Translations under genes and position numbers: made by a program
Source of the DNA: Faecalibacterium prausnitzii
Lineage (GTDB): Bacteria > Bacillota > Clostridia > Oscillospirales > Ruminococcaceae
DNA length: 44,885 nt
NCBI RefSeq assembly: GCF_003287495.1
Contig: NZ_PRLE01000009.1
Coordinates: 1-44,885 of the forward strand
Direction: 5' to 3'
The notes under the pieces: model-generated
What the model saw: the letters and a program-made list of their open reading frames with translations, nothing else
Databases searched by the model: none
What the model was told of the DNA's origin: nothing
In this document: one piece after another, positions 1 to 44,885 of the stretch
How positions within the stretch are numbered: position 1 is the first letter of the stretch
Layout of the letters: every line of letters starts with the position of its first letter

Positions 1-4
1 ATAG

Positions 5-103
5 CGTGTTTATTTAAAAGAAGATTGCGATTGTGCTACAAATTTTCAGGAAGTTTATGTGCATCTATACGATTTTGAAAAATTTTGTGGACAAACGAAA
101 TAA
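5..103 (+). pseudogene. C-terminal gene remnant
   Basis: After a TAG at 2-4, an open frame of 32 codons runs to TAA at 101-103. It reads like a natural protein C-terminus, ending in YVHLYDFEKFCGQTK. No start codon or ribosome binding site is visible, and the window edge may hide more of the gene. The family is not recognised. It is the first of several broken C-terminal pieces in this AT-rich stretch. The remaining DNA up to 241 holds no supported gene. Confidence 0.3.
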
Positions 104-241
104 ATCAGGCTTAAATTTCGTTATCTAAACAAAAAAGCAAGGCGGGAAGGTTTGATGATTTGTAAAAAATGAGGGCATAAAAATAAAGTAGGCGTTTGAT
201 ATTGCCAGCGATGTGGGCAGTAGTGAAAGAAGGTATAGACA

Positions 242-631
242 ATGAAGAAAACTTTATATACATTTTTGGTTTGGAATTTTCTGTTGTTTGTAGCTGGTTT
301 AAGTGATATTGTTTTTTATAGAAATCTTACATCGGTAGAAGGTATGACAATAAGCTGGACCCAGCCAGCGCTTGTAAGTATTACTTCATTTTTAATATTG
401 CTTTCAATATATTATGGGATGCACCAGCTCCTTTTCGGGAAAAATTTTTATTTGAAACTGGAAATCAAGCAGGAAGACATAGATAAATTGCGAAATTCAA
501 TTTATGATTTTCTGAAAAAAGGCGAAATTGACCCCGAAAAATTGCAGCAACACTTGAAGTGTTTGATAATTGCTGAAGTTGTTTTGTGGGGTGGATTCAT
601 CGTTTACTTATTTATATCAAAGGGCTACTAA
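242..631 (+). CDS. small membrane protein, unknown function
   Basis: This 129-residue protein is not recognised. Three hydrophobic stretches are visible: residues about 5-25, about 40-62 and about 107-126. A charged segment of about 40 residues, rich in Lys, Glu and Asp, separates the second from the third. AAGAAGG lies about 8 bases before the ATG and can serve as ribosome binding site. The gene is AT-rich, like the others in this island. Its size, membrane character and neighbours (other orphan small genes and C-terminal fragments) would suit an immunity protein, but that is inference from context only. Confidence 0.6.
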   Translation: MKKTLYTFLVWNFLLFVAGLSDIVFYRNLTSVEGMTISWTQPALVSITSFLILLSIYYGMHQLLFGKNFYLKLEIKQEDIDKLRNSIYDFLKKGEIDPEKLQQHLKCLIIAEVVLWGGFIVYLFISKGY

Positions 632-655
632 TTTTCAATTCTAATAATGGGGTAA

Positions 656-766
656 AGTGGTACGAATGAAAAAGATACAGAACTTTTTCTCGACGATTTT
701 GCAAAAGCTGTGGAAAAGTTCGATAACTATCGTTTAGCATTAAAAACTACGGAAGCTTTACGCTGA
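656..766 (+). pseudogene. C-terminal gene remnant (charged, helical)
   Basis: A 36-codon open frame starts after a TAA at 653-655 and ends at TGA 764-766. It encodes a highly charged, probably helical tail (FLDDFAKAVEKFDNYRLALK). It has no start codon with a ribosome binding site in frame. It lies between two small intact genes, in the same arrangement as the fragments at 1460-1573 and 2875-3006. Its family is not recognised. Confidence 0.3.
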
Positions 767-819
767 AAGCTGTAACTTTAAGCAGACCGGAAAGCTTATA
801 ATGAGGGTAGAACAGAAAT

Positions 820-1230
820 ATGACCAACGAAGATACCACTGATTTTGACGAGCACTTCGCTAAAATTTCGTCCTATATTGTGGACACATTGCACGGCGTT
901 CCACTTGAGATGACCGAGGATGAAAAAGAACAATTTCGCATACAGGTTATTTCAAATCAGTATGCAGAACGGTTGCTAAGTGAAGCCGAAAAGACAGAAA
1001 CGTATAGAGGTTTATCAAAAATTGATATTCTCCATACAGTTTCTATCCCTCAACTGGCTAGAACAATCCCACTTAAAGGTTTGAATCTCAGTTTAGAAAA
1101 ATACAGAATGCCGGATGGTGTAATAATAGAGGTTGAGAGTTCGTCACATTATTTGGGGTCATTTAGTGAGAAAAATGATTCTTCCACAAATTGGATAGAA
1201 AAGATCATGGAGGGTGTCGGTATTCACTAG
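820..1230 (+). CDS. hypothetical protein
   Basis: This 136-residue acidic soluble protein has no signal peptide and no obvious membrane segment. Its start is uncertain because the only purine-rich site (GAGGG, 803-807) lies 12 bases before the ATG. I do not recognise the family. The first half is rich in Glu, Asp and Lys, and the middle (LSKIDILHTVSIPQLARTIP) looks folded. It sits in the AT-rich array of small genes. An immunity-type role is possible but nothing in the sequence proves it. Confidence 0.55.
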   Translation: MTNEDTTDFDEHFAKISSYIVDTLHGVPLEMTEDEKEQFRIQVISNQYAERLLSEAEKTETYRGLSKIDILHTVSIPQLARTIPLKGLNLSLEKYRMPDGVIIEVESSSHYLGSFSEKNDSSTNWIEKIMEGVGIH

Positions 1231-1459
1231 ATGGATTCTCAAGAAGCATAAACAGCCCGCTATTTGCAGAGAATTCTGGAAGAAAATTGAAGAAAGCATC
1301 CTTCCGGCAACAGCACCCCGGACGTTTGTGAACTCTCACAACAGAGATCAAGAACCAATCCCTGCTTTGCGCTTACACCGTTTTGGTGACATTTTTTCTC
1401 CGTCTTGCTACAATATTGTGGATTTTTTCTATTTGTGCTTTGCTATTATCAACATCTAA

Positions 1460-1573
1460 AATGGAAACCGTGATGGAGGTGATTCCAATGCAGATAATTT
1501 CCTTGAAAACAAATTGAATGCTTTGGCAAACGGTGGCCAGTTCTCCATTTCCTACGACATCACGATTCCGTAA
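1460..1573 (+). pseudogene. C-terminal module remnant starting with the GDSNA junction
   Basis: Thirty-seven codons are open from just after a TAA (1457-1459) to TAA 1571-1573. The peptide begins NGNRDGGDSNADNFL and ends FSISYDITIP. Codons for GDSNA coincide with a 19-bp sequence (1476-1494) that recurs at 2873-2891, where it also opens an unrelated C-terminal fragment. The stretch 1231-1459 before it contains no gene I can support. A small gene follows at 1669. This layout fits a displaced toxin tip with its immunity gene, which is an inference. Confidence 0.35.
1476..1494 (+). repeat. 19-bp direct repeat, copy 1
   Basis: GAGGTGATTCCAATGCAGA occurs here and again at 2873-2891. In both copies the frame GGT GAT TCC AAT GCA opens a C-terminal coding fragment. 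The other frame also offers an SD-like GAGGTG followed by an ATG, but that ATG opens only a very short peptide. Confidence 0.7.
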
Positions 1574-1597
1574 TAAAAGCATTAGATAATGGGTATA

Positions 1598-1641
1598 AAA
1601 GCCACGATTCTTTAGAGTCGAAAGAAAAGAATCGTGGCTTT
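1598..1641. terminator. perfect 16-bp inverted repeat, probable bidirectional terminator
   Basis: AAAGCCACGATTCTTT (1598-1613) and its exact complement (1626-1641) are separated by 12 bases. The arms end in runs of A or T, so a transcript from either strand would form a stable stem ending in a few U residues. It follows directly after the remnant that stops at 1573 and precedes the gene at 1669. Confidence 0.55.
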
Positions 1642-1668
1642 GTACGTTTGAATTATGGAGCAAGCCAA

Positions 1669-2109
1669 ATGAATAAGAAATTGGAATTTTTTAGCAGTAT
1701 GGCGGTTGCCTTTATAGTTTTGATATTGGTCTTTCTTTGCATTCGTTTTTCAGGTCAGGGAAAATTTGCTACACATGGAGGAACCAATCCGTCTGATGTA
1801 AAATGTATTTATACTTCAGTTTGGCCGGATAATGAATACACTAGGCTTATTTGTGAGCCGGAAAGTGGAACGATAGAATATATATTGGATGGTTCTAATG
1901 CTGGGTATTATGCAATCTTTTATAATAATATCTCTGAAGAAGAAATACAAAAATATATTGACCAATTGAAAACCTTAGGATACGCTGAAGAGGCATCGGC
2001 TTCAGAAAGCGTTTCGACAGGCGTTTTGCTAAGAAAAGATGAAACATGGATAAGCATTGCATACTCAGAGGGAGGATTTGGAATCCGGATTTCAGTAGAA
2101 AAATCCTGA
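1669..2109 (+). CDS. hypothetical protein with N-terminal membrane anchor
   Basis: This 146-residue protein begins with one hydrophobic segment (residues about 9-29), which is an uncleaved anchor or signal. A soluble domain of about 115 residues follows, probably outside the membrane. The ATG at 1669 is preferred because GGAG sits 8 bases upstream; an alternative start at 1648 lacks a site. The domain contains EEEIQKYIDQLKTLGY, a helix typical of small secreted alpha/beta domains, but I cannot name the family. It follows the GDSNA-type remnant and a strong hairpin, so it may be that module's partner gene (inference). Confidence 0.6.
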   Translation: MNKKLEFFSSMAVAFIVLILVFLCIRFSGQGKFATHGGTNPSDVKCIYTSVWPDNEYTRLICEPESGTIEYILDGSNAGYYAIFYNNISEEEIQKYIDQLKTLGYAEEASASESVSTGVLLRKDETWISIAYSEGGFGIRISVEKS

Positions 2110-2246
2110 ATAAAAGAGATGCTGGGGAATCCCGGTTATCCCTATGATGCAGTGGAAAGAAAATGGATTGCTCAATATTGGAGGCTCCAACCACAGCTTC
2201 TTTGTTGAAATGTTAATCAGTTAGATACCGCCAGACGGTTTATTTA

Positions 2247-2408
2247 GAACGAGGTTAAGTTGGAACAGCCGATGCCACACTCGGAACAAACAATAGCGGA
2301 GGCCGTACAAGATATGTGCTAGTATGGGAGAAAGATGGCATATCACATACGATCATTGGAAAGATACCGCGTGAAGAGATTCTAAAAATTGCAGAGAGCA
2401 TTTCCTAA
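2247..2408 (+). pseudogene. DUF4367-like C-terminal fragment
   Basis: An open frame after TAG 2244-2246 runs to TAA 2406-2408. It encodes a tail with YVLVWEKDGISHTIIGK followed by IPREEILKIAESIS. This resembles the end of DUF4367 domains (a tryptophan-containing strand, then a helix that ends in IAESI). The domain's first half and any start codon are missing. The rest of 2110-2597 contains only similar unreadable remnants and the hairpin at 2425. Confidence 0.45.
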
Positions 2409-2424
2409 CTGGCTGAATTTTTGC

Positions 2425-2465
2425 CCACACGCTTGTAATTATTTACAAATGTGTGGACACTTTTT
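2425..2465 (+). terminator. rho-independent terminator
   Basis: CCACAC and TTGTAA pair with TTACAA and GTGTGG around a short loop (2425-2456), and TTTTT follows at 2461-2465. It lies 16 bases after the stop of the DUF4367-like fragment, as expected for that gene's original terminator. Confidence 0.65.
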
Positions 2466-2597
2466 CGTTGAAGCGTCCAAAGCTGACAAGATTTTGAACT
2501 TTTTTCAAAAAAGCTGTCACAAACGCAGTGTGAGCAACGTTGACTAAGCAAAAGCTCCTGGGGGAGTGTACAAAATGGAGGTTATTCATTAATCAAA

Positions 2598-2804
2598 ATG
2601 ACGAAAGAAGAAATCATTTCCATGCTATCAAAGGAATTGAACAGTGAATGGACGAATGGAGTCACATGTTTGATGGTGGAAAATTCCGATAGCTATATTC
2701 CAGTAATAGTTCATCACAATAAAAATGAACTTATTGTTGAAGTAGGAGAACAAGACAAGAAGATTTACCGCATCGGACGAAATGAGCTAAATAAAACATC
2801 TTAG
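2598..2804 (+). CDS. small hypothetical protein
   Basis: This 68-residue soluble, acidic protein has no recognisable family. Its predicted pattern is a short helix (residues 3-15) and then several strands (TCLMVENSDSYIPVIVHHNK). The nearest SD-like GGAGG is 16 bases upstream, which is too far for efficient initiation. The gene may therefore be weakly translated or be a decayed piece of a larger one. Confidence 0.4.
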   Translation: MTKEEIISMLSKELNSEWTNGVTCLMVENSDSYIPVIVHHNKNELIVEVGEQDKKIYRIGRNELNKTS

Positions 2805-2872
2805 TCATCACCAAAAAAATCATTGAAATCAGTCACAATTTGACGCATAGAATATGAATTCAAACTTGATAT

Positions 2873-2891
2873 GAGGTGATTCCAATGCAGA
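2873..2891 (+). repeat. 19-bp direct repeat, copy 2
   Basis: This is an exact copy of GAGGTGATTCCAATGCAGA at 1476-1494. The copies are 1397 bp apart and in the same orientation. The sequences on either side are unrelated. Confidence 0.7.
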
Positions 2892-3006
2892 AAAAATAGA
2901 ACACATATTTCGAAAATATTGCTACCATCAAACTGTCAAAGAATACAAGTCAAACGGTTCTTTGATTCGTTCTAAAACGGATTACTATCAGGCTATTGGT
3001 GGTTAA
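2875..3006 (+). pseudogene. C-terminal module remnant starting with the GDSNA junction
   Basis: The frame opens after TGA 2872-2874 and runs 43 codons to TAA 3004-3006. It starts GDSNAEKIEHIFRKYCYHQ and continues as a basic, Lys- and Tyr-rich tail. Apart from the shared GDSNA start it does not resemble the fragment at 1460-1573. A membrane-protein gene starts 30 bases later. A basic C-terminal tip followed at once by a small partner gene is the usual look of an orphan polymorphic-toxin module, but the toxic activity is unproven. Confidence 0.35.
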
Positions 3007-3036
3007 GTCACTCCGTTTGTAAGGAAAGGGTTGAAA

Positions 3037-3423
3037 ATGGATTTTCTTAAACAAAAAGGGCCATTAGCAAGAGAATTCTGCAACACGTTGATTTACATTA
3101 TTTCGTTAGTGTCATTAAAGCCTTCAAGCCTTCAGAGGGTGTTGACAGAACTTCAATGGAATGGGATGTGGTTCTTTTCTCTGGCATTTTTCGCTGTCAT
3201 CTTTATGGAAATGCTGTCCGATTTTTTGCTGGTTACAGATCGCTGCACTGCATGGAAAGCATTAAATGGAAATGTCAGCGAAGCCGAATTTCACAATCTT
3301 CAGCAGATTGTCCTATGCGAAAATCAGAAAGTTTCCATTGAGAAGAAACTTGCAAGTACGATACTACTGGTTCTGATGATATGTGCAACTGCTGCATTTG
3401 TGTGGTTTACCTTTTTGGTATAA
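3037..3423 (+). CDS. small membrane protein, unknown function
   Basis: The protein has 128 residues from the ATG at 3037. AAGGAAAGGG ends 6 bases before this ATG, which makes it a better start than the TTG at 3031. Hydrophobic segments are visible at residues about 14-30, about 42-62 and about 106-126. The loop between the second and third is charged and about 40 residues long. It directly follows a GDSNA-type C-terminal fragment, so a membrane immunity protein is a reasonable guess. The next gene starts 9 bases after its stop, which suggests joint transcription. Confidence 0.6.
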   Translation: MDFLKQKGPLAREFCNTLIYIISLVSLKPSSLQRVLTELQWNGMWFFSLAFFAVIFMEMLSDFLLVTDRCTAWKALNGNVSEAEFHNLQQIVLCENQKVSIEKKLASTILLVLMICATAAFVWFTFLV

Positions 3424-3432
3424 GGTTTTGTT

Positions 3433-3972
3433 ATGAAAGAGATAATTATTATACCACATATTGGAATTGGACAATTAAAATTAGGTATGGCACCAGATGA
3501 GCTAGAAAATGCTCTTCTACAAATGAAGAAACAGTGGTCGAATTCTTCTGATGAAGCAATGCAAATGGAGCGTTGTGCTGAAACTGGTGATCCTAATTTG
3601 ATAACAGGACGATATATGGATAATGATTCGTTCTTTCTGGTGCAGTATCGGAACGGAAAAGCTACTGAAATCGGCATCCAGAGAGAGTTGTCTAAAGTGG
3701 CATCAATAAAATTGTTCGGGCTGGATATGTTTAATACAACCGCCGAGTGTATTATTGATAGCTTAATGAAAAAGGACAACGTTGTTTGCAACGAAAAGGA
3801 CTTGCAACTGGGAACGGAATATCTTTTCCCTGAAATTGGAGTCCGACTTTGGAGAGAGCGAGCATTTCATCTCAAACTGTTGAAAGACCCGTTATACATG
3901 GAAGAGATGCAGGCTGTATTAGAAGACGAATATCAGTATCAATACTTCCAGATGGTTACTGTGATAGGTTGA
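3433..3972 (+). CDS. hypothetical protein, possible immunity type
   Basis: This 179-residue soluble acidic protein opens with IIIPHIGIGQLKLGMAPDEL. The pattern 'GIG-x-LKLGM-x-x-DEL' is common at the start of small bacterial proteins of unknown function that often sit in toxin-immunity loci. The sequence gives no catalytic motif. It starts 9 bases after the membrane protein upstream and is probably in the same transcript. Codon use is AT-rich like its neighbours. Function remains unknown. Confidence 0.6.
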   Translation: MKEIIIIPHIGIGQLKLGMAPDELENALLQMKKQWSNSSDEAMQMERCAETGDPNLITGRYMDNDSFFLVQYRNGKATEIGIQRELSKVASIKLFGLDMFNTTAECIIDSLMKKDNVVCNEKDLQLGTEYLFPEIGVRLWRERAFHLKLLKDPLYMEEMQAVLEDEYQYQYFQMVTVIG

Positions 3973-4062
3973 ATTGCTAACGATCAATGGGATTTGATAT
4001 AACTTTTCCGCTTGTAGTACATAGCGATGACCACAGCTATCTGCTAATACGGGTGAACTAAT

Positions 4063-4401
4063 TTGAAGTATTTTATTGACGAAGATCAAAGAAAAGCCTC
4101 ACACAGCAGCTGCTACTTGGAATTTCAACAAGGGCAGTATCATGACAAGTGCTGGCTTGACACATCTATTAGCATCAGTGATGAAGTATGGAATAGCCGC
4201 CATGTTTCAGATCTGATTCTTGAAGTGATTCCAGAGTTTGACTTTTATGGAATAACAATCGTTACAAAAGTACAATGGGATAATATTTTAACAAAAAGTC
4301 AATCGGATGGATGTACTTGCAAAGAGATTATTGCAGAAGCAGTTCCTTGGGCAGCAAAGTGTTTTGAAACGAATGATGTGTTCACTATCATAGGGATGTG
4401 A
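4063..4401 (+). CDS. hypothetical protein
   Basis: This 112-residue soluble protein would start at a TTG; no ATG in frame lies near, and no clear SD is seen, so the start may be elsewhere or the gene may have lost its true start. The sequence alternates strands and helices (FYGITIVTKVQWDNIL, then KEIIAEAVPWAAKCF). I do not recognise its family. It lies in the run of small immunity-like genes. Confidence 0.45.
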   Translation: MKYFIDEDQRKASHSSCYLEFQQGQYHDKCWLDTSISISDEVWNSRHVSDLILEVIPEFDFYGITIVTKVQWDNILTKSQSDGCTCKEIIAEAVPWAAKCFETNDVFTIIGM

Positions 4402-4449
4402 GTCGAACTTTCTCGGAGAATAACAGTGATACACAAAGGAGAGTGTAAC

Positions 4450-4658
4450 ATGAAAAAATTCTTACAGCAATCGTATCGGTAAGCATATTTATTGTTGGAA
4501 TTTTGCTTATACTTTGTGCGGACACTAATTTTTTATGGTATGCCTTTAATCAAAATGTTCGCCTTACAGTAGTTGCAGGGATTCTCATTGCACTTGTTGG
4601 TGGCGTTGGTGTGATAATGAATCTTTGGTGTATTCTAAAAGAATTGTACAGTAAATAG
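4450..4658 (+). pseudogene. frameshifted small membrane protein
   Basis: GGAGAG lies just before an ATG at 4450 that is followed by six A residues. In the present frame translation stops after 10 codons. If the A run were seven bases long, the frame would continue as MKKILTAIVSVSIFIVGILL and run to TAG 4656-4658, giving a 69-residue protein with two membrane segments. The single-base loss in a homopolymer may be decay, phase variation, a site for slippage or a sequencing error. Confidence 0.65.
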
Positions 4659-4769
4659 TTTATTGAAGGTTAAACTTCTAATCTGCCATGGTCGCGGCCG
4701 AGCGAGAGATAATGTTCAATCTCACCACCCAGTACAAGCTGGGCGTACTCCAAAGATTTATTCTAACGA

Positions 4770-4835
4770 ATGAATATTCTGCGCTTTAAACAATTTAATG
4801 ACGAATATATTGTGCAATACAGAGAATTTCAATAG
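4770..4835 (+). pseudogene. short C-terminal remnant at island boundary
   Basis: Twenty-one codons (MNILRFKQFNDEYIVQYREF plus one) end at TAG 4833-4835, just before the toxin-antitoxin promoter. They look like the end of a lost protein. Together with the GC-rich patch at 4688-4760 they mark a junction between the AT-rich array and the next module. Family unknown. Confidence 0.25.
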
Positions 4836-4850
4836 TGGCTTCGCGCTTGA

Positions 4851-4879
4851 TTGACTTGCAACGCAAAATGCGTTACAAT
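4851..4879 (+). promoter_or_regulatory. toxin-antitoxin promoter with operator in the spacer
   Basis: TTGACT (4851-4856), a 17-base spacer and TACAAT (4874-4879) form a near-consensus promoter. The spacer contains the palindrome AACGCA-AAA-TGCGTT (4860-4874), whose right end overlaps the -10. RelB-family antitoxins bind such dyads in their own promoter, so autorepression is the likely regulation. Confidence 0.8.
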
Positions 4880-4897
4880 AAAATTGAGGTGATAACC

Positions 4898-5203
4898 ATG
4901 GAAAAAACAATGACACTTAACCTTCGTGTCAACCCTACCGTCAAACAGCAAGCCGAAGATGTACTGAAGCAGCTCGGCATCCCGATGGCAACCGCCATTG
5001 ATATGTACCTGCGCCAGATCACCCTGACTGGCGGCATTCCCTTCTCGCTGTCCCTGCCGAAGGCTCCTGCGGCGCTGAACGCCGATACCATGACCGATGA
5101 CCAGCTCCATGCAGCCTTGCAGGTGGGCATCAAGGAGATTCAGAACGGTGATACCGTGGATGCCGCAAGCGCATTCGCACAGTTCAGGGAACAGCACAGA
5201 TGA
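4898..5203 (+). CDS. RelB/DinJ family antitoxin
   Basis: The 101-residue protein begins with a ribbon-helix-helix DNA-binding segment (TMTLNLRVNPTVKQQAEDVL, then the LGIPMATAIDMYLRQI helix). This is the hallmark of the RelB/DinJ family. The C-terminal part would wrap around and neutralise the toxin encoded next. I chose the ATG at 4898, which has GAGGTG upstream; an in-frame GTG at 4835 lies upstream of the promoter and cannot be the start. The stop overlaps the toxin start by four bases, which implies translational coupling. It should repress its own promoter through the dyad at 4860-4874. Confidence 0.88.
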   Translation: MEKTMTLNLRVNPTVKQQAEDVLKQLGIPMATAIDMYLRQITLTGGIPFSLSLPKAPAALNADTMTDDQLHAALQVGIKEIQNGDTVDAASAFAQFREQHR

Positions 5204-5520
5204 AGCAGTATGACGTGAAAATTTCCCGTTCGGCACTCAGTGATATGGAGCAGATTTACAGCTACATTGCTGACCGTCTGCTGGAGCCTGACACAGCTAT
5301 GGGGCAGTATAACCGCATTGCAGAGGCCATCCAATCGCTGAACATCCTGCCGGAACGCTGTGCGCTGGTTGAAAGCGAGCCGGAGCGCACCCAAGGACTG
5401 CGGCAGATGCTGGTGGACAACTACTCGGTATTCTACATCGTGGGCGAAAATACCGTGTCGGTGGCCCGTGTGCTGTACAGTGCATCCGACCTTGTGCGCC
5501 GTCTGCGGAGAATGAAGTGA
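5200..5520 (+). CDS. RelE/ParE family toxin
   Basis: This 106-residue basic protein has the RelE/ParE fold pattern: an N-terminal strand with 'VKISRSALSDMEQIYSYIADRL', a central helical pair and C-terminal strands (YSVFYIVGENTVSVARVLYS). The family contains ribosome-dependent mRNases (RelE, YafQ) and gyrase poisons (ParE). The pairing with a DinJ-like antitoxin favours the mRNA-cleaving branch, but the target cannot be read with certainty. The gene starts within the antitoxin stop (ATGA). The recombinase gene begins 13 bases after its stop, so the pair may help keep the element. Confidence 0.85.
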   Translation: MKQYDVKISRSALSDMEQIYSYIADRLLEPDTAMGQYNRIAEAIQSLNILPERCALVESEPERTQGLRQMLVDNYSVFYIVGENTVSVARVLYSASDLVRRLRRMK

Positions 5521-5533
5521 AAGGGGTGTTTGC

Positions 5534-7192
5534 ATGACCGCCGTGATTTACGCCCGCTATTCCAGCGATAACCAGCGTGAGGAATCCATCGAAGGTCAGA
5601 TTCGCGAGTGTACGGCCTACGCCGAAAAGAACGGCATTACCGTGGTCAAGCACTACATTGACCGCGCCCTTTCCGCCAAAACCGATAACCGCCCGGACTT
5701 CCAACAGATGATCAAGGACAGCGAAAAACGGCTGTTTGACATCGTGCTGGTCTGGAAACTCGACCGTTTTGCCCGGAACCGCTATGATTCAGCGCACTAT
5801 GAGTACCAGTTGGAACGAAATCATGTCAAGCTGGTGTCTGCCACGGAGCCCATCTCTGACAGCCCTGCGGGTATCATGGTCAAGAGTATGCTCACCGGCA
5901 TGGCTGAATACTACTCGGCAGAACTTTCTGAAAAAGTTGTGCGCGGCATGACCGAGAATGTTCTGAAGGGGAAGTACAACGGCGGCACGATTCCCATTGG
6001 TTTTAAGGTAGATGAGGAGAAGTTCTTTCAAGTCGACCCGCTGAAAGCTCCCTTTGTGGCAGAAGCCTTCCAGCGGTACAACGATGGTGCGACCATGAAG
6101 GAACTGATGAACTGGCTGAACGACAGCGGTGTGACTACCAACCGCAATCAGAAGTTTACCTACAACAGTGTTCAGAAGCTGTTGACGAATAAGCGGTACA
6201 TCGGAGAAAACCACTTCAAGGACATTGTGATGCCCGACAGTATCCCGGCCATCGTGGACAAGGACTTGTTTGAAGAAGTGCAGCAAAAAATCAAGAAGAA
6301 CAGCCGCGCTCCTGCCCGTCACAAAGCCGAGGACGATTACTTGCTCACCACCAAGCTGTTCTGCGGAATGTGCGGCGCGATGATGTTCGGCGAGTGCGGT
6401 ACGGGTAGAAACAAGGTCGTTCATCATTATTATAAGTGCGCCACCGCGAAGCGTTTCAAGACCTGCAAGAAAAAGACCGTCCGTAAAGAGTGGCTGGAAG
6501 ATTTGGTCATAGCTGAAACCATGAAGCTGATTCAGGACGATTCCGTGATTGATGCCATCGTTGCAGAAGTCATGGAGTTGCAGGATCGGGAAAACACCAC
6601 TCTCCCTTTGCTGGAAAAGCAGATGCGCGAGGTAGAGAACGGCATTGAGAATATGCTGAACGCCATTCAAGCTGGTGTGCTGACCAACTCCACCAAATTG
6701 CGGCTGGAAAAGCTGGAAGCCCAGCAGAAAGAACTTGAGATTCGGATCGCCGAAGAAAAAATCGCTCGGCCTCGGTTGAGTGAAAATCAGGTTCGGTTCT
6801 GGCTGACCCGGTTCCGCAAGCTCGACCCGAACGTGAAAAGCCACCGGGAAACGCTTATCAATACATTCGTGAACGCCGTTTATCTCTATGATGAAAAAGT
6901 TTTGATTACATTCAACTACAAAGACGGCACAAAAACCATCACTTTCGATGAAATCGCCGCCAAAGATGCCCCAGAGGGCAATGGTTCGGATTTAGGTTGC
7001 TTCGCTCCACCAAGAGAACGCTTGTGTAGAAATACACGAGCGTTTTTCTTTTGCACAAACAGCAAACTCACGCAGGCGGGTGGATTCGAACAGGGCGGCG
7101 GTGCAAAGCACCGTAAGCAATCAGCCCAGTGCAACGACGACGACCACTGCCTGCGGCAGAAACAGGGAGGAGTTGTTGGGGCCGCGTTCTGA
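5534..7192 (+). CDS. large serine recombinase
   Basis: The product has 552 residues. The N-terminal catalytic domain (about 1-150) holds VIYARYSSDNQ with the nucleophile Ser10, plus the KLDRFARNRYD motif. A recombinase domain follows (about 160-260), then a zinc-ribbon (CGMCGAMMFGECG, later C-x-C pairs, about 278-315) and a coiled coil (about 360-420). This architecture belongs to integrases of phages and integrative elements in Firmicutes. AAGGGG lies 8 bases before the ATG. The last 60 or so residues have a different composition and are encoded across a terminator hairpin, so the original protein probably ended near codon 490. It is likely the mobility gene of the island. Confidence 0.9.
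   Translation: MTAVIYARYSSDNQREESIEGQIRECTAYAEKNGITVVKHYIDRALSAKTDNRPDFQQMIKDSEKRLFDIVLVWKLDRFARNRYDSAHYEYQLERNHVKLVSATEPISDSPAGIMVKSMLTGMAEYYSAELSEKVVRGMTENVLKGKYNGGTIPIGFKVDEEKFFQVDPLKAPFVAEAFQRYNDGATMKELMNWLNDSGVTTNRNQKFTYNSVQKLLTNKRYIGENHFKDIVMPDSIPAIVDKDLFEEVQQKIKKNSRAPARHKAEDDYLLTTKLFCGMCGAMMFGECGTGRNKVVHHYYKCATAKRFKTCKKKTVRKEWLEDLVIAETMKLIQDDSVIDAIVAEVMELQDRENTTLPLLEKQMREVENGIENMLNAIQAGVLTNSTKLRLEKLEAQQKELEIRIAEEKIARPRLSENQVRFWLTRFRKLDPNVKSHRETLINTFVNAVYLYDEKVLITFNYKDGTKTITFDEIAAKDAPEGNGSDLGCFAPPRERLCRNTRAFFFCTNSKLTQAGGFEQGGGAKHRKQSAQCNDDDHCLRQKQGGVVGAAF
7018..7047 (+). terminator. terminator hairpin inside the recombinase reading frame
   Basis: ACGCT-T-GTGTA pairs with TACAC-G-AGCGT around a GAAA tetraloop, and five T residues follow. 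It lies about 150 bases before the stop codon of the recombinase frame, which indicates that the annotated C-terminus is read through from a shortened or frame-changed gene end. Confidence 0.75.
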
Positions 7193-7228
7193 TTTTTCAA
7201 AGCCTCGCCAAGAGGCTGTGGAAAAATC
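7191..7228. repeat. inverted repeat at possible element end
   Basis: GATTTTTC and AGCCTC pair with GAGGCT and GAAAAATC around GCCAA with a three-base bulge. The repeat overlaps the end of the recombinase frame. The remaining DNA to 7394 has no gene that I can support. It may be an element end, an att-proximal structure or a decayed terminator. Confidence 0.4.
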
Positions 7229-7394
7229 AGCAAACGCAACCCGTCGCTGTTGCTTAGCCCGCGGGTCTGGAGTTTAGGAACGTCTACCGTGACAGCTTCT
7301 CCTGGCGGGAAAGCCAGCAGGGCACAAAAACCACAACTCCCCCGCTCGGCGCGTTTCCATGCCGGGCGAGGGAGGCCAGCTTTTTCCAGAAAAA

Positions 7395-8165
7395 TTATCC
7401 TTTCATCGGCACAAAACCGATTAAGTCCTTGACGACCTCACCGCCGATGATGAGGCCCGCCACCGACGGCACAAAGGCGTTGGAGCCGGGGACAGAGCGG
7501 CGGATGGTGCACTTGCGCTGGGTGCCCGGAGGGCAGACGCAGTGGTCCTTGCAGCTGATGGAATCGTCCTCAATGGGGGTCATGACGGGCTCCTTGGAGT
7601 AGACGACTTTCAGGTGCTTGATGCGGCGCTTACGGCACTCGGTGCGCATCACCTTGGCCAGCGGGCAGACGGAGGTCTTGTAGATGTCCGTCACCTCAAA
7701 GCGGGTGGGGTCCATCTTGTTGCCGGCACCCATGGCGCAGATGATGGGCACACCGGCCTCTTTTGCCTTGACCACCAGCGCGATCTTCCCCGTAACGGTA
7801 TCAATGGCATCCACGACGTAATCATACTGGGTGAAATCGAACTGATCCTGCGTCTCCGGAGTGAAGAACGTCTTGTAGGTGGTCACTTTGATGTTGGGGT
7901 CGATATCGTGGATGCGTTCTGCGGCCACATCCACCTTATACTGGCCCACCGTCTTGCGGGTGGCCACGATCTGGCGGTTGAGGTTGGTGAGGCAGACCTT
8001 ATCGTCGTCGATCAGGTCCAGCGCTCCCACGCCGCTGCGGGCCAATGCCTCCACGGTATAGCCACCCACACCGCCGATGCCAAACACAGCCACTCGGCAG
8101 TGGTGTAATTTTTCCATTGCCTCTGCACCCAGCAGCAGCTGCGTGCGGGAATATTGATCCTGCAT
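7395..8165 (-). CDS. tcdA: tRNA threonylcarbamoyladenosine dehydratase (TcdA)
   Basis: This 256-residue ThiF/MoeB-type enzyme converts the t6A base at tRNA position 37 into its cyclic form, ct6A, using ATP. The nucleotide-binding motif GIGGVGGYTVEALARSG (about 29-45) and the following DLIDDDKVCLTNLNRQ segment are clear. A cysteine-containing region (CKDHCVCPPGTQRKC) lies near residues 207-221. Length is typical of YgdL/CsdL proteins. It starts 9 bases after the mnmA stop with AGGAG in place, so it is the last gene of a tRNA-modification operon. The tsaB and tsaE genes that help make t6A lie further along in the same window. Confidence 0.92.
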   Translation of the reverse strand: MQDQYSRTQLLLGAEAMEKLHHCRVAVFGIGGVGGYTVEALARSGVGALDLIDDDKVCLTNLNRQIVATRKTVGQYKVDVAAERIHDIDPNIKVTTYKTFFTPETQDQFDFTQYDYVVDAIDTVTGKIALVVKAKEAGVPIICAMGAGNKMDPTRFEVTDIYKTSVCPLAKVMRTECRKRRIKHLKVVYSKEPVMTPIEDDSISCKDHCVCPPGTQRKCTIRRSVPGSNAFVPSVAGLIIGGEVVKDLIGFVPMKG

Positions 8166-8174
8166 AATTTCTCC

Positions 8175-9272
8175 TTATCTCTCTACACTCGTGATCGTCC
8201 CGCCGCCCAGGACGACATCCCCCTGATACAGCACCACGGCCTGGCCGGGGGTAGGGGCACGCTGGGGCTGGTCAAATTCCAGCCGGAAACCGCCCTCCGC
8301 GGGGAAAACGGTGGCAGGCTGTTCCACCTGATGGTACCGGGTGCGGGCGGTTACCCGCAGCGGCTCCGTCAGCCCCGGAACGCTGATCCAGTTGACCTCG
8401 TCCGCATAGACGACGCGGTCAAACAGGGCATCCTCCGGGCCGACTGTGACGGTGTTGGCCTGCATATCCTTGGCGCAGACATAGACCGGTGCCCCCATAG
8501 CAAGGCCCAGCCCCTTGCGCTGACCGATGGTGTACCGGACAGCTCCCTGATGGGTGCCCACCCGGCTGCCGTTTTCATCGAGGAAATCGCCGGGAGGATA
8601 ATGCTTTCCCGTGAAGTCCTCCATGAACTTGGCGTAATCCCGGTCGGGCACAAAGCAGATGTCCTGGCTGTCGTGCTTGCGGGCGTTGATGAAGTGCCGC
8701 TTCTCCGCAATCTCCCGCACCTCGGTCTTGTGCAGGCCGCCCAGCGGCAGGCGGACCCGGGCCAGCTGCTCCTGGGTGAGGTTGTACAGCACATAGCTCT
8801 GGTCTTTGCCCTCGTCCAGTCCCTTTTTCAGGAGCCAGCGGCCCGTGGCCTCGTCCTGCTCCACCCGGGCATAATGGCCCGTGACCACATAGTCGATGCC
8901 GTGGGCGTCGGCCCAGCGGAGCAGATGGTCAAATTTCATATACTTGTTGCAGTCGATGCAGGGGTTGGGCGTGCCGCCCGCCTCATACACCCGGATGAAT
9001 TTCTCGATGATCTTCTCCCGGAAATCGGCGGTAAAATCCACCACCTCATAGGGGATGTCCATGGCAAACGCCACCTCAGCGGCATCCTCGATATCCCGTT
9101 CCGAGCAGCAGGTGTGGAAACCGGACTGTCCCAGCGTCTCGTTGCGGGTAAGCCGCATGGTAACGCCCGTGCACTCACAGCCCGCCTGCTGCATCAGCCA
9201 TGCCGCCACCGAGCTGTCCACGCCTCCGCTCATGGCAATGAGCGCCTTGGGCTGGTTCTGTGTCTCTGTCAT
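8175..9272 (-). CDS. mnmA: tRNA-specific 2-thiouridylase MnmA
   Basis: The 365-residue enzyme installs sulfur at position 2 of the wobble uridine in tRNAs for Lys, Glu and Gln. The PP-loop SGGVDSS (residues 15-21) activates the base with ATP. The motifs NPCIDCNKYMKF and HDSQDICFV supply the catalytic cysteine pair that carries and transfers sulfur. Length is normal for the family. AGGAG precedes the ATG. It has its own promoter in the gap behind cca, and tcdA follows after 9 bases. Confidence 0.95.
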   Translation of the reverse strand: MTETQNQPKALIAMSGGVDSSVAAWLMQQAGCECTGVTMRLTRNETLGQSGFHTCCSERDIEDAAEVAFAMDIPYEVVDFTADFREKIIEKFIRVYEAGGTPNPCIDCNKYMKFDHLLRWADAHGIDYVVTGHYARVEQDEATGRWLLKKGLDEGKDQSYVLYNLTQEQLARVRLPLGGLHKTEVREIAEKRHFINARKHDSQDICFVPDRDYAKFMEDFTGKHYPPGDFLDENGSRVGTHQGAVRYTIGQRKGLGLAMGAPVYVCAKDMQANTVTVGPEDALFDRVVYADEVNWISVPGLTEPLRVTARTRYHQVEQPATVFPAEGGFRLEFDQPQRAPTPGQAVVLYQGDVVLGGGTITSVER

Positions 9273-9316
9273 GCAAATACTCCTGTCATGTCCAACATAC
9301 CAAGTCAGTAGTTATA

Positions 9317-9345
9317 ATACTACCGCACAATTTTTCGCTTGTCAA
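9317..9345 (-). promoter_or_regulatory. promoter of mnmA-tcdA
   Basis: On the minus strand TTGACA (9340-9345), a 17-base spacer and TAGTAT (9317-9322) face mnmA. The -10 lies within a small dyad with GTAGT/ACTAC arms (9308-9323). Confidence 0.65.
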
Positions 9346-9356
9346 GTCGTGCAAAA

Positions 9357-10601
9357 TCACGGATCCAATTCTATTTTCACCGCTGCCAGCAGGGCTTTCC
9401 GTTCGTTGGGGAGCTGCCCCGTGATGACGGCTTCCAGCAAAGCCTCCAGCTGTCCGCGCAGGCCCGGGCCGGGCTTTGCGCCCAGCGCCATCAGGTCCCG
9501 GCCATTGACGGCCAATTGCCCCACCCGGCAGCAGGCGTTTTCCGCTTGCAGCCGGCCTGCTGCCGTTTGCAGGGCCGCAAAGGCGGCCGCCTGTTCCGGC
9601 CTGTGGGCCGCGCAGAGAGCCAACAGACGGCGGAGGGGATCCGGCTCCAGCCGGCCCAGCAGGCGTCTGGCCTGGATCGCCCGGGCAGCCGTTTTTTCTT
9701 CCGGAACCAGCCCGGCCTCCCGGACAAGGGTGGTCACTTCCTCGATGAGGGCATTGGAACAGCGCAGCTGTTTGAGCGCTTTCCGTGTCCCCTGCTCCCC
9801 CAGCGGGAGCAAAAGTGCCGCCAGCCGGGCGGACACCTCCGGCAGGCCTTCGGGCAGGGTGTCGATGATGGCCCGGGCCGCTTCAAACCGCGGGGCGTTT
9901 TCCGGCGTGAACAGCTCCGGCAGCACCACCGCAAAAACGGCGGGCTCCATCCACGTTCCGGGCTTGGGCGCTGCCAGCAGGCGGGTCAGTTCCTCCGTGA
10001 TACGCTCAGTGGAGACGCAGTCCAGATGGGCACAGAGCTCCCGCGCCGCCTGCCCGGTAGCCGGGTCGATTTCAAAGCCAAACCGCGCCGCGAACCGGTA
10101 GAGACGCAGGATGCGGAGGGCATCCTCGGTAAAGCGCTGGTGGGGCACGCCCACAGCCCGGACAAGGCCCCGGGCCAGGTCTTTCTGCCCGCCAAAGGGG
10201 TCGATAAGCCCCTCCTCGGCGCTGTAGGCCATGGCGTTGATGGTAAAATCCCGCCGGGCCAGGTCTTCTTTCACGTCCGGCACAAAAGCCACGGAATCCG
10301 GGTGGCGGCCATCCGAGTAGCTGCCCTCGGTGCGGAATGTCGTCGTCTCGTAGAGTTTTCCACCATATTTGACCGTCACGGTGCCGTGCTGTAACCCCGT
10401 TGGGATGCACTGCTCTTTCCCGAAGCGATCCAGCACCTGCCGGGGCAGGGCGCTGGTGCAGAGGTCCCAATCGTGGGGCGTAAGACCCAGAAGGCTGTCC
10501 CGGACGCAGCCGCCCACGGCGTAAGCCGCATAGCCTGCCCCGTGCAGGGCATCCAGCAGAGCTGCCGCGCCGGGGTCCAGTTTGATGTTATGGTCAGCCA
10601 T
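9357..10601 (-). CDS. cca: CCA-adding tRNA nucleotidyltransferase
   Basis: The 414-residue class II enzyme adds or repairs the CCA end of tRNAs from CTP and ATP without a template. The nucleotidyltransferase head contains GGCVRDSLLG (about 30-39) and the metal-binding DWDLCTSA. RRDFTINAMAYS and the later ALRILRLYRFAARFGF are the neck motifs of the family. GAGGAGG lies upstream of the ATG. The gene overlaps the end of rnz by 8 bases, so tRNA 3'-end trimming and CCA addition are coupled in one transcript. Confidence 0.93.
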   Translation of the reverse strand: MADHNIKLDPGAAALLDALHGAGYAAYAVGGCVRDSLLGLTPHDWDLCTSALPRQVLDRFGKEQCIPTGLQHGTVTVKYGGKLYETTTFRTEGSYSDGRHPDSVAFVPDVKEDLARRDFTINAMAYSAEEGLIDPFGGQKDLARGLVRAVGVPHQRFTEDALRILRLYRFAARFGFEIDPATGQAARELCAHLDCVSTERITEELTRLLAAPKPGTWMEPAVFAVVLPELFTPENAPRFEAARAIIDTLPEGLPEVSARLAALLLPLGEQGTRKALKQLRCSNALIEEVTTLVREAGLVPEEKTAARAIQARRLLGRLEPDPLRRLLALCAAHRPEQAAAFAALQTAAGRLQAENACCRVGQLAVNGRDLMALGAKPGPGLRGQLEALLEAVITGQLPNERKALLAAVKIELDP

Positions 10602-11526
10602 GGAGTTCCTCCTCGAACTGCAGGGTCAGCTGCTTGCCGTCAAAGCCGCACTCCGCCTGCGGGAACGCCCCCTGCGCAAAGTGCAGGCACTCCTCCGGCT
10701 CCGTGATCATGGGCGAATAATGCACCAGCCAGAGCCGCTTTGCCCCAGCCCGGGCGGCAAGGGCCGCGCTCTGCCCAAATGTGCTGTGACCGTACTGTTT
10801 TGCCTGGGCTTCCTGCTCCGGCTCCGCATAGGTGGCATCGCAGAGGAGCAGGTCGGCGTCCTGAGCCGCTGCCTCCAGCGCCGGGCAGGGAGCCGTATCC
10901 CCGGAGAAGACGAATTTCAGCCCCCGGCGCGGCGGGCCCAGCACCTCTGCCGGGGTCACTTCCCACTCCCTCACCTGTACCGTCTCTCCGTGCTGTAATT
11001 TTTTCCAGTCTGCCACAGGCACGCCCAGCACCCGGGCCTTTTCGGGCAGGAATCGTCCGGCCCGGGGCAGCGTGAGCGCATACCCCCGGCTGGGCACCCG
11101 GTGCCGGGTGGGGATGGGCAGCAGCTGTGCCCCCGCAGGCCAGCCAAAGGCCGCAAGGTCTACGGGGTCTTTTTCCAGCTGCCGGGCCCGGATGGGATAC
11201 GGCAGCGGCCCGGTCAGGGTGCGCAGGGCAGGCCAGATGGCATCCAGCCCGGCAGGCCCGTAGAGCGCCAGCGGGCGGGTACGGCCCTGACAGCCCAGCG
11301 TCTGCAGCAGCCCCGGCAGACCAAAGATATGGTCGCCATGGTAATGCGTCAGGCAGATCGCGTCCAGCTTCATCAAATTGACCCCGGCCCGGCGGGCGGC
11401 GGCCTGGGTGCCCTCGCCGCAGTCAAACAGCAGGCTGTGGCCCACGCATTCGGCTGCCGCCGCTGTCAGTGCCCGGTCCGGCAGGGGCATGGTGGCCGCC
11501 GTGCCCAGCAGTGTAATGGTCAGCAT
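10594..11526 (-). CDS. rnz: ribonuclease Z
   Basis: This metallo-beta-lactamase-fold endonuclease removes the 3' trailer of tRNA precursors. The zinc motif HYHGDHIFGLPGLL is intact, and FSGDTAPCP, HSTFG and HYSP supply later metal ligands. The ATG at 11526 (310 residues, the usual family length) has GGGGAGAG about 8 bases upstream and is preferred over the GTG five codons earlier. The start of cca lies within its 3' end. Confidence 0.93.
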   Translation of the reverse strand: MLTITLLGTAATMPLPDRALTAAAAECVGHSLLFDCGEGTQAAARRAGVNLMKLDAICLTHYHGDHIFGLPGLLQTLGCQGRTRPLALYGPAGLDAIWPALRTLTGPLPYPIRARQLEKDPVDLAAFGWPAGAQLLPIPTRHRVPSRGYALTLPRAGRFLPEKARVLGVPVADWKKLQHGETVQVREWEVTPAEVLGPPRRGLKFVFSGDTAPCPALEAAAQDADLLLCDATYAEPEQEAQAKQYGHSTFGQSAALAARAGAKRLWLVHYSPMITEPEECLHFAQGAFPQAECGFDGKQLTLQFEEELHG

Positions 11527-11560
11527 ACAAACTCTCCCCACAGAAAAATCATTCAGCTAT

Positions 11561-11589
11561 AGTGTACCACACTTGCGTCCCGCGCACAA
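11561..11589 (-). promoter_or_regulatory. promoter of rnz-cca
   Basis: TTGTGC (11584-11589), a 17-base spacer and TACACT (11561-11566) read toward rnz and place the start of transcription about 30 bases before its ATG. Confidence 0.55.
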
Positions 11590-11644
11590 TCGCCGCCCGT
11601 GGTGCATACCATGGGGCAGCAACACAAAACAAGGAGGGAGCGCC

Positions 11645-11836
11645 ATGCAGCGCAAACGTCCGCCCCCGGCCCAGCGGCAGATCTGGACCATTCTGCTCAT
11701 TCTTGCTCTTCTGGTACTGTTCGTGCTGGCGGCAGGAACCAGCTGCACCGCTAACCCGCACCTGTACGGCGGGCGGGGGCTGGTGGTGTTCCTGCCCGCT
11801 TCCACAACGCCCAGCAGCATCCTGGCGCCGTTTTAG
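11645..11836 (+). CDS. small single-pass membrane protein
   Basis: AAGGAGGG lies at ideal distance before an ATG that opens 63 codons. The product has a basic N-terminus, one hydrophobic helix (residues about 13-30) and a short Pro/Ser-rich tail. A cysteine follows the helix (GTSC), but it does not match a good lipobox. I do not recognise a family. It lies between the divergent rnz promoter and the T-box leader, with a hairpin just after its stop. The strong ribosome binding site is the main reason for calling it. Confidence 0.55.
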   Translation: MQRKRPPPAQRQIWTILLILALLVLFVLAAGTSCTANPHLYGGRGLVVFLPASTTPSSILAPF

Positions 11837-11840
11837 AGCA

Positions 11841-11890
11841 ATTCAGGACTGTGAAGTATCACTTTTGTGTCCTGAATCAAAACTTTTTTA
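11841..11890 (+). terminator. terminator after small membrane protein
   Basis: ATTCAGGAC (11841-11849) pairs exactly with GTCCTGAAT (11869-11877), and a T run follows a few bases later (11884-11889). It separates the small gene from the T-box promoter. Confidence 0.5.
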
Positions 11891-11899
11891 AAAAACGTG

Positions 11900-11929
11900 T
11901 TGACAACCAACCCACCGCGGGAGTAGAAT
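11900..11929 (+). promoter_or_regulatory. promoter of the T-box leader and trpB2
   Basis: TTGACA (11900-11905) and TAGAAT (11924-11929) are 18 bases apart. This puts the transcript start near 11936, about 410 bases before trpB2. Confidence 0.8.
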
Positions 11930-11935
11930 ACTGCC

Positions 11936-12269
11936 AAACCAGTGAGAGGGCATAAGTACCCCCACGATCCCCTGCTTTCCCAGAGAGTGCCGCGTTTGGT
12001 GGGAGCGGCGCAGAGCAGCTGTGGGCGGGAATGGGCCTTTGAGGGCAAACCAAACCGTATGGCGTAAATTTTATGGCATACGCAGTAGGGGCGACGGAGA
12101 GCGTCTCCGTGAACAAAGCCGGTATGTGTTGGCATATCACGAGAGGGCGGGGCGCAAATCCCGCCAAAATTGGGTGGCACCGCAGGAGTGCTGGCTCGTT
12201 CAAAAATTTGAATGTTGGCCGCTCTTGTCCCAATACACGAAATTGTGTTTGGGATAAGGGCGGCTTTTT
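11936..12269 (+). promoter_or_regulatory. T-box leader (probably tryptophan-specific)
   Basis: The leader contains the conserved T-box sequence TGGGTGGCACCGC (12171-12183), which pairs with the free end of uncharged tRNA in the antiterminator. A long structured stem I region comes before it and a strong terminator after it (12218-12269). A TGG triplet at 12032-12034 is a candidate Trp specifier, which agrees with the gene downstream, but I have not folded the leader. Uncharged tRNA-Trp should therefore switch on trpB2. Confidence 0.88.
12218..12269 (+). terminator. T-box regulatory terminator
   Basis: GCCGC-T-CTT-G-TCCCA-A-TACAC pairs with the complementary arm ending GGGCGGC, and TTTTT follows at 12265-12269. 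The competing antiterminator uses the T-box sequence at 12171. Confidence 0.85.
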
Positions 12270-12347
12270 ATTTGCCATAAGTCCCTTGTCCCACAGAGTG
12301 AAGAGGCGCGCTGGTTTGCGACAGCGGCCCCGGAAAGGACAAGCCTT

Positions 12348-13736
12348 ATGAAGACCGAAACGAACATCCCGTACAAGTATTACCTGGAAGAATCCGAGCT
12401 GCCCACCGCATGGTACAATGTGCGGGCGGACATGAAAAACAAGCCCGCTCCCCTGCTCAACCCCGGCACCCTGCAGCCCATGACCGCCAAAGAGCTGGAC
12501 GGCGTTTTCTGCGATGAGCTGGTGCAGCAGGAGCTGGACGACACTACCGCCTATATCCCCATTCCGGACGAGATCCGCGAATACTACCGGATGTATCGCC
12601 CGAGCCCCCTGTGCCGTGCCTACCGGCTGGAAGAAGCCCTGGGCACCCCGGCCAAGATCTACTATAAGTTTGAGGGCAACAACACCAGCGGCAGCCACAA
12701 GCTGAACAGCGCCATTGCGCAGGCCTACTACGCCAAGAAGCAGGGCCTGAAAGGCGTGACCACTGAGACGGGTGCCGGCCAGTGGGGCACGGCGCTCTCC
12801 ATGGCCTGCAGCTACTTCGGGCTGGATTGCAAGGTCTACATGGTCAAGGTGAGCTACGAGCAGAAGCCGTTCCGCCGCGAGGTAATGCGCACCTACGGTG
12901 CTTCCGTCACCCCCAGCCCCAGCATGACCACCAATGTAGGCCGCAAGATCCTGGCCGAGCACCCGGACACCACGGGCAGCCTGGGCTGCGCCATCAGCGA
13001 GGCGGTGGAAGTTGCCACCTCCACCCCGGGCTACCGCTATGTGCTGGGCAGCGTGCTCAACCAGGTACTTCTCCACCAGAGCGTCATCGGTCTGGAGACC
13101 AAGACCGCGCTGGACAAACTGGGCGTCAAGCCTGACATCATCATCGGCTGCGCGGGCGGCGGCAGCAACCTGGGCGGCCTCATCAGCCCGTTCATGGGCG
13201 AAAAGCTCCGGGGCGAGGCAGACTACCGCTTTATTGCAGTAGAGCCCGCCAGCTGCCCCAGCCTGACCCGCGGCAAGTTCGTGTACGACTTCTGCGACAC
13301 CGGCATGGTCTGCCCGCTGGCCAAGATGTACACTCTGGGCTCCGGCTTCATCCCCAGCCCCAACCACGCAGGCGGCCTGCGCTACCACGGCATGAGCAGC
13401 ATCCTGAGCCAGCTCTATCACGACGGCCTGATGGAGGCCCGCAGCGTGGAGCAGACCAGCGTGTTTGAGGCCGCTGAGCAGTTCGCCCGCATTGAGGGGA
13501 TCCTCCCCGCCCCGGAGAGCAGCCACGCCATCCAGGTGGCCATCGACGAAGCGCTCAAGTGCAAGGAGACCGGCGAGGAAAAGACCATCGTCTTCGGCCT
13601 GACGGGCACCGGCTACTTTGACATGGTGGCCTATGAGAAATTCCATGACGGCAAGATGACCGATTTCATTCCCACCGACGCCGACCTGCAGAAAGGCTTT
13701 GACGGCATCCCGCAGTTCCCCGGCAACGAGATCTGA
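12348..13736 (+). CDS. trpB: tryptophan synthase beta subunit, TrpB2 type
   Basis: The 462-residue PLP enzyme joins indole and L-serine to make tryptophan. GNNTSGSHKLNSAIAQAYY holds the Schiff-base lysine, and GCAGGGSNLGG binds the cofactor phosphate. The N-terminal extension and the length, about 60 residues more than classical TrpB, match the TrpB2 branch, which does not pair tightly with TrpA. No trpA or other trp gene lies next to it. Together with the T-box this suggests salvage of free indole, which is common in the gut, or help to a distant trp operon. GGAAAGGA lies before the ATG. Confidence 0.9.
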   Translation: MKTETNIPYKYYLEESELPTAWYNVRADMKNKPAPLLNPGTLQPMTAKELDGVFCDELVQQELDDTTAYIPIPDEIREYYRMYRPSPLCRAYRLEEALGTPAKIYYKFEGNNTSGSHKLNSAIAQAYYAKKQGLKGVTTETGAGQWGTALSMACSYFGLDCKVYMVKVSYEQKPFRREVMRTYGASVTPSPSMTTNVGRKILAEHPDTTGSLGCAISEAVEVATSTPGYRYVLGSVLNQVLLHQSVIGLETKTALDKLGVKPDIIIGCAGGGSNLGGLISPFMGEKLRGEADYRFIAVEPASCPSLTRGKFVYDFCDTGMVCPLAKMYTLGSGFIPSPNHAGGLRYHGMSSILSQLYHDGLMEARSVEQTSVFEAAEQFARIEGILPAPESSHAIQVAIDEALKCKETGEEKTIVFGLTGTGYFDMVAYEKFHDGKMTDFIPTDADLQKGFDGIPQFPGNEI

Positions 13737-13761
13737 TTCCATCTATAAATTTGTAACGCAC

Positions 13762-13792
13762 AAAAGAGCGGCTGCTTCGCAGCCGCTCTTTT
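13762..13792. terminator. bidirectional terminator between trpB2 and metY
   Basis: AAAAGAGCGGCTGC and its exact complement flank a TTC loop. A and T runs at the two ends let it serve both convergent genes. Confidence 0.9.
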
Positions 13793-13900
13793 GCTTTTGA
13801 CTTTGTTGCACGAAACGACACAAAAGGAAGAATATCGGAGAAAAATGGAACGTTTCTCGCAAAACGGGGGACATTCTGCCAGAGAGCTGCCGCCGGGGAA

Positions 13901-15190
13901 TCACTCGCCGCGGACAGCCGCAAAACCTGCCTCGAGGTCGGCGATGATATCGTCGATGTGCTCGGTGCCGATGGACAGGCGGATGGTGTTCTGGTAGATC
14001 TGCTGCTCGGCCAGCTCCTCATCGTTCAGCTGGCTGTGGGTGGTGGAAGCCGGATGGATGACCAGGCTCTTGACGTCGGCAACGTTGGCCAGCAGGGAGA
14101 AGACTTTCAGGTTGTCGATGAACTTGAATGCTTCCTCGCGGCCGCCCTTGATATTAAAGGTGAAAATGGAAGCGCCGCCGTTGGGGAAGTACTTCTCATA
14201 CAGGGCGTGATCCGGGTGATCGGGCAGAGAGGGGTGGTTGACTTTCTCGACCTGCGGATGATTTGCCAGGAACTCCACGACTTTCTTGGTGTTCTCCACA
14301 TGGCGCTCAATGCGCAGGCTCAGAGTCTCGGTGCCCTGCAGCAGCAGGAACGCGTTGAACGGAGAGATGGTAGCGCCGGTATCACGCAGAAGGATGGCGC
14401 GGATATAAGTCACAAATGCAGCGGGGCCGGCCGCCTCAGCAAAGGAAACACCGTGGTAGCTGGGGTTGGGTGCCGCAATGTTCGCATACTTGCCGCTGGC
14501 TTTCCAGTCGAACTTGCCACTGTCCACGATGATACCGCCCAGGGTGGTGCCGTGGCCGCCGATGAACTTGGTAGCGGAATGGACCACGATGTCCGCGCCG
14601 TGCTCAATGGGACGGATCAGGTACGGGGTGCCAAACGTGTTATCAATGACCAGCGGCAGGCCGTGCTTGTGAGCAATGGCTGCGATGGCGTCGATATCGG
14701 GGATATCACTGTTGGGGTTGCCCAGAGTCTCCAGATAGACCGCCTTGGTGTTGGGCTGGATGGCGTTCTCCACCTCGGCCAGGTCATGGGCGTTGACAAA
14801 GGTGGTGGTGACGCCAAACTGGGTCAGGGTGTGCTCCAGCAGGTTGTAGCTGCCGCCGTAGATGGTCTTCTGGGCCACGATGTGATCCCCGGCCTGTGCC
14901 AGAGCCTCGATGGTGTAGGTGATGGCAGCGGCACCGGAAGCGGTCGCCAGAGCCGCCACGCCGCCTTCCAGGGCTGCGATGCGCTTCTCAAAAACGTCCT
15001 GGGTGGAGTTGGTCAGGCGGCCATAGATGTTGCCGGCGTCTGCCAGGCCGAAGCGGTCGGCAGCATGCTGGCTGTTGCGGAAGACATAGGAAGTGGTCTG
15101 GTAAATGGGCACCGCGCGGGAATCGGTAGCGGGATCGGCCTGCTCCTGGCCAACATGCAGCTGAAGGGTCTCAAATTTATAGTTAGACAT
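13901..15190 (-). CDS. metY: O-acetylhomoserine aminocarboxypropyltransferase (MetY)
   Basis: The 429-residue PLP enzyme of the Cys/Met metabolism family makes homocysteine from O-acetylhomoserine and sulfide (or related thiols). SATKFIGGHGTTLGG holds the cofactor lysine, and ATASGAAAITYTIEALAQAG and the NTFGTPYLIRPIEHGAD segment are typical of MetY rather than MetB/MetC. Length is as expected. Its leader has a strong promoter, a small open reading frame and a terminator, so its expression is likely set by attenuation in response to sulfur amino acids. GGAGAAAAATACG precedes the ATG. Confidence 0.9.
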   Translation of the reverse strand: MSNYKFETLQLHVGQEQADPATDSRAVPIYQTTSYVFRNSQHAADRFGLADAGNIYGRLTNSTQDVFEKRIAALEGGVAALATASGAAAITYTIEALAQAGDHIVAQKTIYGGSYNLLEHTLTQFGVTTTFVNAHDLAEVENAIQPNTKAVYLETLGNPNSDIPDIDAIAAIAHKHGLPLVIDNTFGTPYLIRPIEHGADIVVHSATKFIGGHGTTLGGIIVDSGKFDWKASGKYANIAAPNPSYHGVSFAEAAGPAAFVTYIRAILLRDTGATISPFNAFLLLQGTETLSLRIERHVENTKKVVEFLANHPQVEKVNHPSLPDHPDHALYEKYFPNGGASIFTFNIKGGREEAFKFIDNLKVFSLLANVADVKSLVIHPASTTHSQLNDEELAEQQIYQNTIRLSIGTEHIDDIIADLEAGFAAVRGE

Positions 15191-15236
15191 CGTATTTTTC
15201 TCCTCTATTTATACTTTTAGTATTACTTTTACTTAC

Positions 15237-15275
15237 AAAAAAGCCCGGGAACTGATGTTTGCTCAGTACCCGGGC
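15237..15275 (-). terminator. attenuator terminator before metY
   Basis: On the minus strand GCCCGGG-T-ACTGA pairs with TCAGT-T-CCCGGGC and six T residues follow. It lies 47 bases before the metY start and within the same transcript, so it must be controlled if metY is to be expressed. Confidence 0.85.
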
Positions 15276-15327
15276 CTGAAATCCAGTTGTCGTTCCCTTT
15301 GGGCAGGGCTGCCGTTTCCGTTGGCCG

Positions 15328-15450
15328 TCACATTCGGGCGGCGGAGGGCAGTGCACAGCTTTGGGTCAGACAGATTCGTTCAGCCCGGGCGCTGTACATT
15401 CGCCCACAACGGAAGTTTGCATGGAGCAGTTCGTTCCAGATCAGCGTCAT
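15328..15450 (-). CDS. putative leader peptide of metY
   Basis: AAAGGAGGG stands directly before an ATG that opens 40 codons, ending 52 bases before the terminator hairpin. The peptide contains three Cys (residues 15, 27 and 32) and Met at 1, 18 and 40; its second half reads RICLTQSCALPSAARM. Codons 20-24 contain GCCCGGGC, which can also pair with the left arm of the terminator. Ribosome position on these codons could therefore decide whether the terminator forms. This is an inference from layout. No SAM or other known riboswitch consensus is visible. Confidence 0.6.
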   Translation of the reverse strand: MTLIWNELLHANFRCGRMYSARAERICLTQSCALPSAARM

Positions 15451-15522
15451 TTTGCTTGCCCTCCTTTCCGTCGTTTCACCATTTTTCTTATTCCCACTTG
15501 GCTAGTGGTCTGGTGTGTCTGT

Positions 15523-15551
15523 AGTATATTCCCATTTACCCACATTGTCAA
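15523..15551 (-). promoter_or_regulatory. promoter of metY leader
   Basis: TTGACA (15546-15551), a 17-base spacer and TATACT (15523-15528) form a near-perfect promoter about 330 bases before metY. Confidence 0.85.
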
Positions 15552-15761
15552 TAGGTTAAGTTCAATTTTTTCAAAAAATTGGGGGTCAGTTTTCCGGGGG
15601 GCGTTATGGGCAGGGAAAAAATTCAAGGCAGGATCAAGCTGGAAGCGCCGTACCAATTAAGACGCGGCGCTTATCCTAAGCTTGTTCACGGAAATGTCAT
15701 CCGGCTGCGGTATACTGATCCCGTAACACGCCTAAACCTCAGACCCGAAAGGATTTGTGCT

Positions 15762-16508
15762 ATGAAATTTCTCTTCCGTATCCTCCGGCGGCTGGTCGGC
15801 TATCTGCTGGGGGTGCTGCTGGTGGCGCTGATCGCCGCCGCGGCCACCTTTGGCTGGCAGGGGTACAAGCTCTACCAGAGCGCCGTGCAGGCCACCCCGC
15901 TGGAAACGCTCTACCAAAGCATCACGGCCCGGCCCAGCTTTGTGCCCTATGACCAGCTGCCCCAGACCTACATTGACGCCGTCCTCTCGGTGGAGGACAG
16001 CCGTTTTGTCCATCACCACGGCGTGGACCCGCTCTCCATCGCCCGGGCACTCTGGGCCGATCTGCGTTCCGGCACCCTGGCCGAGGGCGGCAGCACCATC
16101 ACCCAGCAGCTGGCCAAAAACGTCTATTTCACCCAGGAAAAGCGGATGGCCCGCAAGGCGGCGGAGGTGTTTGCCGCGCTGGACATCGAGAAGCATTACT
16201 CCAAACAGGAAATTTTTGAGATGTACGTCAACACCATCTACTTCGGCAGCGGCTGCTATGGCGTGGCCGAGGCCGCCGAGGGGTATTTTAAGACAGACGC
16301 CGCCTCTCTGACCGATGCTCAGGCCGTGGTGCTGGCGGGCCTGCCGCAGGCCCCCTCGGTATATGCCTCCAGCCCGGCGCTGGCCCACAAGCGGGCCCGG
16401 GTGGTACTGCAGCGGATGGTGGACTGCCACAAGCTCACCCAGGATGCCGCCGCCCAGCTCTCCGCCGAGACAGACGTGATCCCGTTCATCACCCGCAGCA
16501 TTGCCTGA
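15762..16508 (+). CDS. monofunctional peptidoglycan glycosyltransferase
   Basis: The 248-residue protein has one N-terminal membrane anchor (residues about 9-35) and a GT51 domain that polymerises lipid II into glycan strands on the outer face of the membrane. SVEDSRFVHHHGVDP contains the catalytic glutamate, and GGSTITQQLAKN is the second signature. There is no penicillin-binding domain, so it is the MtgA-like form. I start it at ATG 15762 with AAAGGA upstream; a frame open from 15579 has no ribosome site. Confidence 0.9.
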   Translation: MKFLFRILRRLVGYLLGVLLVALIAAAATFGWQGYKLYQSAVQATPLETLYQSITARPSFVPYDQLPQTYIDAVLSVEDSRFVHHHGVDPLSIARALWADLRSGTLAEGGSTITQQLAKNVYFTQEKRMARKAAEVFAALDIEKHYSKQEIFEMYVNTIYFGSGCYGVAEAAEGYFKTDAASLTDAQAVVLAGLPQAPSVYASSPALAHKRARVVLQRMVDCHKLTQDAAAQLSAETDVIPFITRSIA

Positions 16509-16516
16509 AGATCCCG

Positions 16517-16546
16517 CAGCTCCCTGTAAAAAGGGGGCTGTTTTTT
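16517..16546 (+). terminator. terminator of the glycosyltransferase gene
   Basis: CAGC-T-CCCT pairs with AGGG-G-GCTG and six T residues follow, 9 bases after the stop codon. Confidence 0.85.
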
Positions 16547-16582
16547 CTGCCCGGAAAATTTTCCAGGGCAAAAATGCAAAAA

Positions 16583-16626
16583 GATTGCAATTTGGTATTG
16601 CAATCCGCGCCGAATGCGTGTATACT
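16583..16626 (+). promoter_or_regulatory. promoter with inverted repeat over the -35
   Basis: TTGCAA (16598-16603), a 17-base spacer and TATACT (16621-16626) form the promoter of the transporter gene. A perfect dyad, GATTGCAAT-TTGGT-ATTGCAATC (16583-16605), covers the -35. A further TTTGCAATT lies near 16650, between the -10 and the gene. The layout is that of a repressor operator. Confidence 0.75.
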
Positions 16627-16695
16627 GTACTCCGCACCCAAAATGCAACCAATTTGCAATTTACAAGATGAAAGCGATTTTTCTGAGGAGTACCC

Positions 16696-17583
16696 ATGGA
16701 TCTGTTTCTGGATGTTCTGGCCGAGAGCCTGGTTGATACCGCCAAGATGCTGCCGTTTTTGTTCTTGGCTTACCTGTTTATTGAATATGTGGAGACCCGC
16801 CACGGCGAGCGGATCGAAGCGCTGCTGGCCGGCGGCGGGCGCTGGGGTTTTGTACCGGGAGCCCTGCTGGGCTGTGTGCCCCAGTGCGGCTTCTCCGCCA
16901 TTGCCTCCAACTTTTACGCCTCCCGGGTGGTGACGCTGGGCACGTTGATGGCGGTTTTCCTTGCCACCAGCGACGAAGCCATCCCCCTGCTGGTGTCCAT
17001 GCCCGCTTACTGGGACAAGCTGGTTTTGCTGATGGTGCTCAAAGTGCTGTACGCCATCGCCGTGGGCTTTGGGCTGGATTTTGTCCTCCGTAAGGCCCTG
17101 CCCAAGGGGCTGCGGGGCGGCTACACCGGCCGTGCCGATGAGGTGGACTGCCACGAGGAACACGACGATGCGGAGGGCCACCACCAGCCCATCTGGAAAG
17201 CAGCCCTCCGCCACACGCTGGAGATCTTCGTCTTCATTTTCGCGTTCAGCCTCGTGTTCGGCCTCATCGTGGAGGGCGTGGGCGAGGATGTCTTTGCCGA
17301 CGTGCTGGGCCGGATGGGCTTTTTCCAGCCCGTGGTAGCCGCGCTGGTGGGCCTCATCCCCAACTGCGCCGCCAGTGTCCTGCTCACCCAGCTCTATGTC
17401 GAGGGTGCCTTGCGGTTCTCCAGCCTGGTGGCCGGCCTGTGCACCGGTGCAGGCGTGGGCCTGGCCGTGCTCTGGCGGGCCAACCCCTCCTGGAAGCAGA
17501 ACCTTTTCATCACCGGCCTCACCTGGGCCTGCGGCGCGTTCCTTGGCGTTGCCATGCAGGTGGTGGTCGCGCTGGTGGGCTGA
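16696..17583 (+). CDS. putative manganese transporter (DUF2899/ArsP_2-like)
   Basis: The 295-residue protein has about eight or nine hydrophobic segments arranged as two similar halves. The motifs 'GALLGCVPQCGFSAIASNFYASR' and 'VGLIPNCAASVLLTQLY' repeat a P-x-C core, which probably lines the transport path. A cytoplasmic-looking loop (residues about 148-172) is rich in His, Asp, Glu and one Cys (DCHEEHDDAEGHH) and could bind metal. Family members are annotated as putative manganese transporters; direction and metal are not proven. The dyad over its promoter supports metal-dependent control. Confidence 0.8.
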   Translation: MDLFLDVLAESLVDTAKMLPFLFLAYLFIEYVETRHGERIEALLAGGGRWGFVPGALLGCVPQCGFSAIASNFYASRVVTLGTLMAVFLATSDEAIPLLVSMPAYWDKLVLLMVLKVLYAIAVGFGLDFVLRKALPKGLRGGYTGRADEVDCHEEHDDAEGHHQPIWKAALRHTLEIFVFIFAFSLVFGLIVEGVGEDVFADVLGRMGFFQPVVAALVGLIPNCAASVLLTQLYVEGALRFSSLVAGLCTGAGVGLAVLWRANPSWKQNLFITGLTWACGAFLGVAMQVVVALVG

Positions 17584-17606
17584 TGCCGCGTAAAATTTAG
17601 TCTTAC

Positions 17607-17638
17607 CGCCGTTTCGGGATGTCCCGGAGCGGCGTTTT
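17607..17638 (+). terminator. terminator of the transporter gene
   Basis: CGCCG-T-TTCGGG pairs with CCCGGA-G-CGGCG, and TTTT follows. It lies 24 bases after the stop. Confidence 0.8.
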
Positions 17639-17682
17639 GTGTTATACTGGGAGAAAGAATGAATTTCCAGGAGAAGACAGCC

Positions 17683-18567
17683 ATGCAATACAAGCTTTTA
17701 GCCAGCGATTACGATAATACCCTTGTCCCCTTTGGGGAACACTTTCCACGCCCGGCGGTGGTCAAAGCCGTCAAGAAGATGCAGGCGGCGGGCGGCAAGT
17801 TCGTCCTCAGCACGGGGCGGGCCTGGTCGGCCGTGAACCGCAAGGGCCAGCTGGGCGGCATCCGGTTTGATTACGCCATCACCTGCAACGGTGCCTGCGT
17901 GCTGGACCGGGAGGGCCACATCATTGCGGAGCACCCCCTGACCAACGAGGAGATGTACGCGCTGGTGGATTTCTGCGAGGATTACAACTATCCTTTGCAG
18001 TTCGATTTCAAAGACGGCTACTACGCCTACTGCGAGTACGATTACCTCAAGGCCTGCTACGACCACATGAACGCCCCGGGGCTGGAGTGCATCGACGGCG
18101 AAGACCAGGACCGCCACCTCATTGATATGCCCCACGCCGCCTTTGCCGTGCTGCCCCCAGCCGCGCTGGAGGAATTCAACAAAAAGTACGGCCACCTGGA
18201 CCTGCACTGGATGCAGGTGGGCGGCGAGATGCCCGGCGGCTGGTGCTCGTTTGACATCGTGCGGGGCGGCATCGACAAGGGCGTAGGCCTGGCCGACCTG
18301 TGCGCCCGGATGGGCCTCACGCTGGACGACGCCGTGGCGGCAGGCGACTCTGCCAACGACATCGGGATGCTGAAAGCAGCAGGCCTCTCCTGCTGCATGG
18401 CCAACGGCACCCCGGAGGCCAAAGCTGCCGCCAAGCGGGTCATCGGGGATGTGCGGGAGGACGGCCTGGCCGCCCTCATCGAGGAGCTGTGGTTCGACGG
18501 CCCCAAAGCCGAGCCATCGGGTAAGACGCTCGGTTCCCCGTGGGAGGCCATGGAGGAGCAGAAATGA
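17683..18567 (+). CDS. Cof-type HAD-IIB family phosphatase
   Basis: The 294-residue hydrolase contains all HAD motifs: SDYDNTL with the nucleophilic Asp near the N-terminus, STGR as motif II, the lysine before GVGLADLC as motif III, and GDSANDIGML as motif IV. The C2B cap lies between motifs II and III. Such enzymes dephosphorylate sugar phosphates or cofactors, and the substrate cannot be read. The ATG at 17683 has AGGAGA upstream; the earlier ATG at 17659 does not. The glycosylase gene overlaps its stop by four bases. Confidence 0.9.
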   Translation: MQYKLLASDYDNTLVPFGEHFPRPAVVKAVKKMQAAGGKFVLSTGRAWSAVNRKGQLGGIRFDYAITCNGACVLDREGHIIAEHPLTNEEMYALVDFCEDYNYPLQFDFKDGYYAYCEYDYLKACYDHMNAPGLECIDGEDQDRHLIDMPHAAFAVLPPAALEEFNKKYGHLDLHWMQVGGEMPGGWCSFDIVRGGIDKGVGLADLCARMGLTLDDAVAAGDSANDIGMLKAAGLSCCMANGTPEAKAAAKRVIGDVREDGLAALIEELWFDGPKAEPSGKTLGSPWEAMEEQK

Positions 18568-19055
18568 GCTTCGCGCCTGTATACGGGCCCCGCAGCCGGG
18601 CCTTGATTTTAGGCACCTGGCCCAGCCCCAAGAGCCGGGAGATGGCTTTTTACTACGGCCACCCGCAGAACCGCTTCTGGCCCATGCTGGCAGCCCTGAC
18701 CGGGGAGCCCATACCCGCCCGGGAAGATATTGACGCCAAAAAGCAGCTCATCCTGCGCCATGGGCTGGCCCTCTGGGATACATTGGAGAGCTGCACCATC
18801 ACGGGTGCCTCGGATGCTTCCATCAAAGATGTGGTGCCCAACGATATTGCCGCCCTGCTGGCGAAGGCTCCCATTGAGGCGGTGTTCTGCAACGGGGCCA
18901 CGGCATACAAAATTTACTGCAAATATTTACAACCCATCAGTGGCATTGCCGCCGTCAAGCTGCCCAGCACCAGCCCCGCCAACGCGGCCTGCCGCCCGGA
19001 GAAGCTTCGGGAAGTATGGGGTGCCGCCTTAGCCGATTGGTTGATTAACGTATGA
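18564..19055 (+). CDS. DNA-deoxyinosine glycosylase (uracil-DNA glycosylase superfamily)
   Basis: The 163-residue protein starts LILGTWPSPKSREMAFYYGHPQNRFWPML, the pattern of the small UDG-superfamily branch that removes hypoxanthine from DNA. LPSTSPANA near residue 135 matches the second active-site motif. Length is typical. Its ATG overlaps the stop of the HAD gene (ATGA), so the two are co-translated. A link between nucleotide dephosphorylation and base repair is possible but speculative. Confidence 0.8.
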   Translation: MSFAPVYGPRSRALILGTWPSPKSREMAFYYGHPQNRFWPMLAALTGEPIPAREDIDAKKQLILRHGLALWDTLESCTITGASDASIKDVVPNDIAALLAKAPIEAVFCNGATAYKIYCKYLQPISGIAAVKLPSTSPANAACRPEKLREVWGAALADWLINV

Positions 19056-19085
19056 TGGCAAACCTGTAAATTATTCATGAAACGC

Positions 19086-19113
19086 TTGCGTTTTTGCCAA
19101 AAAGCTTTATGAT
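19086..19113 (+). promoter_or_regulatory. probable promoter of the xpaC-telA operon
   Basis: TTGCGT (19086-19091), a 16-base spacer and TATGAT (19108-19113) stand about 50 bases before the first gene. Both hexamers deviate from consensus. Confidence 0.5.
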
Positions 19114-19164
19114 GAAGAGGAAAGGGGCTAAATTTCTTGAATGCCCCGGAAAAGGAGACGCTTC

Positions 19165-19788
19165 ATGAGCAAGATCATCCGCACCCGGAAACCCAGTGTC
19201 CTGCCGTTTTACGCAGGCGCTCTGGTGTTCGTGGTGCTCTGCGCGGTGCTCCCGGTGTACAAACTCTGGGCACTGCTGGTGGCGCTGGGCGGCGCTGCCG
19301 CGGCGTTTGGCCTGGGGCAGAAATTCTGCCCGCCCCATGTGGTGGAACACGAGGTGCCGTTCCACACCGGGCAGGACGACGTGGACGCCATGCTGACCGA
19401 TATCCAGCAAAAGCTCGATACCCTGCACGGCCTCAATGCTTCCCTGCCGGACCCGGCGCTCTCCGCCGCCATGGACCGGATGGAAAAGGCCGGCCGCTCC
19501 ATTGTGGAAGCGGTCGAAGCCAACCCCGCCAAAGCCAAACAGGTGCGGCGCTTTGCCAACTACTATCTGCCCGATGCGGTGAACATTCTGCAGCAGTACG
19601 CCACGCTGGCGCGGCAGGGCGTCAAGGGCGAGAACGCCGCCGCCATCCGTACCGAAGTGGAACACAACGCGGCATCCATTGCCACGGCCTTTGAAAACCA
19701 GCTGGACGCCCTGTATGCCGCTGAGAGCATGGATCTCTCGGCAGACCTGACGGTTTTGCAAAACATGTTAAAGGGACAAGGCCTTTAA
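19165..19788 (+). CDS. XpaC-like (5-bromo-4-chloroindolyl phosphate hydrolysis) family protein
   Basis: The 207-residue protein has a basic N-terminus, two adjacent hydrophobic helices (residues about 12-48) and a long helical cytoplasmic part (DVDAMLTDIQQKLDTLHGLN through AAIRTEVEHNAASIATAFE). This matches the XpaC family, which is regularly found upstream of telA. Its biochemical role is not known. The ATG at 19165 has AAAAGGAGA upstream. telA follows after 30 bases. Confidence 0.8.
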   Translation: MSKIIRTRKPSVLPFYAGALVFVVLCAVLPVYKLWALLVALGGAAAAFGLGQKFCPPHVVEHEVPFHTGQDDVDAMLTDIQQKLDTLHGLNASLPDPALSAAMDRMEKAGRSIVEAVEANPAKAKQVRRFANYYLPDAVNILQQYATLARQGVKGENAAAIRTEVEHNAASIATAFENQLDALYAAESMDLSADLTVLQNMLKGQGL

Positions 19789-19818
19789 CGCGTAGATTTG
19801 GAAAGGAAGGAATCCCCC

Positions 19819-20973
19819 ATGGCTGAGAACAACACTTTCAATTTTGATCTGGACGCACCCGCTACCCCCACCCTGACACTGGACCCGGTGGAAGAAGCCG
19901 CTCCTGCTGAGGAAAAGAAACCCGAGCCCGCCCCGGCCCCGGAGGAGGTCAAGCTGACCGCTGAGGAAAAGGCCATGGTGGACGCCTTTGCGCAGAAGAT
20001 CGACATTACCAACAGCCAGCAGGTGCTGCAGTACGGCTCTGCCTGCCAGAAGAAGATCGGCGATTTCTCGGAGGCCGCTCTCGCCAAGGTGTCCACCAAG
20101 GACCTGGGCGAAGTGGGCAATATGATCACCGACCTCATTGGCGAGCTGAAGAGCTTTGACGCCAACGAGGAGCAGCAGAAAGGCATCCTGGGTTTCTTCA
20201 AGAAAAAAGGCGACCAGATCGACAACCTGAAGACCAAGTACAACAAGGCCGAGACGAATGTGGAGAACATTCAGTCCATGCTGGAAGGCCATCAGGTGCA
20301 GCTGCTCAAGGACATCGCCATGCTGGATAAGATGTATGAGCTGAATATGGCCTACTTCAAGGAGCTGAGCATGTATATCCTGGCCGGCAAAAAGAAGCTG
20401 GCTGACGTGCGTGCCAAGGAACTGCAGCAGGCCATGGACAAGGCCAAAGCTTCCGGCCTGCCGGAGGATGCCCAGGCCGCCCGCGACCTGTCCGACCAGT
20501 GCGAGCGGTTTGAGAAAAAGCTCTACGACCTGGAACTGACCCGGAATATCAGCCTGCAGATGGGCCCCCAGATCCGCCTGCTGCAGAACAACAACTCCAT
20601 GATGGCGGAAAAGATCCAGTCCACCATCGTCAACACCATCCCCCTGTGGAAGAACCAGATGGTGCTGGCCCTGGGCCTGGCCCACAGCCAGAAGGCCATG
20701 CAGGCCGAGCGCGCCGTCACCGACATGACCAACGAGCTGCTCAAGAAGAACGCCGACGCCCTCAAGATGGGCACCCTTGAGACGGCAAAAGAGTCTCAGC
20801 GCGGTGTGGTGGACATCGAGACCCTGCAGCAGACCAACAAGAGCCTGATCGAGACGCTGGACGAGCTGAACAAGATCCAGACCGAGGGCCGCGCAAAGCG
20901 TGCCGCCGCCGAGCAGGAGCTGACCCGCATTGAGGATGAGCTCCGCGCCAAGATGATGGAAATTCGGAGCTAA
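19819..20973 (+). CDS. TelA family toxic-anion-resistance-like protein
   Basis: The 384-residue acidic, almost fully helical cytoplasmic protein belongs to the TelA/KlaA family. Its N-terminal 60 residues are disordered and rich in Pro, Glu and Ala. The conserved middle includes ILGFFKKKGDQIDNLKTKY, MLDKMYELNMAYFKELSMYI and the ALGLAHSQKAMQAERAVTDM region. Some relatives are linked to tellurite or antimicrobial peptide resistance, but most have no proven function. GGAAAGGAAGG lies before ATG 19819. It is the second gene of a four-gene operon. Confidence 0.88.
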   Translation: MAENNTFNFDLDAPATPTLTLDPVEEAAPAEEKKPEPAPAPEEVKLTAEEKAMVDAFAQKIDITNSQQVLQYGSACQKKIGDFSEAALAKVSTKDLGEVGNMITDLIGELKSFDANEEQQKGILGFFKKKGDQIDNLKTKYNKAETNVENIQSMLEGHQVQLLKDIAMLDKMYELNMAYFKELSMYILAGKKKLADVRAKELQQAMDKAKASGLPEDAQAARDLSDQCERFEKKLYDLELTRNISLQMGPQIRLLQNNNSMMAEKIQSTIVNTIPLWKNQMVLALGLAHSQKAMQAERAVTDMTNELLKKNADALKMGTLETAKESQRGVVDIETLQQTNKSLIETLDELNKIQTEGRAKRAAAEQELTRIEDELRAKMMEIRS

Positions 20974-20979
20974 ACAGAA

Positions 20980-21744
20980 ATGGCAAACGCAGATTTTTCC
21001 AAGCAGAGCAGCACCCAGGGCCCGCGCGGCTTTGACAGCGGCAGCTACCGCGAGGCAAAGCGCGCGGACGAGGATGTCCTGCACCTGACCCCTGCCCAGC
21101 AGAAGCTGGCAGTGCTGGAGAACAGGCTCCCCACGGCCCTGCGCAATCGCGGCGCGGCACTGGCGCTGAGCATCGTCGTGATGCTGGCCGCGTTCTTCGG
21201 ATTGGGCGGGGCCAAACTCAAGGCAAAATACAACAGCGCCAGCCAGTGGTTTTCCTACGGTGTCGCCGCCGACAACGGCTATACCCTCAACGAGGAGCTG
21301 CTCACCCGGCTGAACACCGCCGCCAATGTCATCACGACGGGCACCAGCACTCTCGGGGCCGACAGCACCGAGGTGCAGGCCGCGCAGACGGCACTGGACG
21401 ATTTCTCCGCCTGCCTGGACGCGGTGCAAGCCGATGGCAGCAAGCAGGATCTGACCTCCCTGCCCTACTATCAGGGCAGCATGATGCACGCCCTCTATCA
21501 GACCAACGAGGCACTTGGCGCTGCCATCGACCAGCTCTATGCAAAACTCCAGGAGCAGGCTGAGAACCCCATGAAGATGGGCGCGGTGCAGGGCCAGTAC
21601 GGCCAGTTCAACAGCGCCAAGACCATCCTCAGCAATCTCAATTACAATCAGGCCGTTACGGCCTATCAGAATGATACCAGCGGCTTTCCGGCAGCTCTGC
21701 TGAAAGGCCTGTTCGGGATCAAGGAGGTGGAGCCTTTCGCATGA
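20980..21744 (+). CDS. LemA-like membrane protein
   Basis: The 254-residue protein has a polar N-terminus, one membrane helix (residues about 58-78) and a helical exported or cytoplasmic domain. It ends with LNYNQAVTAYQNDTSGFPAALLKGLFGIKEVEPF, the LemA signature in which YN repeats are followed by FP and a GLFG motif. LemA proteins are of unknown biochemical function. The gene starts 6 bases after telA and its stop overlaps the next start (ATGA). The long N-terminal extension differs from typical LemA. Confidence 0.75.
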   Translation: MANADFSKQSSTQGPRGFDSGSYREAKRADEDVLHLTPAQQKLAVLENRLPTALRNRGAALALSIVVMLAAFFGLGGAKLKAKYNSASQWFSYGVAADNGYTLNEELLTRLNTAANVITTGTSTLGADSTEVQAAQTALDDFSACLDAVQADGSKQDLTSLPYYQGSMMHALYQTNEALGAAIDQLYAKLQEQAENPMKMGAVQGQYGQFNSAKTILSNLNYNQAVTAYQNDTSGFPAALLKGLFGIKEVEPFA

Positions 21745-22775
21745 AAACGATGAAATTCCTTGCCCGGCGCGTCAGCGCTCTGGTGCTGGTGGCCACGGTA
21801 GGGCTGACAGCCCTTGTGCCGGCCGCCTTTGCGGCACCGGCCAGCCTGCCGGACCTGCCCAAAGACCAATGCGTTGTGGACGATGCCAATGTCCTGAGCA
21901 GCAGCACCGTGCAGACCATTCAGGATCTGAACACCCAGCTGGATGCCAGCTGCAAGGGTGCCCAGATCGGCGTGCTGACCGTGGATTACACGGGCAGCGT
22001 CTCCACGGAGGATTACGCCGTGGAGGCCGCCAACACCTGGGGCCTGGGCAGCAGCTCTGAGAACAACGGTGTTCTCATCCTGCTGGTGATGCAGAGCCCC
22101 GAGTACGCCGACGGCGACTACTACCTGACCTACGGCGACGGCTTCCGCAACACAACACTGGCCAGCCAGGCCAGTGCCATCGCCCAGACCATGGAGGATG
22201 ACTTTGCCTCCCAGAACTACGATGGCGCCGTGACCACCTGTGCCCGGAACGTGGCCAACACCATTGCGGACCTCTATGGTGTGAGCCTCAGCGGTTCTAC
22301 AACCAGTAATGTGGCTGGCGGAAATTACAATTATACCGACAATTACCACGAAGCCCCGGTGGCAAAGCCCGCTTTCTGGGAGACAGCCGTGGACGGCCTG
22401 TTCACCATCCTGGCCTACGGCATCGTCATCATTGCCCTGTTCTTCATGTTCGTGGTTCCTTTCGGCCACTCTGCAGGCTGGTACTGGGGCCCGTTCGGCT
22501 GGTTTGGCTGGCGGCACCGCCGTGGTCCCCGCCGCCCGCCGTATGATGATTTCGGCCCCGGTCCGGGTGGTTTCTATGGCCCCCGTGGCCCGCGTGGCCC
22601 CAGAGGCCCCCGGCCTCCGCGGGGCGGTGGATTCGGCGGCCCTGGAATGGGCGGCGGAAGTTTTGGCGGCATGGGCGGTGGACGCTCGGGCGGCAGTTTC
22701 CGTTCCGGTGGCGGCGGCTCGTTCCACTCCGGTGGTGGCAGCTTCCACGGCGGCGGCGGTGGACGCGGGCGTTAA
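21741..22775 (+). CDS. TPM domain protein (YgcG-like) with Gly-rich tail
   Basis: The 344-residue protein has a signal peptide (cleavage probably after AFA, residue about 31) and an extracytoplasmic TPM domain (about 42-190) starting with CVVDDANVLSSS. A membrane helix follows (about 222-245), then a cytoplasmic tail rich in Arg/Pro and ending in GGGSFHSGGGSFHGGG repeats. This order is classic for YgcG. TPM domains in relatives act as phosphatases or in photosystem repair; the role here is unknown. LemA and TPM proteins are often neighbours. Confidence 0.88.
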   Translation: MKTMKFLARRVSALVLVATVGLTALVPAAFAAPASLPDLPKDQCVVDDANVLSSSTVQTIQDLNTQLDASCKGAQIGVLTVDYTGSVSTEDYAVEAANTWGLGSSSENNGVLILLVMQSPEYADGDYYLTYGDGFRNTTLASQASAIAQTMEDDFASQNYDGAVTTCARNVANTIADLYGVSLSGSTTSNVAGGNYNYTDNYHEAPVAKPAFWETAVDGLFTILAYGIVIIALFFMFVVPFGHSAGWYWGPFGWFGWRHRRGPRRPPYDDFGPGPGGFYGPRGPRGPRGPRPPRGGGFGGPGMGGGSFGGMGGGRSGGSFRSGGGGSFHSGGGSFHGGGGGRGR

Positions 22776-22784
22776 ATAAGCATG

Positions 22785-22820
22785 AAAAAAACTCCTGCAC
22801 AGATGTGCAGGAGTTTTTTT
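22785..22820. terminator. bidirectional terminator
   Basis: ACTCCTGCAC-AGAT-GTGCAGGAGT is flanked by A6 on the left and T7 on the right. It serves both the TPM operon and the convergent upp gene. Confidence 0.95.
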
Positions 22821-22832
22821 ATGCAAGCGAAA

Positions 22833-23459
22833 TTACTTGGTGCCGTAGATACGGTCACCAGCGTCGCCCAGGCCGGGGACGATGTAGCCGTTCTCGTTCA
22901 GGTGGTCGTCCTTGGCGCCCAGGTAGATGTCCACATCGGGGTGAGCCTTGTGCAGGGCCTCGATGCCTTCCGGAGCGGCGATCAGGCCGATGAACTTGAT
23001 TCGCTTTGCGCCGTGCTTCTTGATCTGGGTGATGGCGTCAATGGCGCTGCCGCCGGTAGCCAGCATGGGGTCCAGCACCAGCACATCACGCTCCGCGATA
23101 TCCTGAGGCAGTTTGCAGAAATACTCCACAGGCTGCAGGGTCTGCTCGTCGCGGTACAGACCAATAAAACCGACCTTGGCGGCGGGCAGCAGGGTGAGCA
23201 TACCGTCCAGCATACCCATACCAGCGCGGAGGATGGGCACCAGAGCCAGCTTGCGGCCTGCCAGCACCTTGGTCTTTGCCATGGTGATGGGGGTCTCGAT
23301 CTCCACCTCTTCCAGAGGCAGGTCACGGGTAGCCTCGTAGCACAGCAGGGTGGCGATCTCGCCTACCAGATCACGGAACTCCTTGGTACCGGTCTGCTTG
23401 TTGCGCAGAATGCTCAGCTTGTGCTGCAGCAGGGGGTGCTCAACGATCATGGGGGTCAT
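22833..23459 (-). CDS. upp: uracil phosphoribosyltransferase
   Basis: The 208-residue enzyme makes UMP from uracil and PRPP in pyrimidine salvage. The PRPP-binding loop is [18 protein letters not shown] (about 124-141), and the uracil-binding C-terminus [16 protein letters not shown] is intact. Length is standard. AAGGAG precedes the ATG. A dispersed repeat (23512-23553) lies in the gap to rpiB, so upp may be read from its own promoter. Confidence 0.95.
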
Positions 23460-23511
23460 AACAACACGCTCCTTATTATTTTATATTAGGTTATGGGGTC
23501 CTTGTTTTGTT

Positions 23512-23553
23512 CGCCCTCTGGGGGAGCTGTCACCGCAAGTGACTGAGAGGGCG
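23512..23553. repeat. dispersed intergenic repeat, short copy
   Basis: CGCCCTCT pairs with AGAGGGCG, and the inside reads GAGCTGTCAC-CGCAA-GTGACTGAG. The core GGGGGAGCTGTCACCGC recurs in a diverged form at 31430-31461. Such CCCTC/GAGGG elements are abundant between genes in this group of bacteria (general knowledge). Confidence 0.7.
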
Positions 23554-23558
23554 TGGAA

Positions 23559-24005
23559 TCAGCGATTTTCAATGGCCATCAGCTTGGCGACGCGCTTCTC
23601 GTGGCGGCCGCCCTCAAACTCGGTGTTGAGGAAGATATCCACCAGCTGGCAGGCAAGGCCGGGGCCCACTACACGGCCGCCCATGCACAGGGCGTTGGCG
23701 TCGTTGTGGCGGCGGGTGTACTCAGCGCTGAAGCTGTCGGAGCAGCAGCAGGCACGGATGCCCTTGACCTTGTTGGCGGCCATGCTGATGCCCACGCCGG
23801 TGCCGCAGAAGAGCAGCGCCTTGCTGCACTCCCCCTTGACAACAGCGTCACAGGCAGGCAGAGCCATATCCGGGTAATCCACGCTGGCGGTGCTGTGGGT
23901 GCCGTAGTCGATATACTCCAGCCCCAGCTCTTCCAGATGGGCCTTGACGGCCTCTTTCAGTTCAAATCCGCCGTGGTCGGCGGCCAGTGCGATGGGTTTT
24001 GCCAT
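23559..24005 (-). CDS. rpiB: ribose-5-phosphate isomerase B
   Basis: The 148-residue enzyme interconverts ribose 5-phosphate and ribulose 5-phosphate. AADHGGFELKEAVKAHL is the N-terminal signature, CGTGVGISMAANK holds the active-site cysteine, and RRHNDANALCMGGRVVG is the C-terminal motif. I start it at 24005 with AAAGGA upstream, which gives the normal family length; an earlier in-frame ATG adds ten residues without a homologous pattern. It follows tsaB after 26 bases. Confidence 0.94.
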   Translation of the reverse strand: MAKPIALAADHGGFELKEAVKAHLEELGLEYIDYGTHSTASVDYPDMALPACDAVVKGECSKALLFCGTGVGISMAANKVKGIRACCCSDSFSAEYTRRHNDANALCMGGRVVGPGLACQLVDIFLNTEFEGGRHEKRVAKLMAIENR

Positions 24006-24031
24006 TGGTATCAATCCTTTCCCTTTGTTGC

Positions 24032-24757
24032 TCACTTTTTTGCTTCTTTGGTCTTGGATGCTTCCGCCTCTGCAGCCAGACGCTCGGCGCGCTCGCGCTC
24101 GGCCTGGCTCAGGCGGTGATAATCCGGCAGCAGAGCCTCGGGCAGCACGGTCTCCCCGTGCCGGGCCATCTGCTTTGCCACCAGTGCCACGGCGGCGGCA
24201 CGGCCTCCCCGCAAAGCGGGCGGCACGGCCAGCACACCGGGAATTTCGCCGTACTTATTATAGCACAGAGCAGCCCCATCACCAACAAAAAACAGGGGCT
24301 TTTTGCAATTTTCTACAAATTGGGCCAGGTCAGCCACGGCACGGGCATCATCGTCCATCAGCCGCTCATGGGTCGCCAGGTCAAAGGCGGCGCTGTACAC
24401 CTGGGCACGGCGGGCATCCAGCGCACAGAGCACAGTGCCCTCACCCGTGTGAGCAGCCGCCAGTGCTTCCAGGGTCGAGACCGGCGCGCAGAGCGTCTCC
24501 CGAGGGAACGCCAGCCCTTTGACGGCGGCCAGACCGATGCGCAGCCCGGTAAAGCTGCCGGGGCCTGCATTGACGCCGTAGACGTCGATATCAGCGCAGG
24601 TCAGATGGCAGAATTTGAGACAGTTGTCGATCAGAGGCATGATCGTCTCGCTGTGGGTCATGCCCGCGTCGAGATAGCACTCGTACAGCAGGCGGTCATC
24701 CTGCAGCAGGGCCACCCCCGCGGTCTTGCCCGCGGTATCCACGGCCAGAATGTTCAT
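24032..24757 (-). CDS. tsaB: tRNA threonylcarbamoyl transferase subunit TsaB
   Basis: The 241-residue protein is the dimerising partner of TsaD in making t6A37 on tRNAs that read ANN codons. It has an ASKHA fold with ILAVDTAGKTAGVAL at the N-terminus and NAGPGSFTGLRIGLAAVKGLA (about 64-84). The C-terminal 25 residues are a charged Glu/Lys/Ala tail not needed for the fold. Its ATG overlaps the tsaE stop by four bases. Confidence 0.92.
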   Translation of the reverse strand: MNILAVDTAGKTAGVALLQDDRLLYECYLDAGMTHSETIMPLIDNCLKFCHLTCADIDVYGVNAGPGSFTGLRIGLAAVKGLAFPRETLCAPVSTLEALAAAHTGEGTVLCALDARRAQVYSAAFDLATHERLMDDDARAVADLAQFVENCKKPLFFVGDGAALCYNKYGEIPGVLAVPPALRGGRAAAVALVAKQMARHGETVLPEALLPDYHRLSQAERERAERLAAEAEASKTKEAKK

Positions 24758-25179
24758 AGCGTTACCCCCTCTATGGTGATGCGGCGGGTGTTCTCATCCA
24801 CTCGCTGGATGTCCACCCGGATGGGGTTTTCCAGGGCCAGCAGATCCGCGAAATTTTCGCTCCACTCAGCCGCCACGATGGCCCCCTGATCCAGATAATC
24901 GTAAAAACCTGCCGCGCACAGATCGTTCTCGGTGGAGATGCGGTACAGGTCAAAGTGGGCCAGCGGGCGCGGCCCACGGTAGTAGTTAACAATAGCAAAA
25001 GTCGGGCTGCTGACCGGGTCGGTACAGCCAAGGCCCTCGGCCAGGCCCTCGGTGAACGCGGTCTTGCCCGCACCGAGGCCGCCCGTATAGGCAATGAGCG
25101 CTCCCGGCTGGAGCACTCCGGCCATCCGCCTGCCCAGGGCCACGGTCTCGGCCCGGGAGTGGGTAATGAATTCAGACAT
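24754..25179 (-). CDS. tsaE: tRNA threonylcarbamoyladenosine ATPase TsaE
   Basis: The 141-residue P-loop ATPase drives the TsaBDE cycle of t6A synthesis. Walker A is GGLGAGKTAFTEGLA (about 33-47), and SSPTFAIVNYY and HFDLYRI are family motifs. GAGGTG lies 7 bases before ATG 25179; a frame open to 25221 starts upstream of any site. A hairpin sits between its promoter and the start codon. Confidence 0.93.
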   Translation of the reverse strand: MSEFITHSRAETVALGRRMAGVLQPGALIAYTGGLGAGKTAFTEGLAEGLGCTDPVSSPTFAIVNYYRGPRPLAHFDLYRISTENDLCAAGFYDYLDQGAIVAAEWSENFADLLALENPIRVDIQRVDENTRRITIEGVTL

Positions 25180-25193
25180 AAATAACACCTCAT

Positions 25194-25226
25194 ACAAAAG
25201 GGGACGGCAGGTTTCTGCCATCCCCT
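25194..25226 (-). terminator. hairpin in the tsaE leader
   Basis: GGGGA-T-GGCAG pairs with CTGCC-G-TCCCC around AAAC, and TTTT follows on the minus strand. It may end transcripts from the gene upstream. Because it lies just downstream of the tsaE -10, it may also attenuate or stabilise the tsaE transcript. Confidence 0.6.
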
Positions 25227-25255
25227 AGTATAGTATACTTTTGCAAAAAGTGCAA
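25227..25255 (-). promoter_or_regulatory. promoter of tsaE-tsaB-rpiB
   Basis: TTGCAC (25250-25255), a 17-base spacer and TATACT (25227-25232) read toward tsaE. Confidence 0.75.
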
Positions 25256-25258
25256 CGC

Positions 25259-26536
25259 TCAGGCCGCAAGGTCCGCGCTGAACATGCTGCGGTTGCTCTC
25301 CGGTACATGGAGCGCCGCCTGGCTGTTGCCGTAGAGCACTGCATAGGAAGCCGCTGCATGGGGACGTCGGCCGCCCTGCGCATGGTACCAGATGAGGTCA
25401 TCCTCACCATAAGTCGCCTTGGCGTGCTCCAGCGCCTGCCCGACATTCTGCCCCATGATGAGGTGATTGATGGTATCCCAAAGCATACTGCGGGAGTAGA
25501 CGGTGTAGACGTTGTTGACGTAGCCGATGACCGCCTGGGCCCCGCCGGAGAGGAGCGCATCCGCCATGGCGTTGTCCTCGCTGCCATCCACGCCGAGGAA
25601 CTCACAGGTCTCGGAGTAGACGATGGTGTTGGAAAGCTTGCCGCCTTTATAAGCATTGCGGAAGAAATCCGAGGTAACGCAGTACATCCCGTTGACCTTG
25701 ATGACCCGGTGGGCCAGCAGATCGAAGCCGTAGCGGAGGTCTTTGCCAAAGGTGGACTCTTCCGTCAGCAGCATAATGGGCTCCGTGCGGGTGCGTTTGA
25801 GGAACTTGCCATAGCTGTAAGTGTAGTAGGAGCCATGGGCGCTCAGAACGCTGACATGATAGTTGCCCATCTTCTTGAGGTCGGCCACGGTGACATGAAT
25901 GTTGATCTTGGTCTCCAGCCCCAGCGCCGACCAGAAGCCCTGCATATAGGAATAATACGGGAAGCGGGAACTGTTGATGGTGTTGTCAAAAGCGTAGTAA
26001 ATAACTGCCGTGCCGAACTTTTCCACCGCCTGATTTTCGGTGCGCCGGAGCAGGGCCGCCCGGCTCTTCTGCATTTCAGCCCCCAGATCCGGCGGGAGCC
26101 GGAGCGGGAGGGCATGATCGGAAGCGGCAGTCTCTGTCTCGGCGTTTTCCTCGTCCAGCGTCTCATCCTCGGGTTCCGTGAGCAGGATGCCGCCCAGCAC
26201 GCCGCAGGGGTACCGGAAACTGACCATCCCGTTTTCTTCGTCGGTACAAATGGAGTCCTTTTCCACAAGGCCCTTGGCCGCCAGCGTGTCCAGCTGGGCC
26301 AGCGCCGCATCTTTCCGGGCGTCGGTGTCCATTTCCTGATATTGTTCACTCTCGGTCAGAGCAGTAACAGCGGCATCTGCCTGCTGCATCTCGGCTGCAT
26401 CCGCCCGGGTGAGCGTCTGCTCTGCCGCTGCCGCGTCCACGGGCTGCTCCGCAAATGCAGCCGTCGGGAACACCGTGCTGACCAGTATCACCAGTGCGCA
26501 GAACGCGCACAACATGCGATGATGTTTCTGCTTCAT
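25259..26536 (-). CDS. secreted caspase-like (clan CD / CHAT-like) protein
   Basis: The 425-residue protein has a signal peptide with probable cleavage after AFA (residue about 29). A charged helical region of about 120 residues follows. The C-terminal half shows the clan CD layout: VSVLSAHGSYY with His234 and IVYSETCEFLG with Cys311, followed by ADALLSGGAQAVIGY. In CHAT and gingipain-type proteases the His-Gly and Cys motifs sit in just this order and spacing. It is therefore probably a secreted or surface peptidase, or an inactive relative; substrate unknown. I start it at ATG 26536 with GGAGG upstream. Confidence 0.65.
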   Translation of the reverse strand: MKQKHHRMLCAFCALVILVSTVFPTAAFAEQPVDAAAAEQTLTRADAAEMQQADAAVTALTESEQYQEMDTDARKDAALAQLDTLAAKGLVEKDSICTDEENGMVSFRYPCGVLGGILLTEPEDETLDEENAETETAASDHALPLRLPPDLGAEMQKSRAALLRRTENQAVEKFGTAVIYYAFDNTINSSRFPYYSYMQGFWSALGLETKINIHVTVADLKKMGNYHVSVLSAHGSYYTYSYGKFLKRTRTEPIMLLTEESTFGKDLRYGFDLLAHRVIKVNGMYCVTSDFFRNAYKGGKLSNTIVYSETCEFLGVDGSEDNAMADALLSGGAQAVIGYVNNVYTVYSRSMLWDTINHLIMGQNVGQALEHAKATYGEDDLIWYHAQGGRRPHAAASYAVLYGNSQAALHVPESNRSMFSADLAA

Positions 26537-26742
26537 CTTTTCTGTATCCTCCAGGAGAGCGCCGCCGGGCGGCGGTACTCTCTTTCGCGCCCGGAGAACG
26601 GCATCACGATCCGCTTTCGCCAATGTTTGCCGCCCTTTTGACGCGTTTCCCTATGCTCATTTTAGAGAGTCCCGGAAGCTTTGTCAAGCATTCCGCGCCG
26701 ATTTTGCAAAGCTGTCACAGAGTGTGAAAAATCCGCGCCATC

Positions 26743-26771
26743 TTGCACAGAAATGCCCCCTGCTGTATAAT
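26743..26771 (+). promoter_or_regulatory. promoter of the rodA/ftsW-type gene
   Basis: TTGCAC (26743-26748), a 17-base spacer and TATAAT (26766-26771). It lies inside an upstream extension of the reading frame, which shows that translation must start further down, at 26850. Confidence 0.85.
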
Positions 26772-26849
26772 AGTTGTGTATCTGGTTTTTGCAGTTTGCT
26801 CCCTGAAAGCAGTCCGCGGAAGCCATTTTGTAAGAAAGGCGGTGCTTTT

Positions 26850-28067
26850 TTGGAAAGCATTCAACGATATTGGAAGCGTACCGATAAAACTTACCTGCTT
26901 CTGTGCATCCTGAGCAGCAGCTTTGCGGTGCTGGCCCTCTCCTCCTGGGCCGCCAAGCAGGGCAGCGGCTTTGCTCTGGACGATGTTACCGGGCAGATCG
27001 TGGGCGTAGGCGATTACCGCCGTGCCTTGGTGCAGGCAGGCGCGGCCGCCATTGGGCTGTGTGTTGCAGTTCTGCTTTCAAACATCGATTACCGGAGCCT
27101 CGTCAAGGTGTGGCCAGTCCACGTTGCCGTCACCTGGGGCATGGTGCTCCCCACCCTGTTCATCCGCAATGTGACCGTCGGCCCGCTGACCATTGGCTAC
27201 AATGCAGGCGACACCGACAACTACTCCTGGTACAAGCTGGGCGGCTTTACCCTCCAGCCCACCGAGCTGGCAAAGATCAGCTTTATCCTGACCTTTGCCA
27301 TGCACCTGAACAATGTCCGTGGTAAGATCAACGAGCCCAAGGAGCTGGGCAAGCTGCTGCTGCACATGCTGGTCCCCATCCTCATCATCCACATCCAGGG
27401 TGATGACGGCACAGCCATCATCTACGGCATCATCGCCTGCTGCATGATGTTCTCCGCTGGCTTGAGCTGGAAATATATCATCGGGGCCATCTCGGCGGCG
27501 GCCGCTGCCGTGGCCGTGGCGTTTGGCTTTTTCAGCGATAAGATCGGCAAGGGCTACCAGTGGTACCGCATCCTCGCCGTCATCGACCCGGAAAACAAAA
27601 CGGGCTGGGCCCCCAGCGAGGCTGTCTGGAAGAACATCATCTACCAGCAGCAGCGGGGGGAGATCGCGCTGGGTTCCGGCGGCATCTTCGGCAACGGTAT
27701 TTTCGGCGGCAGCTATTACAGCGTCCCCAACGCCCACAACGATTTCGTCCTCAGCTGGATCGGCAACGCCACCGGCTTCGTGGGCTGCTGTGTGGTGCTG
27801 GGCATCCTGTTTGCGCTGGTCTGCAAGACCTTTGCCACCGGCGCCCGCAGTGAGGATATGCTGGGCAGCTTCATCTGTGCCGGCATCGGCGGTGCTCTCA
27901 TGGCGCAGATCGCCGTCAATGTGGGCATGAACCTCCGCGTCCTCCCCGTCATCGGTGTCACCCTGCCGTTCTACTCGGCGGGCGGTTCCTCGGTCCTGAT
28001 GCTGTATATTTGTGTTGGATTGGTACTGAGCGTTTATATGCACAATACCAAAAAGCTGTTTGGGTGA
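26850..28067 (+). CDS. FtsW/RodA/SpoVE family peptidoglycan polymerase
   Basis: The 405-residue protein has about ten membrane helices and belongs to the SEDS family, which polymerises lipid II together with a class B penicillin-binding protein. WYKLGGFTLQPTELAKISFIL carries the conserved 'QPTE' segment, and the end LPVIGVTLPFYSAGGSSVLM is the family signature. TTG 26850 with AAAGG 10 bases upstream is chosen because the promoter lies within the longer frame. No PBP gene is adjacent, so RodA, FtsW and SpoVE cannot be told apart here. Confidence 0.88.
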   Translation: MESIQRYWKRTDKTYLLLCILSSSFAVLALSSWAAKQGSGFALDDVTGQIVGVGDYRRALVQAGAAAIGLCVAVLLSNIDYRSLVKVWPVHVAVTWGMVLPTLFIRNVTVGPLTIGYNAGDTDNYSWYKLGGFTLQPTELAKISFILTFAMHLNNVRGKINEPKELGKLLLHMLVPILIIHIQGDDGTAIIYGIIACCMMFSAGLSWKYIIGAISAAAAAVAVAFGFFSDKIGKGYQWYRILAVIDPENKTGWAPSEAVWKNIIYQQQRGEIALGSGGIFGNGIFGGSYYSVPNAHNDFVLSWIGNATGFVGCCVVLGILFALVCKTFATGARSEDMLGSFICAGIGGALMAQIAVNVGMNLRVLPVIGVTLPFYSAGGSSVLMLYICVGLVLSVYMHNTKKLFG

Positions 28068-28100
28068 GCTTGCGTCAAGTGTAAAGTTTTCGCGCTCTGC

Positions 28101-28128
28101 TTGACTTTTTTCCGGAATCGCATATAAT
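28101..28128 (+). promoter_or_regulatory. promoter of the putative small RNA
   Basis: TTGACT (28101-28106), a 16-base spacer and TATAAT (28123-28128). Transcription would begin near 28135. Confidence 0.75.
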
Positions 28129-28134
28129 AAAAGT

Positions 28135-28220
28135 AGGAATGAGAAAGAGGTTATTCAACTGAATCACCTCAAAAAGGAAAGACCCCCTCGGAGTTGCCGC
28201 TCCAAGGGGGTTCTTCTTTT
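28135..28220 (+). ncRNA. putative small RNA of about 85 nucleotides
   Basis: A good promoter at 28101 and a strong terminator at 28182-28220 enclose about 85 bases that hold no worthwhile reading frame (only a 7-codon MRKRLFN). The RNA would fold as a first hairpin, GAGGT-T-ATTCA with its complement (28147-28170), an unpaired A-rich linker containing AAAAAGGAAAG, and the terminator stem. The exposed AGGA-like linker could act by pairing with other RNAs. No known RNA family is recognised. Confidence 0.5.
28182..28220 (+). terminator. terminator of the putative small RNA
   Basis: ACCCCCT-C-GGAG pairs with CTCC-A-AGGGGGT, followed by TTCTTCTTTT. Confidence 0.85.
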
Positions 28221-28326
28221 GCATCATTGATCCAACTAATCGGTGCAATTCGTCTTGTAAATCAACCAAAGTCGTGGTAAACTGTGCTTTATCGCATTTT
28301 ATTTACTCAAACTTTGGAGGTTTTTC

Positions 28327-29523
28327 ATGAAACAGAACCGCATCCGGAAATGTCTGCGGGCGGCCGCGCTGGCTGTCGTGGCACTGATTCTGGTGCTGGC
28401 AGGCACCGTGTTCGCGCTGTGGCACAACGAGTTTGCCACACTGGGCTCGTTCCGCAAGCTGTCCGACCGGGATACTGCCCACCATGACGGTGCCGTCTAC
28501 GAGCTGACCGTCTCCGGCGACTACTATTTCGATGATTTTCTCGCTCAGGGCGGTGCGTCTAATGACTCTGAGCTCATCTCGTTCGTCACGAAGAGCATCA
28601 CCAAGGGCCTCATTCCGCTGCAGCTCAAAACCACGGATATCTCCTGCTCCGCTTTTACGGCGGACACGGCAGAGGGCGACCGGGTGTTTGGCCGCAACTA
28701 TGATTTTTCTTCCACCAATACGGCCATCGTCTACACCAACCCCGGCAAGGGGCGCCATGCTTCCTACTCCACCGTGGACCTGCACTTCCTCAGCCTGGAC
28801 CCGGACAAAGACGTGGAGGGCCTGGGGCATAAGCTCCTGACACTGGCCGCTCCCTATGCCCCGCTGGACGGCATCAACGACGCCGGTGTGGCCTGCGGCA
28901 TCTTCATGTCCTATCAGGGCGATGGCAAGGGCACTTCCACGGACATCGACACCGACAAACCCGACCTGACCTCTACCACCCTGCTCCGGCTCATCCTGGA
29001 TTACGCCGACTCGGTGGAGGATGCCGTAGCGCTGGTGGAGCAATACGATCTCCACGACTCCACCAACTGTGTGTTCCACTACATGGTGGCCGATTCCACG
29101 GGCCGCAGCGCCATTCTGGAGTGGGTGGGCTCGGATGCCGACCACGACAACGACGGCTCCCAGCGCCGCCTGAATGTCCTCTGGAACGACACCGACAGCC
29201 TTTCGGACTCCGCGGACTGGCAGGTGGTGACCAACTTCATCAAAACGCCGGACTACTACACCTCCCCCGACCAGATGCACGGCCTGGACCGCTACGAGCA
29301 TCTGGCTGACCGTCTGCGTGAGACAAACGGCATCGTAGCCGACGAGGACGCCGCCATGGCCCTGCTGGCCGAGGTAGGCCGCCGCACCTGGAACAACGAT
29401 GACAGCAACAGCCTCACCGTCCACAGCGCGGTCTACAACCTGACGGACAAAACGGTCCTCTGGGTGGGCAATGAGCACTACGGCGAGGATGGGCGTACAT
29501 TCCGCTACAGCCTGCAAAAGTAA
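28327..29523 (+). CDS. membrane-anchored linear-amide C-N hydrolase (bile salt hydrolase-like)
   Basis: The 398-residue protein has an N-terminal membrane helix (about 11-32) and a spacer before the Ntn-hydrolase domain. CSAFTA starts at Cys107, and GRNYD places Arg123 and Asp126 at +16 and +19 from it, exactly as Arg18 and Asp21 follow Cys2 in bile salt hydrolases and penicillin V acylases. Activity would need cleavage between Ser106 and Cys107 to free the nucleophile. The domain probably faces outside. The substrate may be a bile salt, an N-acyl amino acid or another amide; this cannot be read from sequence. GGAGG stands before the ATG. Confidence 0.75.
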   Translation: MKQNRIRKCLRAAALAVVALILVLAGTVFALWHNEFATLGSFRKLSDRDTAHHDGAVYELTVSGDYYFDDFLAQGGASNDSELISFVTKSITKGLIPLQLKTTDISCSAFTADTAEGDRVFGRNYDFSSTNTAIVYTNPGKGRHASYSTVDLHFLSLDPDKDVEGLGHKLLTLAAPYAPLDGINDAGVACGIFMSYQGDGKGTSTDIDTDKPDLTSTTLLRLILDYADSVEDAVALVEQYDLHDSTNCVFHYMVADSTGRSAILEWVGSDADHDNDGSQRRLNVLWNDTDSLSDSADWQVVTNFIKTPDYYTSPDQMHGLDRYEHLADRLRETNGIVADEDAAMALLAEVGRRTWNNDDSNSLTVHSAVYNLTDKTVLWVGNEHYGEDGRTFRYSLQK

Positions 29524-29539
29524 ATTTTCAAAGCGCACA

Positions 29540-29582
29540 AAAACAGGAGCTGCACCCGTTTGGCGGGCACAGCTCCTGTTTT
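29540..29582. terminator. bidirectional terminator
   Basis: AAAACAGGAGCTG and its exact complement enclose a loop that itself forms CCCG/CGGG pairs. It serves the hydrolase gene and the convergent ilvD. Confidence 0.9.
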
Positions 29583-29601
29583 CATTTGCTTTCTTTTTCT
29601 T

Positions 29602-31260
29602 TTACTTCATCACAGCGCCGAGGTTTGCACTGGTGACGTAACGGGCATAGCGGCTCAGCCAGCCCGTTTTGATGTTGGGCTCCGGGGCAACATACTTGGC
29701 CTTGCGCTCGGCCAGGACCTCATCGGAGACTTCCAGCGTGATGCTGGCGTTGGGGATGTCGATGTGGATGATGTCCCCTTCCTCCACGAGGCCAATGGGG
29801 CCGCCGGAAGCCGCTTCGGGGCTGACGTGACCGATGGAAGCGCCGCGGCTTGCACCGGAGAAGCGGCCATCGGTGATGAGGGCCACGCTCTTATCCAGCT
29901 TCATACCGGCCAGGGCAGAGGTGGGGTTGAGCATCTCCCGCATACCGGGGCCGCCCTTGGGGCCCTCGTAGCGGATGACCACCACGTCGCCCGGGACGAT
30001 CTGGCCTGCGTAGATGGCCGCAATGGCGGTCTCCTCGCTGTTGAAGACACGAGCCGGGCCAGAGTGCTCCTGCATCTCGGGAGCCACGGCGCTCCGCTTG
30101 ACCACACAGCCGTCCGGTGCGATGTTGCCCCAGAGGATCTGGAGACCGCCGGTGGGGCTGTAGGGGTCGTCGATGGGACGGATGGCCTTTTCGTTGAGGA
30201 TGTGGGCCCCCTGGATGTTCTCCCCCAGCGTCTTGCCGGTCACGGTGGGCACATCGAGATCCAGCAGGTTCTTCTTGGCCAGCTCTGCCTGCACCGCGGC
30301 GATGCCGCCGGCGGCATACAGGTCCGGCATGTGGGTGGGGCCTGCGGGAGCCAGATGGCAGAGGTTCGGGGTGCGGGCACTGATCTCATTGAAGAGCTTC
30401 AGGTCCACAGGCACGCCTGCCTCATAGGCAATGGCCAGCAGGTGGAGGACGGTGTTGGTGGAGCAGCCCAGAGCCATATCGCAGGTCAGTGCGTTGCGGA
30501 TGGAGCGCTCGTTGATGATCTGGCGGGCCGTGATGCCCTTTTTGACCATCTCCATAATGGCCATGCCGGAGTGCTTGGCCAGCTGCAGGCGCTTGGAGTA
30601 GACGGCCGGGATGGTGCCGTTGCCGGGCAGCGCAATGCCGATGGCCTCGCACAGGCAGTTCATGCTGTTGGCAGTGTACATACCAGAGCAGGAGCCGCAG
30701 CTGGGGCAGCAGTTGCAGGTGCAGTCTTCCAGCTGTTCGTCGTTGATGAGGCCTGCTTTATAGGCACCCACCGCCTCGAACATCTTGGAGAGGCTGACCT
30801 CCTCGCCGCCGTAGGTACCGGCCAGCATGGGGCCGCCGGAGCAGACCACCGCAGGCACATCCATGCGGACGGCTGCCATGACCATGCCGGGCACGATCTT
30901 ATCACAGTTGGGCACCAGCACAAGGCCGTCCAGCTGGTGGGCCATGGTCATAGTCTCCACGCTGTCGCAGATGAGCTCGCGGGAAGCCAGCGAATATTTC
31001 ATGCCCACATGGCCCATGGCGATGCCGTCGCACACGCCGATGGCCGGGATCAGGATGGGGGTGCCGCCTGCCATCTGGATGCCTGCCTTAACGGCGTCGG
31101 CCACCTTATCCAGGTTCATGTGGCCGGGCACGATTTCACTGTAGGCACTCACCACGCCGATGAGGGGGCGCTCCAGCTCTTCCGGGGTGTAGCCCAGTGC
31201 ATAGAACAGGCTGCGGTTGGGCGCGCGCTCCACGCCCTTAGTCACGTTGTCGCTTCTCAT
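29602..31260 (-). CDS. ilvD: dihydroxy-acid dehydratase
   Basis: The 552-residue iron-sulfur enzyme dehydrates dihydroxyisovalerate and dihydroxymethylvalerate to the keto acids for valine and isoleucine. Cluster-binding cysteines are seen in [10 protein letters not shown] and [17 protein letters not shown]. Length is normal. It is the last gene of the ilvB-ilvN-ilvC-ilvD order. A 204-base gap with dispersed repeats separates it from ilvC, so mRNA processing or partial termination may lower its expression. GAGGAACAAACC precedes the ATG. Confidence 0.96.
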
Positions 31261-31288
31261 GGTTTGTTCCTCTTTTCCTTATAACAAA

Positions 31289-31461
31289 AGACCCCCTCCC
31301 AAAGGAGGGAGCCTTTCTTAGTTTTAAAAGCAGCTTTTGGCTGAACTCCTTCCGTCATCGCTTGCGCGATGCCACCTCCCTCACGGAGGGAGGCTTCATG
31401 CTGCGGTCAGACAAACGGCTCCCTCTTTGAGGGGGCTGTCGCCGCAGGCGACTGGGGGAGT
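31289..31461. repeat. compound dispersed repeat in the ilvC-ilvD gap
   Basis: Four to five nested hairpins follow each other: CCCTCC/GGAGGG, GTCATCGC/GCGATG, ACCTCCC/GGGAGG, GGCTCCCTC/GAGGGGGC, and GTCGCC/GGCGAC. The last unit shares GGGGGCTGTC-CCGCA-GACTG with the copy at 23512. The block nearly fills the gap between two operon genes. Confidence 0.75.
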
Positions 31462-31464
31462 TCA

Positions 31465-32520
<1,056 letters not shown>

Positions 32521-32545
32521 CTATGATCGTTTTTTAAATAAAGGC

Positions 32546-33115
32546 TTATCGGGTGGGGCATTTTGTGCCCGGCAGCGGGAACTGTGCTTCCCGCACTTCC
32601 TGCGAGGGCTTCTGCATGTGCTGGTGCATCCCGCCCCGCTCCAGCGCGGTCACGCCGGTGCGGCACAGCTCCAGAATTTTATAGTCCTCAAACATTTTGA
32701 GGAACGCATCGATCTTTTCCGGCTTGCCGATGAGCTCAAACACCATGCTGTCCGGGGAAAGATCAATAATCTTGGCTTTGTAGATGCTGCCGACCTCCCG
32801 CAGCTCCGCGCGGTTGTGGACGTCAGCCTCCACTTTCAGCAGCAACAGCTCCCGCTCCAGGGCTTTGTCGTGATCCAGCACAAAGACCTGCCGCGTGACT
32901 TCAAGGCGCTCGGTCTGCAGAATGAGCTGCTGGAGCTCTTTATCGGAGCCGGACACCGTGACGGTGATGCGGCTGACGGTCGGGTCGTTGGTGGCGGACA
33001 CCGTCAGGCTGTCAATATTGAAGCCGCGGCGGCAGAACAGGCTGGACACCCGGGCCAGAACACCGCTCTGGTTGTCCACAAGCAGGCTGATGACCCTGCG
33101 CTTTCTGGTTTCCAT
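32546..33115 (-). CDS. ilvN: acetolactate synthase small (regulatory) subunit
   Basis: The 189-residue protein has an N-terminal ACT domain (VISLLVDNQSGVLARVSSLF and RRGFNIDSLTV) that binds valine for feedback inhibition, and a C-terminal domain that activates the large subunit. Length is near the IlvH-type norm, with a Gln- and His-containing tail after residue 160. It follows ilvB after 13 bases. Confidence 0.94.
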   Translation of the reverse strand: METRKRRVISLLVDNQSGVLARVSSLFCRRGFNIDSLTVSATNDPTVSRITVTVSGSDKELQQLILQTERLEVTRQVFVLDHDKALERELLLLKVEADVHNRAELREVGSIYKAKIIDLSPDSMVFELIGKPEKIDAFLKMFEDYKILELCRTGVTALERGGMHQHMQKPSQEVREAQFPLPGTKCPTR

Positions 33116-33128
33116 TTCCGCACCCTCC

Positions 33129-34793
33129 TTATTTCATGATGATATCGTTGATATCGCCGCCGCCGGGGATCATGGGCAGGACTTTCTCGTCCTTGTCGAT
33201 CATGCACTCGATCCAGGTGGGGCCTTTCTGCTTGAGGGCGTCGGCAAACGCGGTCTGGAACTCCGGGAGATTGGTGCAGCGGTAGCCTTTCAGGCCAAAG
33301 CCCTCGGCCAGCTTGACGAAATCCGTCTTACGGTGGGGGTCGGTCTGGGAGAAGCGCTTTCCATAGAACGTGGTCTGCCACTGGCGGACCATGCCCAGCA
33401 CCTGATTGTTGAAGATGACCGTGATGATGGGCAGCTCATAACTGACGGCCGTGCAGGCCTCGTTGAGATTCATGTGGAACGAGCCATCGCCCGTGAACAT
33501 GACTACCCGCTGGTCACGGCCCAGCGCCATCTGCGCGCCAATGGCCGCGCCGTAGCCAAAGCCCATGGTGCCCAGGCCGCCGCTGGTGATAAAGCCGCGG
33601 CTCTTGGCGTGGCGCAGGTACTGCGCCGCCCACATCTGGTGCTGGCCCACGTCGGTGACATACACGGCCTCGGGACCGCACTGGTTGCACACTTCGCCGA
33701 TGACCTGATGGGGCATCAGGCGGGTGGGGTCGGACACGGGGTGGTAATCCTGTGCCTGCCACTCGCGGATCATGGCCATCCAGTCGGGGTGCTTCTTTTC
33801 CTCGATCTGGGGGAGCATGGCGTTGAGGACGTAGGCGGCATCGCCGGTGATGGAAAGGTCCACATCCACGTTCTTGCCCAGCTCGCTGGGGTCAATGTCG
33901 ATCTGAATGATCGTTGCGTTCTTTGCAAAGGTCTTGGGGTTCAGCGCCACACGGTCCGAGAAGCGAGTGCCCACCGCGATGAGGACATCACAATCCGCCA
34001 CGGCCCGGTTGGAGGTGTAGCAGCCGTGCATTCCCACCATACCGATGTTCATGGGGTCGCCATAGGGCACGACGCCTGCCGCCATCAGGGTGTAGGTAGC
34101 GGGGATCTCCGCCTTGTGGATGAGGTCGCGCAGGGGCTGGCAGGAGGCCGCCGAGCGGACACCGCCGCCAAAGTAGACCAGCGGCCGCTGTGCCGCGTTG
34201 ATGAGGTCCGCCGCCCACTTGACCTGCTCTGCATTAAAAGTGGTCACCGTGCGGATGGGCTCCGGCTTTTTGGAGGTAAACTCGCAGACCGCCGCGGTCA
34301 CGTCCTTGGGGATATCCACCAGCACGGGACCCTTGCGGCCGCTCTGTGCAATGCGGAACGCGGCCCGCATGGTATCGGCCAGGTCTTCCACCCGGCGCAC
34401 CGTGAAATTGTGCTTGGTAATGGGCATCGTAATGCCCTCAATGTAAGCTTCCTGGAAGCCGTCCTTGCCCAGACCGCTGGTGACAACGTTGCCCGTAAAG
34501 GCCACCATGGGTACGGAATCCATGTAGGCCGTGGCAATGCCGGTGACCAGGTTGGTAGCACCCGGGCCGCTGGTGGCCAGCACCACACCGGTGCGGCCCG
34601 TTGCGCGGGCGTAGCCATCCGCTGCATGGGACGCGCCCTGCTCGTGGGCCGTCAGCACATGGGTGATGCGATCGGCGTTCTTATACAGCTCATCGTAAAG
34701 GTTGAGCACCGCGCCGCCGGGATAGCCAAAGATGGTCTCCACGCCCTGCTCACAAAGGACCTCTACAAAAATCTGTGAACCATTCAACTGCAT
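33129..34793 (-). CDS. ilvB: acetolactate synthase large subunit
   Basis: The 554-residue thiamin diphosphate enzyme forms acetolactate or acetohydroxybutyrate from pyruvate. The activating glutamate is in HEQGASHAADGYARATG, and the cofactor-binding motif GDGSFHMNLNEACTAVSYE ends with NN further on. It is the first gene of the ilv operon. Its leader (34794-34890) has no T-box and no Leu/Val/Ile-rich peptide. AGGAG precedes the ATG. Confidence 0.96.
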   Translation of the reverse strand: MQLNGSQIFVEVLCEQGVETIFGYPGGAVLNLYDELYKNADRITHVLTAHEQGASHAADGYARATGRTGVVLATSGPGATNLVTGIATAYMDSVPMVAFTGNVVTSGLGKDGFQEAYIEGITMPITKHNFTVRRVEDLADTMRAAFRIAQSGRKGPVLVDIPKDVTAAVCEFTSKKPEPIRTVTTFNAEQVKWAADLINAAQRPLVYFGGGVRSAASCQPLRDLIHKAEIPATYTLMAAGVVPYGDPMNIGMVGMHGCYTSNRAVADCDVLIAVGTRFSDRVALNPKTFAKNATIIQIDIDPSELGKNVDVDLSITGDAAYVLNAMLPQIEEKKHPDWMAMIREWQAQDYHPVSDPTRLMPHQVIGEVCNQCGPEAVYVTDVGQHQMWAAQYLRHAKSRGFITSGGLGTMGFGYGAAIGAQMALGRDQRVVMFTGDGSFHMNLNEACTAVSYELPIITVIFNNQVLGMVRQWQTTFYGKRFSQTDPHRKTDFVKLAEGFGLKGYRCTNLPEFQTAFADALKQKGPTWIECMIDKDEKVLPMIPGGGDINDIIMK

Positions 34794-34901
34794 GGTGTGT
34801 TTCTCCTGTTTCCTGTTCCCTCATGACATACACTTCCAAAGAAAGTGCATTTACACGTCATTTTTTTCGATCTCTCAGCTTTTTTGAACGTTGGGTCAAT
34901 T

Positions 34902-34929
34902 ATACTATAAATCGGGCCGTTGTCCAGCG
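34902..34929 (-). promoter_or_regulatory. promoter of the ilv operon
   Basis: On the minus strand TGGACA, a 16-base spacer and TATAAT stand about 110 bases before ilvB. An imperfect hairpin with ATGAC/GTCAT ends and a CACTT/AAGTG core lies in the leader near 34822-34861. Coordinates are accurate to a few bases. Confidence 0.6.
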
Positions 34930-34979
34930 ACGATTTGTAACGTGAATCACCGCAAAGATGAAGATAATTGAACACCATC

Positions 34980-35008
34980 TTGCGCGATGCCAAAAGCAGC
35001 GATATAAT
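34980..35008 (+). promoter_or_regulatory. promoter of the DUF815 ATPase gene
   Basis: TTGCGC (34980-34985), a 17-base spacer and TATAAT (35003-35008). The promoter lies inside a longer version of the reading frame and so fixes the start at 35036. Confidence 0.8.
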
Positions 35009-35035
35009 TTGAAAAAGAAAAGAGAGGGAACAGCT

Positions 35036-36253
35036 ATGACATTACGTGAATGGAACGCCCGCCTGCACGGGCTTGTGGTATTTCGTGCCCTGCTGGAGGA
35101 CCCGGTGGTGGCAAAACTCGTCGATTTAACGGACCGGATGGACGCCGGGGCCTCCGGCATGGGCCTGGTGTGCGACGCCGTGGCCGCCTTTGAGGCCGCC
35201 CTGTTTGAGCACACCCCCAACTGGAGCGATTATCTTTCCAACGCCGTTCTGGAATCGGAGACTATCTGCGTGCGGCAGGCGGCTGCCGGACAGCTCTCCC
35301 CCGTTTTGCAGAGTGCGCTGGACAGCGAGCTGGCCTTTCTGCAGGCACTGTGCGGTCTGACACTGGACAAACTGTTCCAGACCGCTTATTCAGAGCAGAG
35401 CCAGCGGCCGGAGCTGGCTTTCCTGCCCCGTTGGGAAACGCGGGAGCTGGACCTTGCCGCCGCATATACCCAGCGGATGAGCGAGGTGGGCAAAAAGGGC
35501 TACGGCATGTTTGCCAAGCACCATGTTTTCACCGTGGAGAACGGTCAGCTGGTGCCGGTCAAGTATCCGGACCCCCAGAAGCTCTCCGAGCTGCCCGGCT
35601 ACGAACAGGAGCGGGAAAAGGTGATTGCCAACACCCGGGCTCTGCTGACCGGGATGCCTGCCAACAACGTGCTGCTCTACGGCGACGCGGGCACCGGCAA
35701 ATCCAGCACCGTCAAAGCCATCTGCAATGAGTTTGCCGCCGAGGGCCTGCGCCTGGTGGAAGTCAAGAAAAATCAGCTCTACCAGATCCCGGACCTGATG
35801 GACAAGCTGGCCGCCAATCCGCTCAAGTTCATCCTCTTCATTGATGACCTGAGTTTTACGGCCAACGACGATAATTTCGCCGCCCTGAAAGCCATTCTGG
35901 AGGGCAGCGTGGGCGGCCGGGCCCGGAACATCGCGGTCTATGCCACCTCCAACCGCCGCCACCTTATCAAGGAGACGCTGACCGACCGCACCGGCGACGA
36001 TATCCACGAGGCCGACACCCGGCAGGAGCTCATGAGCCTGTCCGCCCGGTTCGGCCTCACGGTCACGTTCCAGCGGCCGGAGAAAGCACGCTTTGAGGCC
36101 ATCCTCACCGAGCTGGCCAAGCAGCACCACATTGAGATGCCCCACGACCAGCTCCTGGTCAAGGCCGAGGCTTTCGCCATCCGGGCCGGCGGCCGCAGCC
36201 CCCGCGTGGCCAAGCAGTTCATTGAACAGTGCGAGTCCGGTGTCCAGAAATAA
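35036..36253 (+). CDS. AAA-type ATPase, DUF815 family
   Basis: The 405-residue protein has an all-helical N-terminal region of about 200 residues followed by an ATPase domain. Walker A is LLYGDAGTGKSSTVKAI (about 222-238), Walker B is FILFIDDLSF, and NIAVYATSNRRHLIKE looks like the sensor region. DUF815 proteins are DnaA/DnaC-like AAA enzymes of unknown function. ATG 35036 has GAGGG 8 bases upstream. The gene is single and ends at a shared terminator. Confidence 0.85.
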   Translation: MTLREWNARLHGLVVFRALLEDPVVAKLVDLTDRMDAGASGMGLVCDAVAAFEAALFEHTPNWSDYLSNAVLESETICVRQAAAGQLSPVLQSALDSELAFLQALCGLTLDKLFQTAYSEQSQRPELAFLPRWETRELDLAAAYTQRMSEVGKKGYGMFAKHHVFTVENGQLVPVKYPDPQKLSELPGYEQEREKVIANTRALLTGMPANNVLLYGDAGTGKSSTVKAICNEFAAEGLRLVEVKKNQLYQIPDLMDKLAANPLKFILFIDDLSFTANDDNFAALKAILEGSVGGRARNIAVYATSNRRHLIKETLTDRTGDDIHEADTRQELMSLSARFGLTVTFQRPEKARFEAILTELAKQHHIEMPHDQLLVKAEAFAIRAGGRSPRVAKQFIEQCESGVQK

Positions 36254-36269
36254 TTTGATCTGATATCAG

Positions 36270-36308
36270 AAAAGCGCCCGTGCAGTTTCCCTCTGCACGG
36301 GCGCTTTT
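36270..36308. terminator. bidirectional terminator
   Basis: AAAAGCGCCCGTGCAG and its exact complement (36293-36308) flank TTTCCCT. It ends the ATPase gene and the convergent Big_2 gene. Confidence 0.92.
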
Positions 36309-36317
36309 GTGTTTGCT

Positions 36318-37292
36318 TCAGCTCAGCCGGTTCAGCCGGACTGCCACATAGGGGTCCGGGAGTTTGAGCTCATCGGCCAGGTCTTCCTCGCTGGCGTATT
36401 TTTCTGCCGCAATGCCCACCAGCACGCTGCAGGTATCGAACCGCCCCTCCGGGGAGAGGGCCGTGATCTTTGCCTCACCGTCCGCGACCGCGGTCACCAC
36501 GCCGTTGGGGTCCACGGTGGCCACACCGGGGTTAGAGCTCACCCAGGTGATGGGGACGCTCCCGCCGCTTTCCAACGCCACAGAGGCCGTCAGAGTCTCT
36601 TTGCTGCCCACCGTTTTAAAGAGCAGGTCGTTCTTGTTCAGCGTCACACGGCCAATGTCCGAAGTGACGGTCACGGTACACCGCACGGCCTGCCCGTTGG
36701 AAGCCAGCGCCGTGATGGTGGCACCGCCGGTTCCCTGTGCCGTCACCAGACCGTTTTCATCTACCGTAGCCACCTCCGGGTTGGAGCTCAGCCACTGGTA
36801 AACATAAATAAAGGAGTGGTCATTGTTGATGAGCTTCAGCTGTTTTGTGGGGTGGAGATCATCATATTTCAGGGCTAAGCTCAGGCTGCTCTGATCCAGA
36901 GCCGGCTTTTTGGCCTCGCCCCCCGCGCTCTCCTTGGTCACCGTCACCTTGCAGGCTGCCCGGTCCCCCCGGTCTGAGATGGCCGTAATGGTCGCGGTAC
37001 CCGCGCTCCGCCCGGTCACCTTGCCGTCGCCATCCACCGTGGCCACGGTGGGGTTGGAGCTCATCCAGACGATGAAATAATAATCGCTGCCGCTGCCGGT
37101 GTAGAGGTAGGCTCTGGGGCGAGGGTCTTCCTCCGTGATCTCCAGGTTCATTTCCGTCACTTCCAGCTCCAGCCCTTTGCTGCCCGGCTGGGGTGCGGGA
37201 GCCGCCTGGGCCATCAGCCCGGAAGCCAGCAGCACCCCGCTGAGGGCAAGCGCCGCCAGAAGCCGCCCAGTTTTCTGCATCCTATGTCTCAT
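36318..37292 (-). CDS. secreted protein with three Big_2 (Ig-like) domains
   Basis: The 324-residue protein has a signal peptide (MQKTGRLLAALALSGVLLAS, then AQAA). Three bacterial Ig-like domains of group 2 follow, each recognised by 'W-x-SSNP-x-VATVD-x-x-G-x-VT' (about residues 75-120, 165-215 and 245-295). The domains mediate surface adhesion or protein contacts. No cell-wall sorting motif or S-layer domain follows, so it is either released or held by other means. The start at 37292 has GGAGGG upstream. A strong promoter and a 22-bp palindrome precede it. Confidence 0.85.
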   Translation of the reverse strand: MRHRMQKTGRLLAALALSGVLLASGLMAQAAPAPQPGSKGLELEVTEMNLEITEEDPRPRAYLYTGSGSDYYFIVWMSSNPTVATVDGDGKVTGRSAGTATITAISDRGDRAACKVTVTKESAGGEAKKPALDQSSLSLALKYDDLHPTKQLKLINNDHSFIYVYQWLSSNPEVATVDENGLVTAQGTGGATITALASNGQAVRCTVTVTSDIGRVTLNKNDLLFKTVGSKETLTASVALESGGSVPITWVSSNPGVATVDPNGVVTAVADGEAKITALSPEGRFDTCSVLVGIAAEKYASEEDLADELKLPDPYVAVRLNRLS

Positions 37293-37385
37293 CGGGTCGT
37301 CTTCCCTCCTGTCATCCGTTTTGCTGTTTGGATAAGATGCCGCACGCATGTCATTTTTCAGTACAAATTCTCCCACTTACAGCTT

Positions 37386-37414
37386 ATTTTACACGCGGGG
37401 GAAGCAAGGGTCAA
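37386..37414 (-). promoter_or_regulatory. promoter of the Big_2 gene
   Basis: TTGACC (37409-37414), a 17-base spacer and TAAAAT (37386-37391) read toward the gene. Confidence 0.7.
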
Positions 37415-37448
37415 GTTTTTCGGCGCAAATGTCACAAACTCGACGTGG

Positions 37449-37470
37449 CTTTTGGTGAGCTCACCAAAAG
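37449..37470. promoter_or_regulatory. perfect 22-bp palindrome, probable operator
   Basis: CTTTTGGTGAG is followed at once by its exact reverse complement. It has no loop, so it fits a dimeric protein better than an RNA hairpin. It lies 35 bases upstream of the Big_2 promoter -35 and behind the rubrerythrin terminator. Confidence 0.6.
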
Positions 37471-37484
37471 TTATTCTCCTTTTT

Positions 37485-37526
37485 TGTGCAAAAAGAGACC
37501 GCCGCACCTTTCCGGATGCGGCGGCC
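37485..37526 (-). terminator. terminator of rubrerythrin gene
   Basis: On the minus strand a stem of GCCGCCGCA/TGCGGCGG type is followed by TCTCTTTTT. It lies about 35 bases after the stop codon. Confidence 0.8.
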
Positions 37527-37558
37527 GTTGTGGGAACTTGCGGGAATGAGAAAATCGC

Positions 37559-38098
37559 TTAATAGTTGTGCTTTTTCAGCTCAAAGAAGCTCTGCGGGTG
37601 TGCGCAGACCGGGCACTTCATCGGAGCAGATTTGCCGATATAGGTGTAACCGCAGTTGCGGCAGATCCACACCTGCTGCTCCTCCCTGGCAAAGACTTTG
37701 CCATCCTTGAGGTTGGCGGCCAGCTCACGGTAGCGCTCTTCGTGCTCTTTCTCGATCTGGCCCACCATGGTGAACAGGGCAGCCAGTTGGTTGAACCCCT
37801 CTTCCTTGGCCTCTTTGGCCATGCGGGGGTACATGTCGGTCCATTCGTCATGCTCGCCGCCCGCGGCCAGCTCCAGGCAGGTCATCACATCCGGCATCTC
37901 GCCGCCGTTCAGGGCCTTGAACCAGAGCTTTGCGTGCTCTTTCTCGTTGCCGGCGGTCTCCTCAAAGATGGCGGCCAGCTGCTCATAGCCTGCCTTTTTG
38001 GCCACCGAGGCAAAGAACGTGTACTTGCTGCGGGCCATGCTCTCGCCTGCAAATGCTTCCATCAGGTTTTTCTCGGTCTTGCTGCCTTTCAGTTCCAT
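37559..38098 (-). CDS. rubrerythrin
   Basis: The 179-residue protein detoxifies hydrogen peroxide in anaerobes. The ferritin-like diiron domain carries [18 protein letters not shown] and [14 protein letters not shown] plus the second [11 protein letters not shown]...EKEHEERY pair. The C-terminal rubredoxin domain has CRNCGY and CPVCAH for one iron. I start at 38098, where AAAGGAGAG lies upstream; the longer frame runs through the promoter. The gene is monocistronic. Confidence 0.95.
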
Positions 38099-38192
38099 GG
38101 TACTCTCCTTTGTTCCGGTATCTCTATTCCGGTATATCGCGTGTGCGGAGAAGTGATCCCCTCTCCGGCTCATTCTATGTTTCTCTGGGAGT

Positions 38193-38221
38193 ATTGTACC
38201 ACAAGATCGCGTAATAATCAA
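38193..38221 (-). promoter_or_regulatory. promoter of rubrerythrin gene
   Basis: TTGATT (38216-38221), a 17-base spacer and TACAAT (38193-38198). Confidence 0.75.
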
Positions 38222-38264
38222 GAATCATTCCTATTTATGGCCTGCCAAGAATTTTCTTTTGTTT

Positions 38265-41069
38265 TTAGCCATTATGCTGTTTGAGGGCACAGACAGCCAG
38301 GCTCAGGGCACTCCAGGCGGCCTGATACATCAGCACCATGACTACCGACAGCATCCCGACGCTGCCCGCGTAGGTCAGCAGCACCCCGATGACCACCGAG
38401 AACCACACCGACACCAGCTGTACCGTTGTGGCGCTGTTCTCGGCGTTCTGGGCCTGCTCCGCGGCACGCAAGCCGCCTGTCAGGCTGGCAAAGCCCTGGG
38501 TGTGGATCATACAGCAGGTCTCCGCGTTTTCCGCCGCCGGGGCTGCCTGTTCGGCTGCCGCAAGGGAGGTGCACTGCTCCTGATCCAGCAGCGTCACCAT
38601 GCCCTCAGGCAGGTGATACACCTCGGCGATCTGCCGGGCCGTCAGGCTGGGGTCCTCGCAGGAGACCAGCAGGCGGATGTTCTCTTTCTGGAGCATCTCC
38701 AGCCCGCGGGCCGCATTCCGCCCACCCACATAGTGGAGGACGAACATGGCGTGCAGATTGCCGGACACGGCCAGATACAAGATCTGCAGCGTGCCGTTCT
38801 GGGAGTGCTTCTGCTCGTATTCCAGTTCAGGCAGGGGCACGCCCTCCCGCTCCATGTACGCCCGGTTGCCAATGAGGACGCGGTTGTTATCGCACCAGGC
38901 CGCAAAGCCCAGGCCCTGGTGCACTTCCAGGTCCTTGATCGGGTAGAGGATATCGGTGCGGTCCTCAATGATCTGCCGGAACAATCCCCGCAGCGCGGCG
39001 CAGCTCTGGTTGAGCACGCTGGCCGAGTAGAGAATGGCCCGGTCGATGCGGCCGCCCTTGAAGATGCGGATGTCTTCCAGCATGGCGCTGTCCGCCGTAA
39101 AGAGTTCGTCCGCGTCCACCTGCACGGTGTCCACGCCGCCCAACTCTTCCACCGCTGCCCAGCCCGGGATGACAGCACCTGCCGCCGCAGCGGTCCGCTG
39201 CAGCCGCAGGGAGGCCACACCTGCCACCAATGTGGAGGAGAGGGGCGCGCCCATGCAGAGTATGGCGGTCAGGGCCGCCGCGCCGCCGCTGATGCCGCCG
39301 CCAAACAGCAGGAACACCAACCCGGCCAGCACACCGGCAGCCAGCAGGATGTACGCGGTCTTCCGGGCACGGCGCTCACTGGCCCGCTCCCCAAAGCTCT
39401 GCTCCACCAGCTTTTCATCCCAATCGGTGGGGCGGCTGAGGAGGATCCAGGGGTCTTTCTGGTCCAGACTCCGGGAGAGCATCCGGATCAGGTCTTTGTC
39501 TTTCACCCGGTAAGCGCCCCGGTGCTCCGGCTCGCTCATGGCCAGATCGTAGCCGCCTTTCACGGCAGCCAGCTGCACCCGGCTGCCCAGCAGGGCCATA
39601 AACAGGCCCAGTGCCGCGATGCCGGAGAGGATCGTAAAGCTGGAAGTCTGGTAGCTCTGGGCGTTCAGCAGGGCGACGACCGCCTCCAGCAGGGCCGCAC
39701 AGGCGGCCAGCGCGGGCATGGTGTCGCTGCTGGGGCGTCCATCCTTTTTCAGGCCCAGCAGACCGTCCCGCAGCACGGGGGCCGCCACGGCCATGGCCGC
39801 CGCCAGGAACAGCAGGTTGGCGGCATAGAACGCCGCCGGGGCCACTACAGGGTCCAGCGCTGCCAGCGGAGCCAGAAGCCCTTCTGCCACCAGTCCAAAG
39901 TGGAGCAGCACCGCGGCCAGGATACCGCCCAGCACACAGCGCAATGTAAGGGCTGCGCCCATCTTGCGCAGCTTTTCGCCGACCTCTTCCGGGGTGGCGG
40001 GAGCCTCCTCGCCTGCCGGCTCTGCCTCGGCTGCCGGGGTCCCGTCCACAGGCACTTCTGCCGTGGATGCTTCCGCAGCCGGAGCGGCCTTGAGGGCCTC
40101 CACCGGCGGCTCTTCCGAAGGATTGCCCTCGTTGTCCAGCCCGATGAGCGGCAGGCTCATGCTGTCGTCCGGGCCGGGAGCCGTTTCCCGGGTGGGTGCC
40201 TTCACTTCATCATCGGCTTTCCCAAAGAAGCGGAACGCCGGGATCTCCGTCGTCTTCTCCTTGCCGCTCTCCGGCTCTGCCGCAGTTTCCATGCGGGGTG
40301 TCGGCTGGGATGTCACCGGCAGCTTTTCCGGAGTTTTCTCCGGCTCTGCAGGAGTCTTGGGCGGCTCCGGAGCTGCCTTGTCCTCTGCAAACACCAAACC
40401 GGTCAGGGGGCTGGCAGGCAATGTCTCCGTCTGCTTGGGTGCAGACTTTGCAGGCGCTTTCGGCTTGCCAAAGAGCATGGCTTTCAGCTCTTTCATCTCC
40501 TCGTCTTCCCGCTGCTCCATGGCACTGCGGGACGCAGCCGACTGATCGAGTTTCTGCTTTTTCGTTTCATTACTGGGTGCCGGAGCGGTTGCCTTGTTCT
40601 CCGGTTTTTCTTTCTTCACCGGCTCCGCGGGCTTTGCCGGTTCTGCCGGTTTCACGGGCTCCGGTGCGGGCGCTTCCGGTTTTGCAGGCTCCTGCGGTGC
40701 CTTTTCCGGCGTGGCAGGTACAGGCTGCTTTTTTGGCTCCGGCATGACCGGCTGTTCCGCAGCAGCCTCTTCCGGTTCCAGCACCAGTTCCAGATCGGCC
40801 TGAGGCTCCTCGGCGTCATCGCCCAAAACAATTTCCCCCGTGGGCGGCAGCTCCAGCCCGCGCTCCGCCGGTTTCTTTGTTTCCGGTTCCGGCTTTCCGC
40901 GTTGGAACAGCCCCCCGAACAGCCCGCGTTTGGGCGGCGTTTCCTCTTCTTCACGGCGGCTCATGGCCTCCGGTACCTGCGCCACGCTGGTGCTGAAGAA
41001 CGTGCGGAATTTCTCTGCCGCGATCTCTTCCTGCGTCAGCTCTTTGCGGCGCTTATCCTCTTTTGGCAT
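38265..41069 (-). CDS. pseudo-P1B-type ATPase with long disordered N-terminus
   Basis: The 934-residue protein starts with about 360 residues rich in Pro, Glu, Ala and Lys (KPAEPAKPAEPVK repeats). From about 370 it follows a P1B ATPase: paired membrane helices, a 'SSDTMPALAACAALL' segment, a helix pair near 570-615 with CMGAP in place of CPC, then VDTVQVDADELFTAD (Asp652) where DKTGTLT is expected. VLIGNRAYMEREGV matches the nucleotide domain and LLVSCEDPSLTARQIAEVY matches the TGD region with TGD replaced. GDGxND is not found. It is therefore probably unable to form the phosphoenzyme. GGGAGG precedes the start. Confidence 0.75.
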   Translation of the reverse strand: MPKEDKRRKELTQEEIAAEKFRTFFSTSVAQVPEAMSRREEEETPPKRGLFGGLFQRGKPEPETKKPAERGLELPPTGEIVLGDDAEEPQADLELVLEPEEAAAEQPVMPEPKKQPVPATPEKAPQEPAKPEAPAPEPVKPAEPAKPAEPVKKEKPENKATAPAPSNETKKQKLDQSAASRSAMEQREDEEMKELKAMLFGKPKAPAKSAPKQTETLPASPLTGLVFAEDKAAPEPPKTPAEPEKTPEKLPVTSQPTPRMETAAEPESGKEKTTEIPAFRFFGKADDEVKAPTRETAPGPDDSMSLPLIGLDNEGNPSEEPPVEALKAAPAAEASTAEVPVDGTPAAEAEPAGEEAPATPEEVGEKLRKMGAALTLRCVLGGILAAVLLHFGLVAEGLLAPLAALDPVVAPAAFYAANLLFLAAAMAVAAPVLRDGLLGLKKDGRPSSDTMPALAACAALLEAVVALLNAQSYQTSSFTILSGIAALGLFMALLGSRVQLAAVKGGYDLAMSEPEHRGAYRVKDKDLIRMLSRSLDQKDPWILLSRPTDWDEKLVEQSFGERASERRARKTAYILLAAGVLAGLVFLLFGGGISGGAAALTAILCMGAPLSSTLVAGVASLRLQRTAAAAGAVIPGWAAVEELGGVDTVQVDADELFTADSAMLEDIRIFKGGRIDRAILYSASVLNQSCAALRGLFRQIIEDRTDILYPIKDLEVHQGLGFAAWCDNNRVLIGNRAYMEREGVPLPELEYEQKHSQNGTLQILYLAVSGNLHAMFVLHYVGGRNAARGLEMLQKENIRLLVSCEDPSLTARQIAEVYHLPEGMVTLLDQEQCTSLAAAEQAAPAAENAETCCMIHTQGFASLTGGLRAAEQAQNAENSATTVQLVSVWFSVVIGVLLTYAGSVGMLSVVMVLMYQAAWSALSLAVCALKQHNG

Positions 41070-41104
41070 CCTTGTCCCTCCCTGTTTTTTTGGAGTCCAC
41101 CTGC

Positions 41105-41920
41105 TCAGGCGTTTTTGGCGGCACGCTGCGACTGGATCTCATACAGGATGATGCCCGCCGCCACCGAGACATTGAAGCTGTCCACACCGGTGCCCTCGGC
41201 AGCCATATCCAGCCGCACCACACCGTCGCAGAGCTTCTTTACCAGCTGGGATACCCCGCTGCCCTCGCTGCCCATTACCAGTGCAATGGGACCGGTGAGG
41301 TTGTTCTTGCGCAGCGGCACACCGTCCATATCGGCGCAGTAGACGAACACGCCCTGCTCTTTCAGGCGGCGGATGGTTTCACCGATGTTCGCTACCCGGG
41401 CCACGGGCAGGCGCTCGGCCGCGCCCGCGCTGGACTTGATGACGGTAGGCGTCACGGACGCGCCGCCCCGCTTTGGGATGACGATGCCGTGGGCACCGCA
41501 GAGCAGTGCGCTCCGCATCACCGCGCCCAGATTATGGGGGTCCTCAATGCCGTCGCTCAGCACCAGAAACGGGGGCTCGCCCTTGGCTTTTGCAGCCTCC
41601 AGCAGGTCTTCCACCGTCACATACTCGATCTCACTGGCAAACGCCGCCACGCCCTGGTGGCTGTCCGTACCGGTCATCAGCCGGAGCTTGTTGGGGTTCA
41701 CCCGCTTGACGGCAGCGCCCACTTCCTTGGCCATGGCGGTGTAGTAGGCCGCCACAGCCGGGGCCATGCCCTCGGCCAGCAGCACGGTATCCACGCCAGA
41801 ACCGCTCTTGAGCAGTTCGGTCACGGGGTTTTTGCCGTAGACCAGGCTCTCGTTCTTGGCTGCTTTGGGCTGCTCGTCCGTATTACGGCGGGGACGGCGC
41901 GGGGTATTTTTTTCTTCCAT
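41105..41920 (-). CDS. rlmB: SpoU-family 23S rRNA 2'-O-methyltransferase (RlmB/TrmH)
   Basis: The 271-residue protein has an N-terminal RNA-binding domain (LVYGKNPVTELLKSG) and a SpoU knot domain. The three motifs are PHNLGAVMRSALLCGA, IALVMGSEGSGVS and VDSFNVSVAAGIILYE. This layout is that of RlmB, which methylates G2251 of 23S rRNA; related enzymes act on tRNA, so the target is likely but not certain. A basic tail precedes the domain. GAGGAGAA lies before ATG 41920. The large protein upstream in coordinates starts 35 bases after its stop and may be co-transcribed. Confidence 0.9.
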   Translation of the reverse strand: MEEKNTPRRPRRNTDEQPKAAKNESLVYGKNPVTELLKSGSGVDTVLLAEGMAPAVAAYYTAMAKEVGAAVKRVNPNKLRLMTGTDSHQGVAAFASEIEYVTVEDLLEAAKAKGEPPFLVLSDGIEDPHNLGAVMRSALLCGAHGIVIPKRGGASVTPTVIKSSAGAAERLPVARVANIGETIRRLKEQGVFVYCADMDGVPLRKNNLTGPIALVMGSEGSGVSQLVKKLCDGVVRLDMAAEGTGVDSFNVSVAAGIILYEIQSQRAAKNA

Positions 41921-42162
41921 GGGTCGTTCTCCTCTCAATTTCTATGGAAAGACGCTTCCTGCATCTGAAAGTTTCCTGTTTTTGTGACAGAATCCGATAT
42001 TGATTCATCTTGAAGTATAACATAAGCGGACTTTCTTTGCCATAGAATTGCGGTTTTTTCTTCCAGAGAATTTCCCGCTTCCACCCAAGACGCCCCGCCC
42101 GGGTATAAAGAAGTGTTGCCAGCTCCCGGGCAAAATATCCGTCCCATTTCCGGGCGGTGGTG

Positions 42163-42306
42163 TTTTCCACAAAAAGCCCTGTATACAGGTTGTAAAAGGG
42201 CCCTGTTTTTTCCACAAGTTGAAAACCCTGTGGAGAACGTGCAAAAGTCCAGCGCTGACGCCTCTTTTTAGGGTGGATTTCCACACTTTCCACAGAGTTT
42301 TCCACA
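42163..42306. other. cluster of TTTTCCACA motifs
   Basis: TTTTCCACA occurs at 42163, 42208 and 42298. The variants ATTTCCACA (42277) and CTTTCCACA (42286) lie between them, and the reverse-strand TTCTCCACA is at 42229. Each differs by one or two bases from the DnaA box TTATCCACA. The region 41940-42715 otherwise holds only weakly supported reading frames, the rlmB promoter TATACT (42014) and the fba promoter. A role in DnaA binding is a hypothesis. Confidence 0.4.
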
Positions 42307-42429
42307 AACCGTTCTCGACAAGAGGAAAACCACTCGTACATTTTGTAATTTTCAAGTCGGAATTGTGACAAATTTTTAACTCAGTAGTTGTCTGCTTTTG
42401 CTTTTTTCTCCAATATCAAAATGACGAAT

Positions 42430-42452
42430 GTGGATTTGTGTTGAAAATCCAC
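42430..42452. promoter_or_regulatory. inverted repeat upstream of fba
   Basis: GTGGATTT (42430-42437) and AAATCCAC (42445-42452) are exact complements separated by 7 bases. The dyad lies about 150 bases upstream of the fba promoter and could bind a regulator. No T run follows. Confidence 0.4.
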
Positions 42453-42604
42453 CCCGTTCCAAATGCCGAATTCCCCTCACTGAATGTTGTCAAAACCAGT
42501 CGTGAATGTTGCAATCCGAAATGCTTCTGCCCCACCGCTCCCGGCCTGTCTTATTTCTTCTGCCGGAAAAGCAAGCACTCTTGCGAGAAAAGCGCTGCTT
42601 TGGA

Positions 42605-42633
42605 TTGATTTTAGCAATTGTTTGGGGTATACT
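42605..42633 (+). promoter_or_regulatory. promoter of fba
   Basis: TTGATT (42605-42610), a 17-base spacer and TATACT (42628-42633), about 80 bases before the start codon. Confidence 0.8.
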
Positions 42634-42715
42634 TAGCTTGTAAGTTCGTTAAACCATGCGCAAAGTGGCGTGTGGGCACGACCAGACCCCAATGAATTTG
42701 TGGAGGTAATGAATA

Positions 42716-43579
42716 ATGTTGGTAAATGCAACCGAAATGCTGATTAAGGCTCGTGATGGCCACTACGGTGTGCCTCAGTTTAACATCAACAACCTGGAGT
42801 GGACCAAGGCTGTTCTGACCGCCTGTGAGGAAATGAAGAGCCCTGTCATCCTGGGCGTCTCCGAGGGTGCTGGCAAGTACATGACCGGCTTCAAGACCGT
42901 CGCCGCCATGGTGGACGCTATGGTCGATTCCATGGGCATCACTGTCCCCGTTGCTCTGCACCTGGACCACGGCACCTACGAGGGCTGCAAGGCCTGCGTG
43001 GAGGCTGGCTTCTCCTCCATCATGTTCGACGGCAGCCACTACTCCATTGAGGAGAACGTTGCCAAGACCAAAGAGCTGGTTGCTCTGGCACACTCCAAGG
43101 GCCTGAGCATCGAGGCTGAGGTCGGTTCCATCGGCGGTGTCGAGGACGGTGTTGTGGGCGCTGGCGAGATCGCAGACCCCGAGGAGTGCGCAAAGATCAC
43201 CGCTCTGGGCATCGACTTCCTGGCCGCCGGCATTGGCAACATCCATGGCGTCTATCCGGCAAACTGGAAAGGCCTGGACTTTGAGGCTCTGGACCGCATC
43301 CACAAGGCCACCAACAACATTCCTCTGGTCCTGCACGGCGGCACCGGCATCCCCGATGACATGATCGCAAAGGCCATCAGCCTGGGCGTTTCCAAGATCA
43401 ACATCAACACCGAGTGCCAGCTGGTCTTCGCAGAGGCCACCCGTAAGTACATCGAGGCCGGCAAGGATCAGCAGGGCAAGGGCTTCGATCCCCGCAAGCT
43501 GCTGGCTCCCGGCGCTGCTGCCATCGTGGACAAGTGCAAAGAGAAGATCGAGCTCTTTGGCTGCGCAGGCAAGGGCTGA
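42716..43579 (+). CDS. fba: class II fructose-bisphosphate aldolase
   Basis: The 287-residue zinc enzyme splits fructose 1,6-bisphosphate in glycolysis. LHLDHGTYEGCKACVEAGF holds the catalytic Asp and a zinc His, GNIHGVY and LHGGTGIPDD supply further zinc ligands and phosphate contacts. EAEVGSIGGVEDG is the mobile loop. Length and sequence suit the FbaA/GatY family, with fructose bisphosphate the likely substrate. GGAGG precedes the ATG. Codon use is strongly biased toward abundant codons, which agrees with a highly expressed glycolytic gene. Confidence 0.93.
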   Translation: MLVNATEMLIKARDGHYGVPQFNINNLEWTKAVLTACEEMKSPVILGVSEGAGKYMTGFKTVAAMVDAMVDSMGITVPVALHLDHGTYEGCKACVEAGFSSIMFDGSHYSIEENVAKTKELVALAHSKGLSIEAEVGSIGGVEDGVVGAGEIADPEECAKITALGIDFLAAGIGNIHGVYPANWKGLDFEALDRIHKATNNIPLVLHGGTGIPDDMIAKAISLGVSKININTECQLVFAEATRKYIEAGKDQQGKGFDPRKLLAPGAAAIVDKCKEKIELFGCAGKG

Positions 43580-43608
43580 TTTCCCCGGAGAAACCAAAGA
43601 ACAATACA

Positions 43609-43656
43609 GCGGCCCCGCAACGTGGAAACTCCACGCGGCGGGGCCGCTTTTATTTT
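43609..43656 (+). terminator. terminator of fba
   Basis: GCGGCCCCGC (43609-43618) pairs with GCGGGGCCGC (43638-43647), with an inner TGGA/TCCA stem, and TTTTATTTTAT follows. Confidence 0.92.
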
Positions 43657-44323
43657 ATATGCGAGCACTCAGACGTGGGTCTTTTCCATATCGCCAGAAA
43701 TGGATTGCATACAGTCCCGCACCCAGAAGCAGGCAAAAGACTGAATAGCTAAGAATCGGAAGCCGCAGCAACACGAGATTGCCCGCGATTTGGTTAAAGA
43801 ACCAGCCCGTTCCATACAAAATTACGATATAAAGCACCAGCCATGCAGCATATTTCAGCCAATGCTCCCGCGGCGGAAAGCCCACCTGATCCATCATCCG
43901 GCGGAACAGTATGCAAAACGCCGCCACTGCAACAACAAGCTGCATCAGATACCCTACGGATAGTTCAAAAACCCAATTTCCAATTACCGGATAGAGCAGC
44001 AAGCCTTCCACGCCCCACTCAAAAAAGAAATACAGCGGTGCAACATACCAGAAGTAATCCCCGGCTCTCAGTGTTTTCAAGCTTGGCTTGACCTCTTCCA
44101 CAAAGGTCTTTGCGTCCGAAATCGAATGAAACAGTTCCTGATTTTCCTTGTTGGCTTGGATTGCAATATCAAGCAAATCGCTGCGCACAAGTTCGATACC
44201 ACAGAAGTCCCAGCTGACCCGGCGAAGATAACGAATCACTTCTTTAAGCTGCTCCTGACTTTTTTCAGTCAGCAACTCGGTACGCATCCGGTTTGTTTTT
44301 CGCAATGCAAAATACTTATTCAT
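43655..44323 (-). CDS. four-helix membrane protein partner of PadR
   Basis: The 222-residue protein has a charged N-terminal cytoplasmic region (about 1-90) and four hydrophobic segments (about 85-110, 118-140, 155-175 and 187-210). I do not recognise the exact family. Small multi-pass proteins with a helical N-terminal part, such as DUF1048/DUF1700-like proteins, commonly sit directly behind PadR regulators. The ATG (44323) has AAGGAGG upstream, and the gene overlaps the PadR stop by 8 bases, so they are coupled. PadR pairs of this type often respond to envelope stress or drugs. Confidence 0.75.
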   Translation of the reverse strand: MNKYFALRKTNRMRTELLTEKSQEQLKEVIRYLRRVSWDFCGIELVRSDLLDIAIQANKENQELFHSISDAKTFVEEVKPSLKTLRAGDYFWYVAPLYFFFEWGVEGLLLYPVIGNWVFELSVGYLMQLVVAVAAFCILFRRMMDQVGFPPREHWLKYAAWLVLYIVILYGTGWFFNQIAGNLVLLRLPILSYSVFCLLLGAGLYAIHFWRYGKDPRLSARI

Positions 44324-44648
44324 CTGGTTCCTCCTTAAAAATTTTTTCCACCAGCTGGCAGAGCTGGCTCCAATCCTGCCGGAACTCAAGAAGCGCCTTC
44401 CTTCCTTCTTTCGTTACGACGTAATATTTTCGGCTTGGTCCCTTGGGGGAAGGTCTGCGCTCTACCGTAACCTTTCCCTGCTGCTCCAAGCGCAATAGCA
44501 GTGGATAGAGTGTACTTTCACTCAAGTCAGAAAATCCGACCTGTTTCAGATGCATCACAATCTCATAGCCATAGGTCGGCTCTTGCGCAATCAATTTCAG
44601 GACACAATATTCCAGAACACCCTTTAAAAGTTGTGCATTGTTTTCCAT
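44316..44648 (-). CDS. PadR family transcriptional regulator
   Basis: The 110-residue protein is a winged-helix repressor. LLKGVLEYCVLKLIAQEPTYGYEIVMHLK forms the first helices, SESTLYPLLLRLEQQGKV the recognition helix, and PKGPSRKYYVVTKEGRKAL the wing. The rest is the dimer helix. GGAGG precedes the ATG. It probably represses its own promoter and its membrane-protein partner. Confidence 0.93.
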   Translation of the reverse strand: MENNAQLLKGVLEYCVLKLIAQEPTYGYEIVMHLKQVGFSDLSESTLYPLLLRLEQQGKVTVERRPSPKGPSRKYYVVTKEGRKALLEFRQDWSQLCQLVEKIFKEEPDE

Positions 44649-44660
44649 AAGTCCTCCTCT

Positions 44661-44722
44661 CCGCTAGTATGTAATGCGTAGTAGCTTATCTACATTGTAT
44701 TACATAGTAGTGTTTCTGTCAA
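44661..44722 (-). promoter_or_regulatory. padR promoter with dyad operator
   Basis: TTGACA (44717-44722), a 17-base spacer and TACAAT (44694-44699) form a consensus promoter. ACTATGTAAT over the -10 region and ATTACATACT downstream (near 44667-44676) are inverted copies, and a second GTAG/CTAC dyad lies between them. ATGT/ACAT half sites are typical of PadR operators. Confidence 0.75.
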
Positions 44723-44774
44723 GTCCTGACCTATTGGCACTACAACCAAAAATCATGCCATATTTTTATGCAAC

Positions 44775-44802
44775 AAAAAAGCCCTGAGATTTCTCTCAGA
44801 GC
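44775..44802 (-). terminator. terminator of the rRNA operon
   Basis: On the minus strand CTGAGA and its complement TCTCAG close a short loop, then GC pairs and six T residues follow. It stands directly after the 5S rRNA end. Confidence 0.85.
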
Positions 44803-44812
44803 TCTTTGTTAA

Positions 44813-44885
44813 GTCGGCGACTACCTATTTTCACGCGCCGTTTCCAGCGAACTATCTTGGGCACGAGTGAGCTTAACTTCTGTGT
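44813..44885 (-). rRNA. 5S ribosomal RNA, 3' part
   Basis: On the minus strand the sequence contains GAAGTTAAGC, the universal 5S loop motif, followed by the stem strand GTGAAAATAGGTAGTCGC at the 3' end. The 5' part lies beyond the right edge. The exact 3' end is uncertain by a few bases. An rRNA operon therefore runs toward this window. Confidence 0.9.

Follow-up and report, generated by a model that had tools for sequence, protein, structure and literature searches.

Few transporters have been studied as thoroughly as the P-type ATPases. Within this superfamily, the described proteins closest to the one reported here are the CopA-like copper pumps of the P1B group, which combine membrane helices with actuator (A), phosphorylation (P) and nucleotide-binding (N) domains. 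In a paper on the mammalian P5-ATPases, as far as its available text goes, catalytically dead forms are laboratory mutants only (PMC5837089). Among the papers listed in a literature search limited to open-licence work, there was neither an account of the present protein nor one of any other P-type ATPase family that has lost catalysis yet is conserved. The protein, which we term the pseudo-P1B-ATPase, is encoded in the window, i.e. the 44,885-nucleotide stretch of Faecalibacterium prausnitzii DNA that was analysed (contig NZ_PRLE01000009.1, positions 1 to 44,885). It is best regarded as a pseudoenzyme that arose from a P1B-ATPase of the CopA type, and the evidence presented below suggests that the shape of the pump has been retained for a different job.

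The gene and the predicted fold of its product

The original prediction of an intact frame of 934 codons with a good start is borne out: the gene lies on the minus strand and its ATG is preceded by a Shine-Dalgarno-like sequence. The features of the locus are the following:

38265..41069, minus: pseudo-P1B-ATPase gene, 934 aa, ATG start, stop codon counted in the coordinates
41075..41083, minus: Shine-Dalgarno-like AGGGAGGGA, shortly before the ATG of the pseudo-P1B-ATPase gene
39981..41069, minus: Pro/Glu/Lys/Ala-rich tail, residues 1 to about 363, recognised by composition, with the boundary taken from the profile match
40980..41009, minus: tail motif FRTFFSTSVA, residues 21-30, matching the pattern FxxFFxxxVx
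38268..39980, minus: P1B-fold core (membrane helices, remnant A domain, P and N domains), residues 364-934
39240..39248, minus: intramembrane CPC site, now A608-P609-L610
39096..39116, minus: DKTGTxT site, now DADELFT, residues 652-658
38652..38660, minus: TGD site, now C804-E805-D806
41105..41938, minus: rlmB, 23S rRNA (guanosine(2251)-2'-O)-methyltransferase, directly upstream of the pseudo-P1B-ATPase gene

An antisense ORF on the plus strand (38259-41342, 1027 aa, TTG start) was rejected as a gene; the homology sits in the minus frame. Many of the 31 relatives compared, though not all, likewise have an antisense frame that stays open along the whole gene, probably a by-product of third-position GC in a GC-rich gene. 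Other long antisense ORFs of the GC-rich window, such as that at 29560-31284 on the plus strand over 29602-31260 on the minus strand, look like the same effect. An ORF with bacterial Ig-like (Big_2) domains lies close to the gene (36318-37376, minus). At its far end (1-5500) the window is low in GC, its first 4 kb having a GC content of 36-38% vs 52-64% beyond 6 kb. Next, at 5534-7192, comes a serine recombinase of the large type with Resolvase, Recombinase and Zn-ribbon domains, which suggests an inserted mobile element.

Direct sequence searches barely recognise the protein. A Pfam search finds no family that matches it, and its matches in NCBIfam (CopA, 1.6e-9, residues 577-822, far under the cut-off) and, by phmmer, in the PDB (LpCopA, 4.6e-5, residues 576-831) are weak, of the CopA type and confined to residues 554-841. 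The closest named relatives, from F. hattorii and F. longum, share 81% and 78% identity with it over the core. The original prediction had read a P1B-like layout from the order of the segments and had left it to structural models whether a P-type ATPase fold is present at all; the predicted structure is a P1B fold, with membrane helices and A, P and N domains. A profile-profile alignment to genuine pumps extends over 481 columns at a probability of 99.9% (E 1.4e-31). What had been noticed as actuator remnants corresponds to an A domain shrunken to about 50 residues, from which TGES is missing.

Loss of catalytic and metal-binding motifs

ORFs at the collected loci entered the family set if they matched the greater part of the family profile and lacked DKTGT; one member, L121 of Gemmiger formicilis, was restored afterwards. 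This selection is not circular in its effect, because score alone yields the same set: the 136 family ORFs score at least 322 bits and the DKTGT-bearing pumps at most 197 bits, excepting L121 (412 bits). Moreover, 72 loci were found without the DKTGT rule, and DKTG is missing from the site in each of their 72 family ORFs or fragments (L121, the fragments L110 and L111, and 69 members of the set). L121 was considered as an intermediate and rejected, as its DKTGT falls at tail residue 115, by chance, and its real site has no DKTGT. Residues were counted over 110 cores distinct by their last 560 residues, the window protein among them; fragments and split ORFs (L028, L029, L033, L055, L110 and L111) were omitted. 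The former catalytic sites can be read off with confidence, because their spacings match those of genuine pumps: the CPC proline and the DKTG aspartate lie 43 residues apart in 71/71 aligned members and 19/19 pumps, and the DKTG and TGD aspartates lie 153-154 residues apart in 69 of the 71 members and 17 of the 19 pumps.

DADELFT is confirmed as the counterpart of DKTGTxT; the suggestion to look for its conservation among relatives turned out negatively, the exact word recurring in only 6/110 cores, and the order-wide form is roughly (D/x)(A/D)x(E/D)(L/I)F(P/T). DKTG is present in none of the 110: at its columns Lys occurs 0, Thr 7 and Gly 3 times, Glu or Asp takes the Gly column in 84, and the former phospho-Asp column holds Asp in 65, Glu in 13 and S/T/R/N/K/G/A/P/H in the remaining 32. 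The change of TGD to CED was correctly called, and at the aligned site Asp is kept in 109/110, Thr in 32 and Gly in none (the letters TGD are found elsewhere in 6 of the 110 cores). For CPC, the loss of the cysteines noticed earlier holds (first Cys 3/110, second Cys 0/110), and its placement is corrected: the true counterpart is A608-P609-L610, at the end of the proposed CMGAP, with the proline retained in 98/110. GDGxND is gone as claimed, GDGxxD being present in 0/110; TGES is likewise present in 0/110, with the bare triplet TGE found somewhere, at whatever position, in 12. The segment from the TGD aspartate to the C-terminus is 121-129 residues long vs 152-265 in 19 pumps, a shortening consistent with a deletion of the GDGxND loop. 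In CopA the Glu and His of the SEHP motif of the N domain contact adenine; the aligned columns of the family have Glu in 1, His in 0 and Pro in 15 of the 110. In place of these motifs, the family has conserved residues of its own, namely A774 (101/110), F776 (105/110), Y780 (101/110) and W725 (89/110).

Hence, the family as a whole no longer has the motifs that serve phosphorylation, Mg2+ binding, dephosphorylation, adenine contact or metal binding, and loss of catalysis is very well supported. With an acidic residue at the phospho-site in 78/110 and the TGD aspartate in 109/110, a residual chemical role is nevertheless conceivable. The same residues (Asp in 65 and Glu in 13 at the former, Asp in 109 at the latter) could be taken to indicate an atypical yet active pump that uses another acceptor residue or energy source. 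We consider this highly improbable: the Lys, Thr and Gly of DKTG (0, 7 and 3 of 110), GDGxND, TGES and the CPC cysteines have gone together, the A domain is down to about 50 residues, the stretch behind TGD is truncated relative to all 19 pumps, and the putative acceptor column has no acidic residue in 32/110. A different possibility is that the dead core is a sensor, which would bind a ligand such as a nucleotide, a metal or a lipid and report to a partner via the tail, binding without turnover being its function. The near-complete absence of the adenine-contacting Glu (1/110) and His (0/110) and the disappearance of the CPC cysteines make such a sensor unlikely. By its fold the pseudo-P1B-ATPase belongs to the P1B group, but as the defining motifs fail we would not count it among the working pumps of that group.

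Phyletic distribution and selection

The sampled order, which we take to be Oscillospirales in the GTDB usage (the relatives come from Faecalibacterium, Gemmiger, Oscillospiraceae, Ruminococcaceae and others), carries the gene almost throughout: exactly one match at E <= 1e-50 is present in 242 of 248 genomes. One of the six genomes without such a match (G573) has a diverged copy (7.3e-37, profile positions 3-533) that closely follows an over-cut-off rlmB. The remaining five (G344, G384, G393, G399 and G500; 95-100% complete) have neither the family gene nor an over-cut-off RlmB. Their joint loss was considered as functional evidence and set aside, because the genes adjoin and a single deletion or assembly gap explains both absences.

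A wider sample covered 293 genomes of the class; of the 15 that belong to the window's order, 14 have a full-length match (E <= 4.5e-97). For the 278 genomes of other orders, no full-length match is present among the matches listed, i.e. those at about 3e-30 or stronger (best 3.2e-39), and a strongly diverged copy there is possible; 273 of these genomes have some match and 5 have none, with at most a few candidates scored per genome. Among the matches listed, those from other orders span the P/N region of genuine pumps (profile positions about 194-497). With E <= 0.001 as the threshold, 58 of the 61 close genomes give a match, some of these matches being genuine pumps.

Against eight homologues, all from Faecalibacterium, dN/dS is 0.15-0.29 for the core and 0.25-0.42 for the tail, with dS near saturation. 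The gene is thus not decaying, being under purifying selection among close homologues. Its two-ORF form in two loci (L033, 4164-6560, and L055, 7221-9448) reflects either damage or sequencing error. The presence of orthologues in many genera, the absence of the catalytic motifs and the constraint on the sequence (dN/dS within Faecalibacterium) together mark a conserved pseudoenzyme. The original claim of a transporter scaffold without catalytic motifs, made for a single protein, holds for the motif loss across all 110 members, with the gene under purifying selection. Near-universal conservation in single copy suggests an important function, one that is unrecorded by the families searched.

The N-terminal tail

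The original prediction also drew attention to a tail of about 360 residues rich in Pro, Glu and Lys. Such a tail is present, the first 360 residues containing 59 P, 60 E, 36 K and 52 A; its location is at the N-terminus. It is presumably cytosolic and disordered. Family tails vary from 5 to 702 residues (median about 300), with E, A, P and K abundant in them. Two short motifs recur in the 104 tails of at least 60 residues: an N-terminal helix-like motif of the type VDDILEEI in 64 and FxxFFxxxVx in 41, with both in 13, at least one in 92 and neither in 12 (shuffled tails: 0.27% for the helix motif and 0.01% for FxxFFxxxVx); the patterns behind these counts were made after viewing the sequences, loosened once and counted on those same related sequences. 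The window protein has the FxxFFxxxVx motif only (residues 21-30), without the N-terminal helix motif. The tail of one homologue (L120) was modelled mostly at pLDDT 31-41; the helix-like motif comes out as a confident helix, with ~160 disordered residues after it.

We considered the N-terminal motif as a tag common to other proteins and rejected this: a strict DNA pattern run over 12 genomes gave 14 sites, 10 of which are in the family. Three of the 4 outside it lie near the C-terminus of a PLP enzyme, presumably O-acetylhomoserine sulfhydrylase, and one is in a small protein that we take to be S4-like.

Gene neighborhoods

A consistent contextual signal is the linkage to rlmB, the window copy of which is the sole over-cut-off RlmB in its genome. 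In 93 of 98 loci the family gene is preceded on its own strand by an rlmB-like ORF, with a median gap of 22 bp; the 98 include the window and are not deduplicated (2 duplicates among 95). The gap is below 100 bp in 89 loci, 183 and 239 bp in two, and above 1 kb in two (L033 and L055), the last solely because the gap was taken to the second part of a split ORF, whose first part begins a few bases past rlmB; small overlaps with rlmB appear as ORFs were taken at their longest. Among the loci without an adjacent rlmB, three (L127, L133 and L151) end at contig ends and two (L035 and L053) truly lack it, their genomes carrying rlmB elsewhere. An apparent fusion of rlmB to a long ORF in Merdimmobilis was treated as an assembly artefact, since the stretch has a long N run and repeats.

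The downstream neighbors are diverse, with no single conserved downstream gene across the loci. The 67 next-downstream ORFs scanned (62 of the 64 on the same strand and 5 of the 26 on the opposite strand) include 18 EF-G-like GTPases, 8 PASTA kinases and 5 rubrerythrins. EF-G-like GTPases are found downstream of the rlmB/pseudo-ATPase pair in 30/98 loci (e.g. L049, 5859-8021; L031, 15204-17282). The PASTA Ser/Thr kinase is next downstream in a group of Oscillospiraceae (e.g. L139, 7699-9498). Neighbors seen at single loci are an Era-like GTPase with a KH domain, YebC, Lon and DUF4321, and the upstream gene in L053 and a nearby gene in L046, both read by eye, are presumably Obg and FtsZ, respectively.

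Some contexts point instead to a cell-division or cell-wall adaptor, with rlmB a transcriptional companion only and no link to translation: in L035 a Pfam-identified FtsW/RodA-type gene lies directly upstream and DUF4321 directly downstream, ORFs similar to that FtsW/RodA-type gene lie near the family gene in L039 and L046, and the PASTA kinase is next downstream in 8/67. Each of these contexts, however, is found in a minority of loci, against rlmB upstream in 93/98, and we rate an adaptor of this kind as decidedly unlikely. The neighborhood as such cannot separate translation from division.

Functional considerations

The account that we favor, and hold to be probable if far from certain, is that the pseudo-P1B-ATPase, as a pseudoenzyme of the P-type ATPases, has been retained to serve as a scaffold in the membrane, the tail of which binds a cytosolic partner. 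In such a scaffold the membrane helices would be the anchor, and the kept P and N domains would act as a binding platform rather than a motor, with the most conserved surfaces being new ones (AMF...Y, GxSxW and DPNIT). The long N-terminal tail would reach into the cytosol and hold the partner at the membrane, gripping it via one or both of two short motifs, the N-terminal helix (type YSVDDILEEIRRKK) and FxxFFxxxVx. As to the partner, a component of translation or ribosome assembly is only a first guess, prompted by the linkage to rlmB and by the ribosome-related neighbors (EF-G-like, Era-like, Obg and YebC) in part of the loci; these neighbors may simply be hitch-hiking with rlmB. A bolder version, which we offer tentatively and consider rather doubtful, is a near-universal single-copy membrane hub made from a former copper pump, in which the disordered tail ties a cytosolic machine, perhaps that of ribosome assembly or early translation, to the membrane. 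The order carrying the pseudo-P1B-ATPase includes abundant gut bacteria such as Faecalibacterium and Gemmiger, and the protein is a clear experimental target.

Comparison with known systems

With the P1B CopA-like copper ATPases (Legionella CopA, 3rfu/4bbj) the pseudo-P1B-ATPase has in common the order of the membrane helices, the folds of the P and N domains, the proline of M4 and the exact spacing between the CPC and DKTG sites. Unlike these pumps, it lacks DKTG, TGES, GDGxND, SEHP and the CPC cysteine pair, its A and P domains are shortened, and where CopA has its metal-binding domain (GMxCxxC in the pumps compared) it carries the long tail. In its tail it may resemble the alphaproteobacterial PopZ, in which a short conserved N-terminal helix is likewise followed by a Pro/Glu-rich disordered region, a likeness for which we claim no homology: PopZ is soluble and oligomerises via its C-terminal region, whereas the pseudo-P1B-ATPase is membrane-bound and has a pump fold. 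With the pseudoenzymes of other families, such as the pseudokinases, it shares a common denominator: the fold is kept and the catalytic residues are lost, under purifying selection.
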